DNA from: Burkholderiales bacterium 67-32
GTDB lineage: Bacteria; Pseudomonadota; Gammaproteobacteria; Burkholderiales; Burkholderiaceae_B
Length of the DNA stretch: 64,000 nt
Direction: 5' to 3'
Assembly: GCA_001898625.1 (NCBI GenBank)
Contig: MKUP01000010.1
Coordinates: forward strand, 434,001-498,000
Position 1 is the stretch's first letter; each line of letters begins with the position of its first letter. Made by a program: the position numbers and the translations under genes. Positions 1 through 64,000 of this stretch are shown here, piece by piece. The notes under the pieces were generated by a model. The model worked only from the letters and a program-made list of their open reading frames with translations. It was not told the origin of the DNA and searched no databases.

Positions 1-99
1 CACGCCGAAGATCAGCGAAAGCCCCGCCGCCACCAGGAACAGCGACGAGGCATTGGCCAGGCCGTTGAGCGCCTGGATGAACAGTCCCGAAAAACTCAT
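1..99 (-). CDS. Branched-chain amino-acid type ABC transporter permease (LivH-like), N-terminal fragment
   Basis: Only the first 33 codons lie in the window; the gene runs leftward off the edge. The visible N-terminus is an amphipathic start followed by a hydrophobic helix with the GLSLIFGV segment typical of LivH permeases, which form the inner-membrane channel of HAAT-family importers. An AAGGGG ribosome site precedes the ATG. It follows the two DUF1185 genes in the same direction, so it is probably the first transport gene of the same operon and would import the substrate of the ring-cleavage pathway. That role is inference from context; the substrate cannot be read from this fragment. Confidence 0.75.
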   Translation of the reverse strand, partial: MSFSGLFIQALNGLANASSLFLVAAGLSLIFGV

Positions 100-177
100 G
101 CGTGGCCCCTTCTGGACGGAAGGCTGGTTGTACGGGCGGCGTGGATGGTGCGCCGCCGTTCCGGATGCCGGTCGGAC

Positions 178-762
178 CTAGCGCAGGCCGTCCTTGCCCT
201 GGATCTCGGACACTTGCAGGCCACCCACGCGCGGCAGGGGGCGCCCGCCGTCGGTCACGGCCACGGCCACAACGATCTCGCCCGCGCGCGGCGCATCGGC
301 CACCCGCGCTTCGACGGCGTCGAAATGGCTGCGCACGTAAGCCGCGTCCTTGTGGCCCAGCGGCACGTCTATCGCCGTGCCCAGCCCGCCGATCTTCTTG
401 GCGGACGGTACCAGCGCCGCGCCCCGCTCCACCGCCTCGCGCAGCGGCGCCCCGAGGCGGGGATGCAAAATGGCGGCCGCATGCTCGAGTTCTCCGGCCG
501 CGCCGACGATGGCCGCCTTGCCGTAGCTGTGCGCCTGCCCAGGCTCGATGCCCAGCGCCTGCACGCATTTTCCACCCAGCAGACCACCCAGCTCCTCGCC
601 GATGGCGACCAGGTCATCGAGGTTCTCGACGTAGCGGCCGGCATGCGGATTCTCGATCACCGCCATCGCCACCGCCTTGCGCACGGGCTTGTCCAGCGTC
701 TGTCCCATCTCCACACGGGTCTCGTCCACCTGCACGATCAATTTCCGGATCTTGGCCGACAT
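178..762 (-). CDS. DUF1185 / amino acid synthesis family protein (copy 1)
   Basis: A soluble 194-residue protein of the PF06684 (DUF1185) family. Established knowledge: a Bordetella member has a solved structure, a variant of the chorismate-mutase-type fold, and a role in amino-acid metabolism was suggested, but no reaction is proven. Seen here: the family signatures NPHAGRYV near residue 38 and AAYVRSHFDA near residue 139. No signal peptide or membrane segment is present. AGGAG lies 8 nt before the ATG at 762. It is a diverged tandem paralogue of the next gene upstream (800-1423), and together they may form a heteromer. The setting beside 6-hydroxynicotinate reductase suggests a step on a cyclic or ring-opened nitrogen compound; this is inference. 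Confidence 0.8.
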   Translation of the reverse strand: MSAKIRKLIVQVDETRVEMGQTLDKPVRKAVAMAVIENPHAGRYVENLDDLVAIGEELGGLLGGKCVQALGIEPGQAHSYGKAAIVGAAGELEHAAAILHPRLGAPLREAVERGAALVPSAKKIGGLGTAIDVPLGHKDAAYVRSHFDAVEARVADAPRAGEIVVAVAVTDGGRPLPRVGGLQVSEIQGKDGLR

Positions 763-799
763 CTTCGATGCTCCTGGATAGTTTCAAACAAGAACGGGA

Positions 800-1423
800 T
801 TAGCGCTGACCGTCCCATTGCGCGATATCGGCGGCCGCCAGGCCACCCACGCGGGCATGGATGCGCGCCCCGGTGCTCATGGCCAGGACGACCACCAGTT
901 CGTCGGCCCGCGGAGCGCCCGGCACGCGGACCTCCATGGCGTCGAAATGGCTGCGCACATAGGCGGCGTTGATGTGGATCATCGGCACGTCCAGCGCGGT
1001 GCCCGGCGCGCCCACCTTCTTGGTGGACGGCACGATGGACAGCGCATTGCCAGGCTGTCCCGTCTTCGTGTCCGCCTCGCGGTCGCCCTTCCAGCCGAGT
1101 AGCTCGCGCATGGCGTATCCGCCCGGCACGTGCCACAGGGCGCCATGCTCCAGTTCGCCCGCTTCGCCCACCACGGCGCCTTTGCCATAGCCCTGGATAT
1201 CGCCGGGCGACACAGCCATGGCGGCCAGGAGCCGGCGCGCCATGTCCACCCCCACCGGTTCGAGCGCTTTCATGGCGGGCAGGATGTCCGGCACGTACCG
1301 CCCCGCGTAGGGGTTCGTCAGCACGGCGCCGATGGCGCCGCGCCGCAGGGGCCGGGCCGGCGGCGGGCCGGATTCGTGGAAGATGTCTTCGACCTGCGTG
1401 AAGATGCGTCGGATCTCGATCAT
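800..1423 (-). CDS. DUF1185 / amino acid synthesis family protein (copy 2)
   Basis: A 207-residue paralogue of the neighbouring DUF1185 protein, sharing the NPYAGRYV motif, the AAYVRSHFDA block and the APRADELVV block. The frame is open further upstream, but the ATG at 1423 has an AGAGG ribosome site at a good distance and gives the family length, so the longer 221-residue form starting at 1465 is not preferred. It is co-oriented with the UPF0280 gene (58-nt gap upstream) and with copy 1 (37-nt gap downstream). Function is unknown. Two copies kept side by side suggest either a heteromeric enzyme or two successive reactions in the same pathway. Confidence 0.8.
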   Translation of the reverse strand: MIEIRRIFTQVEDIFHESGPPPARPLRRGAIGAVLTNPYAGRYVPDILPAMKALEPVGVDMARRLLAAMAVSPGDIQGYGKGAVVGEAGELEHGALWHVPGGYAMRELLGWKGDREADTKTGQPGNALSIVPSTKKVGAPGTALDVPMIHINAAYVRSHFDAMEVRVPGAPRADELVVVLAMSTGARIHARVGGLAAADIAQWDGQR

Positions 1424-1480
1424 GCGTGCCTCTGGATGAATGAAGCGCCGGGGCCGCACGGACACCGCCCCGACATGGAA

Positions 1481-2374
1481 TCAAGCCATTGCCCCTCCGG
1501 CCTCCACCGGCGCCGGCGCCCGCGACCGGGACGGCATCCGGCCGGCCAGCCGCCCCTGCCCCTGGCATATCAGCGCCGCGCCGACGATGGCCCCGTGCCG
1601 CACCAGTTCCTCCGCCATCGCCTGCCCGGCGTCCAGCGCTTCGCCCACGGCCGCCTCCGGCAGCCGCGGAACCTGTACCGTGACCAGCCTCTCGCCCAGG
1701 TCCGAGTCGTCCTTGATCGCGCAGGCGGGACGGCGAACGATGGCCGCATCGTCGATGTCGACCGCGTTGGCGATGACGGTGGCCGCGGCATCGGCGGCCG
1801 CCGCATCGCCCGCCAGCACGGTCACGCTGTCGGCGATGCCCAGCGAAAAACTCCGTCCCCGCCAGCCGCTCGTGGCCACACCCCGTATGGGCATGCCGGC
1901 ATCGATGTCCGTCTCGCCCTCGAAGCGTGCTCGTCCGGGCGTCCAGCGCCGGCCGGGATCCGCGCACAGCGCGATACGGGTGCGGGTGCCCGGCGCCAAA
2001 TGCAGGGCGATGTCGCCGCCGTTGTTGACCCACGCGCGCGCCATGCCGGGCACGCGGTAGTGCGTCATGATTTCGTCTGCCACCGCGCCCGCGACCGCCG
2101 CCATCGACGTCAGCGCATGGCGGGACAAGGGCGAGCAGGCCCGCCACATGCGGCGCGCCACCGGCCCCTGCAGCATGCACCTGGAACCCACCAGGCGCCG
2201 CAATTCAGGCAGTTCCGCCACCAGCTCCGGCAATAGCCCGCCGAAGCGTTCCCATGCCGCCTCGTGCGCCGCTTCCACGGCTCTCTGTTCGCCATCCGCG
2301 AGCAGGATCAGATCGATGGGGCCATGGGAGAAGTGCCATCGGCCTCCCGGCAGGCGGGCTCGCAGGGCGTGCAT
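1481..2374 (-). CDS. UPF0280 family protein (ApbE-like fold)
   Basis: A 297-residue protein of the UPF0280 family, which is related in fold to ApbE-type flavin transferases and is biochemically uncharacterised. Visible features are a central AWVNNGGDIALHL segment and a GWRGRSFSLGIADSVTVL segment, the latter typical of the family. The ATG at 2374 is chosen because upstream sequence in this frame overlaps the 3' end of the reductase gene and reads as low-complexity shadow. It follows the reductase by only 7 nt and is very probably translated with it. One possible role is flavinylation or cofactor maturation for the iron-sulfur/flavin reductase; this is inference. Confidence 0.8.
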   Translation of the reverse strand: MHALRARLPGGRWHFSHGPIDLILLADGEQRAVEAAHEAAWERFGGLLPELVAELPELRRLVGSRCMLQGPVARRMWRACSPLSRHALTSMAAVAGAVADEIMTHYRVPGMARAWVNNGGDIALHLAPGTRTRIALCADPGRRWTPGRARFEGETDIDAGMPIRGVATSGWRGRSFSLGIADSVTVLAGDAAAADAAATVIANAVDIDDAAIVRRPACAIKDDSDLGERLVTVQVPRLPEAAVGEALDAGQAMAEELVRHGAIVGAALICQGQGRLAGRMPSRSRAPAPVEAGGAMA

Positions 2375-2381
2375 GTCCGCC

Positions 2382-3977
2382 TCAGCCCAACATGGGCGGC
2401 CGACCGAGCGGCCACGGATTGAGCTCGCCCCCCCTGGCCCAGCGCCGCCCCGTGGGGGCTCCGTCATGGTGCCACGCGCCCGCGCGCAGGACCTCGTCCA
2501 GCGGACGCACATAGTCCATGTGCCCGCCCAGTTCCCGGTAATCATCCCGCCTCATGCTGAATTCGATGGGGGCGACGATCGCGGGCGTAGGCACGGTGCC
2601 GAAGCTGTTGTCGGGCATGCGCAGCACGTCCGCCATGACGGTGATGCCGCCGCCGGGCCAGACATAGGCCGGCGCGCCGCCCATCGTCACGTTCACCAGC
2701 AGCTTCTTGATCGACCGGGTCAGCAATACGGGGTTTTCGGTCACTCCCGCGCGCAGGCTGCCGCCCGCGCCCGCCAGGAACATGACTGAAGCCAGCGACG
2801 GCTCGCAGTTCTCGCCGATCCGGGCCACCACCGCCGCCACGTCCTCGGGCATGGGCACCTCGCGCGGTACGAGGGCCTCGTCCAGCACGTACCAGGCGGC
2901 ATGCTCTCCCGTGGTGGAGGTCATCAGGAGCCGCAGGCCGGGCCAGGCCACCTGTTCGTCCCAGCCTTCGATGATGGCCAGCGGATCGCTGATATCGGTG
3001 CCGCCCCACCCCGTTCCCGGATTGGCCACCTGGAAATAGCGGCCGGGGGTGGACTTGCGTCCCTTGATCCGGATGCCCGAATCGCGTGTCGCCAGGCATC
3101 GCCCGGCCTGATGCTCCGTCAGCACGCCGGTGATGTGATCGTCCACCACGACCACTTCGTCGACCTTGCCATACAGCTGCTTGGCGAAGATGCCGATGGT
3201 GGCCGACCCGCAGCCCACGCGCATGCGCTGTTCCTCGACGCCATTCACCACCGGTGGGCGGCCCGCCTGCACGACGATGCGCGCGCCGCCCTCGATCTCG
3301 AGTTCCACGGCCTGTTTGTTGCCCAGTGTCTGCATCACGTCCAGCGTGACGCGCCCTTCCTTCTTGCTGCCCCCGGTCAGATGGTGGACACCGCCGAGCG
3401 ACAGCATCTGCGAACCGTATTCGATGGTCGTCACATGGCCGACCACCTCGCCTTTGCAGCGTACGTCGGCCTGCTCCGGCCCCAGGTAGCGGTCGGTGTC
3501 TATCTTCACCTTCAGGCTGCAATAGCTGAAGATGCCTTCGGTCACCACCGTCACCATGTCCACACCCTCGACCTGCGAGGAAACGATGAACGGCGCGGGT
3601 TTGTAGTCCGGGTATGTGGTCGACGAACCGATGCCGGTCACGAAGACTTCGTTGGCGCGCAGCAGGTCGCCGTCCCAGTCGGAGGGCGAAGCCAGCTCCC
3701 CGTCGCCGTCGGGTGCGAAAGGCACCAGCGCGCTGCCGTCTCCTTCCAGCTTGCGCCGCAGCAGCACCACCGGGTCCACCCGCACCAGGTTGCCGTCGAC
3801 GTTGGCGTAGCGATCGCAGGCACCCGAGCGGCCTTCGGTGATCTGGCACAGCACCGGACAGGCGTTGCATTCGATCTTGCCGGTGCTCATGCGCTCGTTA
3901 CGCGGCTTGGCACGCTCGAGCACCACGACGTCCGGGCTGTCTTGCTGGGGGCTTGCGGTATCGATCGGTTCGGACAT
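2382..3977 (-). CDS. hnr: 6-hydroxynicotinate reductase
   Basis: A 531-residue protein resembling 6-hydroxynicotinate reductase of Eubacterium barkeri, which uses reduced ferredoxin to convert 6-hydroxynicotinate to 1,4,5,6-tetrahydro-6-oxonicotinate in anaerobic nicotinate breakdown. The N-terminus carries a clear iron-sulfur ligand set, C37-x2-C40-x3-C44-x9-C54. The rest is a long soluble domain with many glycines (VGCGSATIGIF, NPGTGWGG, WPGGGITVMADV). The start at 3977 has a GAAGGG site; the open frame upstream of it is intergenic. It is divergent from a ferredoxin, a ferredoxin reductase and an enamidase, the partners that this reaction needs. Assignment is by recognition of the family and operon logic; the true substrate could be a related hydroxypyridine carboxylate. 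Confidence 0.8.
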   Translation of the reverse strand: MSEPIDTASPQQDSPDVVVLERAKPRNERMSTGKIECNACPVLCQITEGRSGACDRYANVDGNLVRVDPVVLLRRKLEGDGSALVPFAPDGDGELASPSDWDGDLLRANEVFVTGIGSSTTYPDYKPAPFIVSSQVEGVDMVTVVTEGIFSYCSLKVKIDTDRYLGPEQADVRCKGEVVGHVTTIEYGSQMLSLGGVHHLTGGSKKEGRVTLDVMQTLGNKQAVELEIEGGARIVVQAGRPPVVNGVEEQRMRVGCGSATIGIFAKQLYGKVDEVVVVDDHITGVLTEHQAGRCLATRDSGIRIKGRKSTPGRYFQVANPGTGWGGTDISDPLAIIEGWDEQVAWPGLRLLMTSTTGEHAAWYVLDEALVPREVPMPEDVAAVVARIGENCEPSLASVMFLAGAGGSLRAGVTENPVLLTRSIKKLLVNVTMGGAPAYVWPGGGITVMADVLRMPDNSFGTVPTPAIVAPIEFSMRRDDYRELGGHMDYVRPLDEVLRAGAWHHDGAPTGRRWARGGELNPWPLGRPPMLG

Positions 3978-4145
3978 TTGCTCAAACCCTTCAGATGCGA
4001 CACAGGCCTTGCCGTGCCAAATATTTTTTATGTAGTATTCACTACATTCAATGTTGCAAACACTACATTGAGCACAATCTAGCGCAATTGGTTTGGCTTC
4101 GCAATGTGATTTTCCCTGCCCCTCAGGGGCGAAAAGGAGATCTGG
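3978..4145. promoter_or_regulatory. Divergent promoter/operator region of the ring-cleavage cluster
   Basis: This 168-nt gap separates the two arms of the cluster and is markedly AT-richer than its surroundings. It contains a perfect dyad TGTAGT-ATTC-ACTACA at 4031-4046 and a second looser dyad, CAATGT and ACATTG, at 4049-4070. CACTACATT is directly repeated at 4040-4048 and 4061-4069, exactly 21 bp (two helical turns) apart, as expected for cooperative binding of a dimeric repressor or activator. No regulator gene of the cluster is inside the window. No convincing -35/-10 pair was found for either arm. Confidence 0.6.
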
Positions 4146-4469
4146 ATGACACATGTGGTCAGCGATGCCTGCATCCGATGCAGGTACACCGATTGTGTCG
4201 ATGTCTGTCCGGTGGACTGCTTCAGGCAAGGCGCCAACTTCCTAGTCATCGACCCCGACGAATGCATCGATTGCGCGGTCTGCATCCCCGAATGTCCCGT
4301 GGGCGCGATTTATGCGGAAGAAGACCTGCCAGAAGACCAGCGAGCATTCGTCGACATCAACGCCGACCTGTCGCGGCAATGGCAGAGCATTACCCGGCGC
4401 GCCGGCCCGTTGCCTGACGCCGACGACTGGAAGGACAAGACCGGCAAACTCGCCTATCTCGAACGCTAA
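4146..4469 (+). CDS. fdxA: 7Fe ferredoxin (FdxA / Azotobacter FdI type)
   Basis: A 107-residue ferredoxin closely resembling Azotobacter ferredoxin I, including its long C-terminal tail ending GKLAYLER. Cysteines 9, 17 and 50 are placed to bind a 3Fe-4S cluster and cysteines 21, 40, 43 and 46 a 4Fe-4S cluster; C12 and C25 are the usual extra cysteines. A strong AAAAGGAG ribosome site precedes the ATG. It is followed 17 nt later by a ferredoxin-NADP reductase and sits opposite 6-hydroxynicotinate reductase, so it most likely carries NADPH-derived electrons to that enzyme. The role as dedicated electron carrier is inference from context. Confidence 0.9.
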
Positions 4470-4486
4470 TCGCCCTGGAGCCGACC

Positions 4487-5260
4487 ATGGCCGCATTTCA
4501 CGAAGAAACCGTTCTCTCCGTCCATCACTGGACCGACCGCCTGTTCACTTTCAAGACCACGCGCGATCAGGCGCTGCGGTTCAGCAACGGGCACTTCACG
4601 ATGATAGGACTCAAGGTGGACGGCAAACCGCTGCTTCGCGCCTACAGCATCGTCAGCGCCAACTACGAGGAACACCTGGAGTTCCTCAGCATCAAGGTCC
4701 CGGACGGCCCGCTTACCTCGCGTCTCCAGTACATCCGGGTGGGCGACGCCATCCTGGTCGGCCGCAAGCCCACCGGAACCCTGCTGACCGACTATCTGCT
4801 GCCAGGCAAACGCCTATACCTGCTGTCCACCGGCACCGGTCTCGCCCCCTTCATGAGCATCGTCCGCGACCCCGAGTCGTACGAGAAATTCGAGCAGATC
4901 ATCCTTGTCCATGGCGTCAGGCAGGTGGACGAGCTGGCCTATCACGACCTCCTGGTCCAACACCTGCCCAATCACGAATTCCTGGGCGAACTGGTCAGCA
5001 GCAAGCTGCGCTACTACCCCACCGTCACGCGCGAGTCCTATCGCAACATGGGACGCATCACGGAACTCATTGAAGGCGGCAAACTGTTCGACGACCTCGG
5101 GACCCCACCGCTCGATCCCGAGCATGACCGCATCATGCTGTGCGGCAGCCCCTCGATGCTGCGCGACCTCAAGCAGATGCTGGAGCAGCGCGGCTTCGAC
5201 GAAGGCAATACCTCCACCCCCGGCGACTTCGTCATCGAACGCGCTTTCGCCGAGCAATAA
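4487..5260 (+). CDS. fpr: Ferredoxin--NADP+ reductase
   Basis: A 257-residue flavoprotein of the bacterial Fpr family, which exchanges electrons between NADPH and ferredoxin. The FAD-binding RAYSIVS motif is near residue 50, a GTGLAPF motif for the pyridine nucleotide is near residue 114, and LCGSPSML near residue 218 matches the NADP-binding C-terminal region. The family length is normal and no transit peptide or membrane segment is seen. The gene follows fdxA directly, the same pairing as Azotobacter FdI/FPR. In this cluster it would regenerate reduced ferredoxin for the ring reductase. A second, housekeeping fpr elsewhere in the genome is likely but cannot be checked here. Confidence 0.88.
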   Translation: MAAFHEETVLSVHHWTDRLFTFKTTRDQALRFSNGHFTMIGLKVDGKPLLRAYSIVSANYEEHLEFLSIKVPDGPLTSRLQYIRVGDAILVGRKPTGTLLTDYLLPGKRLYLLSTGTGLAPFMSIVRDPESYEKFEQIILVHGVRQVDELAYHDLLVQHLPNHEFLGELVSSKLRYYPTVTRESYRNMGRITELIEGGKLFDDLGTPPLDPEHDRIMLCGSPSMLRDLKQMLEQRGFDEGNTSTPGDFVIERAFAEQ

Positions 5261-5295
5261 CGCTACGTTCCCACCCCCCCCACAGAGGAAGCGAC

Positions 5296-6489
5296 ATGGC
5301 AGAAGCCGCAAGCACCGCGAAGTCTGGCAAGGTCGTCATCCAGAACATCGGCCTGCTCCTTTCGGGCGACATCGACCGTCCCGTCCTGGACGCCGACACC
5401 ATCGTCGCGCGCGACGGCGTGATTGAAACCGTCGGCAGGCAGGCCGATTGCGATACCTCTCAGCCGGACCTGCTGATCGACGCGCGGCGCACCTGTGTCG
5501 CGCCGGGACTGATCGACAGCCACGTCCATCCCGTCTTCGGCGACTGGACGCCGCGGCAGGGCCAGTTGGGCTGGATAGATTCCACCATGCACGGCGGGGT
5601 CACCACCATGGTGTCGGCCGGAGAAGTCCACCTGCCCGGCCGCCCCAAGGATATCGTCGGCCTGAAGGCCCTGGCCATTACGGCCCAGCGTGCCTTCGAC
5701 AACTTCCGCCCCGGGGGCGTCAAGGTCCTGGCCGGCGCGCCGGTGATCGAACAAGGCATGGTGGAACAGGACTTCAAGGACCTGGCCGACGCCGGCGTCA
5801 CGCTGCTGGGCGAGATCGGCCTGGGGTCGGTCAAAGCCGGGGCCGAGGCCGGCCGGATGGTGGCCTGGGCCCGCAAGCACGGCATACAAAGCACCATTCA
5901 CACCGGCGGGCCCTCGATACCCGGCTCCGGTCTGATCGACAAGGATGTGGTGCTGGAAGCCGACGCCGATGTGATCGGCCATATCAACGGCGGCCACACC
6001 TCGCTGCCCGAAAGCCACGTTTGCGAACTGTGCGAACGCTCGTCCCGTGCCATCGAGATCGTCCACAACGGCAACGAGAAAATCGCCATCGCCGCCGCGC
6101 AGGCCGCGTTGCAACTCAAATGTCCCCACCGCGTCATCCTGGGCACCGACAGTCCCGCCGGCTCGGGTGTCCAGCCCCTGGGCATGCTGCGCCTGATCGC
6201 CCTGCTCTCCAGCCTGGGCAATCTTCCCGCCGAACTGGTGTTCTGCTTCGCCACCGGCAACACGGCCCGCATCCGCAACCTGAACTGCGGCCTGATCGAA
6301 CCCGGCCGCGCGGCCGACTTCGTTTTCATGGACAAGGCCCAGCACACGGCGGGCCGCACCCTGCTCGAAAGCGTGCAGTCCGGCGACATCCCCGGCATAG
6401 GCATGGTCATGATAGACGGCATCGTCCGCTGCCACCGCAGCCGTAACACCCCGCCCGCCACGGAAGTCCCGGTGATCGATCCGCACTGA
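5296..6489 (+). CDS. ena: Enamidase-like amidohydrolase (tetrahydro-6-oxonicotinate hydrolase)
   Basis: A 397-residue amidohydrolase-superfamily protein that strongly resembles Eubacterium barkeri enamidase, which opens 1,4,5,6-tetrahydro-6-oxonicotinate to 2-formylglutarate and ammonium. Metal ligands are visible in DSHVHPVFGD (H76 and H78), in the HTGGPSIPGSG stretch and in the LGTDSPAGSG stretch near residue 290. Recognised family signatures are GGVTTMVSAG, LPGRPKD, SGDIPGIGM and SRNTPPA. An AGAGGAA site at 5284-5290 fixes the start at 5296; the longer open frame upstream overlaps fpr. It closes the rightward arm and supplies the hydrolytic step after the reductase. A related ring-opening substrate is the main alternative. 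Confidence 0.85.
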   Translation: MAEAASTAKSGKVVIQNIGLLLSGDIDRPVLDADTIVARDGVIETVGRQADCDTSQPDLLIDARRTCVAPGLIDSHVHPVFGDWTPRQGQLGWIDSTMHGGVTTMVSAGEVHLPGRPKDIVGLKALAITAQRAFDNFRPGGVKVLAGAPVIEQGMVEQDFKDLADAGVTLLGEIGLGSVKAGAEAGRMVAWARKHGIQSTIHTGGPSIPGSGLIDKDVVLEADADVIGHINGGHTSLPESHVCELCERSSRAIEIVHNGNEKIAIAAAQAALQLKCPHRVILGTDSPAGSGVQPLGMLRLIALLSSLGNLPAELVFCFATGNTARIRNLNCGLIEPGRAADFVFMDKAQHTAGRTLLESVQSGDIPGIGMVMIDGIVRCHRSRNTPPATEVPVIDPH

Positions 6490-6490
6490 A

Positions 6491-6528
6491 AAACAAAAAG
6501 CCCGGCCAGGATCCCTCCTGGCCGGGCT
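6491..6528 (-). terminator. Rho-independent terminator after the phosphoribosyltransferase gene
   Basis: A perfect 13-bp stem (6499-6511 with 6516-6528) and TCCC loop. On the minus strand it is followed by a T-rich tract, so it ends the leftward gene at 6549. It lies 10 nt after the enamidase stop and could also slow rightward transcripts, although no T-run follows on the plus strand. Confidence 0.85.
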
Positions 6529-6548
6529 GCTGCCTGATGCCGTGGCGA

Positions 6549-7085
6549 TCAGTCGCTCTTGCCCTTGCGCACCCAAGCCTCGAGCTGATACGGCCGGATA
6601 CTGTCGTAGTCCTCGAAGGGCTGGTGTATCCACGGATTCGTGGGCAGTTTCTGCACGTAGTAGTCCGGCACCACCTTGGAGTGCCCCTTGAACCACAGCA
6701 CGGCCGTCCGCATTTCCGTGATCGCCGAGAACTGCTGCAGCAGATGCTGGTGCACCCGATCGAAGGTCACGCCCGTGTCGACCATGTCGTCCACCAGCAG
6801 TACCCTGCCCTCCAGCGTACCGCGCGTGATCGTGATGAATTGCGCGATGTCCAGCCGTCCCTGCTCGGTGCCCGCCGCCTCGCGGTAGCTGCTGGTGGCC
6901 AGGATGCCCAGCGGCACGTCGTAGATGCGCGACAGCACGTCGCCCACGCGCATTCCGCCGCGGGCCAGGCAGACGATCTGGTCGAACTTCCAGCCCGACT
7001 GGTGGACCTGCAGGCCCAGTTGCTCGATGAGTTGGTTGTAGCGGTCCCAGCTGATCCAGAGATCTTTGTCGGTATCTTGCTGCAT
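6549..7085 (-). CDS. Purine-type phosphoribosyltransferase
   Basis: A 178-residue PRTase of the hypoxanthine/xanthine-guanine type, which salvages purine bases with PRPP. The PRPP-binding signature VLLVDDMVDTGVTF is clear and an LARGGMRVGD loop lies near the N-terminus. The ATG at 7085 is preferred: a longer reading would start with TTG inside the T-tail of the purA terminator. It follows purA (purine synthesis) in the same direction, separated by that terminator, so it may depend on readthrough. The base specificity cannot be read from sequence alone. Confidence 0.85.
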   Translation of the reverse strand: MQQDTDKDLWISWDRYNQLIEQLGLQVHQSGWKFDQIVCLARGGMRVGDVLSRIYDVPLGILATSSYREAAGTEQGRLDIAQFITITRGTLEGRVLLVDDMVDTGVTFDRVHQHLLQQFSAITEMRTAVLWFKGHSKVVPDYYVQKLPTNPWIHQPFEDYDSIRPYQLEAWVRKGKSD

Positions 7086-7100
7086 GGTGTCCGGATACTG

Positions 7101-7126
7101 CAAAAAAGCCCCGGATCAACCGGGGC
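7101..7126 (-). terminator. Terminator downstream of purA
   Basis: The stem GCCCCGG (7108-7114) pairs with CCGGGGC (7120-7126) around an ATCAA loop. Reading leftward it is followed by six T, placed 22 nt after the purA stop. It separates purA from the phosphoribosyltransferase gene. Confidence 0.85.
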
Positions 7127-7148
7127 GCCAGGATGAATACGGAGCCGA

Positions 7149-8459
<1,311 letters not shown>

Positions 8460-8482
8460 CTAAATTCCGCCCGCGACGGGCG

Positions 8483-9676
8483 TCAGATTGCGGTGGATGG
8501 GGATGGCCGGGCGGCGGCCTCGGCGCTGGCCAGGGGTTCGACCCGCCAGGCGCCATTGCGCAGCACCAGCTCGCGATCGCAGACGAATTCCTGCTGATCG
8601 TGTTCATGTCCGGGCAGTATCTGGACCACGATCTGGCCGGCGGCGCGCAGCGCGCGCACGGCTTCCACCAGATCGGGCCCGAGACCCCACGGGGCGCGGA
8701 CCGCGGAACTCGCGGTGGCGGGCGCGAGCAGCCCCGCCAGTTCGCGCAGGTCCAGGCTGAAACCGGTGGCCGGGCGTGCCCGTCCGAATACCCTGCCGAC
8801 GTCGTCGTAGCGGCCGCCGCGTACGACCGCGTTGGGCCAGCCGCCGCAGTAGACGGCGAAGACCACGCCGGTGTGATAGTTGAAGCTGCGCACGTCGGCC
8901 AGGTCGATGCCGATATCCACGTCCGGCAGCGCCTCGGCCAGCGCGGCCAGCATGTCCAGCGCCTGGCTGATGCGGGGCAGCGCCGGCAGCGCCGCGCGGG
9001 CCTTCTCCAGCACGTCCAGCTCGCCGTACAGCGTCGGCAGCACCTGCAGCGCCTGGGCGGTGGCCGGTGCCAGATCAGGGCCGAGCGCCGCCAGCCCGGG
9101 AACGTCCTTCTCGCGCAACAGGTTGAAGATCTCGTCGGCGCGGGCGGCGGCGGCCGGGTCGGTTTCCAGCAGCGCGCGCACCACATCCAGATGGCTGAGG
9201 TCGATCCGGTAGTCGGCAACCCCGGCGCGCCGGACGCTTTCCAGCGCCAGTTGCAGGACTTCGATGTCGGCCTCGGGGCCGGCATGGCCATACAGCTCGG
9301 CGCCGATCTGCAGCGGCTCGCGCGTGGCCCAGAGGCCGCGCGGCAAGGTGTGCAGCACGCTTCCGCAATAGCACAGGCGGGTGGTGCCTGCCCGATTGAG
9401 CAGATGCGCGTCGATGCGCGTCACCTGCGGCGTCATGTCGGCCCGGATGCCGAGCGAACGGCCCGACATCTGGTCCACCAGTTTGAAGGTGTGCAGGTCC
9501 ATGTCGCCTCCGCTGGCCGACAGCAGCGAGTCGAGGTACTCCACCAACGGCGGCATGACGAGCTCATAGCCGTAGGTACGGTACAGGTCCAGCAACAAGC
9601 GGCGCAATTCTTCTATGCGCCGGGCCTCGGCCGGCAGGATATCTGCCAGGCTTTCGGGCAACAGCCATTTGCCCAT
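8483..9676 (-). CDS. hisZ: ATP phosphoribosyltransferase regulatory subunit
   Basis: HisZ is the histidyl-tRNA-synthetase-like partner required by the short form of HisG in histidine biosynthesis; it does not aminoacylate tRNA. The N-terminal class II synthetase fold is visible ([38 protein letters not shown]), and the catalytic and anticodon-binding parts of real HisS are missing. The start is taken as the ATG at 9676 (397 residues); a TTG at 9700 would add eight residues but has no better ribosome site. It is transcribed with purA. In relatives it lies next to hflC; here a decarboxylase/receptor pair intervenes. Confidence 0.93.
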
Positions 9677-10049
9677 GCGGGGATCTCGCAAACGATTCAA
9701 TGAAAACGATGGACGAAAAAAAAGCGGCTGCGGGTATGCACACGTGCAAGCCCATCAACCGCTTCTTCCAAGCTTGGGTTGCCCGAATCGCACCAATTTG
9801 GTGCAATGACGAATTCGGACGTACCTCTTGGCTTACACGCTATTGTCCGCTCGAATCACGACAAAATCAAGCTGGCGTGGCGCGCGGCCGACGCATTGTT
9901 CGCGTTCTTCTATCACGTCATCCAAATGTTTTGCTTACGCCCCGGGGTGGGGTGCATTTAAATAACGCGGCAGCCTGGACCGATGGGCAGCGCCGCGCCA
10001 GCGGCGGCCCACAGGTTCTTTTTTCCCGGACCCGCAATCGGAGACCGCC
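9677..10049. promoter_or_regulatory. Divergent hisZ / ubiD-like intergenic region with a GCACC palindrome
   Basis: This 373-nt non-coding stretch separates two divergent genes. The main feature is a perfect dyad GCACCAA-T-TTGGTGC at 9790-9804 that, with its flank, fits the NtrC enhancer consensus TGCACYW-N3-WRGTGCA except for the first base. A short AT-rich palindrome, ATTTAAAT, at 9957-9964 precedes the decarboxylase gene. No -24/-12 promoter with the required GG-N10-GC spacing was found convincingly on either side, so NtrC control is only a possibility. No small gene is seen. Confidence 0.45.
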
Positions 10050-11588
10050 GTGCCTTCGCCTTCCCCCGCCCTGCCCGACCTGGACGCCTTCCGTCTCAGA
10101 CGTTTCCTGGAATCCCTGGACGAGGGCGCCTTTCTGCGCCAGCCCGAAGCGGCGCTGCGCGACGTTGCCGCCATCCTGGAACACAGCCCCAAGGCGGTTC
10201 TGATCGAACGCCCGGGCGACTCGGACATCCCCTTGTGCGGCAACGCCGCCGGCAGCCGTGAACGGCTTGCTCTGGCCTTCGACACCACACCGGCCGACCT
10301 GCCTGCCGAAGTGACCCGCCGGCTGCGCAACCAGCCCGAATTCGTCGAAATCCCCGCGTCCCAAGCGCCCGTCCAGCAGGTCGTCCTGCAAGGCGACGAG
10401 TGCGACCTGACCCAGCTGCCCGTCCATCTGCAGCACGGCCTGGACGGCGCGCCCTACATTTCCGCCTCCATCGACTTCACCCGGGATCCGGACACGGGCT
10501 GGACCAACGTGGGCGTGCGCCGCCTCATGCTGCGTGGCCGCCGCACCGCCGGGATAGACCTGGTCGCGCCGTCGGACCTGCGCGCCCTGTACCTGAAGCA
10601 GTCCGGCCGCGGCCAGCGGATGCCGATCGCCTTCGCGGTGGGTTCGAACCCCATCGACCACATCGCCGCCACCATGCGCATCCCCGGCGACGAACTGGGC
10701 CTGCTCTCCAGCCTGCGGGGTGCGCCGCTGCCCGTGGTCAAGTGCGTGACCAACGACCTGATGGTGCCGGCCGACGCGGAATTCATCATCGAAGGCTATC
10801 TGGACGAGGCCGGCCACGTCGAGCCCGAGGGCCCTTACGGCGAGTTCCTGGGCTACTACGGCGTGGTCAAGAAGAACCCCTTGTTCCACGTGACCGCCAT
10901 CACGCGCAGGCGCGATGCCGTGTTCCAGACCGCCACCATCAGTGGCCCCAACATGGCGTGGACCGACACCGCGCAGTTGAACGCACTACGTACCGAAGTG
11001 ATGATCTGGCGCGCGCTCGAGACCGCGGTGCGCGAAGTGCGCGGCGTCTTCGCCGCGCCGGCCAACGGCGGCATGTTCAACGTACGCATCGCCTTGCAGC
11101 AGCGCGTACCGGGCGAGGCCCGCAACGCCATCGCCGCGGTGTTCGGCTCGCTCTCGAACGTCAAGCACGTATTCGTGGTCGACCCGGACATCGACATCTT
11201 CTCGGACGCGCAGATGGACTGGGCCCTGGGTACGCGATTCCAGGCGGATCGCGACCTGGTGATCCAGACCGGCATGCGCGCCATGCCGCTGGACCCTTCG
11301 CTCAACGGCGCCCGCACGGGCGCCAAGGCGGGCTTCGACCTGACCCTGCCCCTGCTCGCCCCGGGTGCGCAACGCCCCCTGGATTACCGGGTTCCCGCCG
11401 CGCCACGCTACGAGGGCGCCCGCTTCGCCTCGATCGAGGCGGCGCTGGAGGACGGCCCCAAGTACTTCGAGGAACTGATGGCCGCGACCGGCAGCAACGA
11501 CGGCCGGGAGATCGTGCGCTGGCTGGAGGATACGGCTGGCAAGCGCCCCTTGGCCCGGGACGAAGAAGGCCGCTACCACTTCCGCTGA
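10050..11588 (+). CDS. UbiD-family decarboxylase
   Basis: A 512-residue protein of the UbiD family, (de)carboxylases that use prenylated FMN made by UbiX-type prenyltransferases. The family core EPEGPYGEF is at residues 258-266 and contains acidic catalytic residues; SGPNMAWTDT and GTRFQADRDLVIQ are further conserved blocks. The start is GTG at 10050 with GGAGAC before it; no ATG fits. It is followed by a Bug receptor in the same direction (61-nt gap), a pairing suggesting uptake and decarboxylation of an aromatic or unsaturated acid. No UbiX partner is present in the window, so the cofactor must come from elsewhere. The substrate is unknown. Confidence 0.85.
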   Translation: MPSPSPALPDLDAFRLRRFLESLDEGAFLRQPEAALRDVAAILEHSPKAVLIERPGDSDIPLCGNAAGSRERLALAFDTTPADLPAEVTRRLRNQPEFVEIPASQAPVQQVVLQGDECDLTQLPVHLQHGLDGAPYISASIDFTRDPDTGWTNVGVRRLMLRGRRTAGIDLVAPSDLRALYLKQSGRGQRMPIAFAVGSNPIDHIAATMRIPGDELGLLSSLRGAPLPVVKCVTNDLMVPADAEFIIEGYLDEAGHVEPEGPYGEFLGYYGVVKKNPLFHVTAITRRRDAVFQTATISGPNMAWTDTAQLNALRTEVMIWRALETAVREVRGVFAAPANGGMFNVRIALQQRVPGEARNAIAAVFGSLSNVKHVFVVDPDIDIFSDAQMDWALGTRFQADRDLVIQTGMRAMPLDPSLNGARTGAKAGFDLTLPLLAPGAQRPLDYRVPAAPRYEGARFASIEAALEDGPKYFEELMAATGSNDGREIVRWLEDTAGKRPLARDEEGRYHFR

Positions 11589-11649
11589 TTTTCCACGGCA
11601 AACGACGGGGTGGCGGCACGGCCGACCAGCCCCGCACAGGAGACATGCC

Positions 11650-12669
11650 ATGACCCAACCGCTGAGCCGGCATCCCGCCGGCATGGACCCCCATCGCCGT
11701 ACCCTGCTCGCGGCGCTTGCCGCCACGGGGCTGATCGCCTGGCAGCCGGCATCCGCCCAGGATGCCGCGACCGACTTTCCGACCAAGCCGATCCGGATCG
11801 TTTCCCCCCACTCGGCCGGCGGGCTGGGCGACACCTTCGCCCGCTACATCGCCCAGCAATTGTCGGCGTCCGTCGGCCAGCCCGTGATCGTGGAAAACCG
11901 CCCCGGCGCCAGCCAGACCATCGCCGCCGAAGCCGTGGCCAAGGCGCCGCCGGACGGCTATACGCTGCTGATCGCCACGCAAAGCGCCATGGTGTTCAAT
12001 CCGGTGCTGCGCAAGCAACTGCCCTACAACTCGCAGCGGGACTTCACCCCCATCTCGATGCTGTTCGACACGCCCACCTACCTAGTCGTGAACAAGGCCC
12101 TGCCCATGCGCACCGTGGCCGACCTGATCGCGGCTGCCAAGGCCTCGCCCGGCAAGCTCACCTACGCCTCGCTGGGCTCGGGCAGCTCGCACCACCTGCT
12201 GGCGGAAATGTTCAAGAAACAGGCCGGCGTGGACATCCTGCACGTGCCCTACAAGGGCAGCTCCAACGCCAGCACGGACCTGATCGCCGGCCAGGTCGAC
12301 ATGATGTTCGAAGGCGGCGCCTCGTCCCTGCCCCACGTGCGCGCCGGCAAGCTCACGGCGCTGGCCACCTCGGGTGAAAAGCGCACCGAGATCATGCCCG
12401 ACCTGCCCACGATCAACGAAACCCTGCCAGGCTTCAGCGCCAACGTCTGGTTCGCCCTGTCCGGCCCCGCCGGCATGCCCGCCCCCGTCGTCGCGAAGCT
12501 CAACAGCGAGGTCGTCCGTATCCTGAAACAACCCGCCACTCACGACAAATTCGTCGACCTGGGCGTGGAACTCCTGCCCAGCACCCCCAAGGAAATGGCC
12601 GACCGCATCCGCACCGAAATCCCCCAATGGCGCGCCGTCGTCAAAGCCGCCGGAATTACCCCTGAGTAG
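11650..12669 (+). CDS. Bug-family tripartite tricarboxylate transporter substrate-binding protein
   Basis: A 339-residue periplasmic receptor of the TctC/Bug family. The N-terminus has a twin arginine in HRRTLLAALAATGL followed by a hydrophobic stretch and a likely cleavage after ASA near residue 36. Family motifs include FPTKPIRIV, VENRPGASQTIAAE, DGYTLL and HVPYKGSSN. AGGAGA precedes the ATG. No TctA/TctB membrane partners are in the window, as is common for the many orphan Bug proteins of this family. It is co-transcribed with the UbiD-like gene, so its ligand is probably that enzyme's substrate or a precursor. Confidence 0.9.
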   Translation: MTQPLSRHPAGMDPHRRTLLAALAATGLIAWQPASAQDAATDFPTKPIRIVSPHSAGGLGDTFARYIAQQLSASVGQPVIVENRPGASQTIAAEAVAKAPPDGYTLLIATQSAMVFNPVLRKQLPYNSQRDFTPISMLFDTPTYLVVNKALPMRTVADLIAAAKASPGKLTYASLGSGSSHHLLAEMFKKQAGVDILHVPYKGSSNASTDLIAGQVDMMFEGGASSLPHVRAGKLTALATSGEKRTEIMPDLPTINETLPGFSANVWFALSGPAGMPAPVVAKLNSEVVRILKQPATHDKFVDLGVELLPSTPKEMADRIRTEIPQWRAVVKAAGITPE

Positions 12670-12672
12670 GGG

Positions 12673-13004
12673 TCCCCCCCCTACGCCCTTCGGGCGCCCC
12701 CCAGGGGGCGGCACTGGCGGACCGGAAGGGAAGCCCACCCCCACGCCCTTCGGGCGCCCCCTCAAGGGGGCAATGCGGGTGGACCGGCAAAGCCGGATCC
12801 ACCGCATCCTGGGGTACCAAAGGGCTGGCGGGGACTGGCGATGCTGCCTGGCATCCGGTTCGGTTGAAAAAGAAAACGGCCTTGCTTGCGCGCAAGGCCG
12901 TTTTTCTTTCCTGAGCGTCTCCAGACCCAGGGCACAGCGGATCCGGCTCCGCCGGTCCGCCAGTGCTGCCCCCTGGGGGGCGCGCGTCAGCGCGCAGGGG
13001 GGGG
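12673..13004. repeat. Composite GC-rich intergenic repeat, copy A (about 330 bp)
   Basis: This element fills the gap between the convergent bug and hflC genes. Its two ends are inverted copies of one unit (a C-run, TACGC-type hairpin, CCCCCCAGGGGGCGG hairpin, then GGCGGACCGG). The middle carries a bidirectional terminator and a GGATCC-centred hairpin. The same structure with the same internal order recurs in reverse orientation at 26455-26776, with differences confined to the terminator loop and a short spacer. The last bases serve as the 3' end of hflC. It is a REP/MITE-like element by appearance; no transposase is nearby. Confidence 0.85.
12873..12910. terminator. Bidirectional terminator inside repeat copy A
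   Basis: A 13-bp stem AAAACGGCCTTGC (873-885 of the 12000s) with its complement at 12892-12904. Flanking A and T runs make it work in both directions, matching the convergent bug and hflC genes. Confidence 0.9.
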
Positions 13005-13871
13005 CGAATCCGCTGATTTCATGAAGCGGAAGAAGTCCGAGCTCGGGTCCACCACCAGCATGTCGGATTTCGAGCCGAACGAGCTGCGGTAGGCTTCCAG
13101 GCTCTTGTAGAAGCGATAGAACTCGCGATCCTGGCCGAAGGCCTGCGCATAGACGGCGGAGGCCTTGGCGTCGCCCTCGCCCTTCGCTTCCTGGGCCTTG
13201 CGGTAGGCTTCGGCCAGGATGACCTCGCGCTGGCGGTCGGCGTCGGCGCGGATCTTCTCGCCTTCGGCAGCACCGATGGAGCGCTGCTCGTTGGCCACGC
13301 GCTTGCGCTCGGCTTCCATCCGGCGGTAGACCGACTCGGAAATCTCGGGCACGAAGTCCACGCGTTTCAGGCGCACGTCGACGATCTCCACGCCCAGCAG
13401 CTTGGCCGCGGCCTCGGTGTTGGTGCGGATCTCCTGCATGATCTTGTCACGCTCCTTGGAGGTGACGTCGTTCACGGTACGGCGGTTGATCGAGGCGTTC
13501 AGGGCATCGCGGATCAGGGCCAGCAGGCGTTCCTGCGCCGCGCGTTCATTGCCGCCGAAGGTGACGTAGTAGGTGCGCGGGTTGGAAATGCGCCACTTCA
13601 CGAAAGCGTCGATCAGCAGGTTCTTCTTTTCCGAGGTCTGTACCCGCTCGCTGTCGGCGGAGTCGATCGTCAGGATGCGCTTGTCGAACTGCTGCACGTT
13701 CTGGAACGGCGGCGGCAGCTTGAAATACAGGCCGGGTTCGTCGATGACTTCCTTGATTTCACCCAAGGCGAAGACGACGGCATAGTTGCGCTCGTTGACC
13801 ACGAACATGCACGACGACAATACGGCCACCCCCACGAGCAGACCGATTACCGCAGGAATCAAACGGTCCAT
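12987..13871 (-). CDS. hflC: Protease modulator HflC
   Basis: A 294-residue SPFH/prohibitin-domain protein. HflC and HflK form the membrane complex that surrounds and restrains the FtsH protease. An N-terminal signal anchor (LIPAVIGLLVGVAVLSS) is followed by the SPFH domain (NERNYAVVFALGEIKE) and a coiled region rich in A, E, R and Q (ADRQREVILAEAYRKAQ). The start is ATG at 13871 with GAAGGA upstream, just after the hflK stop; a TTG at 13886 is less likely. The last residues (SPPPAR and stop) are encoded by the edge of the repeat element, a sign that the 3' end was replaced or extended by it. Confidence 0.95.
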   Translation of the reverse strand: MDRLIPAVIGLLVGVAVLSSCMFVVNERNYAVVFALGEIKEVIDEPGLYFKLPPPFQNVQQFDKRILTIDSADSERVQTSEKKNLLIDAFVKWRISNPRTYYVTFGGNERAAQERLLALIRDALNASINRRTVNDVTSKERDKIMQEIRTNTEAAAKLLGVEIVDVRLKRVDFVPEISESVYRRMEAERKRVANEQRSIGAAEGEKIRADADRQREVILAEAYRKAQEAKGEGDAKASAVYAQAFGQDREFYRFYKSLEAYRSSFGSKSDMLVVDPSSDFFRFMKSADSPPPAR

Positions 13872-13886
13872 GCTATTCCTTCTCAA

Positions 13887-15194
13887 TTATCTGTTGCGGT
13901 CCCGCGAGCGCAGGGCGTCGCGTCCGGCTTCCGGCAGCACACTGCCGGCCAGCGGCGGCGGCACGTTGACGGACGAGGAACCGCCCGCGGCGGACGGCGA
14001 GCGCGCCCCGGCCGCGGATTCCTGCGACACTTGCTGCATCAGCTTGTCCAGCGGCAGATACAGCAGGTTGCTGCCGTTGCGCGTGTCGACCAGCACCTTC
14101 GAGGTGTTGGTGTAGACCTGCTGCATGGTCTCGAGATAGAGGCGGTCGCGCGTGACCTGCGGCGCCTTCTTGTACTCGGTCAGCACCTGCGAGAAGCGTG
14201 CGGCGTCACCTTCGGCGTTTTCGACGACGCGCTGGCGGTAGGCCTCGGCTTCCTGGATCAGGCGCGACGCGGCGCCCGAGGCGCGGGGAACCACGTCGTT
14301 GGCGTAGGCCTGGCCTTCGTTGATCTGCCGCTCTCGGTCCTGGCCGGCCTTGACCGCATCGTCGAACGCGGCCTGCACCTGCTCGGGCGGCTGGGCGTTC
14401 TGGATCGCCACCGTGCTGATCAGGACCCCGGTGCGGTACAGATCCATGATCTGCTGCATCAGCGCGGCCACTTCGGTCGCGACTTCGGTACGCCCTTCGT
14501 ACAGCACGAAGTCCATCTTCTTCTTGCCGACGATCTCGCGCATGGCGGTCTCGGCGGCCTGCTTGACGGCTTCGTCGGGGCCCCGGTTGTTGAACAGGTA
14601 GTCGCGCGCGCCCGTTTCCTTCAAGCGGTACTGGACCACGAACTGCATGTCGACGATGTTCTCGTCGTCGGTCAGCATCAGGGACTCCTGCAACACCTTG
14701 CTGCGCGAGGTATTGCGGAAGCCCACCTCGATGGTGCGCAGTTGCGAGAGATTGACGGTCTCGTGGCTCTGGATGGGATACGGCAGGCGCCACTGGAAAC
14801 CGGCCCGCGTGGTTTCCTTGTACTTGCCGAACTGCGTGATGACCGCGACCTGGCCTTCCTGGACGATGAAGAAGCCCGAGGCCAGCCACAGCAGGGCCAC
14901 CACGACCACGACGACCAGCAGGCCGACTCCCGTGCCTCGCGAGGACGGCGAGAAACGGCCACCGCCGTTGTTGCCGCCGCCGGGAGGACCCGAGGGCTTG
15001 CGGCCGAACAACCCGCTCAGCCGGCGGTTGAAGTCGCGCCACAACTCGTCCAGGTCTGGCGGTCCGCCGTTATTGTTGTCCCGTCCGTCGTTCTGCGGAC
15101 GCCGGGGAGGCTCGTTACCGGAGCCACCGCCGCTTCCGCGGCCCCAGTTCGAGTCGTTGAGATTGAATATTCGAGTTATCGCAGGCAGACGCAT
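13887..15194 (-). CDS. hflK: FtsH protease activity modulator HflK
   Basis: A 435-residue partner of HflC. The N-terminal 90 residues are glycine/asparagine/proline-rich and cytoplasmic. A membrane anchor, GVGLLVVVVVVALLWLAS, follows, then the SPFH domain (VQEGQVAVITQFGKY) and a helical C-terminus. It lies directly before hflC with 15 nt between the stop and the hflC ATG, and after hflX, the standard hfq-hflX-hflK-hflC order. The complex sits on the periplasmic face of the inner membrane and tunes FtsH degradation of membrane proteins. Confidence 0.95.
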   Translation of the reverse strand: MRLPAITRIFNLNDSNWGRGSGGGSGNEPPRRPQNDGRDNNNGGPPDLDELWRDFNRRLSGLFGRKPSGPPGGGNNGGGRFSPSSRGTGVGLLVVVVVVALLWLASGFFIVQEGQVAVITQFGKYKETTRAGFQWRLPYPIQSHETVNLSQLRTIEVGFRNTSRSKVLQESLMLTDDENIVDMQFVVQYRLKETGARDYLFNNRGPDEAVKQAAETAMREIVGKKKMDFVLYEGRTEVATEVAALMQQIMDLYRTGVLISTVAIQNAQPPEQVQAAFDDAVKAGQDRERQINEGQAYANDVVPRASGAASRLIQEAEAYRQRVVENAEGDAARFSQVLTEYKKAPQVTRDRLYLETMQQVYTNTSKVLVDTRNGSNLLYLPLDKLMQQVSQESAAGARSPSAAGGSSSVNVPPPLAGSVLPEAGRDALRSRDRNR

Positions 15195-15232
15195 CTTTGT
15201 AGTAAGCGAAGCGGACGGGCCGAACCCGTCGC

Positions 15233-16384
15233 CTAGGATCGGGCGTCAGCCGTAGGGCCGACGGACGAAGACAGCGTACGAAAGCGTGGGTCGTTACTAT
15301 TATTACCTGGGACCACAGGATCTGCATGTCCGGCCTCGACGATGGCACCCCGCAGTGCATCCAGGCCGGTACGCTCGATCGCGCTGACGAACACTCGCGA
15401 GATCGTACCATGCTCGTCGCGTTCGACTCCCGCCTCGTGACTGCTGCGGTCAATCTTGTTGTAGACGAGGATGCGCGGAATGTCCGCCGCCCCGATCTCT
15501 TCCAGGACCTTGTCGACCTCGGCGATCTGTTCGTCGCGCTGGGGGCTGGACGCGTCCACGACATGCAGCAGCAGGTCGGCGTGGACGGTTTCCTCCAGCG
15601 TGGCCTTGAACGCGGCGATGAGCGTATGCGGCAGCTCGCGGATGAAACCCACCGTATCGGACACGACGACCGAGCCGGCCCCTTCGATCCAGATGCGCCG
15701 GGTCGTGGTGTCCAGCGTGGCGAAGAGCTGGTCGGCCGCGTAGACGTCGGCGCGGGTCAGCGCGTTGAACAGCGTGGACTTGCCGGCGTTGGTGTAGCCC
15801 ACCAGCGAGACCGACAGCGCCCCGCCCCGGGCGCGCGAGCGGCGCTGGGTCTGGCGCTGGCGTTCGAGCTTGTCCAGGCGCTCGCGCAGGTAGCGGACCT
15901 TGTCGCCGATCATGCGGCGGTCCATTTCCAGCTGCGATTCACCCGGGCCCCGCATGCCTATGCCGCCCCGCTGGCGTTCCAGGTGGGACCACATCCGGGT
16001 CAGGCGCGTGGCCAGATGCTGCAGCTGCGCCAGCTCGACCTGGAGCTTGCCCTCGTGGCTGTGGGCGCGCAACGCGAAGATGTCCAGGATGAGCGCGACC
16101 CGATCCACCACCCGTATCTTCAGGGCGCGTTCGAGGTTGCGCTGCTGGGCAGGCGTCAGGTTGTGGTTGAACAGGATGATCTCGGCCTGGCCAGCCTCGG
16201 CCGCCAGTCCGATTTCTTCCACCTTGCCCGACCCCACGAAGAGCGCCGCATCCGGACGCGCCCGCCGGGCAATGATGGTGTCGACGATCTGCGCGCCGGC
16301 CCCTTTGGCCAGCATGAGGAATTCGTCGGTCTGGGCCTGGAACTCGGGCTCGCCGAAATCCACGCTGACGATCAGCGCGCGCAT
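15233..16384 (-). CDS. hflX: GTPase HflX
   Basis: A 383-residue ribosome-associated GTPase that splits stalled ribosomes after stress. The N-terminal HflX domain (LFVGSGKVEEIG, LFNHNLTPAQQRNLE) is followed by the glycine-rich GPGESQLEMDRR linker and a G domain with GYTNAGKST at 196-204, DTVGF and NKID. The start is taken at the ATG at 16384; a TTG at 16438 would overlap hfq and add 18 residues. Ribosome site support is weak for either. It follows hfq as in most proteobacteria. Confidence 0.93.
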   Translation of the reverse strand: MRALIVSVDFGEPEFQAQTDEFLMLAKGAGAQIVDTIIARRARPDAALFVGSGKVEEIGLAAEAGQAEIILFNHNLTPAQQRNLERALKIRVVDRVALILDIFALRAHSHEGKLQVELAQLQHLATRLTRMWSHLERQRGGIGMRGPGESQLEMDRRMIGDKVRYLRERLDKLERQRQTQRRSRARGGALSVSLVGYTNAGKSTLFNALTRADVYAADQLFATLDTTTRRIWIEGAGSVVVSDTVGFIRELPHTLIAAFKATLEETVHADLLLHVVDASSPQRDEQIAEVDKVLEEIGAADIPRILVYNKIDRSSHEAGVERDEHGTISRVFVSAIERTGLDALRGAIVEAGHADPVVPGNNSNDPRFRTLSSSVGPTADARS

Positions 16385-16418
16385 CAGCGGCCCGTGGTTC
16401 TGCCCGGTAGGCGTTGGA

Positions 16419-16655
16419 TTAGTCTGCAGCTGCTTCAACCTGGAAGTTGACCGGACGCGAAGGCACGACGGTCGAAATGGCGTGTTTGTAGACCATTTGC
16501 GTCACGGTGTTGCGCAGCAGGACCACGTATTGATCGAAGGATTCGATCTGGCCTTGCAGCTTGATGCCGTTGACGAGGTAAATGGACACGGGTACGTGCT
16601 CTTTACGCAGCACGTTAAGGAACGGGTCTTGTAGCAATTGCCCTTTATTGCTCAT
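16419..16655 (-). CDS. hfq: RNA chaperone Hfq
   Basis: A 78-residue Sm-like protein that forms a hexameric ring and pairs small RNAs with mRNAs. Sm1 ([20 protein letters not shown]) and Sm2 (the [10 protein letters not shown] block) are both present, with the proximal-face Q and the YKH motif intact. AGGAG precedes the ATG at 16655; the longer open frame upstream is not needed. Its C-terminus is short ([11 protein letters not shown]), as in other Bordetella-type Hfq. The 173-nt gap to der should hold its promoter; no clear consensus was read there. Confidence 0.97.
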
Positions 16656-16828
16656 TAGTGGGCTCCTGGATGTGTTTTTCTTGGCGGATGCCAACTCTGT
16701 TACTGTACCGGGTTTTCCCCAGGGAAACTAGCGAATCTCAAAACTGAGAAGCAGACCGCTTTTTTCCCCAAATCACATGTGGGGACGCGGTTGCGTTCCC
16801 ACAAGAGCACGTCCCGGAAGATACTCGG

Positions 16829-18232
16829 TTACCCCGCCTTGTCGAGATAAGGATTCCTCGAGTTTCTGAACTCGATCCTCAATGGAGTGCCTTCGAGCCG
16901 GAAAGTTTCCCGGAACCGGGTTTCGAGGAACCGGCGATACGAATCGGGAATCTCGTCCAGCGCGCTGCCGTGTATCACGATCAGCGGCGGATTCTGGCCG
17001 CCCTGGTGGGCATAGCGCAGCTTGGGCCGGAAAATGCCCTTGCGCGGCGGCTGCTGCTGCTCGACCGCGGCCTGCAGCGCGCGGGTCAGCTTGGGGGTGG
17101 AAAGCTTGGCGAAAGCCGCCGCATGAGCCGATTCGATGGACTTGAGCAGCGGTCCGATGCCCGCGCCGCGCAGCGCCGAGACCGTGTGCATCTTGGCAAA
17201 CGACAGGAAGCGCAGCTTGCGTTCGAACTCGCGCTTGATCTCGTCGCGGCGCTCGCTGTCGGCGCTATCCCACTTGTTGATCGCCACCACCAGCGCGCGC
17301 CCGGTCTCCAGCACGAAGCCGGCGATGTGGGCGTCCTGCTCGGAGATTTCCGTGCTGCCGTCCAGCATCAGCAGCACGACGTTGCTGGCCTCGATCGCCT
17401 GCAGCGTCTTGATGACCGAGAATTTCTCGATCGCCTCGAACACCTTGCCGCGCTTGCGCAGTCCGGCGGTGTCGATCAGGGTGTAGCGACGCCCGCCCCG
17501 CTCGAATTCGATCTCGATGGCGTCACGGGTGGTGCCCGGCTGGTCGAAGGCGATGACCCGGTCCTCGCCCAGCAGCGTGTTCACCAGCGTGGACTTGCCG
17601 ACGTTCGGACGCCCGACGATGGCGAGCTTGATGCGATGGTCGACCGCGTCGATGGGCGAGAAGGCTTCGTCGTCCGTGCCTTCGGCGGCTTCGACGACTT
17701 CGTCGTCCACCTCGGGGGCGGTCTCGACCAGGCCTTGCAGCGCCTCTTCGATCATGTCCACCACGCCGTCGCCGTGGGCGGACGAAATCGCGTGCGGTTC
17801 ACCCAGCCCCAGTTCGTAGAACTCGGCCGCGGCGGCGGCACGCGACATGCCTTCGACCTTGTTGACCGCCAGCAGCACCTTGCGTCCGGAACGGCGCAGG
17901 CGCTCGGCGATCTCGCGGTCGTGGCCGGTCAGGCCTACGCGGCCGTCGGTCAGGAACACGATGGCGTCGGCCTCGTCCACCGCCTGCACGGTCTGCTTGG
18001 CCATCTCGGCCATGATGCCGTTCTTGGCCACCGGTTCGAAACCGCCGGTGTCCACGACGATGAAGGGATGATCCCCCACCCTGCCCTCGCCATAGTGGCG
18101 ATCGCGCGTGAGCCCGGGAAAATCGGCCACGAGCGCGTCGCGCGAGCGGGTCAGCCGGTTGAACAACGTGGATTTGCCCACGTTGGGCCGTCCCACCAGG
18201 ACGACCACCGGTTTGAAGACAGCGGGTTTCAT
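16829..18232 (-). CDS. der: Ribosome biogenesis GTPase Der (EngA)
   Basis: A 467-residue protein with two tandem GTPase domains, needed for 50S subunit assembly. The first GRPNVGKS is at residues 14-21 and the second near residue 205, each followed by a DTGG or DTAG switch and an NK.D-type specificity motif. A KH-like C-terminal domain ends the protein. An acidic linker ([18 protein letters not shown]) joins the two G domains. The ATG at 18232 is 16 nt after the bamB stop with AAGG upstream; a start at 18262 would overlap bamB. Confidence 0.97.
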
Positions 18233-18248
18233 CGTCGAAAAGCCTTGC

Positions 18249-19427
18249 TCATTGACCGACATTGATCAGGGTCAGATTACCCTTGGAACTCTGTACCAGC
18301 ACCCCGCGGTCGGTCGCCACGGGCTGGGAAAGGATGGCGCTGCCGTCGGTGGCGATACGCGCCAGCAGGGTGCCGTCCTCGCGCTGCAGGAAATGCACGT
18401 AGCCTTGGTAGTCGCCCAGGGCGATGGCGCGGCCCACCGAGGCCGGCGCGGTCAGGCCGCGGTTCTGCAGGACGTCCTGCTTCCAGATGTTCGCACCGCT
18501 GTCCAGGGCGAAGCCGAACACCACGCTGCGGTCGTTGGCCGCATAGGCGAAGCGCACGTCGGCACCCAGGCCCGTCACGCTGGAGAACTCGCGCGACCAG
18601 GTCGAATTGCCCGAGCCCACGTCGAAGCAGTTGATGCGGCCCTGGTAGGTGACGGCGCACAGCTGGCGGCCCGAGATGACGGGCGCGCCGACCACGTCGG
18701 CCACGCGCTCGAGTTCGCTCGCGCCGCTGGGGTTGGCGACCGTGCCTTCCCAGCGCACCGCGCCGGTGTTGGTGGCGATGGCGATCAGCTTGCCTCCCGG
18801 CAGGCCGGTGAAGATATAGCCGCCGGACAGCAGCATTTCGCCCGGCGCGCGCAGGGCCAGGGCCGGCCCCGGACGCTGGACGCTCCAGCGGCGCTTGCCG
18901 CTCTCGGCGTCGTACGCCTGGATGCGATAGTCACCGCTGCGCACCACCACCAGGCCCTCGCCCACCAGCGGCGGAACCGTGATCTCGCTGGAGGCCTGGG
19001 CGCGCCACTTGATGGCGCCGGTATCGTCGAAGGCGATCACTTCGCCGCGCGGCGTCGCGACGGCTGTCACGCGGCCATCGCTGCCCACGCCCGCCGACAG
19101 GTCGGCCTTGGCCGACGAGCGCCAGATCTCCGCGCCGGTGGCCAGCGCGTACTTGCCGACCGAGCCGTTGCCCGTGGCGGCGTAGACGGCGTCGCCGACG
19201 ACCACGGGCACGAAGCCCACGCCGCCCTTGCTGCCCACCGACACCGACCAACCGCTGCTGACCGGCAGCGTGGCGTTGAAATTCGTGAGCGGAGCCGGCG
19301 GATAGCGCGGTTTCTCGCTCGAGAACAGGGAACATCCAGCAAGCGCGAGCACGGCCGCCACCGCGGCGGCGCGACGCAGGTGGCGCCAGCCCAGGCGCTC
19401 GCCGGTAAAGCCGTTATGCAACGTCAT
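18249..19427 (-). CDS. bamB: Outer membrane protein assembly factor BamB
   Basis: A 392-residue lipoprotein of the BAM complex that helps fold outer-membrane beta-barrels. A signal peptide ends in the lipobox LALAGC with the lipidated Cys at residue 32. The rest is an eight-bladed PQQ-type beta-propeller with repeated short segments such as [18 protein letters not shown] and [18 protein letters not shown]. Its ATG overlaps the yfgM stop by one base (TGATG), indicating translational coupling. The order yfgM-bamB-der is conserved in proteobacteria. Confidence 0.96.
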
Positions 19428-20059
19428 CAAGCGCCTCCCAGGGCATCGAGTTTCAGTTGGATGGACGAACGCAGGTCGGTCGAGGCGTCGAGCTTGGCGA
19501 GCGCCTCTTCATAGGCCTTGCGCGCCTCGTCCCGCTTGCCTTGCCCGGCCAGCACGTCGCCTCGGCGGTCGGCGTACAAGGCCACGAAGGGCGCGGGCGG
19601 CGGCGGCGCCAGCACACCCAGCGCCTCGTCATAGTTCTTCTCGTCCAGCAGCAGGCCCGCCAGCCGCAGGCGGGCCACGGCGGCCAGGGCCTCGTCGCCG
19701 CTGCGATCGGCCACCCATTGCAGCTGGGCACGGGCCGAGCGGGCGTCGCCGGCTTTTTCATAGGCATGGGCGGCCAGCAGCGCGGCGCGCGGGGCGTAGC
19801 CCGTGCTGGAATATTGCTCCAGGATGGTGCCGGCGGTGTCCTTGACGCGGCTCAGGTCACCGGCCTCGGCCGCCTTCTCCAGCGCCTCGAACTGGGCCAG
19901 CGCGTTCGCGGCCTGGTTGCGCTGGTACCACTGCCAGCCATTCCAGGCCGCCGCGGCCAGCAGCACGATGGTCGCCACGGCAAGGATGAAGTTTCCGTAC
20001 TTCGCCCACCAGGCCTTGAGGGATTCCAGTTGTTCCTGTTCTTCGATGTCGTAGGCCAT
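19427..20059 (-). CDS. YfgM-like tetratricopeptide ancillary SecYEG translocon protein
   Basis: A 210-residue membrane-anchored TPR protein. A short cytoplasmic N-terminus (MAYDIEEQEQLESLKAWWAK) precedes one transmembrane helix (FILAVATIVLLAAAAW) and a periplasmic TPR region. In E. coli YfgM binds the SecYEG translocon with PpiD and links to periplasmic chaperones. Length, topology and position between hisS and bamB match. A proline run (APPPPAPF) interrupts the TPR part near residue 151. Confidence 0.88.
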   Translation of the reverse strand: MAYDIEEQEQLESLKAWWAKYGNFILAVATIVLLAAAAWNGWQWYQRNQAANALAQFEALEKAAEAGDLSRVKDTAGTILEQYSSTGYAPRAALLAAHAYEKAGDARSARAQLQWVADRSGDEALAAVARLRLAGLLLDEKNYDEALGVLAPPPPAPFVALYADRRGDVLAGQGKRDEARKAYEEALAKLDASTDLRSSIQLKLDALGGA

Positions 20060-20183
20060 TTATGCCCCGGTTGATGTGGTGATCGCAAGAGTTGTGGCGG
20101 GCCGGCCGGCGGCCCGCGCGGACTCCGAGAGCCGCAAGATTAACGGATTCGGCGTCGATTCGTATCCAGGCCCTGACGGAGGG

Positions 20184-21482
20184 CTACTCAGGGCCGTCTG
20201 TCCGGACCAGTTCTTCCACCAGGAAAGCCGGCAGCTCGGCCATGGCGACGCGGCGCTGGGCCACGCCCTCGGCCCGCAGCGCCTTGACGCTGGCAGCGCC
20301 TTCGGCCAGCTCGTCCTCGCCCAGGATGACGGCGTATTCCGCTCCGCTGCCGTCGGCGCGCTTCATCTGCGACTTGAAGCTGCCTCCGCCGCAGTGCAGG
20401 ACGACGTCCAGGCCGGCATCGCGCAAGTCCTCGGCCAGCCGCATCGCCGCGCGCGCGGCGGGCTCGCCCTGGTGCAACACATAGACGTCGCACTCGGGCG
20501 GCGGTTCCGCGGACTGCACCTGGGACCACAGGTCCAGCAGGCGCTCGACGCCGATGGCAAAGCCTACGGCCGGCGTCGGCTTGCCGCCCAGCAGCGAGAC
20601 CAGTCCGTCGTAGCGGCCGCCGCCGCATACCGTGCCCTGGGCGCCCAGGCGGTCGGTCACCCACTCGAACACGGTCAGGTTGTAGTAATCGAGGCCCCGC
20701 ACCAGCCGGGGGTTCACCCGGTAGGCGATGCCCGCGTCCTCGAGCCGCTGGCGCACGCCGTCGAAATGGGCCAGCGAGGCCTCGCCCAGGTAGTCCAGCA
20801 GGCGCGGCGCGTTGTCGGCCATCTCCTGCAGCGCGGGATTCTTGGTGTCCAGGACGCGCAGCGGATTCGTGTAGAGCCGGCGCTGGCCGTCCTCGTCCAA
20901 CTGGTCCTTGAATCCTTCCAGGTAGGTGATCAGGGCCTGCCGGTGCGCCAGGCGCTCCTCGGCGGAACCCAGGGAATTGATCTCCAGCCGGATGTCCGTC
21001 AAGCCCAGGATCCTCCAGAGCCGCGCCAGCATGAGGATCAGCTCGACGTCGACATCCGGCCCGGCAAAGCCCAGGGCTTCCACGTCGATCTGGTGGAACT
21101 GGCGGTAGCGGCCGCGCTGCGGGCGCTCATGGCGGAACACCGGCCCGATCGCGAACACGCGCTGGGGTCGGTCGTAGGTCAGGTTGTGTTCGATGGTGGC
21201 ACGCACCATGCCGGCGGTGAACTCGGGGCGCATCGTCAGCGATTCGCCGTTCAGCGAATCGGTGAAGCTGTACATCTCTTTCTCGACGATGTCGGTGACT
21301 TCCCCGATCCCGCGTGTGAAAAGCCGCGTCTGTTCCAGCACCGGCGTGCGCAGGTTGCGGTAGCCGTAGCTGCGCAACCATTCGCGCACCAGCGACTCCA
21401 GCCTTTCCCACTGGCCCGAATCGGCCGGCAGGATATCGTTCATGCCGCGGATCGCGGTCACTTTCTTGAAGCTATCACTCAT
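20184..21482 (-). CDS. hisS: Histidine--tRNA ligase
   Basis: A 432-residue class II aminoacyl-tRNA synthetase. Visible are motif 2 ([15 protein letters not shown]), the histidine-specific blocks [15 protein letters not shown] and GGGRYDGLV, motif 3 (GFAIGVERL) and a C-terminal anticodon-binding domain. The ATG at 21482 follows GGGGGGACC, which is supplied by the neighbouring repeat. The frame stays open upstream through the repeat and into ispG, but that extension is not coding. The gene lies between ispG and yfgM as usual. Confidence 0.97.
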
Positions 21483-21486
21483 ATGG

Positions 21487-21580
21487 GTCCCCCCCCTACG
21501 CGCTTCGCGCGCCCCCCAGGGGGCGGCACTGGCGGACCGGCGGAGCCGGATCCGCTGTGCCCTGGATTGGCGTCCAGGGC
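21487..21580. repeat. GC-rich intergenic repeat, single-unit copy B
   Basis: One unit of the element seen at 12673-13004: C-run, TACGCGCTTCGCGC hairpin, CCCCCCAGGGGGCGG hairpin, GGCGGACCGG then GGATCCG, ending in a different GGATT hairpin. It sits between the co-directional ispG and hisS genes, unlike the double copies between convergent genes. It provides the G-rich ribosome site of hisS. Confidence 0.8.
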
Positions 21581-21598
21581 CTGCTAGGGGTGTAAAGG

Positions 21599-22885
21599 TT
21601 ATCTCTTGCTGTAGCGGTTCTCGACGTAGCTTTCCACCAGGGCCTGGAACTCCCGGGCGATGTGTTCGCCCTTGAGCGTGACCGAGCGCTGGCCGTCGAT
21701 GAAGACCGGCGCGACCGGCTGCTCGCCCGTGCCGGGCAGGCTGATGCCGATGTCCGCGAACTTGCTTTCGCCCGGACCGTTGACCACGCAGCCCATGACC
21801 GCGACGTGCAGGCTCTCGGCCCCCGGGTATTTCAGGCGCCAGACAGGCATTTGCGCGCGCAGGTAGCTCTGTATGTCGGCCGCCAGTTCCTGGAACACCG
21901 TGCTGCTGGTACGGCCGCAGCCCGGACAGGCGACGACCACCGGCGCGAACGCGCGCAGGCCCAGGCTTTGCAGGATTTCCTGGGCGACCACCACCTCGCG
22001 GGCGCGGTCGCCATTGGGCTCGGGCGTGAGCGACACGCGGATCGTGTCGCCGATGCCTTCCTGCAACAGGATGCCCATCGCCGCGGTCGAGGCCACGATG
22101 CCCTTGCTGCCCATGCCGGCCTCGGTCAACCCCAGGTGCAGCGGGTAGTCGCAGCGGCGGGAGATGTCGCGGTAGACCGCGATCAGGTCCTGGGCGTTGC
22201 TGACCTTGCACGACAGGATGATGCGGTCGCCCGGCAGGCCCAGTTCCTCGGCACGCCGGGCATTGTCGATCGCGGACACCACCAGGGCGTCGCGCATCAC
22301 CGACTGGGCATCCCAGGGCCGGGCGCGCCTGCCGTTCTCGTCCATCATGCGGGCCAGCAGGTCCTGATCCAGGCTGCCCCAGTTCACGCCTATGCGCACC
22401 GGTTTCTCGTGGCGGCAGGCCACCTCGATCATCTGCGCGAAATTGTCGTCGCGCTTCTTTCCCGCCCCCATGTTGCCGGGGTTGATGCGGTACTTGGACA
22501 GTGCCTGCGCGCACTCCGGATACTGGCTCAGCAGCTTGTGGCCGTTGTAGTGGAAATCGCCCACCAACGGGGCGTCCACGCCCATGCGGTCGAGCTGCTC
22601 GCGTATCGCGGGCACCTCGCGGGCGGCCTCGGCGGTATTCACGGTGATCCGCACGACCTCGGAGCCGGCCAGGGCCAGTTCCTTAACCTGGATCGCGGTG
22701 GCGATGGCGTCGGCCGTGTCCGTATTGGTCATGGACTGCACCATGACCGGGGCATCGCCGCCGACGGCGACCGACTTGCCGCCCCAGGCGATGCGTACCT
22801 GGCGTGTGGGCCGGCGGACTGCCGGCCCGGCGGGAAACGGCTCGGCCTCGGAAGCGTTGGCGGTCGTGGACGGGCTAGGATTCAT
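21599..22885 (-). CDS. ispG: 4-hydroxy-3-methylbut-2-enyl-diphosphate synthase
   Basis: A 428-residue iron-sulfur enzyme of the MEP isoprenoid pathway, converting MEcPP to HMBPP with electrons from flavodoxin or ferredoxin. The catalytic TIM-barrel part ([23 protein letters not shown]) and the C-terminal cluster-binding cysteines in [10 protein letters not shown] and the VNGPGE block are present. The ATG at 22885 falls within 10 nt of the rodZ stop; an upstream start at 22915 would overlap rodZ. Confidence 0.96.
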
Positions 22886-22892
22886 GATGCGG

Positions 22893-23807
22893 CTACTGGA
22901 GGGTGAGCCGGGCAACGTTGTCCCGGCGATACGGCGCGAGGTCGACGGGCGCGCCGCGCCAGGTCAAGTCTACCCCGTTGACGTTGCCGATCACGACACG
23001 GTACGGCGCTCCCGCCACATCCAGCTCGTAGGGCTCGCCGGCGGCGATGATCCGCGATACGGCCACGGTGCCGTCGGCTCGCCGCACTTCGACCCAGCTT
23101 GCCTGCCGCATCGTCATCGACAGGCCGGGCGCCGGAGCCGGGGCTGCCACCGCCGGCGGCTCGGGGGCCGGCGCGGGCGCAACGGGCGCAGCCGCCGCGG
23201 GCACGACTTCCTGCGGGACGGCGGGCGGCGGTTCGGCCGGGGTCAGCGGCGCCTCGGTCTGGACCGAGGTCGTGCTGCCCGCGGGCGCATCCAGGCTGGC
23301 CGTGGAAGCTTGCCCGAACGATAGCTTGCCTTGCTGGCTGAGCGCGTAGCCCAGCAACACCAGCGCCAGCACCGCCATCACGCCGCCGACCAGCCAGGGG
23401 GCCAGTCGTCTGCGGCTGGCGGCCACCGGCCAGGTCCGGCCCGACGAATGCGCCAGCGGACTGGACAGCGACGAGGCCTGTTCCAGCGATACCGGATCGG
23501 CTACCTGCAACTGCGGCGACAGCGCCTGCAGCATCGGCGCCGGATCCTGGTCCAGCAGCCGCGCATAATTGCGCACGAAACCGCGCAGCGGCATGCCCTG
23601 CGGCAGCTCGCTCCACTGTTCGTTCTCGAGCGCGCGGATCTGGCGCACGGCGAACTTCAGGCGGTCGGACACATATTCCTGCGACCAGCCGCGCGCCTCG
23701 CGCAGGCGCGCCAGTTCCCGGCCAACCGACGACGAAGACGGCGAGCCGGCGGCGGGCGCCGAGCCCTCCTGCCTGCCGGCGGCACCGGTTTCGTGGGGTT
23801 CAGACAT
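22893..23807 (-). CDS. rodZ: RodZ-like cytoskeletal helix-turn-helix membrane protein
   Basis: A 304-residue bitopic protein. A cytoplasmic HTH_25 domain (residues about 29-90, with [16 protein letters not shown]) is followed by a transmembrane helix at 136-155, a long Ala/Pro-rich periplasmic linker (about 170-225) and a C-terminal DUF4115 beta domain. RodZ links MreB filaments to the elongation machinery. The position before ispG is the conserved yfgA-ispG arrangement. The linker is low complexity and is the least conserved part. Confidence 0.92.
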
Positions 23808-23861
23808 CGACGACTCCTTGTCCGGCCCTGCCGCAACGGCCGGCCCGGCACCGCGGTTGCA

Positions 23862-25076
23862 TCATTCGCGCACCTCCACGATGCGGCCGAAGCGGGTCTC
23901 GCCCGCCAGGCGCTCCTTCAGGCGGGTGCGATCCTTGACCTCGCCGGCCAACTGCCCGCAGGCCGCGTCGATGTCGTCGCCGCGCGTCTTGCGCACGGTG
24001 GTGACGATGCCGGCATCCATCAGGCGCTGCGCGAACAGCCGGACCCGGGCCATGGGCGAACGCTTGAGCCCGGACTGCGGGAAGGGATTGAACGGAATGA
24101 GGTTGAACTTGCACGACACCTGCCGCGCAATGTCTATCAATTGCTTGGCATGCTCGTCGCCATCGTTGATGCCATCGAGCATGACGTATTCGAACGTGAT
24201 GAAGTCGCGCGGGGCGAACTCCAGGTAGCGCTGGCACGCCGCGATCAGTTCGCGCAGCGGATACTTGCGGTTCAGCGGGACCAGGTCGTCGCGCAGCGCA
24301 TCGTTGGGCGCGTGCAGCGACACCGCCAGCGCGACCGGACAGTCGCGCGAGAGACGGTCCATCATGGGCACCACGCCCGAGGTCGACACCGTGACCCGGC
24401 GGCGCGACAAGCCATAGGCATTGTCGTCCAGCATCAGGCGCAGCGCCGACACCGTGTTGTCGTAGTTGAGCAGGGGCTCGCCCATGCCCATCATGACGAC
24501 GTTGCTGATGACCCGGTCGTCCTGCGTGCCCAGCGGCGCGGGCATGCCGCCCGACAGGCGCGCGCCATCGCGGTCGGCCTCGACCGTACGGCGCGCCAGC
24601 CACAGCTGGCCGATGATCTCGTCCACCCCCAGGTTGCGGTTGAAGCCCTGGTGGCCGGTGGAGCAGAACCGGCAGGCGACGGTGCAGCCCGCCTGCGTCG
24701 AGATGCACAGCGTGCCGCGGTCATCCTCGGGGATGAAGACGGTTTCGATGGCATTGCCGTTGCCGACGTCGAGCAGCCACTTGCGCGTACCGTCGGCGGA
24801 CTTGTGGGCGGTGACGACCTCGGGCAGCCGGATTTCGCACTGCCGCGCGAGCCTCTCGCGGAAGGACTTGGCCAGATCCGACATCTGCTCGAAATCGTCC
24901 ACGCCGCGCTGGTGCAGCCAGCGCAGCAGCTGCTTCGCGCGAAACGGCTTGTCCCCCCATTTTTCCACCAGCGAGGCGAGCTCGGCCCCGTCCAGCCCCA
25001 GCAGGTTGATGCGCGGGGATTCGGGACGTGGAGCCTCGGCCTGGGCGGCTTCGGCGAGCGGCGAGATAGTATTCAT
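23862..25076 (-). CDS. rlmN: 23S rRNA/tRNA A2503/A37 methyltransferase RlmN
   Basis: A 404-residue radical SAM enzyme that makes 2-methyladenosine at A2503 of 23S rRNA and A37 of some tRNAs. The 4Fe-4S ligands C131, C135 and C138 form CTVACRFC. The catalytic Cys near the C-terminus lies in the [13 protein letters not shown] region. An N-terminal accessory domain ([17 protein letters not shown]) is intact. It sits between ndk and rodZ as in most relatives. Confidence 0.97.
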
Positions 25077-25108
25077 CCCGGCCTCCTGGGAAAAACGGAC
25101 ATCCAGGC

Positions 25109-25534
25109 TCAGCGGCTGTGGATGTTCAGTTCGGGGAAGAAGAAGGCGACTTCGACCTTGGCGGTCTCGACGGCGTCCGAGCCGTGCACGGCGTTGGCGT
25201 CGATGCTGTCGGCGAAATCGGCGCGGATCGTGCCCTTCTCGGCCTTCTTCGGATCGGTCGCGCCCATCAGGTCGCGGTTCTTCTGGATGGCGCTCTCGCC
25301 TTCCAGGACTTGCACGAACACAGGACCGGAGACCATGAAGTCGACCAGATCCTTGAAGAACGGGCGCGCGGCGTGCACGGCATAGAAGCGCTCGGCGTCG
25401 CTGCGCGAGAGCTGCATCATGCGCGCGGCGATGACCTTGAGGCCGGCAGCCTCGAAACGGGACACGATCTGGCCGATGACGTTCTTGGAAACGGCGTCCG
25501 GCTTGATGATCGACAGGGTGCGCTCGATAGCCAT
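25109..25534 (-). CDS. ndk: Nucleoside diphosphate kinase
   Basis: A 141-residue enzyme transferring the gamma phosphate between nucleoside triphosphates through a phosphohistidine. The active-site His is in NAVHGSDA near residue 117. The N-terminus [13 protein letters not shown] is typical. The ATG at 25534 has GGAG upstream; seven extra upstream residues in the open frame are discarded. It is the first gene of the leftward rlmN block. Confidence 0.97.
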
Positions 25535-25746
25535 CAAAAACTCCAATAAAAACAAATACTTTGAGGGGAACTTAAACGTTAAATTGTATCACGGCTCCTT
25601 GACAGGACCGCTACCCCCACCCACCCCGGACGCACCGTGCCAGCCCTACTGGAACCAGGCGGAACCCTGCGGCATACTTGGTGTCAGACACACCATGCCC
25701 TCGCGGGGCGAAACAGAGCAAAAAGACCACAAGGAGTCGCTCGACC

Positions 25747-26448
25747 ATGAACGATCTACGCACTTCTCCCTTCAACCGGACCGGGACTGCGCCCGGCGAG
25801 GTCGCGCGCAATCGCGTATTGCGCAACACTTACTGGCTGCTCGCGCTGTCGCTGATCCCCACCGTGCTGGGCGCGGCGATCGGCGTCGGCACCGGCCTCG
25901 CCCAGGTCATGGGCGGCAGCCCCGGCCTGACCACCATGGTGTTCCTGATCGGCGCCTTCGGCCTGATGTTCGCCATCCAGAAGAACAAGGACAACGGACT
26001 GGGCGTGGCCCTGCTGCTGGTCTTCACCTTCTTCATGGGGCTGATGCTGTCCCGCATGATCGGTTTCGTCATGGGCATGGCCAACGGCTCCACGCTCATC
26101 ATGACGGCCTTCGGCGGCACCGCCGTGGTGTTCGGCACCATGGCCCTGCTGTCCACCACGATCAAGCGCGACCTGTCGGGCCTGGGCAAGTGGCTGTTCG
26201 TCGGCGCCATCCTGATCCTCGTGGCGGCCCTGGCCAACATCTTCCTGCAGCTGCCGGCGCTGATGCTGACCATCTCGGTCCTGGCCATCGGCATCTTCTC
26301 GGCCTTCATGCTGGTCGATCTGCAACGCGTCGTCAACGGCGGCGAGACCAACTATGTCTCGGCCACCCTGGCGATCTACCTCGACGTCTACAACGTCTTC
26401 GTGAACCTGCTGATGCTCCTCGGCATTTTCGGCGGAGAGAGGGACTAG
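25747..26448 (+). CDS. Bax inhibitor-1 / YccA family membrane protein
   Basis: A 233-residue protein with about seven transmembrane helices, ending YLDVYNVFVNLLMLLGIFG, the family signature at the C-terminus. E. coli YccA is a substrate and modulator of FtsH. AAGGAG sits about 10 nt before the ATG at 25747. It is divergent from ndk and convergent with rlmD across a composite repeat. The link to FtsH is interesting because hflK and hflC are also in this window, but they are not in the same operon. Confidence 0.92.
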   Translation: MNDLRTSPFNRTGTAPGEVARNRVLRNTYWLLALSLIPTVLGAAIGVGTGLAQVMGGSPGLTTMVFLIGAFGLMFAIQKNKDNGLGVALLLVFTFFMGLMLSRMIGFVMGMANGSTLIMTAFGGTAVVFGTMALLSTTIKRDLSGLGKWLFVGAILILVAALANIFLQLPALMLTISVLAIGIFSAFMLVDLQRVVNGGETNYVSATLAIYLDVYNVFVNLLMLLGIFGGERD

Positions 26449-26454
26449 AAGATC

Positions 26455-26776
26455 CCCCCTACGCGCTGACGCGCGCCCCCCAGGGGGCGGCACTGGCGGA
26501 CCGGCGAAGCCGGATCCGCTGTGCCCTGGGTCTGGGGGCGCTCAGGAAATAAAAACGGCCTTGCATCTGATGCAAGGCCGTTCTCGTTTATGCTGGCAAG
26601 GGGTAAGAACGCCAGTCCCCGCCAGCCCGTTGGTACCCCAGGATGCGGTGGATCCGGCTTTGCCGGTCCACCCGCATCGCCCCCTTGAGGGGGCGCCCGA
26701 AGGGCGTGGGGGTGGGCTTCCCTTCCGGTCCGCCAGTGCCGCCCCCTGGGGGGCGCGCGTAAGCGCGTAGGGGGGG
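26455..26776. repeat. Composite GC-rich intergenic repeat, copy C (inverted relative to copy A)
   Basis: It fills the gap between the convergent yccA-like and rlmD genes. Read on the minus strand it matches copy A (12673-13004) almost base for base through both terminal units, the GGAAGGGAAGCCCACCC stretch, the GGATCCACCGCATCCTGG stretch and the CAGACCCAGGGCACAGCGG stretch. The terminator loop and a roughly 30-nt spacer differ. The edge of the element lies immediately at the rlmD stop codon. Confidence 0.85.
26551..26585. terminator. Bidirectional terminator inside repeat copy C
   Basis: The 13-bp stem AACGGCCTTGCAT with ATGCAAGGCCGTT and a CTG loop is flanked by A-rich and T-rich tracts. 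The lower stem is the same as in copy A but the top of the hairpin differs in matched positions (compensatory), so pairing is conserved. Confidence 0.88.
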
Positions 26777-28147
26777 TCATTCAAATACAGCGATCGACTC
26801 GACGTGGGCGGTGTGGGGGAACATGTTGACCACGCCTGCCGCACTCAGGGTGTAACCGCCCTCGTGGACGAGGATGGCGGCGTCGCGGGCCAGCGTGGCG
26901 GGGTTACAGGAGACGTAGACGATGCGCCGGGGACGGTCGGCCCCTAGCGTCGTCAGGGCCTTGGCGACGGCCAGAGCGCCTTCGCGCGGGGGGTCGATCA
27001 GCATGCGGTCGAAGTGGCCCAGACTGCGCAGCCAGGTCTCGTCCACCTCGAACAGGTTTAGCGTCGAGAATGCCGTATGCGCGTCCACGCCATGCCTACG
27101 GGCGGCTTCCAGCGCCCGGTCGGTCAGGGCCTGGCTGCCCTCCACGCCCACGACCTCGCGGCAGCGGGTTGCCAGCGCCAGCGTGAAATTGCCCAGGCCG
27201 CAGAACAGGTCGGCCACCCGGTCCTCTGGCTGGGGTTCGAGCAGCGCGATGGCGCGCGAGACCAGTACCCGGTTGATGGCGTGGTTGACCTGGGTGAAAT
27301 CGGTGGGCTTGAACGGCATGCGCAGCCCGAACTCCGGCAGCGTATAGGCCAGTCCGTCGATGTCCTCGGGCTCCAGCGGGTGCACCGTATCGGGCCCCTT
27401 GGGCTGCAGCCACCAATGAACATTATGGCGCGCCGCGAACTCGCGCAGCACCGCCAGGTCCTCGTCGACCAGCGGGATCAGGTGGCGCAGCACCAGCACG
27501 ACATGGTTGTCGCCCACGGCGACTTCAATCTGCGGCACACGGTCGCGTGCGGGCATGGCCGCGACCATCTCGCGCAGGGGCACCAGCAGCGACGCCACAT
27601 GCGGATGCAGGACGTGGCATTCGCGCATGTCGGCCACGTAGCTGCTCTTGCGTTCGCGAAAGCCCACCAGCACCCCGCCCTTCTTGACGACCACCCGGAC
27701 CGACAACCGGGCGCGGTAGCGGTATCCCCAGGCAGGACCGTGGATGGGCGGCAGGACGCGTTGCGGCACCAGTTTGCCGATGTGCCAGAGCGTGTCTTCC
27801 AGCACGCGCTGCTTGATCGCCACCTGCGCGGCCGGATCCATATGCTGCATGGCACAACCGCCGCAGACGCCGAAGTGCGCGCAGCGCGGCGTCACGCGCT
27901 GCGACGACGCCTGCACCACTCTCTCGACCTCGGCCAGCTCGTAGGAAGGCTTGCGCCGGGTCACCTTCAGCATCACGCGTTCGCCGGGCAGCGCGCCGTC
28001 GACGAATACCACCTTGCCCTGGCGGCGCGCGATGCCGCGCCCTTCCAGGTCCACCGATTCGATGGCCACGGAACCGTCGTCGAATTCGACGGCAACAGCC
28101 GTCCCTTCCAGGCCGTCCGCGGCCGCAATGTCTGCTTCTTGACTCAT
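26777..28147 (-). CDS. rlmD: 23S rRNA (uracil(1939)-C(5))-methyltransferase RlmD
   Basis: A 456-residue SAM-dependent RNA methyltransferase. An N-terminal TRAM domain precedes iron-sulfur ligands C89, C95 and C98 ([10 protein letters not shown]). The SAM-binding FCGLGNFTL and DPPREG motifs and the nucleophile Cys in [12 protein letters not shown] are intact. The stop codon abuts repeat copy C. It is probably transcribed with the exonuclease, nlpD-like, pcm and surE genes upstream in the same direction. Confidence 0.95.
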
Positions 28148-28179
28148 GTTCGGAATATCAGTTTCCCCGCGCGGCCGGC

Positions 28180-28962
28180 CTAGCGCGAGGCAGGCCAGTT
28201 CGCCAGGTATTCACGCCAGTGGGGCAGGTCCAGGGACTCCAGCGTACTGCGCACCAGGTCCACTTCGGCGTCGTACTGGGCGCGGGACAGCATGCCCCGC
28301 ATCAACCGGAAGCGGCAATAGACCAGCCAGGTATTGACGACGTCGGTCTCGCAATACGCGCGCACTTCCTCCTGGCGGCCGGAACTCCAGGCCGGCCAGA
28401 CCTGGCTACCGTCCATCCCCATCTTGCCGGGAAAGCCGCACAGCTTGGCCAGTTCGTCCAGCGGCGCGTTGGCGCGTCCATTGTATTTCGCCAGCAGGTC
28501 CATCAGGTCGCAGTGCCGGTTGTGGTAGCGGCTGATGTAGTTGCTGTAGCGGAAGTCGCGGTCGTCCTCGCCCATGTCCCAGTAGCGCGAGGCCTGGATG
28601 CCGTGGATCAGCCCGCGGTAGTGCAGGACCGGCAGGTCGAAGCCCGAGCCGTTCCAGCTGATGAGCTGCGGCGTGTAGCGATCGATGGTCTTGAAGAAGC
28701 CGGAGATCAGCGTGGCCTCGGGATCGTCGGCCTTGCCTATGCACTTGACGCGAAAGCCGTCGTCGTCGCGGAACACGCACCCCACCACCGCGATCTTCTG
28801 CAGGTGCAGCGGCAGGAAGTCGTGACCGACGGCTTCGCGCCGGGCGGCGGTGGCGCGTTCGACCACCTCGGCATCGGAGACATCCTCGCCCCACCCGTTC
28901 AGCGCGCGCAGGCCTTCCACGTCGGGGATGGTTTCCAGGTCGAAGACCAGCATCGGTGTCAT
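28180..28962 (-). CDS. Predicted 3'-5' exonuclease (PolB-like exo2 family)
   Basis: A 260-residue protein of the PF10108 family, a DEDD-fold exonuclease domain resembling the proofreading part of family B polymerases. D8 and E10 in VFDLETIP are the first metal ligands; [12 protein letters not shown] and [13 protein letters not shown] provide the others. No polymerase domain is attached. It lies between the nlpD-like gene and rlmD. The in vivo substrate is unknown. Confidence 0.85.
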
Positions 28963-28971
28963 GGCGGGGCC

Positions 28972-29910
28972 TCAGCGTGGCGGCAGGTAGCCGGCCGGGT
29001 CGACCGGACGGCCCTGGCGCCGGATCTCGAAGTGCACGCGCGGCGACTCGGCGTCGGTGCTGCCCAGTTCGGCGATCTTCTGCCCCCGCCGCACAGCCTG
29101 TCCTTCCTTGACCAGCATGGCGCGATTGTGCGCGTAGGCGGACAGGAAGGTGTTGTTGTGCTTGATGATGATCAACTGCCCATAGCCGCGCAGCCCGCTG
29201 CCGCTGTAGACCACCTTGCCGTCGCCCGCGGCCAGCACCGGATCGCCCGGCGTGCCGGCGATGTCCAGGCCCTTGTTGCGGGTCTCGTGGAAGTTCTCGA
29301 TGATCTTGCCGCTGGCGGGCCAACCCCACTCCACGCGTTCGCCGGCCGGTTCGTTGCGCGCGGCGGGCGGCGTGACCGGGGTTGCTGGCGGCGTGACGGG
29401 CTCGGGGGTTGCCGGGGGCGTCGCAGGCGCGGGCGCCGGCGTGCCCAGCGGCCGCGAAGCCGACTGCGACGGCGCGGGCACCGGCGTGACCTGCGCCACG
29501 CCGCTGTCGGCGGGCCTGGCGGCGGTGGATCCCGGACGCGTCACGCGCAGGACCTGTCCCGGCCGGATCTGGTTGGGATCCTCGAGGCTGTTCCACTGCG
29601 CGATGTCCCGCCAGTCCTCGCCATGATCCAGGGCAATGCGGATCAGCGTGTCGCCGCGCTTGACGATGTAGGTATCGGCATCGATCAGGCGCGAGGATTC
29701 GCGGCCCGCGGTAGCCGCGGGGCCGCTCGGCTGCTTGGCCGGCGTGGTCCGGTCGACGACCGGAACCGTCCTGGGTGCCGTGCCGCAGGCCGCGAGCACC
29801 AATGCGCAGCCCGTCCAGAGCAGCACCTGCCGTGCGGTCCGTCCTAGCATCCCCGCGCGCGGGCGGGGTCGATTGGATTCCTCGCGGCTCGGCTTGCGCC
29901 AATTCTGCAT
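28972..29910 (-). CDS. nlpD: NlpD/EnvC-like LysM-LytM lipoprotein
   Basis: A 312-residue lipoprotein with lipobox LVLAAC (Cys 42), one LysM peptidoglycan-binding domain (YIVKRGDTLIRIALDHG), an Ala/Pro/Thr-rich linker, and a C-terminal LytM (M23) domain. The metal site is degenerate: the usual HxGxD is NKGLD and only HFEIR remains of the second motif. It therefore should not cut peptidoglycan itself but, like NlpD, activate an amidase during division. AGGAG supports the ATG at 29910; an ATG at 29928 overlaps the pcm stop. In many betaproteobacteria rpoS follows; here it does not. Confidence 0.87.
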   Translation of the reverse strand: MQNWRKPSREESNRPRPRAGMLGRTARQVLLWTGCALVLAACGTAPRTVPVVDRTTPAKQPSGPAATAGRESSRLIDADTYIVKRGDTLIRIALDHGEDWRDIAQWNSLEDPNQIRPGQVLRVTRPGSTAARPADSGVAQVTPVPAPSQSASRPLGTPAPAPATPPATPEPVTPPATPVTPPAARNEPAGERVEWGWPASGKIIENFHETRNKGLDIAGTPGDPVLAAGDGKVVYSGSGLRGYGQLIIIKHNNTFLSAYAHNRAMLVKEGQAVRRGQKIAELGSTDAESPRVHFEIRRQGRPVDPAGYLPPR

Positions 29911-29927
29911 CCCAGATCTCCTATTCA

Positions 29928-30869
29928 TTACAACAACACCCCGGACTGCAGGGGCACGAAGCGCACCGCCTCCAGTTCGGTTCGCACCCAGCTCTGGGCT
30001 CCGGTGCGCTCTATCATGACCAGTCGCTGCCTGGCGCCCCCTTCCGGGGCCACCAGGCGGCCGCCGACCGCCAATTGCGCCAGCAGCGCATCGGGTATCT
30101 TCAGCCCCGCGGCCGCGACGACGATGGCGTCGAACGGCGCGGCGCTCGGCACGCCCAGCATGCCGTCGCCGAAGACGAGGCGCACATGGGGGAGCCGCAA
30201 CGGCCGTAGCTGGCTGCGGGCCAGTTCGTGCAAGGCCTTGATGCGTTCGATGGAATACACCTCGCGCGCCACGCCCGCCAGCACGGCGGCCTGGTAGCCG
30301 CACCCTGTTCCGACCTCCAGCACCTTGCCGAGTTCGCGCCCGTTGCGCGCCGCGGCGATCATGCGCGCGACGATCCAGGGCTGCGAGATGGTCTGCCCAT
30401 GGCCGATGGGCAGCGCCGCATCCTCGTAGGCGCGGCTGGCCAACGCCTCGTCGATGAAGCGATGGCGCGGGATGGCGTGCACGGCTTCGAGCACGCGTTC
30501 ATCCGTGATTCCCTGCGCGCGCAAGCGGGCCACCAGCGCGGCGCGCATGCGCTCGGAATTGAGTCCGTGGTTGGTCTCGCGCGCCGGCACCCTGGCCTGG
30601 ATGGGGGCCGGGACGACCAGCCGCGCCGGCGCCACCCGTGTATTGCTGTTCGTGGGCCTGGCCTCGTCGGGACGCACCGGCCGCGCGGGCGTTCCGCGAA
30701 CGGCCTGCGGACGTCCGGTGGTGACGCGCGTGTTGCTGTTCGCCGCCGTGACCGGAGGCAAGGACGTGGCGGGCCGGCGAGCGGCGGTGGAGTGGCCCTG
30801 GGGCCCCTCCTGTCGCGGCGCCGGCGCGGGGGTCAGCGGTTTGCGCCTATCCATTCCGTCGGGATCCAT
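29928..30869 (-). CDS. pcm: Protein-L-isoaspartate O-methyltransferase with long N-terminal extension
   Basis: Repairs isoaspartyl residues using SAM. The catalytic domain begins near residue 101 ([20 protein letters not shown]) and holds [16 protein letters not shown] as the SAM motif, with [11 protein letters not shown] as the substrate loop. The first 100 residues are a Pro/Arg/Thr-rich, probably disordered extension with NSNTRV repeated at 44-49 and 74-79. The typical enzyme is about 210 residues. The start at 30869 overlaps the surE end; 30854 is an alternative ATG. Confidence 0.9.
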
Positions 30870-31597
30870 TCGCGCATGGGTTCGAGCTGTGCGTTGTGCG
30901 TGAGGTCGAACCGCAGCGGCGTGACCGACACCGCGCCGTCGGCGCAGGCATGGAAGTCCGTGCCGGGCGTGGCGTCGGCGGCCTTGCCGGCGGGGCCGAT
31001 CCAGTAGACCGGCTCGCCGTACGGCGTGGACGAACGCACCACCGGCTCGGAAGGATGGCGCCGGCCGAGCCGGGTCACGCGAGGCGGCTTGAGTTCGGAC
31101 AAGGGCAGGTTCGGGATATTCACGTTCAGCAGGCTGGGCGCCGCCAGCGGGCTGGCGATGAAACGTTCGACGAAGCTGCGCGCGGCGGCCGCCGCCGCGT
31201 CCAGGTGCGTCCAGCCCTTGGACACCTGGGAAAACGCGATCGAAGGCAGGCCGAACAGATAGCCTTCCGTGGCCGCGGCGACCGTACCGGAATACAGCGT
31301 GTCCTCGCCCATGTTCTGCCCGTCGTTGATGCCGGACACCACCAGGTCCGGCCGCCGGTCCAGGAGCCCGGTCAGGGCCACGTGCACGCAGTCGGACGGC
31401 GTGCCGTTGACATACAGGAAACCGTTGGCCGCGGTGCGCACCGACAAGGGGCGATCGAGCGTGAGCGAATTCGACGACCCACTGCGATTGGTCTCGGGCG
31501 CGACCACGATCAGTTCGGCCAGCGGCCGCAGCGCCTCGACCAGGGCAGCCAGGCCGGGCGCGAAATAACCGTCGTCGTTGGAAATCAGTATCAACAT
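30833..31597 (-). CDS. surE: 5'/3'-nucleotidase SurE
   Basis: A 254-residue metal-dependent nucleotidase acting on nucleoside monophosphates. The metal-binding [11 protein letters not shown] at the N-terminus, NGTPSDCVH and [18 protein letters not shown] are all present. Its 3' end overlaps the start of pcm, the conserved surE-pcm stationary-phase arrangement. Confidence 0.96.
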
Positions 31598-31815
31598 CTA
31601 TCGCCCCGACCTCTTACGCAATGCGATCTCCAGTTGGCGTTACCGCGGGATAAAAAAAGCCCGCGCGGCCTCCCTGCGGGCTAGTGTCGTCCGGAAAGCC
31701 GGGCAGCCACCTGTTTGCTTGACGGTTCCGGTCCCGCGTCAGTTTCCGGCCCGCCGAGTGCCCTCGGATTGTACATGAGCCCCCTGCCCGCCGTAGCGTT
31801 TCCCCTGGGAACAGC
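31598..31815. other. Intergenic region between surE and the LysR gene
   Basis: This 218-nt gap holds a terminator for the LysR gene (31652-31682) and presumably the surE promoter. No small gene or RNA gene was recognised. Confidence 0.5.
31652..31682 (-). terminator. Terminator downstream of the LysR gene
   Basis: AGCCCGC (31658-31664) pairs with GCGGGCT (31676-31682). Leftward it ends in seven T. It lies about 130 nt after the LysR stop and before surE. Confidence 0.8.
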
Positions 31816-32727
31816 CTAGCCCGGCGCGGGCGACTGCCGGTCGTACGCCGCCACCAGCGCATCCAGGAAACCTCGCACCGCCGGCACCAGGCCGCGCCGC
31901 GACGGGAACACCGCCTGCACGATCCCCTCCGGCGGAGAATACCGCGCCAACGTGACGCGCAGCAGGCCCGCCTCGACGTCGGCCGCCACCAGCGGCCACG
32001 GCAGGCACGCGATGCCCAACCCCTGAAGCGCCGTGCTGCGCAGGGTGTTCAGATCGTCGACCGACAGGCGCGGCACGTGCGCCACCGAAATCTCGGCGCC
32101 ATCCGGCCCGACGAAGCGCCAGACGTGCCGCTCCGCCGCCTGCATCATGCTGAGCGTGGGCAGGCGCCCCAGGTCCTGGATGTCCTGCGGCTCGCCATGG
32201 CTCGCAAAAAAGTCCGGCGTGGCCACCAGAACCAGGCGGCTGGTGGCCAGCGGGCGCACGACCAGCTCGGAGTCCTCCAGCGGCGGCGTGCGCACCCGCA
32301 GCGCGAGGTCGAAGCCCTCCTCCACCACGTCCACGCGCCGGGACGTGGCGTCGATCTGCACGCGCACTTGCGGATATTGCGCCAGGTAGTCCGCCACGAT
32401 GGCCCCGATGTCGCTATGCAACAACGTAACAGGGCAGCTGAAGCGGATCAGTCCCTGCGGCTGCGAGGTCGTCCGGTCCACGGCCTCGCGGGCGGCGGCG
32501 GCCTCCGCGGCCAGCGCGGCGCAGTGCTGGTAGTAGGTCTGCCCGATTTCGGTCACCGAGATCTTGCGCGTGGTGCGGTGTAGCAGCCGCACGCCCAGCT
32601 CGTCCTCCAGCGCGGCGATGCGGCGGCTGATGCGCGAGACGGGTATGCCCAAGGCCTGGGCCGTGGCGGTATAGCCGCCGTGTTCGACCACCTTGGCAAA
32701 CAGGTACATGTCGTTGAGGTCCTGCAT
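31816..32727 (-). CDS. LysR-family transcriptional regulator
   Basis: A 303-residue LysR regulator. The N-terminal winged HTH (FAKVVEHGGYTATAQALGIPVSRISRRI) and the effector-binding domain (SCPVTLLHSDIGAIVADYL, DLALRV) match the common subgroup that controls divergent oxidoreductase genes. A GGGGGGACC site supports the ATG at 32727. It is divergent from an azoreductase across a 149-nt region with a TTCTA-N4-TAGAA box, so it probably senses a quinone or other electrophile and regulates that gene. Confidence 0.9.
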   Translation of the reverse strand: MQDLNDMYLFAKVVEHGGYTATAQALGIPVSRISRRIAALEDELGVRLLHRTTRKISVTEIGQTYYQHCAALAAEAAAAREAVDRTTSQPQGLIRFSCPVTLLHSDIGAIVADYLAQYPQVRVQIDATSRRVDVVEEGFDLALRVRTPPLEDSELVVRPLATSRLVLVATPDFFASHGEPQDIQDLGRLPTLSMMQAAERHVWRFVGPDGAEISVAHVPRLSVDDLNTLRSTALQGLGIACLPWPLVAADVEAGLLRVTLARYSPPEGIVQAVFPSRRGLVPAVRGFLDALVAAYDRQSPAPG

Positions 32728-32876
32728 GGTCCCCCCAGGACGTAGCATTATTCTAAATATAGAAAAGTTATTCCCAGTAGCGCCAGTTTAAAAAGAATTA
32801 TTGACGCTATATCTTGTCGACGTGGCGGAAGTCATCCGCATTAACCCTAAGAATTCGACGCATACTAGGAATCACC
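32728..32876. promoter_or_regulatory. LysR-type operator between regulator and azoreductase
   Basis: AT-rich divergent promoter region. The palindrome TTCTA-AATA-TAGAA at 32751-32764 fits a LysR T-N11-A box close to the regulator start, as for autoregulation. A further AT-rich tract at 32788-32805 may hold the azoreductase promoter. Confidence 0.55.
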
Positions 32877-33515
32877 ATGAAAATCCTGCACATCGACTCG
32901 AGCTCCACCGGCGCCGCCTCCGTTTCCCGCGAGCTGACCGCCGCCGTCGTGAAGGCCCTGCGCCAGAACGAACCGCAATCGACGGCCAAGCACCGCGACC
33001 TGGTGGCGCAGCCGCCCGCCCACCTGGACGGCGCCCTGCTGCAATCGCTGCGCCCCCAGCCCGGCGCCGTGTTTCCGGATGACGAAGGATTCCGCAAGGA
33101 AGTCGCCTACACCGACGAACTGCTGGCCGAGTTCCTGGCCGCCGACGTCGTCGTGATCGGCGCCCCGATGTACAACTTCTCGATTCCTTCCCAGTTGAAG
33201 GCCTGGATCGACCGCGTCGCGCAAGCCGGCAAGACCTTCCGCTACACCGCCAACGGCCCCGAGGGCCTGGCCGGCGACAAGAAGGTCGTGATCGTTTCTT
33301 CTCGCGGCGGCAAGTACGCCGGCACGCCGGTCGAGACCCTGCTGGATCACCAGGAGTCCTACCTGCGTGCGGTGCTCGGCTTCTTCGGCGTGACCGACGT
33401 GAGCGTGCTGCGCGCCGAGGGCATCGCGCTGGGCGGCGAGGCCCGCGAAACGGCCGTCAACCAGGCGCTGGAACAGGCTGGCCTGCTGGCCGAGGAATTG
33501 GCCGCCGCGGCCTGA
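32877..33515 (+). CDS. azoR: FMN-dependent NADH:quinone oxidoreductase / azoreductase
   Basis: A 212-residue flavodoxin-fold enzyme reducing quinones and azo compounds with NADH. The FMN-binding DSSSTGAASVSRELT segment is at the N-terminus, PMYNFSIPSQLKAWIDR near residue 96 and SSRGGKYAG near residue 140. A TAGGA site precedes the ATG. The stop codon TGA sits exactly in the loop of a perfect 8-bp hairpin (33505-33523), which may serve as a weak terminator although no T-run follows. Confidence 0.92.
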   Translation: MKILHIDSSSTGAASVSRELTAAVVKALRQNEPQSTAKHRDLVAQPPAHLDGALLQSLRPQPGAVFPDDEGFRKEVAYTDELLAEFLAADVVVIGAPMYNFSIPSQLKAWIDRVAQAGKTFRYTANGPEGLAGDKKVVIVSSRGGKYAGTPVETLLDHQESYLRAVLGFFGVTDVSVLRAEGIALGGEARETAVNQALEQAGLLAEELAAAA

Positions 33516-33550
33516 GGCCGCGGATGCGGAGGCGGGCCTGGCCGCAAGCG

Positions 33551-34459
33551 CTAGGATCCGCCTCGCGTGCCGTACAGCAGCAACAGCAGTCCCAGCACGA
33601 CCAGCACCATGCCGCCGCGCTCGCGGCCGCTGGCGTGCTGGGCGAAGATCCGCCGCGAGGCGAACTGCGCGAACAGGACCTCCACCAGGCCCAGCGTACG
33701 GACGTTGGCCGCCGAGGTCAGCGCGAAACCGATGTACCAGCACTGGGACGCGAAGGCGCCCATGAAGCCCGCCGGCAGCGACGAGCGCCATTGCGCCAGC
33801 ACGCCGCGCAGCACGTCGCGCCGGAACAGCGCCTGCCACAGCACCAGCGCTCCCGTCTGCATGATCAGGCCCACCACCAGGGTCACGCTGGCGCGCGTGG
33901 CGAACGACCCGCTGTCCAGCGACACGATGGCGCCGCGAAAGGCCACCGCGGACAGGGCGAAGAAGGCGCCCGAGGCCATGCCCAGCAGCGCCGGCCGCCA
34001 GTTGCTGCCCGCTCCGGCGCCGGGCTTCCACGACATGACCACCACACCCGCCGTCGCCACCAGCACGGCGCAGGCGCCCATCGGTGAAAGCGGGTCCCCC
34101 AGCACCACCACGGCGAAGATGGCCACCAGCACGGGTTCGGTCTTCACGTAGACCGTGCTGAGCGCGAAATTGCGCAATTGCATGGTGGCCAGCATCAGCA
34201 CGGTCGCCAGGATCTGCGCCGCGGCGGCCGCCGCCGAATACAGCAGGAAACGGGCATCGACCCGCGGCAGCGGATCGCCGCCCACGGCCAGCACCAGCGC
34301 CAGGAAGACCAGCGCGAACGGTAGGCCGTACAGGAAGCGGACCTGGGCCGCGCCGAGCGTACCCAGCGTTTCCGTCAGCCGGTGCTGCATGGTGTTGCGC
34401 GCCGTTTGCGCGGCGGCGGCGATGAGCGTGGCGGGAATCCAGAGCAGCGAGATGTCCAA
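33551..34459 (-). CDS. EamA/DMT-family transporter
   Basis: A 302-residue inner-membrane protein with ten predicted transmembrane helices in two EamA-type halves. The start is TTG at 34459, needed to complete the first helix (LLWIPATLIAAAAQ); the next ATG would cut it. It follows the AraC-type gene in the same direction with a 44-nt gap. Such proteins often export metabolites or toxic compounds; substrate unknown. Confidence 0.87.
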   Translation of the reverse strand: MDISLLWIPATLIAAAAQTARNTMQHRLTETLGTLGAAQVRFLYGLPFALVFLALVLAVGGDPLPRVDARFLLYSAAAAAAQILATVLMLATMQLRNFALSTVYVKTEPVLVAIFAVVVLGDPLSPMGACAVLVATAGVVVMSWKPGAGAGSNWRPALLGMASGAFFALSAVAFRGAIVSLDSGSFATRASVTLVVGLIMQTGALVLWQALFRRDVLRGVLAQWRSSLPAGFMGAFASQCWYIGFALTSAANVRTLGLVEVLFAQFASRRIFAQHASGRERGGMVLVVLGLLLLLYGTRGGS

Positions 34460-34503
34460 GGGGTGGCCTGCGATCGATCAGCCGGCGATGATACCTCGCC
34501 GCC

Positions 34504-35301
34504 CTACCCCTCGCCCCGGCTGCGTTCCGCCAGGTAGCGGCCGGGCGGCTTGCCCATGGCCTTCCTGAACATGGTGATGAAGGCGCTTACCGACTCGTAG
34601 CCCAGGTCCATCGCCACGCGCTGCACCGTCCTGCCGGCGGACAGGCGCTGCAGGGCAACGATGACGTGCAGTTGCTGGCGCCAGCGGCCGAAACTCATGC
34701 CCGTTTCGGCCTTGATCAGCCGGGCCAGGCTGCGCTCGCTCATCGCTACCTCCTGGGCCCATTCGGCCACGGTGCTGCGGTTGGCGGGATCGGATGCCAG
34801 CGCGTCGGCGATGCGACGCAGGCGGCTGTGGGCGGGCACGGGCAGGTGCAGATGCTCGGTGGGCATGCGCCCCAGTTGTTCCAGCAGCACGCCCACCAGG
34901 CGGTGGGTCGGCCCGTCCGGGGAATAGTCGGTGGACTCGGCCGCCAGGTACAGGATCAGTTCGCGCAGCAGCGGCGAGATCGACAGCGTGCAGCACACCT
35001 CGGGCAGCGGGGCCGTGTCCGGCTCGACGAACAGCAGGCAGACCTGGCCATGCTGCGACACCCGGTTGCTGTGCGCCATGCCGGGCGGAATCCACACCGC
35101 GCATTGCGGCGGCACCATCCAGAGGCCGGTGGGCACATGGCAGGTGACCGAGCCCCGCAGCGCCAGGATCAACTGCCCCTTGCGGTGCCGGTGTACCGGT
35201 TGTTCGCTGCGGCGCTGCTGTGCCGTCAGGTGCACGGCCACCACCGGGGCGACCGTGGCGTCCGGGTCGAATTCGGCGAAAGCGGCTTCGAAGGCGGGCA
35301 T
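34504..35301 (-). CDS. AraC-family regulator, NimR-like
   Basis: A 265-residue AraC/XylS regulator with an N-terminal cupin (HRHRKGQLILALRGSVTCHV) and a C-terminal double HTH (WAQEVAMSERSLARLI and VAMDLGYESVSAFITMFRKAMG). The short cupin form and the divergent CynX/NimT-type transporter next door match the E. coli NimR-NimT pair, where NimR represses a 2-nitroimidazole exporter. The assignment is by organisation, not by a tested ligand. Confidence 0.87.
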   Translation of the reverse strand: MPAFEAAFAEFDPDATVAPVVAVHLTAQQRRSEQPVHRHRKGQLILALRGSVTCHVPTGLWMVPPQCAVWIPPGMAHSNRVSQHGQVCLLFVEPDTAPLPEVCCTLSISPLLRELILYLAAESTDYSPDGPTHRLVGVLLEQLGRMPTEHLHLPVPAHSRLRRIADALASDPANRSTVAEWAQEVAMSERSLARLIKAETGMSFGRWRQQLHVIVALQRLSAGRTVQRVAMDLGYESVSAFITMFRKAMGKPPGRYLAERSRGEG

Positions 35302-35405
35302 GGCGAGTGTTTGGCTGATTTTGGCAATTTATTGTCATTTTATCCAAAGACAGACATCAGCAAAATGCCTACAGTCCATGGGTACCCTTTCCGACTGCTT
35401 CACTC

Positions 35406-36599
35406 ATGGCCCCGCTTTCCGCTCCAAGCTCCCTGCCCCGCCAGGCCTGGCTCGTCGCCGGCATCCTGCTGATCGCCTCCAACCTGCGCGGGCCGGTTAC
35501 CGGCGTGGCGCCCGTGCTGGACATGATCCGAACCAGCCTCGGCCTGACCGCCGCCCAGGCCGGTCTGCTCACCACCCTGCCCCTGCTGGCCTTTGCCGCC
35601 GGTTCTCCCATCGCGGCCCTGGCCGCGCGCCGCCACGGCCTGGAACGCACGTTGATGGCGGCGCTGCTGACCCTGGTGGCGGGCCTGTGCCTGCGATCCT
35701 CGGGCGCGGTCTGGGCCCTGTTCGCCGGCACCCTGCTGATCGGCGGCGCGATCGCCTTCGGCAACGTGTTGCTGCCCAGCCTGCTCAAGCGCGATTTCCC
35801 CGGGCGCATCGCCAGCCTGACCTCCGCCTATGCATTGACGATGGGCGTGGCCTCGGGCCTCGCCTCGATGATCGCCGTGCCGCTGGCGCTCTGGTCCGCC
35901 GGTCCCGGATGGCCACTGGCCCTGTTCGCCCCCATCGTGATCGCCGTCGCCAGCGCCCTCGTCTGGCTGCCGCAACTGCGTGCCCCCGCCCCGGCCGCGG
36001 CGCCGGCCGGCCCGGCCCACGTCCGCCCCCGGTCGGTCTGGAAATCGGCGCTGGCTTGGCAGATCACGCTTTTCCTCGGCCTGAACTCGCTGGTCTATTA
36101 CATTATTTCCAGTTGGCTGCCCTCCATGCTGCACGATGCCGGCTACCCGCCGGGCTCGACCGGTTCGGTCCATGGCATGCTGCAGATCGCCTCGGCTGTC
36201 GTCGGCCTGCCGCTGCTGGCCCTGGTGCGCCGGGTGCGCGACCAGCGCTGGCTGGCGGTCGGCTGCTCGGGCCTGTCCATCGTGGCCTTGCTGGGCCTGC
36301 TGGTCGTGCCGTCCTGGGCCGCGGCGTGGGCCATCCTGTATGGCTGCGGCGGCGGCGCCTCCATCATCCTGGGACTGGCCTTCGTCAGCCTGCGTGTCGG
36401 CAACGCGCAGCAGGCGGCCGCGCTGTCCGGCATGGCCCAGGCCGTGGGCTACCTGCTGGCCGCGGGCGGTCCCACGGCCATCGGCGCGGTGCACGACGTC
36501 ACGGGCGGATGGACCGTCGCCCTGCTGATCTGCCTGGTCTTCGCCTGCGCCCAGGCCGTGTTCGGCCTGTACGCCGGGCGGCATCGCCAACTGGCCTAG
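35406..36599 (+). CDS. MFS transporter, CynX/NimT family
   Basis: A 397-residue major facilitator with about twelve transmembrane helices and the N-terminal SNLRGPVTGVAPVL motif typical of CynX/NimT proteins. The ATG at 35406 lacks a clear ribosome site. It is divergent from the NimR-like regulator over a 104-nt AT-rich gap containing two TTTGGC direct repeats. A drug or cyanate-like substrate exporter is the best guess. Confidence 0.87.
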   Translation: MAPLSAPSSLPRQAWLVAGILLIASNLRGPVTGVAPVLDMIRTSLGLTAAQAGLLTTLPLLAFAAGSPIAALAARRHGLERTLMAALLTLVAGLCLRSSGAVWALFAGTLLIGGAIAFGNVLLPSLLKRDFPGRIASLTSAYALTMGVASGLASMIAVPLALWSAGPGWPLALFAPIVIAVASALVWLPQLRAPAPAAAPAGPAHVRPRSVWKSALAWQITLFLGLNSLVYYIISSWLPSMLHDAGYPPGSTGSVHGMLQIASAVVGLPLLALVRRVRDQRWLAVGCSGLSIVALLGLLVVPSWAAAWAILYGCGGGASIILGLAFVSLRVGNAQQAAALSGMAQAVGYLLAAGGPTAIGAVHDVTGGWTVALLICLVFACAQAVFGLYAGRHRQLA

Positions 36600-36704
36600 C
36601 GCCGGACGCATAACAGCTTTGATGGCCCGGCGATAGGCGGGCCCGGATCCTCCTCCTACAGTGTGGCCGACCACCTGAAAAGAACCACAACGGAGGAGAT
36701 GTCC

Positions 36705-37688
36705 ATGGGTTTTCATCGACGACGCGCCTGCCTGGCGCTGACGCAGGCGGCGCTCCTGCTGGCCGTGGCCGGCGGCGCGGGCGCCGCAGGGTTTCCCGAC
36801 CGCGCACTGCGGCTGGTCGTGCCCTTTCCCGCCGGGGGCGCCGCCGACATCATGGCGCGCGGCCTCGCCCAACAACTGACGGAACAACTGGGCCAACAGG
36901 TGGTGATCGAAAACCGCGGCGGTGCGGGCGGCACGACGGCCGCCGAGGCGGTCGCGCACGCGGCCCCGGACGGCTATACCCTGTTCTTCGCCACCATGGG
37001 CACGCAGGCCATCAATCCGTCGCTGTACCCCAAGCTGCGCTACGACCCCCTCAAGGACTTCGAGTACGTCAGCCTGACCCACACCACGCCGCGCGTGCTG
37101 GTCGTCCATCCCTCGGTGCCGGCAAAGACCGTGGAGGAACTGATCGCGCTGGCGAAGGCGCAGCCCGGCGCGCTGACCTATGGCTCGGCCGGCAACGGCA
37201 GCTCCAGCCATCTGTCGGGCGCCCTGTTCTCGTCGATGGCGGACGTGCGGCTGCTGCACGTCCCCTACAAGGGCAGCGCCCCGCTGTTGAACGACGTGCT
37301 GGCGGGACGCGTGTCCATGACCTTCGATTCGTACGCGGTGTATGCCGAGCACATACGCAGCGGCAAAGTGCGCGCGCTGGGCGTCACCAGCCTCAAGCGC
37401 ATGAGCGCGCTACCGGACGTGCCGGCGATCGCCGAAGCCGGCCTGCCCGGCTACGACGTCTCGAACTGGCTCGGGCTGCTGGCCCCACGGGGAACGCCGG
37501 CGGCCGTGGTGGACCGGCTGCACGGCGCCGTCGTCCGCGGCATGGCGGACGAGTCCGCGCGGCGCCGGCTGGCAGGCATGGGGATCGAGGCGACGTCCAG
37601 TACGCCGGCCGAATTCGCCGATCTGGTCAGGACCGAAATCCCCAAGTGGGAAGCCGTGGTGAAGAAGTCCGGCGCGACGGTCGACTGA
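36705..37688 (+). CDS. Bug-family tripartite tricarboxylate transporter substrate-binding protein
   Basis: A 327-residue periplasmic receptor. It has a signal peptide with RRRACLALTQAALLLAV and cleavage near AGA-AGF, then FPDRALRLVVPFPAGGAAD, VIENRGGAGG, DGYTLFFAT and HVPYKGSAPL. A GGAGGAG site sets the ATG at 36705 rather than 36699. It stands alone: a transporter lies upstream and a mutarotase is convergent downstream with a gap of only 4 nt. No TctA/TctB genes are present. The ligand is unknown, probably a carboxylate. Confidence 0.9.
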   Translation: MGFHRRRACLALTQAALLLAVAGGAGAAGFPDRALRLVVPFPAGGAADIMARGLAQQLTEQLGQQVVIENRGGAGGTTAAEAVAHAAPDGYTLFFATMGTQAINPSLYPKLRYDPLKDFEYVSLTHTTPRVLVVHPSVPAKTVEELIALAKAQPGALTYGSAGNGSSSHLSGALFSSMADVRLLHVPYKGSAPLLNDVLAGRVSMTFDSYAVYAEHIRSGKVRALGVTSLKRMSALPDVPAIAEAGLPGYDVSNWLGLLAPRGTPAAVVDRLHGAVVRGMADESARRRLAGMGIEATSSTPAEFADLVRTEIPKWEAVVKKSGATVD

Positions 37689-37692
37689 CGGC

Positions 37693-38604
37693 TCAGGCGT
37701 CCCAGCCCGCCGCGCGCATCGTCACGCTCATGTCCACGGCGGCGCCAGGCGCCAGTTCCAGCACGTCGTCCCAGACCCGGGCGGTTTCGATGCACAGCAT
37801 GTCGCGCCAGGCATCGGGACGGAACTGCGACAGGCGCAGCGACTTGTCCACCCAGGGGTTCCACACCACGGCCGACCGTGAGCCCGTCGCCTCGATCGCT
37901 ATGGTGCGCCGCCAGCCGGGATCGCGGATCTGCATCGGTGCGGACAGACCGGTGTAGATGCGGTCGGTTTCCCCCTGGATGGACAACGGTCCGTCCTGCA
38001 CCTGCGACGTCCAGTCCCTCAGGGTATCGACATAGGCCAAGCCGTCCAGGCCTTCGACCTCCACGTCGCGCGCGTCGCTCACGGCGAAATAGGTGTGCAG
38101 CGCCTGGCTCAGGACCAGCGTCTCCGCGCCCGCGTTGCGGGTGGACAGGGTCAGCGTGAGCGCATCGTCCAGGCGGATGTCCAGCGTCACGGCGGCCGCG
38201 TGGTTCCAGCCGCCGTGGCCGGCGGGCAGGTCCAGTTGCAGCCGCAGGCACGCAGTCTCGCCATCGACCCGCGCGCCGCCTTCCTGCCAGTCCAGCGCTC
38301 GCGCGAAGCCATGGGCCGGCGCGTCGGCGCCGGGCGCCAGCATGGCGCGGACCGCTTCGGGATTGCGGTCGAACTGGCCGAACCACGGCCAGCAGACCGG
38401 AATCCCGCCGCGCAGCGACGCCCCCTTCCGGAATTCGGCCTGGTCGCTGAGCCACACCACCGGCGGCTGGCCGTTGGGCGCGTAGTACAGGACCTGCGCG
38501 CCCTGGCGCGCCACCAGCGCCTCGCCATGCCTTGATACCAGACGCCAGCACGGCAGGTCTTTCACGGTCGTGGCCACGACGGCCGCGGAGCGGTGTGCGC
38601 CCAT
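37693..38604 (-). CDS. D-hexose-6-phosphate mutarotase (YeaD-like aldose 1-epimerase)
   Basis: A 303-residue galactose-mutarotase-fold protein interconverting anomers of hexose 6-phosphates. The family blocks GGIPVCWPWFGQ, QALHTYFAVSD and VVWNPWVDK are clear, with catalytic His and Glu expected in the HTYF and C-terminal parts. The ATG at 38604 is 4 nt after the siderophore-interacting protein gene stop with GAAGG upstream, so the two are translationally linked. Confidence 0.87.
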   Translation of the reverse strand: MGAHRSAAVVATTVKDLPCWRLVSRHGEALVARQGAQVLYYAPNGQPPVVWLSDQAEFRKGASLRGGIPVCWPWFGQFDRNPEAVRAMLAPGADAPAHGFARALDWQEGGARVDGETACLRLQLDLPAGHGGWNHAAAVTLDIRLDDALTLTLSTRNAGAETLVLSQALHTYFAVSDARDVEVEGLDGLAYVDTLRDWTSQVQDGPLSIQGETDRIYTGLSAPMQIRDPGWRRTIAIEATGSRSAVVWNPWVDKSLRLSQFRPDAWRDMLCIETARVWDDVLELAPGAAVDMSVTMRAAGWDA

Positions 38605-38608
38605 GCCT

Positions 38609-39424
38609 TCAATCCTCGTGCTTGTCATGGGTGGCCACGGCGCCCAGCTTCCAATAACCGGCTGCCTTGATCCACTCCTTGGGTAATTGCCAGCTCTCGA
38701 CCAGGACCTGGCGCACGCGCTTGGCCACGCCCGATTCGGCCGCGATCCACGCATACCAGTCGCCCCGCGGCTTGCCAAGTTCGGCCACCGCCTGCGCCAG
38801 CAGTTCCGGACGGCCGGGCGCAACGCCGTCGCGATGAACCCAGCGGACTTCCACATCGGCCCGCGTGTCGAACGATTGTTGTTCGGCCGCGTCGGCCACC
38901 TCGGCCACGACCACGGCGCGGGCGCCCGCGGGCAGTTCTTCCAGCCGGCGGGCAATGGCCGGCAGCGCGGTTTCGTCGCCCACCAGCAGATAGCCGTCGA
39001 ACTCCCCCTCCATCACGAAGGAACCGCGGGGGCCGCCCACGCCCAGGTACTGTCCGGCTTCGGCGCGCTGCGCCCACTCGGCGGCGGGGCCATCGCCATG
39101 CAGCGCGAACTCGATGTCGAGTTCGCCCGCCTCGGCGTCGTAGCGGCGCGGCGTATAGTCGCGCGCCGCCGGACGGGGCTGGTCCTCGGGGAACACCATG
39201 CCGTTGGGGCCGGGCGTGGGCACCACCGGCCGCTCTTGGCCCGGCGCGGGGAAGAAGAGTTTGACGTGGTCGTCGTACGCGGCGCTGGAGAAACCGGCCA
39301 GGTCGCCGCCCTCCAGCGTCACCCGCAGCAGGCGGGGCGTGACCTTGCGCACCGCGCGCACGCGCAGCAGGCGGAACTTCAGTTCGTGGCGGACGCGGCG
39401 CACCGCGCGTTCGGTTTTTTCCAT
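38609..39424 (-). CDS. Siderophore-interacting protein / ferric-chelate reductase (YqjH-like)
   Basis: A 271-residue FAD-binding reductase that releases iron from ferric siderophores with NADPH. The FAD-binding RDYTPRRYD motif (near 88) and the LGVGGPRGSF and GDETALPAIAR motifs are present. Directly upstream, in the same direction, is a PadR regulator, the same pairing as E. coli yqjI-yqjH, where YqjI controls yqjH by metal status. Iron homeostasis is the likely role. Confidence 0.88.
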   Translation of the reverse strand: MEKTERAVRRVRHELKFRLLRVRAVRKVTPRLLRVTLEGGDLAGFSSAAYDDHVKLFFPAPGQERPVVPTPGPNGMVFPEDQPRPAARDYTPRRYDAEAGELDIEFALHGDGPAAEWAQRAEAGQYLGVGGPRGSFVMEGEFDGYLLVGDETALPAIARRLEELPAGARAVVVAEVADAAEQQSFDTRADVEVRWVHRDGVAPGRPELLAQAVAELGKPRGDWYAWIAAESGVAKRVRQVLVESWQLPKEWIKAAGYWKLGAVATHDKHED

Positions 39425-39459
39425 GATGAGTATTTCCGGAATGAGGTTGGGAGGAGCGC

Positions 39460-40005
39460 CTACTTGCCGAGTATCTCGGCCGTGGCGCGTCTCAGGATGG
39501 CGGCGATGCGGATGGCCTCGCCGCCCTCACAGGCGCCTGCCTGGTGCAGCGCCTGCTTCAGGCCGTAGCGCGCCAGCATGAGGTCCTCGGGGGTGCCCGG
39601 CGCGATGGTGTCCAGGCCGTCCTCGCCTTCGAACACGCGGCGCACCTGCGCCATGCGGGCCCCCACCTTGGCCAGATCGGCCAGGATGCGTTCGGCCTGC
39701 CCGCGGTGGCGCGCCAGGTGGGCGCTGCCTTCGTCGGTCAGCCGATAGCGCTTCTTCGTGCCCTCCACGGAAACGACGGCATGGCCCACGTCTTCCAGAT
39801 AGGCCAGCGCGGGGTACACCATGCCCGAACTGGGGTTGTAGAACCCCGACGAGCGTTCGGCCAATTGCTTGATCAGCTCGTAGCCATGGCTGGGCTGCTC
39901 TTCCAGCAGCGCCAGCAGGATGAGTTGCAGGTCTTCGGCTGCGAGCTTGCGCCCCATGCGCATGCCCACGCCGCGCCCACCGGGAGAAATCTCATTGCGT
40001 TGCAT
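39460..40005 (-). CDS. PadR-family transcriptional regulator (YqjI-like)
   Basis: A 181-residue PadR protein: a winged HTH (LQLILLALLEEQPSHGYELIK) with the YPALAYLEDVGH core and a long helical C-terminal dimerisation part. The His/Cys-rich metal-binding N-terminus of E. coli YqjI is absent, so metal sensing, if any, must be by another site. GGAGG precedes the ATG at 40005. Just upstream are phased ATATCT repeats. It probably controls itself, the ferric-chelate reductase and possibly the divergent atpC-like gene. Confidence 0.85.
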   Translation of the reverse strand: MQRNEISPGGRGVGMRMGRKLAAEDLQLILLALLEEQPSHGYELIKQLAERSSGFYNPSSGMVYPALAYLEDVGHAVVSVEGTKKRYRLTDEGSAHLARHRGQAERILADLAKVGARMAQVRRVFEGEDGLDTIAPGTPEDLMLARYGLKQALHQAGACEGGEAIRIAAILRRATAEILGK

Positions 40006-40035
40006 GACGGCCTCCAGCCTTTGCAGACTGTCAGA

Positions 40036-40073
40036 ATATCTAAAAACATATCTTTCGACATATCTTAAGATAT
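40036..40073. promoter_or_regulatory. Phased ATATCT operator array upstream of padR
   Basis: ATATCT occurs at 40036, 40048 and 40060, exactly 12 bp apart. The last joins its inverted copy to form the perfect 14-bp palindrome ATATCTTAAGATAT at 40060-40073. It lies 31-68 bp upstream of the PadR start in an AT-rich tract and is a strong candidate PadR binding site. Confidence 0.65.
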
Positions 40074-40113
40074 AAAAAATCGAGTGCCAAGCCGGGAAAC
40101 GAAGTTTGTAGGC

Positions 40114-40148
40114 TTATCCACCACTTCTGTGGACAAGCTTGGGGATAG
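40114..40148. promoter_or_regulatory. Cluster of DnaA-box-like sequences
   Basis: TTATCCACC (40114-40122), TGTGGACAA (40128-40136, inverted) and TGGGGATAG (40140-40148, inverted) each differ by one or two bases from the TTWTNCACA DnaA box. The first two face each other. The AT-rich PadR operator lies about 40 bp away. It may be a DnaA titration or regulatory site; chance is not excluded. Confidence 0.35.
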
Positions 40149-40244
40149 CATGAGGGGAGCGCGGCCCAAGCCGCGTGGCGACAGGCTTTGAAACACATGG
40201 CACAAAATGCGGGCAGCGGACGCTCGCCCGGCCCAAAGGACATC

Positions 40245-40628
40245 ATGCAGATCGACATCGTCAATGCGGAGGCCACGATCTTCTCGGGCGAAGGCAGCTA
40301 CGTGCAACTCCCGGGCAAGGACGGATCGCTGGGAATACTGCCCGGCCACATTCCGCTGATGACGCTGCTCAAGGAAGGAATGATCACCATCCGGCGGGCC
40401 GAAGGCGACGAATACGTCTACGTGTCGGGCGGCCTGGCCGAAGTCATGCCCCGCGGCATCACGGTCCTGGCCGACACCGCCGTGCGCACCACGGGCCTGG
40501 ACGACGTCCGGGCCGAACAGGCGCGCGCCGCGGCCAGCGAACGCATGCACGACCGCCTGGACGCCATGCGCTATGCCGCCGCCCGCGCAGAGCTCGTGAC
40601 CAGCCTGGAACTCAAGCGCGGCCGCTGA
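40245..40628 (+). CDS. Orphan F1 ATP synthase epsilon subunit homologue
   Basis: A 127-residue protein with the full epsilon fold: N-terminal beta-sandwich (SGEGSYVQLPGKDGSLGILP, GHIPLMTLL, VYVSGGLAEVMP) and a C-terminal two-helix region. Epsilon is the rotor subunit that also inhibits ATP hydrolysis. No other ATP synthase gene is nearby, so this is a solitary extra copy rather than the atp-operon gene. AAAGGA fixes the start at 40245. It converges on mgtC with only 6 nt between stop codons. MgtC of Salmonella inhibits F1Fo ATP synthase, so the pairing may be meaningful. Confidence 0.85.
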   Translation: MQIDIVNAEATIFSGEGSYVQLPGKDGSLGILPGHIPLMTLLKEGMITIRRAEGDEYVYVSGGLAEVMPRGITVLADTAVRTTGLDDVRAEQARAAASERMHDRLDAMRYAAARAELVTSLELKRGR

Positions 40629-40634
40629 GCGGCC

Positions 40635-41351
40635 TCAATCCGAAATGCTGGGTGCCCAGAAGACCTGGGCGATGGCGGGATTGCGGCCCAGCTTCTCGGT
40701 GACGCGGTCCAGGTCGCTGCCGTGGATGGAGGTGGCCATGAGCGTGGCCTTGATCTCGATCTCCTCGTCGCCGAAGGGCACGACCTCCAGGTCGGCCAGC
40801 GGATAGTTCGCCTCTTCCAGTTCGGCCTCCAGCGCCGTCAGCGCGGCGCTGCGATGGACCGTGCCGGTAATCACGTGGATGATGCTCGTCACCTCGGACG
40901 ACAGCACATCCACCGGCTGGCGATTGAAGGTATTGACCACCGGCCGCAGCAGCGTATTGGCGGCCAGCACGAAGATCGTGGCCAGCACGGCCTCGGCGAT
41001 GAGGTCCGCGCCTGCGCAGGCGCCGATCGCGGCCGATCCCCACAGCGTGGCGGCGGTGTTCAGGCCGCGCACGTTGCCCTCTTCCCGCATGATGACCCCG
41101 GCCCCCAGGAAGCCGACGCCCGAGACCACGTACGAGGCCACCCGCGCCGCGCCGTCCGAGCCCGCGATGCGCATGGCCATGTCGACGAAAATGGCGGCGC
41201 CCAGCGCCACCAGCACATTGGTCCGCAGGCCCGCCGTGCGCTGCCGGTACTGCCGCTCGAGCCCGACCAGGGCGCCCAGGATGAATGCGCTCGTCAGGCT
41301 GACGAGCGTGTCGAGCAGATCCAGGGTCTGGATATTGGCGATTGCCTTCAT
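40635..41351 (-). CDS. mgtC: MgtC/SapB family protein
   Basis: A 238-residue membrane protein: four to five N-terminal helices with the family signature (GLERQYRQRTAGLRTNVLVA, GVGFLGAGVI, LNTAATLWGSAAIGACAG) and a C-terminal ACT-like cytoplasmic domain (about 155-238). MgtC proteins support growth in low magnesium and inside phagocytes and can inhibit F1Fo ATP synthase. An 81-nt spacer with a perfect 9-bp hairpin separates it from an upstream small ACT-like gene, with which it is probably co-transcribed. Confidence 0.92.
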   Translation of the reverse strand: MKAIANIQTLDLLDTLVSLTSAFILGALVGLERQYRQRTAGLRTNVLVALGAAIFVDMAMRIAGSDGAARVASYVVSGVGFLGAGVIMREEGNVRGLNTAATLWGSAAIGACAGADLIAEAVLATIFVLAANTLLRPVVNTFNRQPVDVLSSEVTSIIHVITGTVHRSAALTALEAELEEANYPLADLEVVPFGDEEIEIKATLMATSIHGSDLDRVTEKLGRNPAIAQVFWAPSISD

Positions 41352-41383
41352 GGGACCTCGTTGTTCTTGTTGTCGATCAGTTG

Positions 41384-41404
41384 GGACGGCGCGAGGCGCC
41401 GTCC
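41384..41404 (-). promoter_or_regulatory. Intercistronic hairpin before mgtC
   Basis: GGACGGCGC pairs with GCGCCGTCC around a three-base loop (9 perfect pairs). No T-run follows, so it is more likely an RNA processing or translation-control structure than a terminator. Confidence 0.55.
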
Positions 41405-41432
41405 GCAGGATAGCGCGGCGTTGCCGACGCTT

Positions 41433-41756
41433 TTATTGCAGTTGCTCGTAATGCACGCGCTGGATGTCGGGATGGCGTCCCAGGCCCAGCGCCACCGAGT
41501 TCAATGCACCGCGCAGGTGCGGCGCGCACTGCAGGGTGACGGACATCCGGTGGGTGTCGTCACCGGCTGCGACGCTGGCCACGCGCATCTGCGAGATGCG
41601 CAGGTCCCGGGCCGACAACTCGGCATGCAGGTGCTGGCGCAGCCGGTCCAGCCGCGGGCTGGCGCTGAACACCGTCAGGCGATAGGACTGGAGCTGCTTG
41701 CGGGGCGCGGGCGCGGCCTTGCCGCCCCATGCGCTCAGGATATGGGCGAAACGCAT
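41433..41756 (-). CDS. Small ACT-like protein encoded with mgtC
   Basis: A 107-residue soluble protein of unknown function. After a basic N-terminal 30 residues it forms one ACT-like beta-alpha-beta domain (RLTVFSASPRLDRLRQHLHA ... MSVTLQCAPHLRGALNSVA) resembling the C-terminal domain of MgtC itself, for example the closing DIQRVHYEQLQ compared with AIAQVFWAPSI of MgtC. A strong AGGAGG sets the ATG at 41756. It may be a free partner or competitor of the MgtC ACT domain. It is preceded by a long structured leader. Confidence 0.75.
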   Translation of the reverse strand: MRFAHILSAWGGKAAPAPRKQLQSYRLTVFSASPRLDRLRQHLHAELSARDLRISQMRVASVAAGDDTHRMSVTLQCAPHLRGALNSVALGLGRHPDIQRVHYEQLQ

Positions 41757-41825
41757 GTTGACCTCCTGGCAGACAGGAAGACGGACCATGCCGCTCGGCA
41801 TACGCGGGGGGACTGCCTGGTGGCA

Positions 41826-41849
41826 GAAAAAAGACGGGGGAGCCCCGGT
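41826..41849 (-). terminator. Leader terminator (attenuator) upstream of the ACT-like/mgtC operon
   Basis: CGGGG/CCCCG stem (41835-41847) with six T following on the minus strand, lying inside the 5' leader rather than after a gene. Confidence 0.7.
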
Positions 41850-41905
41850 GAAGGGACGACCGCATCCTGGCTTGGCAGGACGCGGCAGACAAATCTGCGG
41901 ACCTG

Positions 41906-41953
41906 CTAAGCGGCGTTTGCCGGAACGGCTGAACTACTGCCGTCGTTATCCAC
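41906..41953 (-). CDS. Possible 15-residue leader peptide
   Basis: A GTG-started reading frame (VDNDGSSSAVPANAA, then TAG) with GAGG about 8 nt upstream lies in the mgtC-operon leader just before the hairpins. Salmonella mgtA and mgtC leaders contain comparable short regulatory ORFs, although those are richer in proline. Coding is unproven and it may be a chance frame. Confidence 0.25.
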   Translation of the reverse strand: MDNDGSSSAVPANAA

Positions 41954-41965
41954 GACTTGCCTCAA

Positions 41966-41983
41966 GAAAGATTGGAATCTTTC
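41966..41983. promoter_or_regulatory. Perfect 18-bp palindrome at the mgtC-operon promoter
   Basis: GAAAGATT-GG-AATCTTTC, eight perfect pairs around two central bases, in an AT-rich patch just upstream of the structured leader. It is probably the operator of a dimeric regulator; which one is unknown. Confidence 0.6.
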
Positions 41984-42029
41984 CATTTTAGCCCACCCTG
42001 GCCCTAGGGACAACCCTAGGAGCCAAAAC

Positions 42030-42698
42030 TCAGGCCGCACCGGACCTGGGGAACTGCTGGTAGACCATGCGCACCCAGTCCTGGATGTAGCGTTCGTAGT
42101 GCGCCGCGTCGTGCTGCCAGAGGTTGTTCAGGGCCATGCCGCGCACCAGGTTCAAGGACAGGTTCAGCGCCAGCCTGGCCTGCTCGCCCGAGAAGCCCGC
42201 CTTCTCGAACACCTCCAGCCACAGCGTGTTGGTCGAGGACCGGTAGCGCTCCATGACGGGCAGGATCTTGTTCATCAGGTCGGGATCAGTGCGCGCCACC
42301 ATGATGACCTCGATCGCGGCGATGAAGGGCCAGTCGAAGTAGACGCTCCAGCAGTCCTTGATGAAACCCTCGATAGGCCGCTCGATCGCCTCGGGCGTAT
42401 GCGCCTCGCGCTGGCCGCGGCGGATGGATTCCTCGTAGATCTCGGCTGTCGCACCCACCACCAGTTCGGCCTTGGTCGCGTAGTGGTGCATCAAGGCGCC
42501 GTTGGACATGCCGGCACAGCGCGCCACTTCCTTGGTGGTCAGGCCGTTGTAGCCCGAGCGCATCAGCACCTCTATCGTCGCCGCCAGCAGACGCTCGCGC
42601 GCGTCGCGGCTGCGGTTGGCCTGCGTGCGCCGCGGGCGGGCACGCGCCGGTGCGGTCTCGGGCGGGGGGGACATCGTCTCTGGGCGGGTGGGTGGCAT
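42030..42698 (-). CDS. TetR-family transcriptional regulator
   Basis: A 222-residue TetR protein. The N-terminal HTH (ERLLAATIEVLMRSGYNGLT, TKEVARCAGMSNGALMHHY) follows about 30 basic, Pro-rich residues; the rest is a helical ligand and dimerisation domain. The start is 42698, with an alternative ATG at 42674. It is divergent from a Rieske oxygenase gene whose promoter is covered by inverted repeats, so it is very likely that gene's repressor and responds to its aromatic substrate or a product. Confidence 0.9.
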   Translation of the reverse strand: MPPTRPETMSPPPETAPARARPRRTQANRSRDARERLLAATIEVLMRSGYNGLTTKEVARCAGMSNGALMHHYATKAELVVGATAEIYEESIRRGQREAHTPEAIERPIEGFIKDCWSVYFDWPFIAAIEVIMVARTDPDLMNKILPVMERYRSSTNTLWLEVFEKAGFSGEQARLALNLSLNLVRGMALNNLWQHDAAHYERYIQDWVRMVYQQFPRSGAA

Positions 42699-42782
42699 CG
42701 CTCCCGGGCTTCCTCAATACGGCCAAGGCCGCATCTTAGCCTTCCCTGTCAGGCAGGCGGCGACCTTAGGGTTTTCCGTAAC

Positions 42783-42811
42783 TTACAAACCGAACACTCT
42801 GTTTGTATAAA
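42783..42811 (+). promoter_or_regulatory. Rieske oxygenase promoter with overlapping TetR-type operator
   Basis: A -35 TTACAA (42783-42788), 17-bp spacer and -10 TATAAA (42806-42811). TACAAAC (42784-42790) and GTTTGTA (42801-42807) form a perfect inverted repeat spanning both boxes, and an inner AACA-CTC-TGTT dyad is centred at 42798. Binding here would block RNA polymerase. Confidence 0.7.
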
Positions 42812-42854
42812 TCATTCCACGACGCCATTCAAGACGAACGCAAAAGGAGACTCC

Positions 42855-43895
42855 ATGTCCTTCGTGAAGAACGCCTGGTACGTGGCCTGTTGGAGCGACG
42901 AGGTCAAGGCCGGTGAACTGTTCACCCGCACCCTGCTGGACGAGCGGGTCGTGTTCTATCGCCGCGCGGACGGCACGCCGGTGGCGCTGCGCGACCGCTG
43001 CCCCCACCGCTTCATTCCGCTCAGCATGGGCAGGCTCAGGGACGACGTGGTCGAATGCGGCTACCACGGCCTGCAATTCGACAGCAGCGGCGCCTGCGTC
43101 AGGAATCCGCACGGCGACGGCAGGATCCCCGCCGCGGCCCGCGTGCAGGCCTACACGGCGCACGACCGCCACGGCATGCTGTGGATCTGGATGGGCGAGG
43201 CCGCGGCCGATCCCGCGCTGATCCCCGACTACAGCATGCTGGACGAAGGCTCGGGCTATCGCACCAGCCGCGGCCAGTTGCACATCAACGCCAACTACGA
43301 ACTGATGGGCGAGAACCTGCTCGACCTGAGCCACATCAGCTTCCTGCACGAGGGCTTGCTGGGCAGCCCCGAGCAGGTCCATGCCAAGCAGGAAGTCGTG
43401 CAGGACGGCGACCGCCTGCAATGCAATCGCTGGATGCCCAACGTTTCGGTACCCGGGGTATTCGACATGCTGTTCCGCCGCGACGGCCGGCCGGTGGACA
43501 TGTGGACCAACATGCGCTGGGACCCGCCCGGCTGCTTCCTGCTGGACACCGGCGTCCAGGCGCCGGGGGAGTCGCGCGAACGCGGCGCGTGGTACTACGG
43601 CATCCATATCCTGACGCCGGAGACCGCCCGCACCACCCACTACCACTTCGCCGCCGCGCGCCCGCCCGGCCCCGAGCTGGACCCCGAGACCAACGCCAGG
43701 CTGGCGGAGATGCGCCGCATCGCGTTCGAGGACCAGGACAAGCCCATCATCGACGCGCAGCAGGAGGCACTGGGCGACAACGATTTCTGGGATATGAAGC
43801 CCGTACTGCTGAACGTGGACCTCGGGCCGGTGCGCATGCGCCATACGCTCGATCGCCTGCGCAAGGCCGAAGCCGCGCCCGCCCAGGCGCGCTGA
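42855..43895 (+). CDS. Rieske aromatic oxygenase, vanillate O-demethylase VanA-like
   Basis: A 346-residue Rieske non-heme iron oxygenase alpha subunit. The Rieske cluster is bound by C49, H51, C68 and H71 (CPH and CGYH motifs). The mononuclear iron site includes H160 and H165 with D157 in NLLDLSHISFLHE. Length and the N-terminal FVKNAWYVACWSDEV match VanA-like demethylases. AAAGGAG precedes the ATG. No ferredoxin-reductase (VanB) gene is adjacent, so electrons must come from an unlinked partner. The substrate could be vanillate or another substituted aromatic acid. Confidence 0.87.
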   Translation: MSFVKNAWYVACWSDEVKAGELFTRTLLDERVVFYRRADGTPVALRDRCPHRFIPLSMGRLRDDVVECGYHGLQFDSSGACVRNPHGDGRIPAAARVQAYTAHDRHGMLWIWMGEAAADPALIPDYSMLDEGSGYRTSRGQLHINANYELMGENLLDLSHISFLHEGLLGSPEQVHAKQEVVQDGDRLQCNRWMPNVSVPGVFDMLFRRDGRPVDMWTNMRWDPPGCFLLDTGVQAPGESRERGAWYYGIHILTPETARTTHYHFAAARPPGPELDPETNARLAEMRRIAFEDQDKPIIDAQQEALGDNDFWDMKPVLLNVDLGPVRMRHTLDRLRKAEAAPAQAR

Positions 43896-43982
43896 TCCGC
43901 TTTTCCGGCTGGCCGCGGCAACGTATCGCGGCCGCCTTCCCCGGCAGGCCCGCCCTGCCCCACCTTCCAGGAGACAGACATC

Positions 43983-45152
43983 ATGCACCACCGCTTGCGC
44001 AGCGTGGCGGCCGCAGCCGCCCTGATCACGGCCTGTGGCGCCGCCCACGCCCAGGCGCCGATCAAGATCGGCTTCATGGGAGAACTGACCGGCCCGCAGG
44101 CCGCCGTGGGCCAGGACCAGCTGGACGGCTTCATGCTGCTGGTCGAACGCAACGGCGGCAAGCTGGGCGGCCATCCGGTCGAGATCCTGCGCGAGGACAC
44201 CCAGCTCAAGCCCGACGTGGCCAACCAGGCCGCGCGGCGCCTGGTGGAGCGCGAGAAAGTGTCCATCGTCACCGGCATCTCGTTCTCGAACATCATGCTG
44301 GCCGTGCACAAATACCTGACCGACCGCGAAGTCTTCGTGATCGGGTCGAACGCGGGCCCCTCGCAGATCGCCGGGCCGCGATGCTCGCCCTATCAGTTCA
44401 TTACCTCCTGGCAAGGCGATCAGGCGTCCGAGGCGGTCGGGCAGTACGCCGCCGACAAGGGCTACAAGCGCGTCGTCGTCCTGGCGCCCAACTACCAGGC
44501 CGGCAAGGACACGGTGGCCGGCTTCAAGCGCTACTACAAGGCCCCGCTGGCCGACGAGGTCTATACCTCCTTGCAGCAGCTCGATTTCTCCACCGAACTG
44601 GCGCAGGCCGCCGCCCGCCAGCCCGACGCGGTGTTCGCGTTCTTTCCCGGCGGCCTGGGCGTCAGCTTCGCCAAACAGTACGCGCAGTCGGGCTTGCAGA
44701 AGACGCCGCTGCTGTCGACCTTCACCATCGACGCCATCTCGCTGCCGGTGCTGGGCGAGTCGGCGCAAGGCATGATCAGCGGCGGATTCTGGGCGCCCGA
44801 TTTCGACAACGCCTCGAGCCGCCGTTTCGTCCAGGCCTTCGAGCAGCGCTACAAGCGCATCCCTTCGAACTACGCGGCCCAGAGCTACGACGCGGCACTG
44901 CTGCTGGACGCCGCGATCGCCAAGGTGCAGGGCCGCGTGACCGACAAGCCGGCCTTCATGGCGGCCTTGAAGCAGGCGGACTTCCCGTCGGTGCGAGGCG
45001 AGTTCCGCTTCGGCAACAATCACTTCCCGCTGCAGGACATGCACGTGTTGCAGGCGGTCAAGGACGAACAGGGACGCATGACCCTCAAGACCCTGGCCAC
45101 GCCCTTCCACAAGCAGCCCGACGCCTATCACCGGCAGTGCCCGCTGTCCTGA
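43983..45152 (+). CDS. Periplasmic substrate-binding protein of the LivK (HAAT) type
   Basis: A 389-residue type I periplasmic binding protein with a signal peptide cleaved near AHA (residue 23). Blocks such as IKIGFMGELTGPQAAVGQDQ and SFSNIMLAVHKYL match LivK/aromatic-acid binding proteins. It follows the Rieske gene by 87 nt in the same direction. No permease or ATPase genes are adjacent. By context the ligand is likely an aromatic acid that feeds the oxygenase; this is inference. Confidence 0.88.
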   Translation: MHHRLRSVAAAAALITACGAAHAQAPIKIGFMGELTGPQAAVGQDQLDGFMLLVERNGGKLGGHPVEILREDTQLKPDVANQAARRLVEREKVSIVTGISFSNIMLAVHKYLTDREVFVIGSNAGPSQIAGPRCSPYQFITSWQGDQASEAVGQYAADKGYKRVVVLAPNYQAGKDTVAGFKRYYKAPLADEVYTSLQQLDFSTELAQAAARQPDAVFAFFPGGLGVSFAKQYAQSGLQKTPLLSTFTIDAISLPVLGESAQGMISGGFWAPDFDNASSRRFVQAFEQRYKRIPSNYAAQSYDAALLLDAAIAKVQGRVTDKPAFMAALKQADFPSVRGEFRFGNNHFPLQDMHVLQAVKDEQGRMTLKTLATPFHKQPDAYHRQCPLS

Positions 45153-45329
45153 GCGCCGGCGGCCCGCGCGCCGGGCTGTCGCGGCAAACCAACATTCACC
45201 CAAAAACGACAGCAACGGCAAGCCCGGCCGCCTAGACTATGCGAACTCTGGCGGCCGTCCCCCGGCCGCGGGCTGCCCGCGGGCCCGCATCGGCGCCCCG
45301 CGGCGTTGTAGAACCTGCGGGATCCGACA

Positions 45330-46322
45330 TTGAAATCTCAGCTTTTTGCCCGCCTGGCCGGCGCTTTCGGCCTGTGCGCGGTGTTTGCCGCCTCGGCAGC
45401 CCCTCCCCCCGTCCTCGTCCTGAACTCGCTGGATGCCTCGGTCAGCATCCTCGATCCTACGACCTACGCGGAATTGCGGCGTGTTCCCACAGGCAAGGAA
45501 CCTCATCACCTGTACCTCACGCCGGATGAAAAATCGCTGCTGGTGGCCAATGCCGGCAGCGACTCGCTCACCTTCTTCGATCCCGCCACGGGCAACGTCC
45601 AGCGTACGCTGACCGGCATCGTCGATCCCTACCAACTGCGCTTCTCGCCCGACATGAAGTGGTTCGTGACCGCGGCGAACCGGCTGGACCACATCGACAT
45701 CTATCAGTGGAACGGCCAAGCCGGATCGGCCGATCCCAAGCTGGTCAAGCGCATCTCCGCCGGCCGCACGCCCAGCCACCTGACGATAGACAGCAAGAGC
45801 CGGCGCTTGTACGTGTCGCTGCAGGACAGCGACCAGTTGATCGCCATCGACCTGGCGACGCAGACGCCGCTGTGGACCATCCCGGTGGGCAAGACCCCCG
45901 CCGACGTCTACATCACCCACGACGACCGCTACCTGCTCGTGGCCCTGACCGGCGACAGCTACGTCGAGGTCTATGACCTGGCGGCCTCGCCCGCCCAGCT
46001 CGTCAAGCGCATCCCCACGGCGGCCGGCGCCCATGCCTTCAGGGCCCAGGGCGACGGGCGCCACCTGTTCGTCAGCAACCGCGTGGCCAACACCATCAGC
46101 CGCATCGACCTGCAGACCCTGGCGGTGGTCGACGCCTATCCCGCACCCGGCGGCCCGGACTGCATGGAAGTGCTGGCCGACGGCAAGACCCTGCTGGTCA
46201 CCTCGCGCTGGGCCAAGAAGCTCACCGTCATCGACACGGCCACCCGCAAGGTCGTGCACCAGACCAAGGTGGGCCGCTCGCCCCACGGCGTCTGGACCCT
46301 GTCCCATGCGCCGCGCCAGTAG
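45330..46322 (+). CDS. Periplasmic YncE-like beta-propeller protein
   Basis: A 330-residue secreted protein: a signal peptide (LFARLAGAFGLCAVFAASAA) then a seven-bladed propeller of YVTN-type repeats (for example VLVLNSLDASVSILDPTTY and LLVANAGSDSLTFFDPAT). The start is TTG at 45330; an in-frame TAG at 45309 rules out anything much longer and no ATG is available. Its 3' end overlaps the deacetylase gene by 17 nt. It is probably a scaffold or sensor; no catalytic motif was seen. Confidence 0.8.
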   Translation: MKSQLFARLAGAFGLCAVFAASAAPPPVLVLNSLDASVSILDPTTYAELRRVPTGKEPHHLYLTPDEKSLLVANAGSDSLTFFDPATGNVQRTLTGIVDPYQLRFSPDMKWFVTAANRLDHIDIYQWNGQAGSADPKLVKRISAGRTPSHLTIDSKSRRLYVSLQDSDQLIAIDLATQTPLWTIPVGKTPADVYITHDDRYLLVALTGDSYVEVYDLAASPAQLVKRIPTAAGAHAFRAQGDGRHLFVSNRVANTISRIDLQTLAVVDAYPAPGGPDCMEVLADGKTLLVTSRWAKKLTVIDTATRKVVHQTKVGRSPHGVWTLSHAPRQ

Positions 46323-47112
46323 CCTGGCGCGGGCGGGCGCGGCCGCCCTGCTGCTGGCCACGGCCGGCGCGCAGGCGGCGGAGTGCGCCCGCCCGGTCTA
46401 CCTGACCTTCGATACCGGCCACATGGGCGTCGCCCCGCTGGTGGCCGAGGTGCTTGACCGCCAGCAGGTCAAGGCTAGCTTCTTCCTGGCCAACGAAAAG
46501 ACCCGCGACGGCGGCACCAGCCTGGATGACCGCTGGGCGCCCTGGTGGAAGGCCATGGCGGCTCGCGGGCACGTCTTCGGTTCGCACACCTACGACCATG
46601 TGTACTGGCTGGCCGACCGGCCGGACGGCGCCTTCCGCGCCAAGCCCACCTTCGGCCCGCAGGCCGGACGGATCCAGGCCATGAGCGTCGAGGCCTATTG
46701 CGCCGAGCTGGATCGCAGCGCCGCGCGGTTCAAGGAAATGACCGGGCAATCCATGCTGCCGCTGTTCCGCGCGCCCGGCGGCAAGACCTCGCCCGCGCTG
46801 CTCCAGGCGGCCGAAAACCGCTGCGGCTATCGCCACGTGGGCTGGGCCGATGCCGGCTTCCTGGGCGACGAACTGCCCAGCGACAAATACCCCAACGCGG
46901 CGCTGCTGGCGCGCGCCTTGCGCAACATCCGTCCTGGCGATATCTTGATGGCGCACCTGGGCATCTGGTCCCGTCAGGACCCCTGGGCGCCGGCCGTGCT
47001 GGAACCGCTCATTACCGGGCTCAAGCAGAAAGGTTACTGCTTCGCCACGCTGGCCGACCATCCGCAATACCGGGCCTGGCTGGCCACGCATCACGTCCAT
47101 GGAACTCCTTAG
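46306..47112 (+). CDS. Polysaccharide deacetylase-like secreted protein
   Basis: A 268-residue NodB-fold protein with a signal peptide (cleavage near AQA, residue 24). The catalytic motif 1 is TFDTGH at residues 34-39 instead of the usual TFDDG, and motif 2 is HTYDH (normally HSxxH), with RAPGGKTSP as motif 3. The metal triad D-H-H appears present. The family removes acetyl groups from chitin-like or peptidoglycan sugars. Both ends overlap its neighbours (17 and 14 nt), so the three genes are translationally coupled. Confidence 0.82.
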   Translation: MRRASSLARAGAAALLLATAGAQAAECARPVYLTFDTGHMGVAPLVAEVLDRQQVKASFFLANEKTRDGGTSLDDRWAPWWKAMAARGHVFGSHTYDHVYWLADRPDGAFRAKPTFGPQAGRIQAMSVEAYCAELDRSAARFKEMTGQSMLPLFRAPGGKTSPALLQAAENRCGYRHVGWADAGFLGDELPSDKYPNAALLARALRNIRPGDILMAHLGIWSRQDPWAPAVLEPLITGLKQKGYCFATLADHPQYRAWLATHHVHGTP

Positions 47113-48067
47113 CGATCTTTTCTCCGGCATGCAGCAGTGGCTGTTCGAGACGCTCGTCCAGCCCCTGCTGTTTCACCTGGGGCTCGGCAGCATCCTCGAG
47201 GACGCCTACGACGGCACCATGTGGCTGCTGCTCGGCGTCCTGCAACTGGCCATCATGCTGGCCGTGTTCGCCCCCCTGCAACGCTGGCGCCCGGTCGAAA
47301 AGATCGTCGACCGGACCTCGGTGCGGCTGGACATTCTCTACACCGCCATCCATTCGTTGGGTCTGTTCCGGCTGGTGCTGTTCTTCACCACCCAGCCGCT
47401 GGCCGATCATCTGTTCGGACAGTTGCACGTGCTGGGGTTCTCGCCCTTCCATCTCGACGAAATCTGGCCCGGCGTGACCGACCGCGCCTGGGTCAGCCTG
47501 ATCCTGTACCTGCTGATCTTCGACTTCGTCGACTACGCCTTCCACCGTGCCGAGCATCGCTACCAGTGGCTGTGGGCGCTGCACGCGGTCCATCACAGCC
47601 AGCGCCAGATGACGATGTGGTCCGACAACCGCAACCACCTGCTCAGCGACCTGCTGCGCGACGTGGCGGTCGTACTGGTTTCGCACCTGGTGGGCGTGCC
47701 GCCGGGGCAGTTCGTGATGGTCGTGATCATCACCCGGCTGGTCGAGAGCTTCTCGCACGCCAACCTGCGGACCGGCTTCGGCCGCCTCGGCCAGTACCTA
47801 GTGGTGGGGCCGAAATTCCACCGGCACCACCACGCGATCGAACCGCCGTCCGTACCCGGCCGGCCCGAGGCCAACTACAACTTCGGCGTCCTGTTTCCGA
47901 TCTGGGACATCCTGCTGCGCACCGCGCGCTTCGACGGCAACTACGGGCCGACCGGCATCAGCGACCAGCTTCCCGAGCGCGGCGGCCGCGACTACGGCCG
48001 GAGCTTCCTGGCCCAGCAATGGCTGGGGCTCAAGCGGCTGCTGGGCGCCGCGCCCGGGCGGAACTGA
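47099..48067 (+). CDS. Sterol desaturase / fatty acid hydroxylase family membrane protein
   Basis: A 322-residue integral membrane di-iron enzyme with about four helices and the histidine boxes HRAEH, HAVHH and HRHHH of the family. It hydroxylates or desaturates lipid substrates. It overlaps the deacetylase gene by 14 nt and is followed by fabA from a separate promoter. The pairing with a secreted deacetylase and a propeller suggests modification of an envelope lipid or glycolipid; the substrate is unknown. Confidence 0.85.
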   Translation: MELLSDLFSGMQQWLFETLVQPLLFHLGLGSILEDAYDGTMWLLLGVLQLAIMLAVFAPLQRWRPVEKIVDRTSVRLDILYTAIHSLGLFRLVLFFTTQPLADHLFGQLHVLGFSPFHLDEIWPGVTDRAWVSLILYLLIFDFVDYAFHRAEHRYQWLWALHAVHHSQRQMTMWSDNRNHLLSDLLRDVAVVLVSHLVGVPPGQFVMVVIITRLVESFSHANLRTGFGRLGQYLVVGPKFHRHHHAIEPPSVPGRPEANYNFGVLFPIWDILLRTARFDGNYGPTGISDQLPERGGRDYGRSFLAQQWLGLKRLLGAAPGRN

Positions 48068-48081
48068 GCGCCGGGCGACGA

Positions 48082-48087
48082 TATAAT
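48082..48087 (+). promoter_or_regulatory. -10 box of a fabA promoter
   Basis: A perfect TATAAT in the 45-nt gap before fabA, 26 nt upstream of the start. The -35 region falls in the end of the preceding gene and is poor. It implies that fabA has its own transcript. Confidence 0.5.
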
Positions 48088-48112
48088 CCCGGTTTCCAAC
48101 GAGGACTTCCTA

Positions 48113-48628
48113 ATGCTTGAACAGAACGCCTTCTCCCGTGAAGACCTGCTGCGCTGCGCGCGCGGCGAATTGTTCGGGAAAGGCAATGCGCAACTGCCGG
48201 CCCCCAACATGCTGATGATGGATCGCATCACGCACATCTCGGACCAGGGCGGCAAGTACGGCAAGGGCCAGGTGATCGCCGAGCTGGACATCCATCCCGA
48301 CCTCTGGTTCTTCGCCTGCCACTTCGAGGGCGACCCGGTCATGCCGGGCTGCCTGGGCCTGGACGCCATGTGGCAACTGGTGGGTTTCTACCTGGGCTGG
48401 CAGGGCAACCCCGGCCGGGGCCGCGCATTGGGATCGGGCGAGGTGAAGTTCGTCGGGCAGGTGCTGCCCACGGCCAAGAAGGTCACCTACACCATCGACA
48501 TCAAGCGCACCATCAACCGCACGCTGGTGCTGGGCATCGCCGACGGCACCATGAGCGTCGACGGCCGCGAGATCTACACCGCCGAAGGCCTGCGCGTGGG
48601 CCTGTTCACTTCCACCGATTCGTTCTGA
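48113..48628 (+). CDS. fabA: 3-hydroxyacyl-[ACP] dehydratase/isomerase FabA
   Basis: A 171-residue bifunctional enzyme that dehydrates 3-hydroxydecanoyl-ACP and isomerises the product to the cis-3 form, the branch point to unsaturated fatty acids. The catalytic His is in [19 protein letters not shown], which also holds the acidic residue. Length is normal. fabB, its usual partner, is not adjacent; a NIPSNAP gene follows instead. Confidence 0.95.
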
Positions 48629-48644
48629 CCGCGGGAGACTTTCC

Positions 48645-48962
48645 ATGCTGTACGACGTTCGCACCTACACATGCCGGCCCGGCACGATCAAGAAACAGCT
48701 CGAGCTCTACCAGGAACTGGGTTTCGAGGCGCAGCGCAAGCACCTGGGCGATCCGGTGCTGTACCTGCAGACCGAGACTGGCAACGTCAACAGCTTCACC
48801 CACATCTGGGGCTACCAGGACGCCGCCGACCGCATGGCGCGCCGCGCCGCGCTGCAAAAGGATCCGGATTGGCAGGTCTACCTGAAGAAAAGCGTGGAGA
48901 TGGGCAACCTGGTCTCGCAAGAGAACCACTTGATGGTGCCCACCCCCTTCTTTAAACCGTAG
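48645..48962 (+). CDS. NIPSNAP family protein
   Basis: A 105-residue dimeric alpha-beta barrel type protein (DVRTYTCRPGTIKKQLELYQ, FTHIWGYQDAADRMARRAAL). The family is widespread and of unclear function, often found beside catabolic genes. It begins 16 nt after fabA and ends 6 nt before the convergent spoVR stop. Confidence 0.85.
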   Translation: MLYDVRTYTCRPGTIKKQLELYQELGFEAQRKHLGDPVLYLQTETGNVNSFTHIWGYQDAADRMARRAALQKDPDWQVYLKKSVEMGNLVSQENHLMVPTPFFKP

Positions 48963-48968
48963 GGGGGC

Positions 48969-50504
48969 CTAGCTCGACCGCTCCCTGAAAGTCTTGACGC
49001 TGCCTTCCGCGTCGACTTCCTCCAGCCGGACCTTGAATCCCCATAGCCGGGCCAGGTGCTTCATTACCTGGTCGGCGTCCTCCGCCTGCAAGGGCCTGCC
49101 CCGCATCGTCACGTGGCGCAGGACCAGGGACCGGTCGGAGTCCCGGTTGTAGCGCACGACCTGGATGTCCGGCACCTGCATGTCGCGGTTGTGCTGGTCC
49201 GCCAGCAGCCGGCGCACGCGCCGGTAGCCGTCGTCGTCGTGGATGGCTTCGACTTCCAGCTTGGGGTTGGACTCGTGGTCGGCGATCGCGAAGAAGCGGA
49301 ACTCGCGGATCAGGCGCGGCGACAGGAACTGGGCGATGAAGGACTCGTCCTTGAAGTTGCGCATCGCGAAGTCCAGCGTCTTCAGCCAATCGCTGCCGGC
49401 GATGTCCGGAAACCACTTCCTGTCCTCGGGCGTGGGGTTCTCGCAGATGCGGCGGATATCCTGCATCATCGCGAAGCCCAGTGCATACGGATTGATGCCG
49501 CCGTAGCCGCGCTGATCGAAGCCGCGCTGGGCCACCACGTTGGTGTGGCTTTGCAGGAACTCGATCATGAAGCCGTCGTTGACCAGCCCCTTCTCGTGCA
49601 TGCGGTTCAACAGCGTGTAGTGCCAGAAGGTCGCCCATCCCTCGTTCATGACCTTGGTCTGGGTCTGCGGATAGAAGTACTGGGACAGCTTGCGGACGAT
49701 ACGCACCAGCTCCTTCTGCCACGGTTCCAGCGAAGGCGAGTATTTCTCGATGAAATACAGGATGTTCTCTTCCGGCTCCGGCGGGAACACCGAAGGCTTG
49801 CCCTCGCGCTCGACGTGGTCGCGCGTGGGCACCGTGCGCCACAGATCGTTGTACTGCTGGCGCGCGTATTCCTCGCGCTCGGCCTGGCGCTGCATTTCCT
49901 CGCGATAGGAAATCGGATGCGGGCGGCGGTAGCGGTCCACACCATGGGCCATCAGCGCGTGGCAGGAGTCCAGCGTGGCTTCGACCGTGCCGATGCCGTA
50001 CTTTTCCTCGCAGTCCATGACGTACTTGCGGGCGAACACCAGGTAGTCCAGCACGCCGTCGGCCTCGGTCCACTGCTTGAACAGGTAGTTGCCCTTGAAG
50101 AAGGAATTGTGGCCGTAGCAGGCGTGCGCGATCACCAGCGCCTGCATGGCCATGGAGTTCTCTTCCATCAGGTAGGCGATGCAGGGGTTCGAGTTGATCA
50201 CGATCTCGTAGGCCAGCCCCTGCACACCGCGCCGATAGGCCTGCTCGTTGCGGATGAACTCCTTGCCGTAGGACCAGTGCGGATAGCCGATCGGCAGCCC
50301 GACCGAGGCGTACGCGTCCAGCATCTGCTCGGACGTGATGACCTCGATCTGGCTGGGATAGGTGTCCAGCCCGAACTCCCGGGCCACTTGGCCTATGGCT
50401 TCGTCATAGCGCTGGATCAGCTCGAAGGTCCATTCCGAAGTCGTCGAGATGGGCTGGACCGCCGGGGCGGGCGGCGCTTCACGCGGCGGATAGACGGCGC
50501 TCAT
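48969..50504 (-). CDS. SpoVR family protein (YcgB-like)
   Basis: A 511-residue soluble protein. Family blocks HACYGHNSFFKGNYLF, MNEGWATFWHYT and INPYALGFAMMQDIRRI are evident; the His/Glu clusters suggest a metal site. AAGGAG sets the ATG at 50504, overlapping the yeaH stop by four bases. It is the last gene of the prkA-yeaH-spoVR operon, which in enterobacteria responds to stationary phase and nitrogen stress. The biochemical role is not established. Confidence 0.9.
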   Translation of the reverse strand: MSAVYPPREAPPAPAVQPISTTSEWTFELIQRYDEAIGQVAREFGLDTYPSQIEVITSEQMLDAYASVGLPIGYPHWSYGKEFIRNEQAYRRGVQGLAYEIVINSNPCIAYLMEENSMAMQALVIAHACYGHNSFFKGNYLFKQWTEADGVLDYLVFARKYVMDCEEKYGIGTVEATLDSCHALMAHGVDRYRRPHPISYREEMQRQAEREEYARQQYNDLWRTVPTRDHVEREGKPSVFPPEPEENILYFIEKYSPSLEPWQKELVRIVRKLSQYFYPQTQTKVMNEGWATFWHYTLLNRMHEKGLVNDGFMIEFLQSHTNVVAQRGFDQRGYGGINPYALGFAMMQDIRRICENPTPEDRKWFPDIAGSDWLKTLDFAMRNFKDESFIAQFLSPRLIREFRFFAIADHESNPKLEVEAIHDDDGYRRVRRLLADQHNRDMQVPDIQVVRYNRDSDRSLVLRHVTMRGRPLQAEDADQVMKHLARLWGFKVRLEEVDAEGSVKTFRERSS

Positions 50505-51760
50505 GCGGTCTCCTTCCTGAACAGGTCGTGCAGCACGCCGAATATCTCGCGGCGCTCGCGTATGCGCCGCATCACGAAGTGCGGCGCCGTCTCGCGCTCG
50601 TACTCGGCCCACAGGCTGCTCTTGCGCATCTCGTCCACATCGGGAATCTCGATGTAGGCGTAGTAGCGCGTGAGCGGCAGCAGGTGCTCGGACAGGAAGC
50701 GCGCGCTCTTGGCCGCGTCCGCGCCGAAGGAGTCGCCGTCGGTGGCCTGCGCCGCGTAGACGTTCCAGGTGGCGGGCGAGTAGCGCTCGGTCACGATCTC
50801 GTGCATCAGTTCGAGGGCCGACAGCACCACCGTACCCCCGCTCTTGGGATCGTGGAAGAAGGTCTGCTCGTTCACCTCTTCGGCGTTGTCCGTGTGGCGC
50901 ACGAACACCAGGTCCACGCGCTCGTATTTGCGCGACAGGAACAGGTACAGCAGCGTGAAGAAGCGCTTGGCGAGATCCTTCTTGTTCTCGTCCATGGACC
51001 CCGAGACGTCCATCAGGCAGAACATCACGGCGCGCGCCACCGGCGAAGGCTCCACCACGCGGTGCCGGTAGCGCAGGTCCAGCGAGTCGAGGAAAGGCAC
51101 CCGCGCCAGCCTGGCCCGGTGCGCCTCGACCTCGGCCCGCAGCGCATCGAGCTCGTCTTCCGGGGCACCCGCCTCTTCCGACTCCTCCAGCTTCCGCTGC
51201 GCGTCCTGCAGGCCCAGCCTCGAACCACCGCTGAGCGCGATACGCCGCGACAGCGAGGTCTTGAGCGTGCGCCCCACGCTCAGCGTGCTGGGCGATCCCG
51301 TGGTGGTATAGCCCGCGCGCCGCCACTTCTGCTGGCTGATCTCGCCCAGTTGGGTACGGACCAGGTGGGGAAGCTCCATGTCCTCGAAGAAGAGGTTCAG
51401 GAACTCGTCCCGGGACAGGCTGAACGTGAACGGATCCACCGAGTCGCCCTCGCCCGGCTCGGAGGGGTCGCCGTCGTCGCCACCCCGGGGCCGGTCGATC
51501 TTGTCGCCCTTGGCGAACTCCCGGTTGCCGGGATGGACAATCTCGCGATCCCCGCCCCTGCCGTAGCGGAAGCTGGGTTCGGAGATGTCCTTGGCCGGGA
51601 GGTTGATTTCGCCGCCCTGGTCCATCTCTTCGATGGACCGTTCCTGGACCAGCTCGCGAACCGCCTTGCGTATCTGGTCCTTGTACCGCCTGATGAAGCG
51701 CTCCCGGTTGACAGCGCTCTTGTTACGGCCGTTGAGCCGCCGATCGATGAGTGAATTCAT
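50501..51760 (-). CDS. YeaH/YhbH family protein (DUF444)
   Basis: A 419-residue protein with a charged N-terminal half and a C-terminal von Willebrand A-like domain holding a MIDAS-type DVSGSMDE motif near residue 255. It always accompanies PrkA kinases. The ATG at 51760 is preferred to GTG at 51766. It overlaps spoVR by four bases (ATGA), showing translational coupling. Confidence 0.92.
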   Translation of the reverse strand: MNSLIDRRLNGRNKSAVNRERFIRRYKDQIRKAVRELVQERSIEEMDQGGEINLPAKDISEPSFRYGRGGDREIVHPGNREFAKGDKIDRPRGGDDGDPSEPGEGDSVDPFTFSLSRDEFLNLFFEDMELPHLVRTQLGEISQQKWRRAGYTTTGSPSTLSVGRTLKTSLSRRIALSGGSRLGLQDAQRKLEESEEAGAPEDELDALRAEVEAHRARLARVPFLDSLDLRYRHRVVEPSPVARAVMFCLMDVSGSMDENKKDLAKRFFTLLYLFLSRKYERVDLVFVRHTDNAEEVNEQTFFHDPKSGGTVVLSALELMHEIVTERYSPATWNVYAAQATDGDSFGADAAKSARFLSEHLLPLTRYYAYIEIPDVDEMRKSSLWAEYERETAPHFVMRRIRERREIFGVLHDLFRKETA

Positions 51761-51771
51761 ATTCACCTAGC

Positions 51772-53697
51772 TCACGAAGACTTCCTCACCCGCAAATACC
51801 ACTCGCATAGCAAGCGGACTTGCTTTTCGGTATAGCCCTTCTCGACCATCCGTTCGACAAAGCTCTCGTGCTTGCGCGTGTCCTCGACCGAGGCCTTGGC
51901 GTTGAACGAAATGACCGGGAGCAGATCCTCGGTGTTGGAGAACATCTTCTTCTCGATCACCTCGCGCAGCTTCTCGTAGCTGGTCCACGCGGGATTGCGG
52001 CCATTGTTGTTGGCGCGGGCGCGCAGCACGAAGTTCACGATCTCGTTGCGGAAGTCCTTGGGATTCGCGATGCCCGCCGGCTTCTCGATCTTCTCGAGCT
52101 CGGTGTTCAACGCCGAGCGATCGAAGCTCTCGCCCGTTTCGGGGTCGCGGAATTCCTCGTCCTGGATCCAGCAGTCGGCGAACGTGACGTAGCGGTCGAA
52201 GATGTTCTGTCCGTACTCCGAATACGACTCCAGGTACGCGGTCTGGATTTCCTTGCCGATGAATTCCGCGTAGCGTGGCCCCAGATAGCCCTTGATGTGC
52301 TCCAGGTAGCGCCGGCGGATTTCCTCGGGGTAGTCCTCGCGGCCGATGCGCTGCTCCAGCACGTACATCAGATGCACTGGATTGGCGGCGATCTCGGTCT
52401 GGTCGTAGTTGAAGACGCTGGACAGGATCTTGTAGGCGAAGCGCGTCGAGACGCCCGTCATGCCCTCGTCGGTGCCGGCGTAGTCCTTGTATTCCTGCAG
52501 GACCTTGGCCTTGGGATCGACATCCTTCAGGCTCTCGCCGTCGTACACCCGCAGCTTCGAATAGACGCTGGAGTTCTCGGGTTCCTTCAACCGCGTCAAC
52601 ACCGAGAACTGCGCCATCATGTCGAGCGTGCCCGGCGCGCATGGCGACTGGGCCAGCGAGCTGTTCTGCAGCAGCTTGCGGTAGATCTTGACCTCTTCCG
52701 ACACCTGCAGGCAGTACGGCACCTTGACGATGTAGATACGGTCCAGGAACGCCTCGTTGTGCTTGTTGTTGCGGAAGGTCTGCCATTCGGACTCGTTGGA
52801 ATGCGCAAGGATGATCCCGTTGAACGGGATGGCCGAAAACCCTTCGGTACCCTTGAAGTTGCCTTCCTGGGTCGCCGTCAGCAAGGGATGCAGCATCTTG
52901 ATGGGCGCCTTGAACATTTCAACGAATTCGAGCATGCCCTGGTTGGCCAGGCACAGCCCTCCCGAATAGCTGTAGGCATCGGGATCGTCTTGCGAGTAGC
53001 GGTCCAGCTTGCGGATATCGACCTTGCCGACCAGCGAGGAGATGTCCTGGTTGTTCTCGTCGCCCGGTTCGGTCTTGGCGATGGCGAGTTGCCGCAGCAC
53101 CGACGGTTGGAGCCGGACCACGCGGAACTGCGAGATATCGCCGTCGAATTCGCGCAGCCGCTTGATGGCCCACGGCGACATGATGCCCGACAGGTAGCGG
53201 CGGGGAATGCCGTATTCCTTCTCGAGCTGATCGCCGAAGCGGTCGGGGTGGAACAGGCCCAGCGGCGATTCATTGACGGGCGAACCCTTGAGCGCATAGA
53301 TGGGATGGGCTTCCATCAACGCCTTCAGGCGCTCCGCGATCGACGACTTGCCGCCGCCGACGGGTCCCAGCAGATAGAGGATTTGCTTGCGTTCTTCGAG
53401 CCCCTGGGCCGCGTGCTTGAAGAACGCCACGATCTGATCGATCACGTCCTCCATGCCGAAGAATTCCTTGAAGGCGGGATAGCGGCGGATCAGGCGATTG
53501 GAAAACAGGCGCGACAACCGTGGATCGTTGCGCGTATCGACCAGCTCGGGTTCCCCTATCGCGGCAAGCATGCGCTCGGCCGCACTGGCGTAGGTCATGG
53601 GATCCCTGCGGGCGAGGTCCAGATACTCCTCGAGAGAAAGTTCGGTTTCCTGCGTCTTGGCGTATTGAGACTTGAACCCTTCGACGATGTTCAGCAC
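51772..53697 (-). CDS. PrkA-type AAA+ serine protein kinase (YeaG-like)
   Basis: A 641-residue protein with an AAA+ ATPase domain (P-loop GPVGGGKSS at 111-119) and a C-terminal kinase-like region. E. coli YeaG acts in sustained nitrogen starvation. The true start is GTG at 53697, followed by LNIVEGFKSQYAKTQ, with GGAGG seven bases upstream; no ATG fits and the open frame upstream is promoter DNA. It leads the three-gene operon. Confidence 0.92.
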   Translation of the reverse strand: MLNIVEGFKSQYAKTQETELSLEEYLDLARRDPMTYASAAERMLAAIGEPELVDTRNDPRLSRLFSNRLIRRYPAFKEFFGMEDVIDQIVAFFKHAAQGLEERKQILYLLGPVGGGKSSIAERLKALMEAHPIYALKGSPVNESPLGLFHPDRFGDQLEKEYGIPRRYLSGIMSPWAIKRLREFDGDISQFRVVRLQPSVLRQLAIAKTEPGDENNQDISSLVGKVDIRKLDRYSQDDPDAYSYSGGLCLANQGMLEFVEMFKAPIKMLHPLLTATQEGNFKGTEGFSAIPFNGIILAHSNESEWQTFRNNKHNEAFLDRIYIVKVPYCLQVSEEVKIYRKLLQNSSLAQSPCAPGTLDMMAQFSVLTRLKEPENSSVYSKLRVYDGESLKDVDPKAKVLQEYKDYAGTDEGMTGVSTRFAYKILSSVFNYDQTEIAANPVHLMYVLEQRIGREDYPEEIRRRYLEHIKGYLGPRYAEFIGKEIQTAYLESYSEYGQNIFDRYVTFADCWIQDEEFRDPETGESFDRSALNTELEKIEKPAGIANPKDFRNEIVNFVLRARANNNGRNPAWTSYEKLREVIEKKMFSNTEDLLPVISFNAKASVEDTRKHESFVERMVEKGYTEKQVRLLCEWYLRVRKSS

Positions 53698-54127
<430 letters not shown>

Positions 54128-54164
54128 TATACAAGTTCTTGACCTGTATTTGTCGGAACCGAAG

Positions 54165-54206
54165 AAAAAAAGCCCGGTGGCCACAAGCTACCGGGCTTTT
54201 TGTTTT
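54165..54206. terminator. Terminator after tRNA-Pro
   Basis: An 11-bp stem (54171-54181 with 54187-54197, one G-U pair) with A-rich left and T-rich right flanks, able to stop both the tRNA transcript and the leftward lrp transcript. Confidence 0.88.
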
Positions 54207-54259
54207 GCGGATGCCTTGCGGCGATAGGGTCGGTCACAATTGTCACCACAGCCGACAAA

Positions 54260-54291
54260 CGCAACCGCTAGCAACCGCTAGCAACCGCTAA
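54260..54291. repeat. Three tandem 10-bp repeats
   Basis: GCAACCGCTA repeated three times head to tail; the last copy contains the stop codon of the lrp-like gene. A short slippage-type repeat. Confidence 0.75.
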
Positions 54292-54767
54292 CGCGCCCCC
54301 GCCGACCGCAGCGGCAGCGCGGTCTTGTAGCGTACCTGTTTGAGCGCGAAGCTGGAGCGGATCTTCTCGACCTGGGCGATGGGCGACAACTGCTCCAGGA
54401 TGAAGCTCTCCAGCGCCTGGATGTCCGGCACGGCCACCCGCAGCAGGTAGTCGGCATCCCCGGTCATCAAATAACACTCCATGACTTCCTCGCGGGCGCA
54501 GATGGCGTCCTCGAATACCTGCAGCGCCTTGCGGTTCTGCTGCTTCAGGCTGATCGAGATGAAGACGTTCAGGTGCAGGCCCAGTTGCTGCGGGTCGAGC
54601 AAGGCGACGTACTGGCGGATCAGGCCGGCCGACTCCAGGGCCTTGACCCGCGTCAGGCACGGGGATGGCGACAAATGCACCCGGCGGGCCAGCTCCACGT
54701 TGGAGATGCTGGCATCGGCCTGGAGTTCGGCCAGGATACGCCGGTCGATGTCATCGAGATTAATCAT
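54288..54767 (-). CDS. Lrp/AsnC-family transcriptional regulator
   Basis: A 159-residue regulator: N-terminal HTH ([41 protein letters not shown]) and a C-terminal RAM/ACT ligand domain ([18 protein letters not shown]). It is divergent from an AceE-like gene, with three copies of an AGAATTTTC motif between them. In Pseudomonas putida the Lrp-type MdeR controls mdeAB for methionine breakdown, where MdeB is an E1 enzyme of this kind; that offers a model, though no mdeA is present here. Confidence 0.9.
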
Positions 54768-54890
54768 GCTTCACTTTTCTTTATTGAAAGAATTTTCTGC
54801 CGCTTAACCGCATTCTTCAAAGAATTTTCGGAGAAAAATGCCGGACCTTCAAGCGTAGAATTTTTCATGACAAGACGAGGAGAGGCACGC
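54768..54890. promoter_or_regulatory. Lrp-type operator region with three phased repeats
   Basis: AAAGAATTTTC occurs at 54787-54797 and 54819-54829 (32 bp apart), with a variant TAGAATTTTTC at 54856-54866. Spacing near three helical turns fits an Lrp multimer wrapping the DNA. The strip is much AT-richer than its neighbours. Confidence 0.6.
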
Positions 54891-57587
54891 ATGTACGACG
54901 AATCCCGGCACCTGGCGCGCCAGGACGGCCTGCCGGCCGACCCCGACCCCATGGAAACCGACGAATGGCGGGACGCCCTGCTGTCGATGCTGGAGACGAA
55001 CGGGCCGGAACGCGTGCGGCAGATCCTCGACATGCTGGCGCGGACGGCTGGCGATTCGGCCGTCGGATGGCGTCCGCCGCGCAACACTCCCTACGTCAAC
55101 ACCATCGCCGTCGAGGCGCAGCCCCCCTTCCCCGGCGATCTCGCCACCGAAGAACGGCTGGCCGCGCTGATGCGCTGGAACGCGCTGGCCATGGTGGTGC
55201 GCGCCAATCTCGCGCATGGCGAGCTGGGCGGCCACATCGCCAGTTACGCCAGCGCGGCCGACCTGTTCGAGGTCGGGTTCAACCACTTCTTCCGCGGCGG
55301 CCCCGCCAACCAGGCGGACCTGGTGTTCTGCCAACCCCATTCCGCGCCCGGCGTCTACGCCCGCGCCTTCCTGGAAGGCCGGCTGGAGGAAGCCGATCTG
55401 GCGCACTACCGGCAGGAAATCACCGCGCGGGCGCGGGGCGCGCGCGGCCTGTCCAGCTACCCCCATCCCTGGCTTATGCCCGATTTCTGGCAGTTCCCCA
55501 CCGGGTCGATGGGCATCGGCCCCATCAACGCCATCTACCAGGCGCGCTTCATGCGCTACCTGGCGCACCGCGGCTTGCTCGACACCACGGGCAGGAAGGT
55601 CTGGGGCATCTTCGGCGACGGCGAGATGGACGAACCCGAGAGCATGTCGGCCCTGACGCTGGCGGCCCGCGAGGGACTCGACAATCTCGTCTGGGTCGTG
55701 AACTGCAACCTCCAGCGGCTTGACGGTCCGGTGCGCGGCAACGGCCGCATCGTCGACGAGCTTGAGTCCCTGTTCGCGGGCGCCGGCTGGAACGTGATCA
55801 AGCTGCTGTGGGGCTCGGACTGGGACGGCCTGTTCGCTCGCGACACCGGCGGCGCCCTGCGGCGGGCCTTCTCGCAAACGGTGGACGGCCAATTGCAGAC
55901 CTTCGCCGCCAAGGACGGCCGCTTCAACCGCGACCATTTCTTCGGCCAGGACCCGCAGCTCGCCCGGCTGGCGCAGGGCCTGACGGACGAGGAAATCGAC
56001 CGGCTCCGGCGCGGCGGCCACGATCTGGTGAAGATCCATGCCGCCTATCACGCGGCGGCGCGCAGCACCGGCCGTCCCACCGTCATCCTGGCCCAGACCA
56101 AGAAAGGCTATGGCATGGGCGAGGCGGGCCAGGGCAAGATGACCACCCACCAGCAGAAGAAGCTGGACCGCGACGCGCTGATCGCCTTCCGCGACCGCTT
56201 CTCGCTGCCGCTGAGCGACGAGCAGGCCGAGTCCCTGGCCTTCCTGCACCCCGGCGCGGACAGCGCCGAGATCCGCTACCTGCATGCCCGGCGCGGCGAA
56301 CTCGGCGGCCCCGTGCCCGCCCGCTCGCCGCAGGCCGAGCCGGTCCCGGTTCCGCCGCTGGACCGCTACGCCGGCTTCGCCCTTCAGGCCGACGGCAAGG
56401 AAATGTCGACCACCATGGCCTTCGTGCGCCTCTTGTCCAGCCTGCTCAAGGACAGCCGGCTCGGCCCGCGCGTCGTGCCCATCGTCGCCGACGAGGCGCG
56501 CACCTTCGGCATGGCCGCGCTGTTCCGGCAGATCGGCATCTATTCCAGCGTCGGCCAGCGCTACGAGCCCGAGGACATCGGTTCGGTGCTGAGCTACCGC
56601 GAGGCGCTGGACGGCCAGATCCTGGAGGAAGGCATCAGCGAGGCCGGCGCGATCAGCTCCTGGACCGCGGCCGCCACCAGCTACGCCGTGCATGGCACCG
56701 CAATGCTGCCGTTCTACATCTACTACTCGATGTTCGGCTTCCAGCGCGTGGGCGACCTGATCTGGGCCGCCGCCGACCAGCGCGCCCGGGGCTTCCTGCT
56801 GGGTGCCACGGCCGGCCGTACCACGCTGGGCGGCGAAGGCCTGCAGCACCAGGACGGCGCCAGCCTGGTCACCGCGGCCGGCGTTCCCAACTGCCGCGCC
56901 TACGACCCTGCGTTCGCATCGGAAGTCGCCGTCATCGTCGACCACGGCATGCGCGCCATGCTCGAGGAACAGGAAGACGTCTTCTACTACCTGACCCTGG
57001 TCAACGAAAACGTGCCCCAACCCAGCCTGCCGGCCGAGGCCCACGAGGGTGTGATCAAGGGGCTTTATCGGCACGGGGTCCACGGCCAGGGCGAGCCCGC
57101 CGTGCGTCTCGTGGGGTCGGGCGCCATCCTGCGCGAAGCCATCGCCGCCGGCGAACTGCTGGCCGCCGACTGGGGCATCGCCAGCGAGGCCTGGAGCGCC
57201 ACCAGCTATGCGGAACTAGCCCGCGACGCGCGCGAGGTCGAACGCTGGAACCGCCTGCATCCGGAACAGCCCGCGCGCCGCAGCCACGTCGAGCAGTGCC
57301 TGGCGGGCAGCGCGCCCGTGGTCGCCGCGAGCGACTACGTCCGCGCTTGGCCGTCGCTGATCGCGCCCCATTGCCCCGCGCGGATGACGGTGCTGGGAAC
57401 GGACGGCTTCGGCCGCAGCGATACCCGCAGCGCCCTGCGTCAGTTCTTCGAGGTCGATCGTTTCCACATCGTCCTGGCCGCGCTGCATGCGCTGGCTGAT
57501 GCCGGCGCGTGTTCCCGCGATCTGTGCGCGCAGGCCCTCGAACGCTATCCGATACGGACGGACCCGCGTCCCGCCTGGGAGGCCTGA
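54891..57587 (+). CDS. AceE-like homodimeric 2-oxoacid dehydrogenase E1 component
   Basis: An 898-residue thiamine-diphosphate enzyme of the AceE/MdeB type, which decarboxylates pyruvate or 2-oxobutyrate. The ThDP motif GDGEMDEPE is at 242-250 with the closing Asn in WVVNCNLQRLDG. Other family blocks are HQQKKLDRDALIAFRDRF, PIVADEARTFGM and LGTDGFGRSDTR. GAGGAGAGG supports the ATG at 54891; the frame is open far upstream but that covers the regulator. No E2 or E3 gene is adjacent, so it must borrow them or act alone. Divergent Lrp control favours an amino-acid-derived oxoacid. Confidence 0.88.
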   Translation: MYDESRHLARQDGLPADPDPMETDEWRDALLSMLETNGPERVRQILDMLARTAGDSAVGWRPPRNTPYVNTIAVEAQPPFPGDLATEERLAALMRWNALAMVVRANLAHGELGGHIASYASAADLFEVGFNHFFRGGPANQADLVFCQPHSAPGVYARAFLEGRLEEADLAHYRQEITARARGARGLSSYPHPWLMPDFWQFPTGSMGIGPINAIYQARFMRYLAHRGLLDTTGRKVWGIFGDGEMDEPESMSALTLAAREGLDNLVWVVNCNLQRLDGPVRGNGRIVDELESLFAGAGWNVIKLLWGSDWDGLFARDTGGALRRAFSQTVDGQLQTFAAKDGRFNRDHFFGQDPQLARLAQGLTDEEIDRLRRGGHDLVKIHAAYHAAARSTGRPTVILAQTKKGYGMGEAGQGKMTTHQQKKLDRDALIAFRDRFSLPLSDEQAESLAFLHPGADSAEIRYLHARRGELGGPVPARSPQAEPVPVPPLDRYAGFALQADGKEMSTTMAFVRLLSSLLKDSRLGPRVVPIVADEARTFGMAALFRQIGIYSSVGQRYEPEDIGSVLSYREALDGQILEEGISEAGAISSWTAAATSYAVHGTAMLPFYIYYSMFGFQRVGDLIWAAADQRARGFLLGATAGRTTLGGEGLQHQDGASLVTAAGVPNCRAYDPAFASEVAVIVDHGMRAMLEEQEDVFYYLTLVNENVPQPSLPAEAHEGVIKGLYRHGVHGQGEPAVRLVGSGAILREAIAAGELLAADWGIASEAWSATSYAELARDAREVERWNRLHPEQPARRSHVEQCLAGSAPVVAASDYVRAWPSLIAPHCPARMTVLGTDGFGRSDTRSALRQFFEVDRFHIVLAALHALADAGACSRDLCAQALERYPIRTDPRPAWEA

Positions 57588-57615
57588 GACGCGCGGAAAC
57601 AGGAAGGAACAGGCC

Positions 57616-58017
57616 CTAGCGGGCCAGGCTGGTCTCGCGGGCGGACTGCAGCAGGCTGACGATGTCCGCCAGCTCGGTCCGGATGGCTTGCAGTTCGGGC
57701 TCTTCGATGGAGATCAGGGCCACCTGGGGCGTGTCGTCCACGTGTCCGCGAGACTCGTCCAGCCGGTTGCGGGCACCGCTGATGGTGAAGCCTTGCTCGT
57801 ACAGCAGTTCGCGGATGCGGCGGATCAGCAGCACTTCGTGGTGCTGGTAGTAACGGCGGTTGCCCCGTCGCTTGATGGGCTTGAGCTGGGTGAATTCCTG
57901 TTCCCAATAGCGCAGCACATGCGGCTTGACGCCGCAAAGCTCGCTGACCTCGCCTATCGTGAAATAACGCTTGGCGGGAATGGGCGGAAGAACGACGGGT
58001 GGCTCGATGCGCGCCAT
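57616..58017 (-). CDS. MerR-family transcriptional regulator
   Basis: A 133-residue MerR protein: N-terminal winged HTH (FTIGEVSELCGVKPHVLRYW) and a coiled-coil dimerisation helix. No cysteine metal-binding motif is visible in the C-terminus. It lies 8 nt after ihfA and is conserved there in betaproteobacteria. The ligand is unknown. Confidence 0.92.
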   Translation of the reverse strand: MARIEPPVVLPPIPAKRYFTIGEVSELCGVKPHVLRYWEQEFTQLKPIKRRGNRRYYQHHEVLLIRRIRELLYEQGFTISGARNRLDESRGHVDDTPQVALISIEEPELQAIRTELADIVSLLQSARETSLAR

Positions 58018-58025
58018 AGGACCTC

Positions 58026-58412
58026 TCAGGACGGATTCTGTTCGCGCAGCGCGACCTGCTCGACCATGCTCTTGAGCTTCTGGCTCGCATGGAAAGTGAC
58101 GACGCGGCGGGCGGCGATGGGGATTTCCTCGCCCGTCTTGGGATTGCGTCCCGGCCGCTGCGGCTTGTTGCGTACCTGGAAGTTGCCGAAACCCGATAGC
58201 TTGACCATGTCGCCGCGTTCGAGGGCGTCGCGGATTTCCTCGAAGAAGGTCTCGACCATGTCCTTGGCTTCGCGCTTGTTCAGGCCGACCCGCTCGAACA
58301 GCAGGTCGGCCAGTTCAGCCTTGGTCAGGGTACGCGCATCGAGCCCGCCTTGCGGCAGGTCAGCGTCGAAGGCGTCCGGGGAAGCGTAGCTATCGGAAAC
58401 GAGAGAATGCAT
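58026..58412 (-). CDS. ihfA: Integration host factor subunit alpha
   Basis: A 128-residue DNA-bending protein that pairs with IhfB. The core ([37 protein letters not shown]) is typical. The N-terminus has about 28 extra residues compared with E. coli IhfA, as in related bacteria. The ATG at 58412 is used; a GTG at 58418 is an alternative. It is co-transcribed with pheST, as in E. coli. Confidence 0.95.
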
Positions 58413-58433
58413 AGACACGGATGGGAAGCGGTA

Positions 58434-60845
58434 TCAAACCCTCAGCCGCGCACCGTGCTCGGATTCCAGCGCGGCGCGGATACGGGCCAGGCACGCCTCG
58501 ACTCGGGCGTCGTCCAGGGTTACCGAAGTATCCTGTAGCCAGAACCGGAAGGCAAGGCTTTTTTCCTTTTCTAACAAGGACTTATCCCGCCAAACATCGA
58601 AAATCCGTGCATCCTGGACGACCGCCAGTTCGGGCTCCTTCGCTACCAGATGGCGCACCGTGTCCAGCATCTGCTGCGCCGTCACCGCCTCGGCCACCCA
58701 CAGCGCCAGATCGCGGATCACCACCGGCTGGCGCGAGATCTCGCGCAGTGACGGCAGCGGACGGACCGCGATGCGGTCGGCATCCAGCTCGAACACCACC
58801 GGGGCGTGCGGCAGTTCCGCGCGCTGCAGCCAGCGCGGATGCAGCTCGCCTATCCAGCCGACCGTCTCGCCGTCGATGACGATGCGGGCGCTGCGGCCGG
58901 GGTGCAGGGCCGGGTGCGCGTCGGGCACGAAGCGCGGCGCCTCGCTGGAACCGCCGGCCAGCAGAGCCTCCACGTCCGCCTTCACGTCGTAGAAATCGAC
59001 CTGCCGGGTCTGCGTCCCCCACTGCTCTTCCACCGCCGGCCCGTAGGCCAGCCCGGCCAGGCGCATGGGCTGGTTCACACCGGCTACCTCCAGCGGACCG
59101 TCGGCCACGGCCGCGTCGCGCCAGAAGACCCGGCCCAGCTCGAACACCCGCACGCGGCTGGTCTTGCGGTTCACGTTGTACTGGGCGTTGGCCACCAGGC
59201 CGCCGATCAGGCTGCTGCGCATGACCGACAGCTGGCTGGCGATGGGATTGAGCAGGCGGATGGGATCCGCGTTGCCTGCGTAGTCGCGTTCCCACTCCGC
59301 TTCCACGAAGCTGAAGTTGATCACCTCCTGGTAGTCCAGGTCGGCCATCGTATGGCGCAGCGCATGGAAAGTGTGCCGCTCTTCCGGCACGGCGCTCACC
59401 GCGGCCCGCGCCAGCGGCGGCAGGTCGGGGATACGCTCGAAGCCGTGGACGCGCGCGACTTCCTCGATCAAGTCTTCTTCGATCTCGATGTCGAAGCGGA
59501 AGGACGGCGGCGTCACGACGAAGACGCCGGGCTCGCGCACGAAAGGCAGGCTCAGGCGGGTGAAGATGCCGGCGATCTCGTCTTCCGGCACGTCCACGCC
59601 CAGGACCTTGTGGCAGCGCGCCACGCGCAGGCGCACGGGCTTGCGCTCGGGCAGATTGACGACCTGATCGTCCACCGGGCCGGCCTGGCCGCCGCACACC
59701 TGCACGATCAGGCTGGTCAGGTATTCCAGATCGGCGGGAATGTTGGCGTAATCCACGCCGCGCTCGAAGCGGTGGCTGGCGTCGGTGCTGAAGTTGTAGC
59801 GGCGCGCGCGGCCGGCGATGCTGGCGGGCCACCAGAAGGCGGCCTCGAGATAGATGTCGCGGGTCTCGGTGGACACCGAGGTGGCCTCGCCGCCCATGAT
59901 CCCGGCCAGGCACTCGGGGCCGTTGTCGTCGGCGATCACACCGACCTGCCCGTCCACCTCGACGGTCTGGCCGTTCAGCAGCAGGACCTGCTCGCCCGGC
60001 TGGCCCCACCGCACGTGCAGGCCGCCGCTTACCTTGGCCAGGTCGAACACGTGGCTGGGACGGCCCAGTTCCAGCATGACGTAGTTGGAGATGTCGACCA
60101 GCGCGGAAATCGAACGCTGGCCGGCGCGTTCCAGGCGCCGCTTGATCCATTCCGGCGTGGGAACGGACGCGTCCACGCCGCGCACGACCCGACCCACGTA
60201 GCGGCCGCACAGGTCCGGCGCATGCACGGTCACCGGCACCCGATCGTCGATGGCGACCGCGACCGGATCCAGCCGCGGCGCGGCCAACGGCGCGCCGGTC
60301 AGGGCCGAGACCTCGCGCGCCACGCCCAGCACCGACAGGCAGTCCGCCTTGTTGGGAGTGAGCTTGAGCGTGAAGACCGTGTCGTCCAGTTGCAGCCATT
60401 CGCGCACGGACACGCCGACCGCGGCATCCGGGCCCAGGTCGAGCAGGCCGGCGTGGTCCTGCGACAGGCCCAGTTCGCGCGCCGAACACAGCATGCCGGC
60501 GGACTCGACGCCGCGCATCTTGGCCACGCCTATCTTGATGTCGCCAGGCAGCTGGGCCCCCACCGTGGCCAGCGGCACCTTCATGCCGACCGCCACGTTG
60601 GGCGCGCCGCACACGATCTGCAGGGGGTCGCCCTGCCCTGCGTCGACCTTGCACACGCGCAGCTTGTCGGCGTTCGGATGCGGCTCGAGCGCCAGCACCT
60701 GGGCCACCACCACGCCGCTGAAGGCGGGCGCCACCGGCTCGGCTTCCTCCACCTCGAGACCGGCCATGGTCAGTTGATGAGCCAGTTCGTCAGTCGAAAT
60801 GGCGGGATTCGTCAGCGCCCGCAACCAGGATTCGGGAAATTGCAT
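58434..60845 (-). CDS. pheT: Phenylalanine--tRNA ligase beta subunit
   Basis: An 803-residue subunit of the alpha2-beta2 synthetase. Order of domains: tRNA-binding OB fold ([20 protein letters not shown]), B3/B4 editing domain, B5, a catalytic-like core (PLLARAAV region) and the C-terminal anticodon-binding FDX-ACB domain ([13 protein letters not shown]). The ATG at 60845 is preceded by a G-rich ribosome site contributed by the repeat hairpin at 60856-60886. Confidence 0.97.
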
Positions 60846-60855
60846 GTCTGTCAGT

Positions 60856-60886
60856 CCCCCCCTACGCCCTTCGCGCGTAGGGGGGG
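60856..60886. repeat. Solo terminal hairpin of the GC-rich repeat (copy D)
   Basis: CCCCCCCTACGC (60856-60867) pairs perfectly with GCGTAGGGGGGG (60875-60886) around a seven-base loop. This is only the outermost hairpin of the composite element, placed between pheS and pheT. Confidence 0.8.
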
Positions 60887-60892
60887 CCTCCA

Positions 60893-61912
60893 TCAGTTGA
60901 ATTGCTTGAGAAAACGCAGGTCGCCTTCGAAGAACTGGCGCAGGTCGTTGACGCCGTAGCGCAGCATCGTCAGGCGCTCCAGCCCGGAGCCGAAGGCGAA
61001 GCCGATGTAGCGTTCCGGATCCAGGCCGAAGTTGCGCACCACCGTGGGATGCACCTGGCCCGAACCGGAGATTTCCAGCCAACGGCCTTTGTTGGGGCCG
61101 GAGGTGAACATCATGTCGATCTCGGCCGAGGGCTCCGTGAAGGGGAAGAACGAGGGGCGAAAGCGCAGCACCAGATCGTCGGTCTCGAAGAAGGCGCGCA
61201 GGAAATCGGTATAGACGCCCTTCAAGTCGGCGAACGAGATGTTCTCGTCTATCCACAGGCCTTCGACCTGATGGAACATGGGCGAGTGCGTGGCATCGCT
61301 GTCGACGCGGTAGGTCCGCCCGGGGGCGATCACCTTGATGGGCGGCTGGTGGGCACGCGCGTAGCGCACTTGCATCGGGCTGGTGTGCGTGCGCAGCAGC
61401 AGCGGCAGACCCTTGTCGTCCTTCATGTCGACGTAGAACGTATCCTGCATCGACCGGGCCGGATGGTTCTCGGGATTGTTCAGCGCCGTGAAGTTGGTCC
61501 AGTCGTTCTCGATTTCCGGGCCGTCGGCCACATCGAAGCCGATGGAACGGAAGATCTGCTCGATCCGCTCCCAGGTACGGATAACCGGATGGATGCCGCC
61601 CCGGCTGCGTCCGCGGCCGGGCAGCGTGACGTCGATGGTTTCCTCCGCCAGGCGAGCGTTCAGCTTGGCATCGGCCAGGGCCTGGCGACGCTCGTTCAGC
61701 AGCCCCTCGATCCGGCCCTTGGCCTCGTTGATGCGCGCTCCCTCGGTGCGCTTCTGCTCCGGCGTCAGGCTGGCCAGCCCCTTGAGCAGCGCCGTCAAGG
61801 CGCCCTGCTTACCCAGGAACCGGGCCTTTTCGTTCTCCAGCGCGTTGGGGTCGGACGCAGCCGCGAAGGCCTCCCCGGCTTGGCGTATCAGATCGTCCAG
61901 ATTCTGGGACAT
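60893..61912 (-). CDS. pheS: Phenylalanine--tRNA ligase alpha subunit
   Basis: A 339-residue catalytic subunit. An N-terminal coiled coil precedes class II motif 1 ([19 protein letters not shown]), motif 2 ([20 protein letters not shown]) and motif 3 ([18 protein letters not shown]). Family length is normal. It follows rplT across a 154-nt gap containing a strong hairpin. Confidence 0.97.
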
Positions 61913-61957
61913 GGCGGATTCGTATCAGTAAAGGAAAAGATGGGTCGCCACAAACAC

Positions 61958-61985
61958 GAACGGGGCTTCAAGAGAAGCCCCGTTC
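61958..61985 (-). terminator. Hairpin between rplT and pheS (terminator or attenuator)
   Basis: A perfect 12-bp stem GAACGGGGCTTC/GAAGCCCCGTTC with a four-base loop. On the minus strand it is followed by GTGTTTGTGG, a weak T tract, so termination may be partial, leaving pheST expression to readthrough or its own promoter. Confidence 0.65.
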
Positions 61986-62066
61986 GGGTGTTGCACTCGT
62001 GGCTCGCGACGCGTGCCCGGACATGGCCGGCGATCCGGCCACGCCCTGCGTGCGTCGCTAGCGAGC

Positions 62067-62426
62067 TCAGGCGGCCAGGGCGTTCTTGACTTGCTGCACG
62101 ATCGCCGCAAAACCGGCCTTGTCGCGCACAGCCAGGTCGGCCAGCACCTTGCGGTCCAGGTCGATCGCAGCCTTCTTCAGGCCGGCGATGAACACGCTGT
62201 ACGACACGCCATGCTCGCGGACGGCGGCGTTGATACGCGTGATCCACAGCGCGCGGAAGGTGCGCTTCTTGGCGCGGCGATCGCGATAGGCGTACTGGCC
62301 GGCGCGCATGACCGCTTGCTTGGCGACGCGGAAGACGTTACCGCGGCGGCCACGGTATCCCTTGGCGGCGCTGATGACTTTCTTGTGACGGGCCCGGGCG
62401 GTTACCCCACGTTTGACTCTAGGCAT
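62067..62426 (-). CDS. rplT: 50S ribosomal protein L20
   Basis: A 119-residue ribosomal protein that binds 23S rRNA early in assembly and, in E. coli, represses its own operon. The basic N-terminus ([20 protein letters not shown]) and the globular C-terminal domain ([17 protein letters not shown]) are typical. Confidence 0.98.
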
Positions 62427-62455
62427 TTGAAAACTCCAATATCAGCGGGTTGGGA

Positions 62456-62653
62456 TCAGGCAAACGGCATCATTGCCCGCACGGATTTCACATCGGCCTC
62501 GTGGACCGCGGTGGAGCCGCGCAACTGACGCTTGTTCTTGGTGGTTTTCTTCGTGAGGATGTGGCGCTTGAACGCCTGGCCCCGCTTGATGGAACCGCTA
62601 CCGCGGACCTTAAAGCGCTTGGCGGCGCTTTTCTTGGTCTTCATCTTAGGCAT
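62456..62653 (-). CDS. rpmI: 50S ribosomal protein L35
   Basis: A 65-residue basic ribosomal protein starting [20 protein letters not shown]. The ATG at 62653 gives the canonical length; the longer open frame is leader sequence. It is the first gene after the internal promoter and leader. Confidence 0.97.
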
Positions 62654-62904
62654 GACTGCTTCCTGTACGTTTACATGCTCACGGGTGCCGGCGATATCCT
62701 GCCGGACTTGACGACCCGCATTCACTTGTTTTACCTGCTCCGGAACCCTGCGGCGCACCGCTGCGCGGGGCTACACCCCGCCGGCGGATTTGAAGGCGTC
62801 GCAAAGAAGCCGGATTACCCGGTGCCAGGAATTTCGCACCAGGATTCGCCGGGATGCCCCCACAAAGGGTACGGTCATCCCGGAAAACCGAAGATTATAC
62901 CGCG
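62654..62904 (-). promoter_or_regulatory. rpmI-rplT promoter and structured leader
   Basis: The 251-nt gap after infC has a perfect -10 TATAAT at 62894-62899 (minus strand) with a poor -35. The leader holds a CGGGATG/CATCCCG hairpin (about 62849-62884) and a GCGGGG/CCCCGC hairpin near 62770. In E. coli L20 binds the region before rpmI to repress the operon, so an analogous site is plausible; the pseudoknot was not verified. Confidence 0.5.
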
Positions 62905-63456
62905 TTATTCGCCCACTGCACCCTTGCCGACCGGCAAGGCCTTCTTCTTGGGCGCCAGCACCATCACCATCTGGCGGCCTTCGAGCTTGGGCATCGCCTC
63001 GACAGCGCTGATCTCGACCAGGTCGTCGCGCACGCGTTCCAGCACGCGCATGCCCAGTTCCTGGTGGGCCATCTCGCGGCCGCGGAAGCGCAGCGTGACC
63101 TTGGCCTTGTCGCCCTCTTCCAGGAACCGGCGCAGATTACGCAGCTTGACCTGGTAATCGCCTTCGTCGGTACCGGGACGGAACTTGACTTCCTTGACCT
63201 GGATGATCTTCTGCTTGAGCTTGGCTTCGTGCTGTCGCTTCTGCTCTTGGTACTTGAACTTGCCGTAGTCCATCAGGCGGCAGACCGGAGGCTGCGCGTT
63301 GGGGGCAATTTCTACCAGATCCACATCACTCTGTTCGGAAAGCCTAACTGCTTCGGCCAGCTTGACGATGCCAAGCTGTTCGCCGTCGACCCCAATCAGG
63401 CGCACCTCAAGTGCGGTAATTTCACCATTGATGCGATTCGGCTTGTCGGTAGCGAT
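62905..63456 (-). CDS. infC: Translation initiation factor IF-3
   Basis: A 183-residue factor that keeps 30S subunits free and proofreads start codons. The N-domain ([20 protein letters not shown]) and C-domain ([26 protein letters not shown]) are complete only if translation starts at a non-standard ATC codon at 63456-63454, placed 8 nt after AGGAG. The first in-frame GTG (63405) would delete the conserved N-terminus. Non-AUG starts in infC let IF-3 repress its own synthesis. Confidence 0.95.
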
Positions 63457-63555
63457 GTCTAAAACTCCTGAATTTGATTGAAACGGCCGCGTGCGGCGGG
63501 CTGCCCCGCCGCCAGCACGAGCCGTGCCCGGCCCCCGGAAAGGCCAACCACGCGA

Positions 63556-64000
63556 TCAGGACGGATTGGCGGGGGTTTCCGGGTTGCGGCGCTCGGCCAC
63601 GTCGGCAGCGAGCCGCGACGAGAACACATCGATCGGGAGAACCCCCAGGTCGATGCCGCCGCGGGCGCGTACGGCCACCGATGCAGCTTGCCTTTCTTTT
63701 TCCCCCACCACGAGGATATAGGGAATTTTTTGCAAGCTGTGCTCCCGGATTTTATAGGTGATCTTTTCACCACGCAAATCCGATTCCACTCTAAACCCTT
63801 GTTTTTTCAGGGTTTGCGCGACACTTTGGGCGTATTCGGCCGTGGATTCCGAAATATTGCAGACGACGGCCTGGACCGGCGCCAGCCAGGGCGGCATCGC
63901 CCCGCCGAAATTCTCGATCAGCATGCCGATGAAGCGTTCCATCGAGCCGAGGATGGCCCGGTGCAGCATGACCGGGGTCACGCGCTGGTCGTGCTGGTCC
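63556..64000 (-). CDS. thrS: Threonine--tRNA ligase, C-terminal part
   Basis: The last 147 codons of a class II synthetase running off the right edge. Visible are the end of the catalytic core ([20 protein letters not shown], motif 3) and the whole anticodon-binding domain ([14 protein letters not shown] through [14 protein letters not shown]). It precedes infC by 99 nt in the usual thrS-infC order. Confidence 0.95.

Follow-up and report, generated by a model that had tools for sequence, protein, structure and literature searches.

The nicotinate fermentation pathway of Eubacterium barkeri was reportedly set out by Alhapel and co-workers in 2006, and its 6-hydroxynicotinate reductase (Hnr) is said, in a PNAS abstract of that year, to carry a covalently bound flavin. 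Reduction via THON has also been described in aerobic Azorhizobium caulinodans, where passages of one report (PMC3511419) call the gene cluster conserved; the first-pass annotation of the DNA studied here had taken such a combination as typical of anaerobes and surprising in its setting, an expectation at odds with those passages. The same source ties the cluster of Bradyrhizobiaceae strain SG-6C to the breakdown of nicotinate and 6-chloronicotinate by homology, growth and resting-cell assays, and gives its Hnr, which is of the same kind as the one below, as 42% identical to that of E. barkeri.

The window, a stretch of 64,000 nucleotides from Burkholderiales bacterium 67-32 (contig MKUP01000010.1, positions 434,001 to 498,000), carries a related cluster. 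Compared with the A. caulinodans and SG-6C nicotinate cluster, as far as it is laid out in those passages of PMC3511419, it is without a nicotinate dehydrogenase and has a Rieske oxygenase in its neighbourhood. Compared with E. barkeri, the enamidase is a clear homologue, the ring-reduction step bears the same name, and the electron supply proposed here is NADPH-linked; no mutase or isomerase genes of the E. barkeri route were found in the window or the other stretches read. The Hnr/enamidase module is already known and does not constitute a new pathway. The new points are a flavin-transferase-like protein, UPF0280, that accompanies Hnr, and a probable demethylase beside the cluster that may feed it.

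Layout and conservation of the Hnr cluster

Reading frames and homology place every gene named by the first-pass annotation in the window: Hnr, the ferredoxin FdxA, the reductase Fpr and the enamidase lie together, and the LivH permease noticed at the edge corresponds to the first 99 bases (1..99, minus strand) of a LivH-LivM fusion permease whose remainder lies outside the window (reading frame G000:C10:432207-434099, the same as L009:17207-19099). Three genes between LivHM and Hnr had gone unmentioned, all on the minus strand: two PF06684 (DUF1185, 'amino acid synthesis') proteins, copy 2 at 178..762 and copy 1 at 800..1465 (Pfam 238.7 and 226.9 bits, respectively, against a cut-off of 27), and the UPF0280/COG2122 protein at 1481..2374. 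Copy 1 also matches PDB 3byq (E 1.7e-47) and may start instead at an internal ATG (MIEIRR). Hnr (2382..3977) is on the same strand, whereas the plus strand carries the FdxA-type ferredoxin (4146..4469; NCBIfam FdxA_Protbact, 166.1 bits, above the cut-off of 135), the ferredoxin-NADP reductase Fpr (4487..5260; 158.8 bits with its best NCBIfam model, ferredoxin--NADP(+) reductase, whose cut-off of 390 it does not reach) and the enamidase, a ring-opening amidohydrolase (5296..6489) homologous to the E. barkeri enzyme over residues 11-390 of 397 (PDB 2vun, E 8.9e-106, 357.6 bits). A paralogous enamidase/PF06684 pair lies elsewhere in the genome, beside a FAD monooxygenase (L108). Scanning the Hnr/FdxA intergenic region revealed two tandem operator-like palindromes (4030..4068), the first, ATGTAGTATTCACTACAT, at 4030 and the second, differing by 4 mismatches, at 4051; comparable palindromes occur in 8 of 14 loci scanned on one strand. 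Left of position 1, where the earlier annotation had advised looking for a molybdenum nicotinate dehydrogenase, transporter genes and a regulator, there are an ABC transporter, a binding protein, the Rieske oxygenase and two regulators, with no such dehydrogenase adjacent; the cluster of a congener holds none either. A CaiB protein at L009:9039-10172 was considered as a possible glutarate CoA-transferase; its best model is succinate--glutarate CoA-transferase (289.5 bits against a cut-off of 750), and its relative in L016 adjoins a gene annotated as hydroxymethylglutaryl-CoA lyase.

Hnr matches no NCBIfam family at E <= 0.001 and no Pfam family above cut-off, PDB chains give nothing better than E 0.1, and its name is assigned through annotated sequence relatives: in the 26 plasmid records that match it at 58.8-77.3% identity, the annotation under the match reads 6-hydroxynicotinate reductase in 17, hypothetical protein in 3 and is missing in 6. 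Seven Cys residues are each kept in 146 or more of 147 alignment rows, so Hnr is probably an Fe-S protein. Its likely start is a short segment, MTEH(T/S)(K/R)TDGL, found in all 25 relatives whose upstream frame was examined. A longer frame from 4229, with a Cys-rich stretch, was rejected because it would overrun fdxA (4146-4469) and the operator-like repeats; among those 25 relatives a similarly Cys-rich upstream frame is clear only in L024.

Much the same gene set recurs across 86 compared Hnr loci, so that the grouping is not due to chance. All of these loci were picked for holding Hnr, three of them (L016, L017 and L018) also supplied query proteins, and L012 and L013 were excluded because they repeat L014 and L015 in shorter form. 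In rough counts, many loci being cut by contig ends, PF06684 copy 2 is present in 79 and copy 1 in 72 of the 86, an Fpr-like match in 75, a LivHM-like match, counted anywhere in the locus, in 73, NicA in 59, NicB in 52 and FdxA in 21. The ferredoxin, previously termed dedicated, is thus no general companion of Hnr. At the DNA level the genome holds one further stretch with 74% identity to Fpr, on contig C22, and another with 74% identity to FdxA, on contig C14, and by this resemblance the cluster genes look like second copies.

The reading that we prefer, at a probability of roughly 0.6 for the whole, is that a Liv-type ABC transporter would import a pyridine carboxylate, Hnr would reduce a ring of the 6-hydroxynicotinate type, and the enamidase would open the reduced ring to ammonia and a formylglutarate-type product, which is probably converted to glutarate. 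Electrons would pass from NADPH through Fpr and FdxA to Hnr, as first suggested from the DNA alone, and gene content supports this as a likely supply. UPF0280 would most likely act as a maturation enzyme attaching covalent flavin to Hnr in the manner of ApbE, and entry in the window genus would probably proceed by Rieske-type demethylation of a methylated pyridine, for instance N-methyl-6-pyridone-3-carboxylate or its precursor trigonelline. This step would replace or accompany the hydroxylation of nicotinate by a molybdenum enzyme. The analysis shows which genes are present, their homology, conservation and co-occurrence, and a predicted fold; from these the substrate, the route of the electrons, flavinylation, demethylation and the fate of the product are inferred. 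The reductive Hnr/enamidase route taken by itself is very probable.

UPF0280 as a candidate flavin transferase for Hnr

The UPF0280 protein scores 377.9 bits against the curated cut-off of 290 for NCBIfam NF003322, a model that, among 14 control genomes, found matches in two methanogens, both below cut-off. Hnr and UPF0280 each occur in 16 of 213 genera in a phylum sample and in 16 of 159 in an order sample, counts that include the window's own genome and come from overlapping samples, four of the genomes that carry the pair, including that of the window, being in both. As Fisher values for the co-occurrence (6e-48 for the phylum, 8e-42 for the order) ignore kinship, the genus tally is preferred. 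Exceptions to the pairing are G356, with UPF0280 and no Hnr, and G397, with Hnr and no UPF0280.

The predicted fold is of the ApbE flavin-transferase type by Foldseek and by superposition, with low TM-scores to the ApbE-type chains listed (0.31-0.50 by query length) and with VIA superposition of 202-219 residues at 3.1-4.0 A. With the FAD:protein FMN transferases ApbE, FmnB and Ftp the protein shares, besides the fold, D-x-x-A-T and GGD motifs that are invariant in the subfamily; D195 and T199, conserved in 46 of 46 members, correspond to the metal-site Asp and Thr of the ApbE-type protein TP0796. It differs from these enzymes in falling under the Pfam ApbE cut-off (PF02424, 17.6 against 25.6 bits). 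PF02424 matches 39 of the 46 members at E <= 1 (best E 4.9e-5), and a profile search from UPF0280 reaches ApbE chains only at E 0.8. The proposed target differs as well: of 142 distinct Hnr sequences, a single one has the canonical ApbE acceptor motif. Attachment of flavin to T260 of Hnr, where GCGSAT resembles that motif, was considered and ruled out, the position being T in 95 of 147 rows, A in 45, V in 6 and S in 1. G190, which had seemed to lack both T260 and UPF0280, was likewise dismissed as such a case, its UPF0280 being on another contig. By both sequence and fold the closest solved structure is 2o34 (DVU1097), one of the COG2122 proteins of methanogens and Desulfovibrio, which also include MA1715 and DvMF_0044.

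For these proteins a different role has been put forward. Passages of PMC5764234 report the view that the homology of COG2122 stops short of the flavin-binding region of ApbE; others take it to be a sulfide-handling protein. According to the same passages homocysteine synthesis depends on COG2122 along with DUF39 and NIL/ferredoxin, and a persulfide role was suggested; the proposed partner here is Hnr instead of that system. Part of PMC12068725 likewise calls MA1715 a sulfur trafficking protein. By extension UPF0280 could serve Hnr by handling sulfur or Fe-S centres instead of transferring flavin, to which the seven conserved Cys of a probable Fe-S protein would lend themselves; we hold this to be rather improbable, as no Cys is conserved in the UPF0280 subfamily (best column 27 of 46), while the residues matching the ApbE metal site are invariant and the fold belongs with that of ApbE. 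Fold, conservation and co-occurrence tip the balance slightly towards a flavin transferase for Hnr. The function of families listed in the published cluster as 'conserved proteins of unknown function' becomes testable, UPF0280 now having a fold, a partner of near-perfect co-occurrence and a concrete candidate reaction. If UPF0280 does flavinylate Hnr, COG2122 in methanogens and Desulfovibrio would be recast. A broader and distinctly tentative proposal is that COG2122/UPF0280 forms a cytosolic flavin transferase family apart from ApbE, modifying a non-canonical site on ferredoxin-dependent reductases (Hnr in this cluster and, extending the argument to methanogens and sulfate reducers, their homocysteine synthase system with DUF39 and NIL-ferredoxin, in which COG2122 has been interpreted as a sulfur-trafficking protein), and that aerobes, with a Rieske demethylase, might use N- or O-methylated pyridines by reductive, not oxidative, ring opening.

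The Rieske oxygenase and the entry step

The Rieske oxygenase gene (L009:13208-14317) encodes Rieske and VanA_C domains, both over cut-off. Dicamba O-demethylase DdmC and VanA-type oxygenases have the same domains and match it over the full length. The gene is present in 2 of the 86 Hnr loci, and its linkage to Hnr recurs in distant Roseobacters and in the congener G1058, a molybdenum hydroxylase being additionally present in L034 and three Roseobacter loci. Among nine other Hnr genomes searched, eight yielded no Rieske match at E <= 1e-60, and the ninth (G621) has one of 38% identity on a different contig from Hnr. The module had been called complete-looking, which is doubtful for nicotinate itself, given that a NicA-type gene accompanies Hnr in most of the compared loci and not here, where a Rieske oxygenase lies nearby. 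Methylated pyridines are made by plants and marine algae, and the Rieske variant suggests that the reductive route may take them as substrates. Among the papers listed on homarine or trigonelline and on Rieske enzymes, no title or abstract opening dealt with this cluster. That the enzyme is a demethylase serving the Hnr pathway is, by a narrow margin of plausibility, the reading we favour.

The cluster might alternatively serve ordinary nicotinate catabolism, with a molybdenum nicotinate dehydrogenase encoded elsewhere supplying 6-hydroxynicotinate and the Rieske enzyme belonging to an unrelated adjoining pathway. A NicAB-like three-gene set does exist at C12:312503-316634 (genes L106:12503-16634), 53% and 46% identical to the NicB of L016 in two stretches, and the frequency of NicA and NicB (59 and 52 of 86 loci) and the lack of a Rieske gene in the majority of loci would fit such a division of labour. 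On inspection, however, neither Hnr nor enamidase accompanies the C12 set, which stands amid genes of other catabolic routes. Two of the three proteins match NCBIfam models, all of xanthine-dehydrogenase-like types and none a nicotinate dehydrogenase, in a library that may hold no such model, and the repeated Rieske-Hnr linkage in Roseobacters and the congener also speaks against it, so that we regard ordinary nicotinate catabolism as possible and the less probable account. Less probable still is that the substrate of the module is a different hydroxypyridine or a related heterocycle and that the reductase name was inherited by homology, on which the assignment indeed rests. In three alphaproteobacterial loci (L017, L018 and L019) genes of the HyuAB type lie close to Hnr, and the stretch contains nothing that matches enamidase; the paralogous pair beside the FAD monooxygenase could be taken in the same sense; against this stands the link between the SG-6C cluster of the same kind and nicotinate or 6-chloronicotinate, made by homology and strain assays in the passages of PMC3511419.

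Regarding the preferred demethylase, FrmA and FghA adjoin the relative of the Rieske gene in L196, an indirect hint that formaldehyde may be released from a methyl group. Ferredoxin and reductase genes also adjoin the L196 relative, and none were seen beside the gene in the window genus.

Layout and key enzymes of the cluster

The reductive nicotinate-type module described in the first-pass annotation is real and was for the most part correctly read, with Hnr (6-hydroxynicotinate reductase), FdxA, Fpr, the enamidase and the LivH edge all present in this genome of 6.66 Mb and 34 contigs. Hnr (window coordinates 2382-3977, minus strand) is followed leftward on the same strand by a UPF0280 protein (1481-2374), two PF06684 proteins (800-1465 and 178-762) and, crossing the window's left edge, a LivH-LivM fusion, LivG and LivF; FdxA (4146-4469), Fpr (4487-5260) and the enamidase (5296-6489) run divergently from Hnr on the plus strand. 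On the right, a phosphoribosyltransferase-like gene and purA, their translations inspected, mark the start of housekeeping genes. Outside the window, beyond the Liv genes, lie a Liv-type binding protein (C10:429394-430605) and a Rieske oxygenase (C10:428289-429317; its longest frame begins at 428208), both on the plus strand, together with TetR and PrpR-type sigma-54 regulators, a CoA-transferase and a TTT-type binding protein recognised by inspection. The transporter genes and the regulator sought left of position 1 are in place, and no molybdenum nicotinate dehydrogenase (NicAB) adjoins them.

The Eubacterium barkeri enamidase (PDB 2vun) aligns with the window's enzyme over residues 11-390 (E 8.9e-106), including the stretches in which such amidohydrolases carry their metal ligands. 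Hnr itself finds nothing in NCBIfam, nothing above cut-off in Pfam and nothing convincing in the PDB. A search of 72,556 plasmid records found relatives (58.8-77.3% identity) in 26, and in 17 of these the annotation reads 6-hydroxynicotinate reductase. Cysteines C37, C40, C44, C54 and C391 are kept in 146 of 147 aligned rows, and C153 and C256 in all 147. E. barkeri Hnr reportedly carries a covalent flavin, one [2Fe-2S] and two [4Fe-4S] clusters, a set that would demand more ligands than these seven conserved cysteines.

Recurrence of the module

Scanning genome contigs confirmed at least 568 Hnr relatives, of which the best 80 come, by title, nearly all from Burkholderiales or other Betaproteobacteria, three titles stating only Gammaproteobacteria, Proteobacteria or uncultured bacterium. 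The same gene block recurs across 86 compared loci (these 80, two from further genomes and four plasmid records), many of them cut by contig ends: UPF0280 is present in 83, the second PF06684 copy in 79 and the first in 72, the binding protein in 76, Fpr in 75, LivHM in 73, the enamidase and TetR in 72 each, NicA in 59, NicB in 52, FdxA in 21 and a Rieske gene in two. Hnr occurs in 30 of 399 genomes sampled from the order, 32 of 398 from the phylum and 15 of 111 from the family, the window's own genome being counted each time; one of the 15 is a congener (95%), and two further congeners in the family sample have no Hnr. Reductive ring opening by an aerobe is not new; the module is of a known kind, here as a variant with an unusual proposed entry enzyme.

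The role of UPF0280 as a partner of Hnr is strongly supported and testable. A single genome of the order sample (G356, 97% complete) has UPF0280 with no Hnr match, next to one PF06684 gene and Liv genes (contig C40, L198). In another genome (G682:C1:2969811-2971261; L173, L174), the Hnr match falls into two overlapping parts that lie in different frames and meet near profile position 244, a sign of either a frameshift or an enzyme encoded in two parts; UPF0280 directly follows it.

The Rieske oxygenase as a proposed entry enzyme

The oxygenase left of the window has Rieske and VanA_C domains and comes closest in the PDB to dicamba O-demethylase (E 1.5e-45); caffeine N-demethylases rank lower (8e-16). 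The entire arrangement recurs in the congener G1058, also without NicAB, and in two further loci (L034 and L072, extended as L196 and L197) the genes close to Hnr include the Rieske gene together with a related binding protein. Among 671 plasmid records with a Rieske match, of which the best 25 were listed, all of the best ten carry Hnr at 2.1-2.7 kb, and an eleventh record, Sulfitobacter sp. S190, at 3.8 kb, as measured between match coordinates. The annotated regions of three of these plasmids hold Hnr, UPF0280, two PF06684 genes, the Rieske gene, a binding protein, a permease and two ATPases (nearly) contiguously. S. mediterraneus P3 has Hnr and no Rieske gene in the stretch examined. Because eight of nine other Hnr genomes searched have no Rieske match at E <= 1e-60 and the ninth has one of 38% identity, the link is confined to a minority.

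Beyond the Rieske gene of L196 and one intervening gene come S-(hydroxymethyl)glutathione dehydrogenase (595 bits versus a cut-off of 544), S-formylglutathione hydrolase (426 versus 282), a ferredoxin reductase and a [2Fe-2S] ferredoxin, the set that would be expected of a formaldehyde-making demethylase. We infer a methylated pyridine as the substrate. N-methyl-6-pyridone-3-carboxylate, if demethylated, would give the Hnr substrate directly, an entry consistent with the missing NicAB.

Candidate operator and related loci

Tandem palindromes of the type ATGTAG...CTACAT, one perfect and the second degenerate, lie at 4030-4068 in the Hnr/FdxA promoter region and are a candidate operator of a cluster regulator. 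A one-strand scan of 14 loci, allowing up to four mismatches, found similar palindromes at or near the Hnr promoter in eight (L195, L016, L034, L021, L023, L052, L022 and L197) and none in L009, L194, L196, L072, L180 and L181; the Hnr promoter is incomplete in L009, L194 and L196, while L072 reads L197 from the opposite strand.

PF06684, for which solved structures exist, has paralogues in this genome in other catabolic-looking clusters. On contig C23 (L108:5737-8731), a second enamidase-like amidohydrolase, 41% identical to the window's, adjoins a PF06684 protein (44%) and an FAD monooxygenase. Hnr finds no match in that stretch, and PF06684 may be tied to ring-opening amidohydrolases. HyuA/HyuB-type genes lie near Hnr in four alphaproteobacterial plasmid loci (L017, L018, L019 and L181) with no enamidase match within the stretch, where a different ring-opening enzyme is perhaps used; L182 has both. 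Within the window, a UbiD family decarboxylase (10050-11588; TIGR00148, 286.2 versus a cut-off of 244.85 bits), followed by a TTT-type binding protein identified by inspection, probably marks another catabolic locus.
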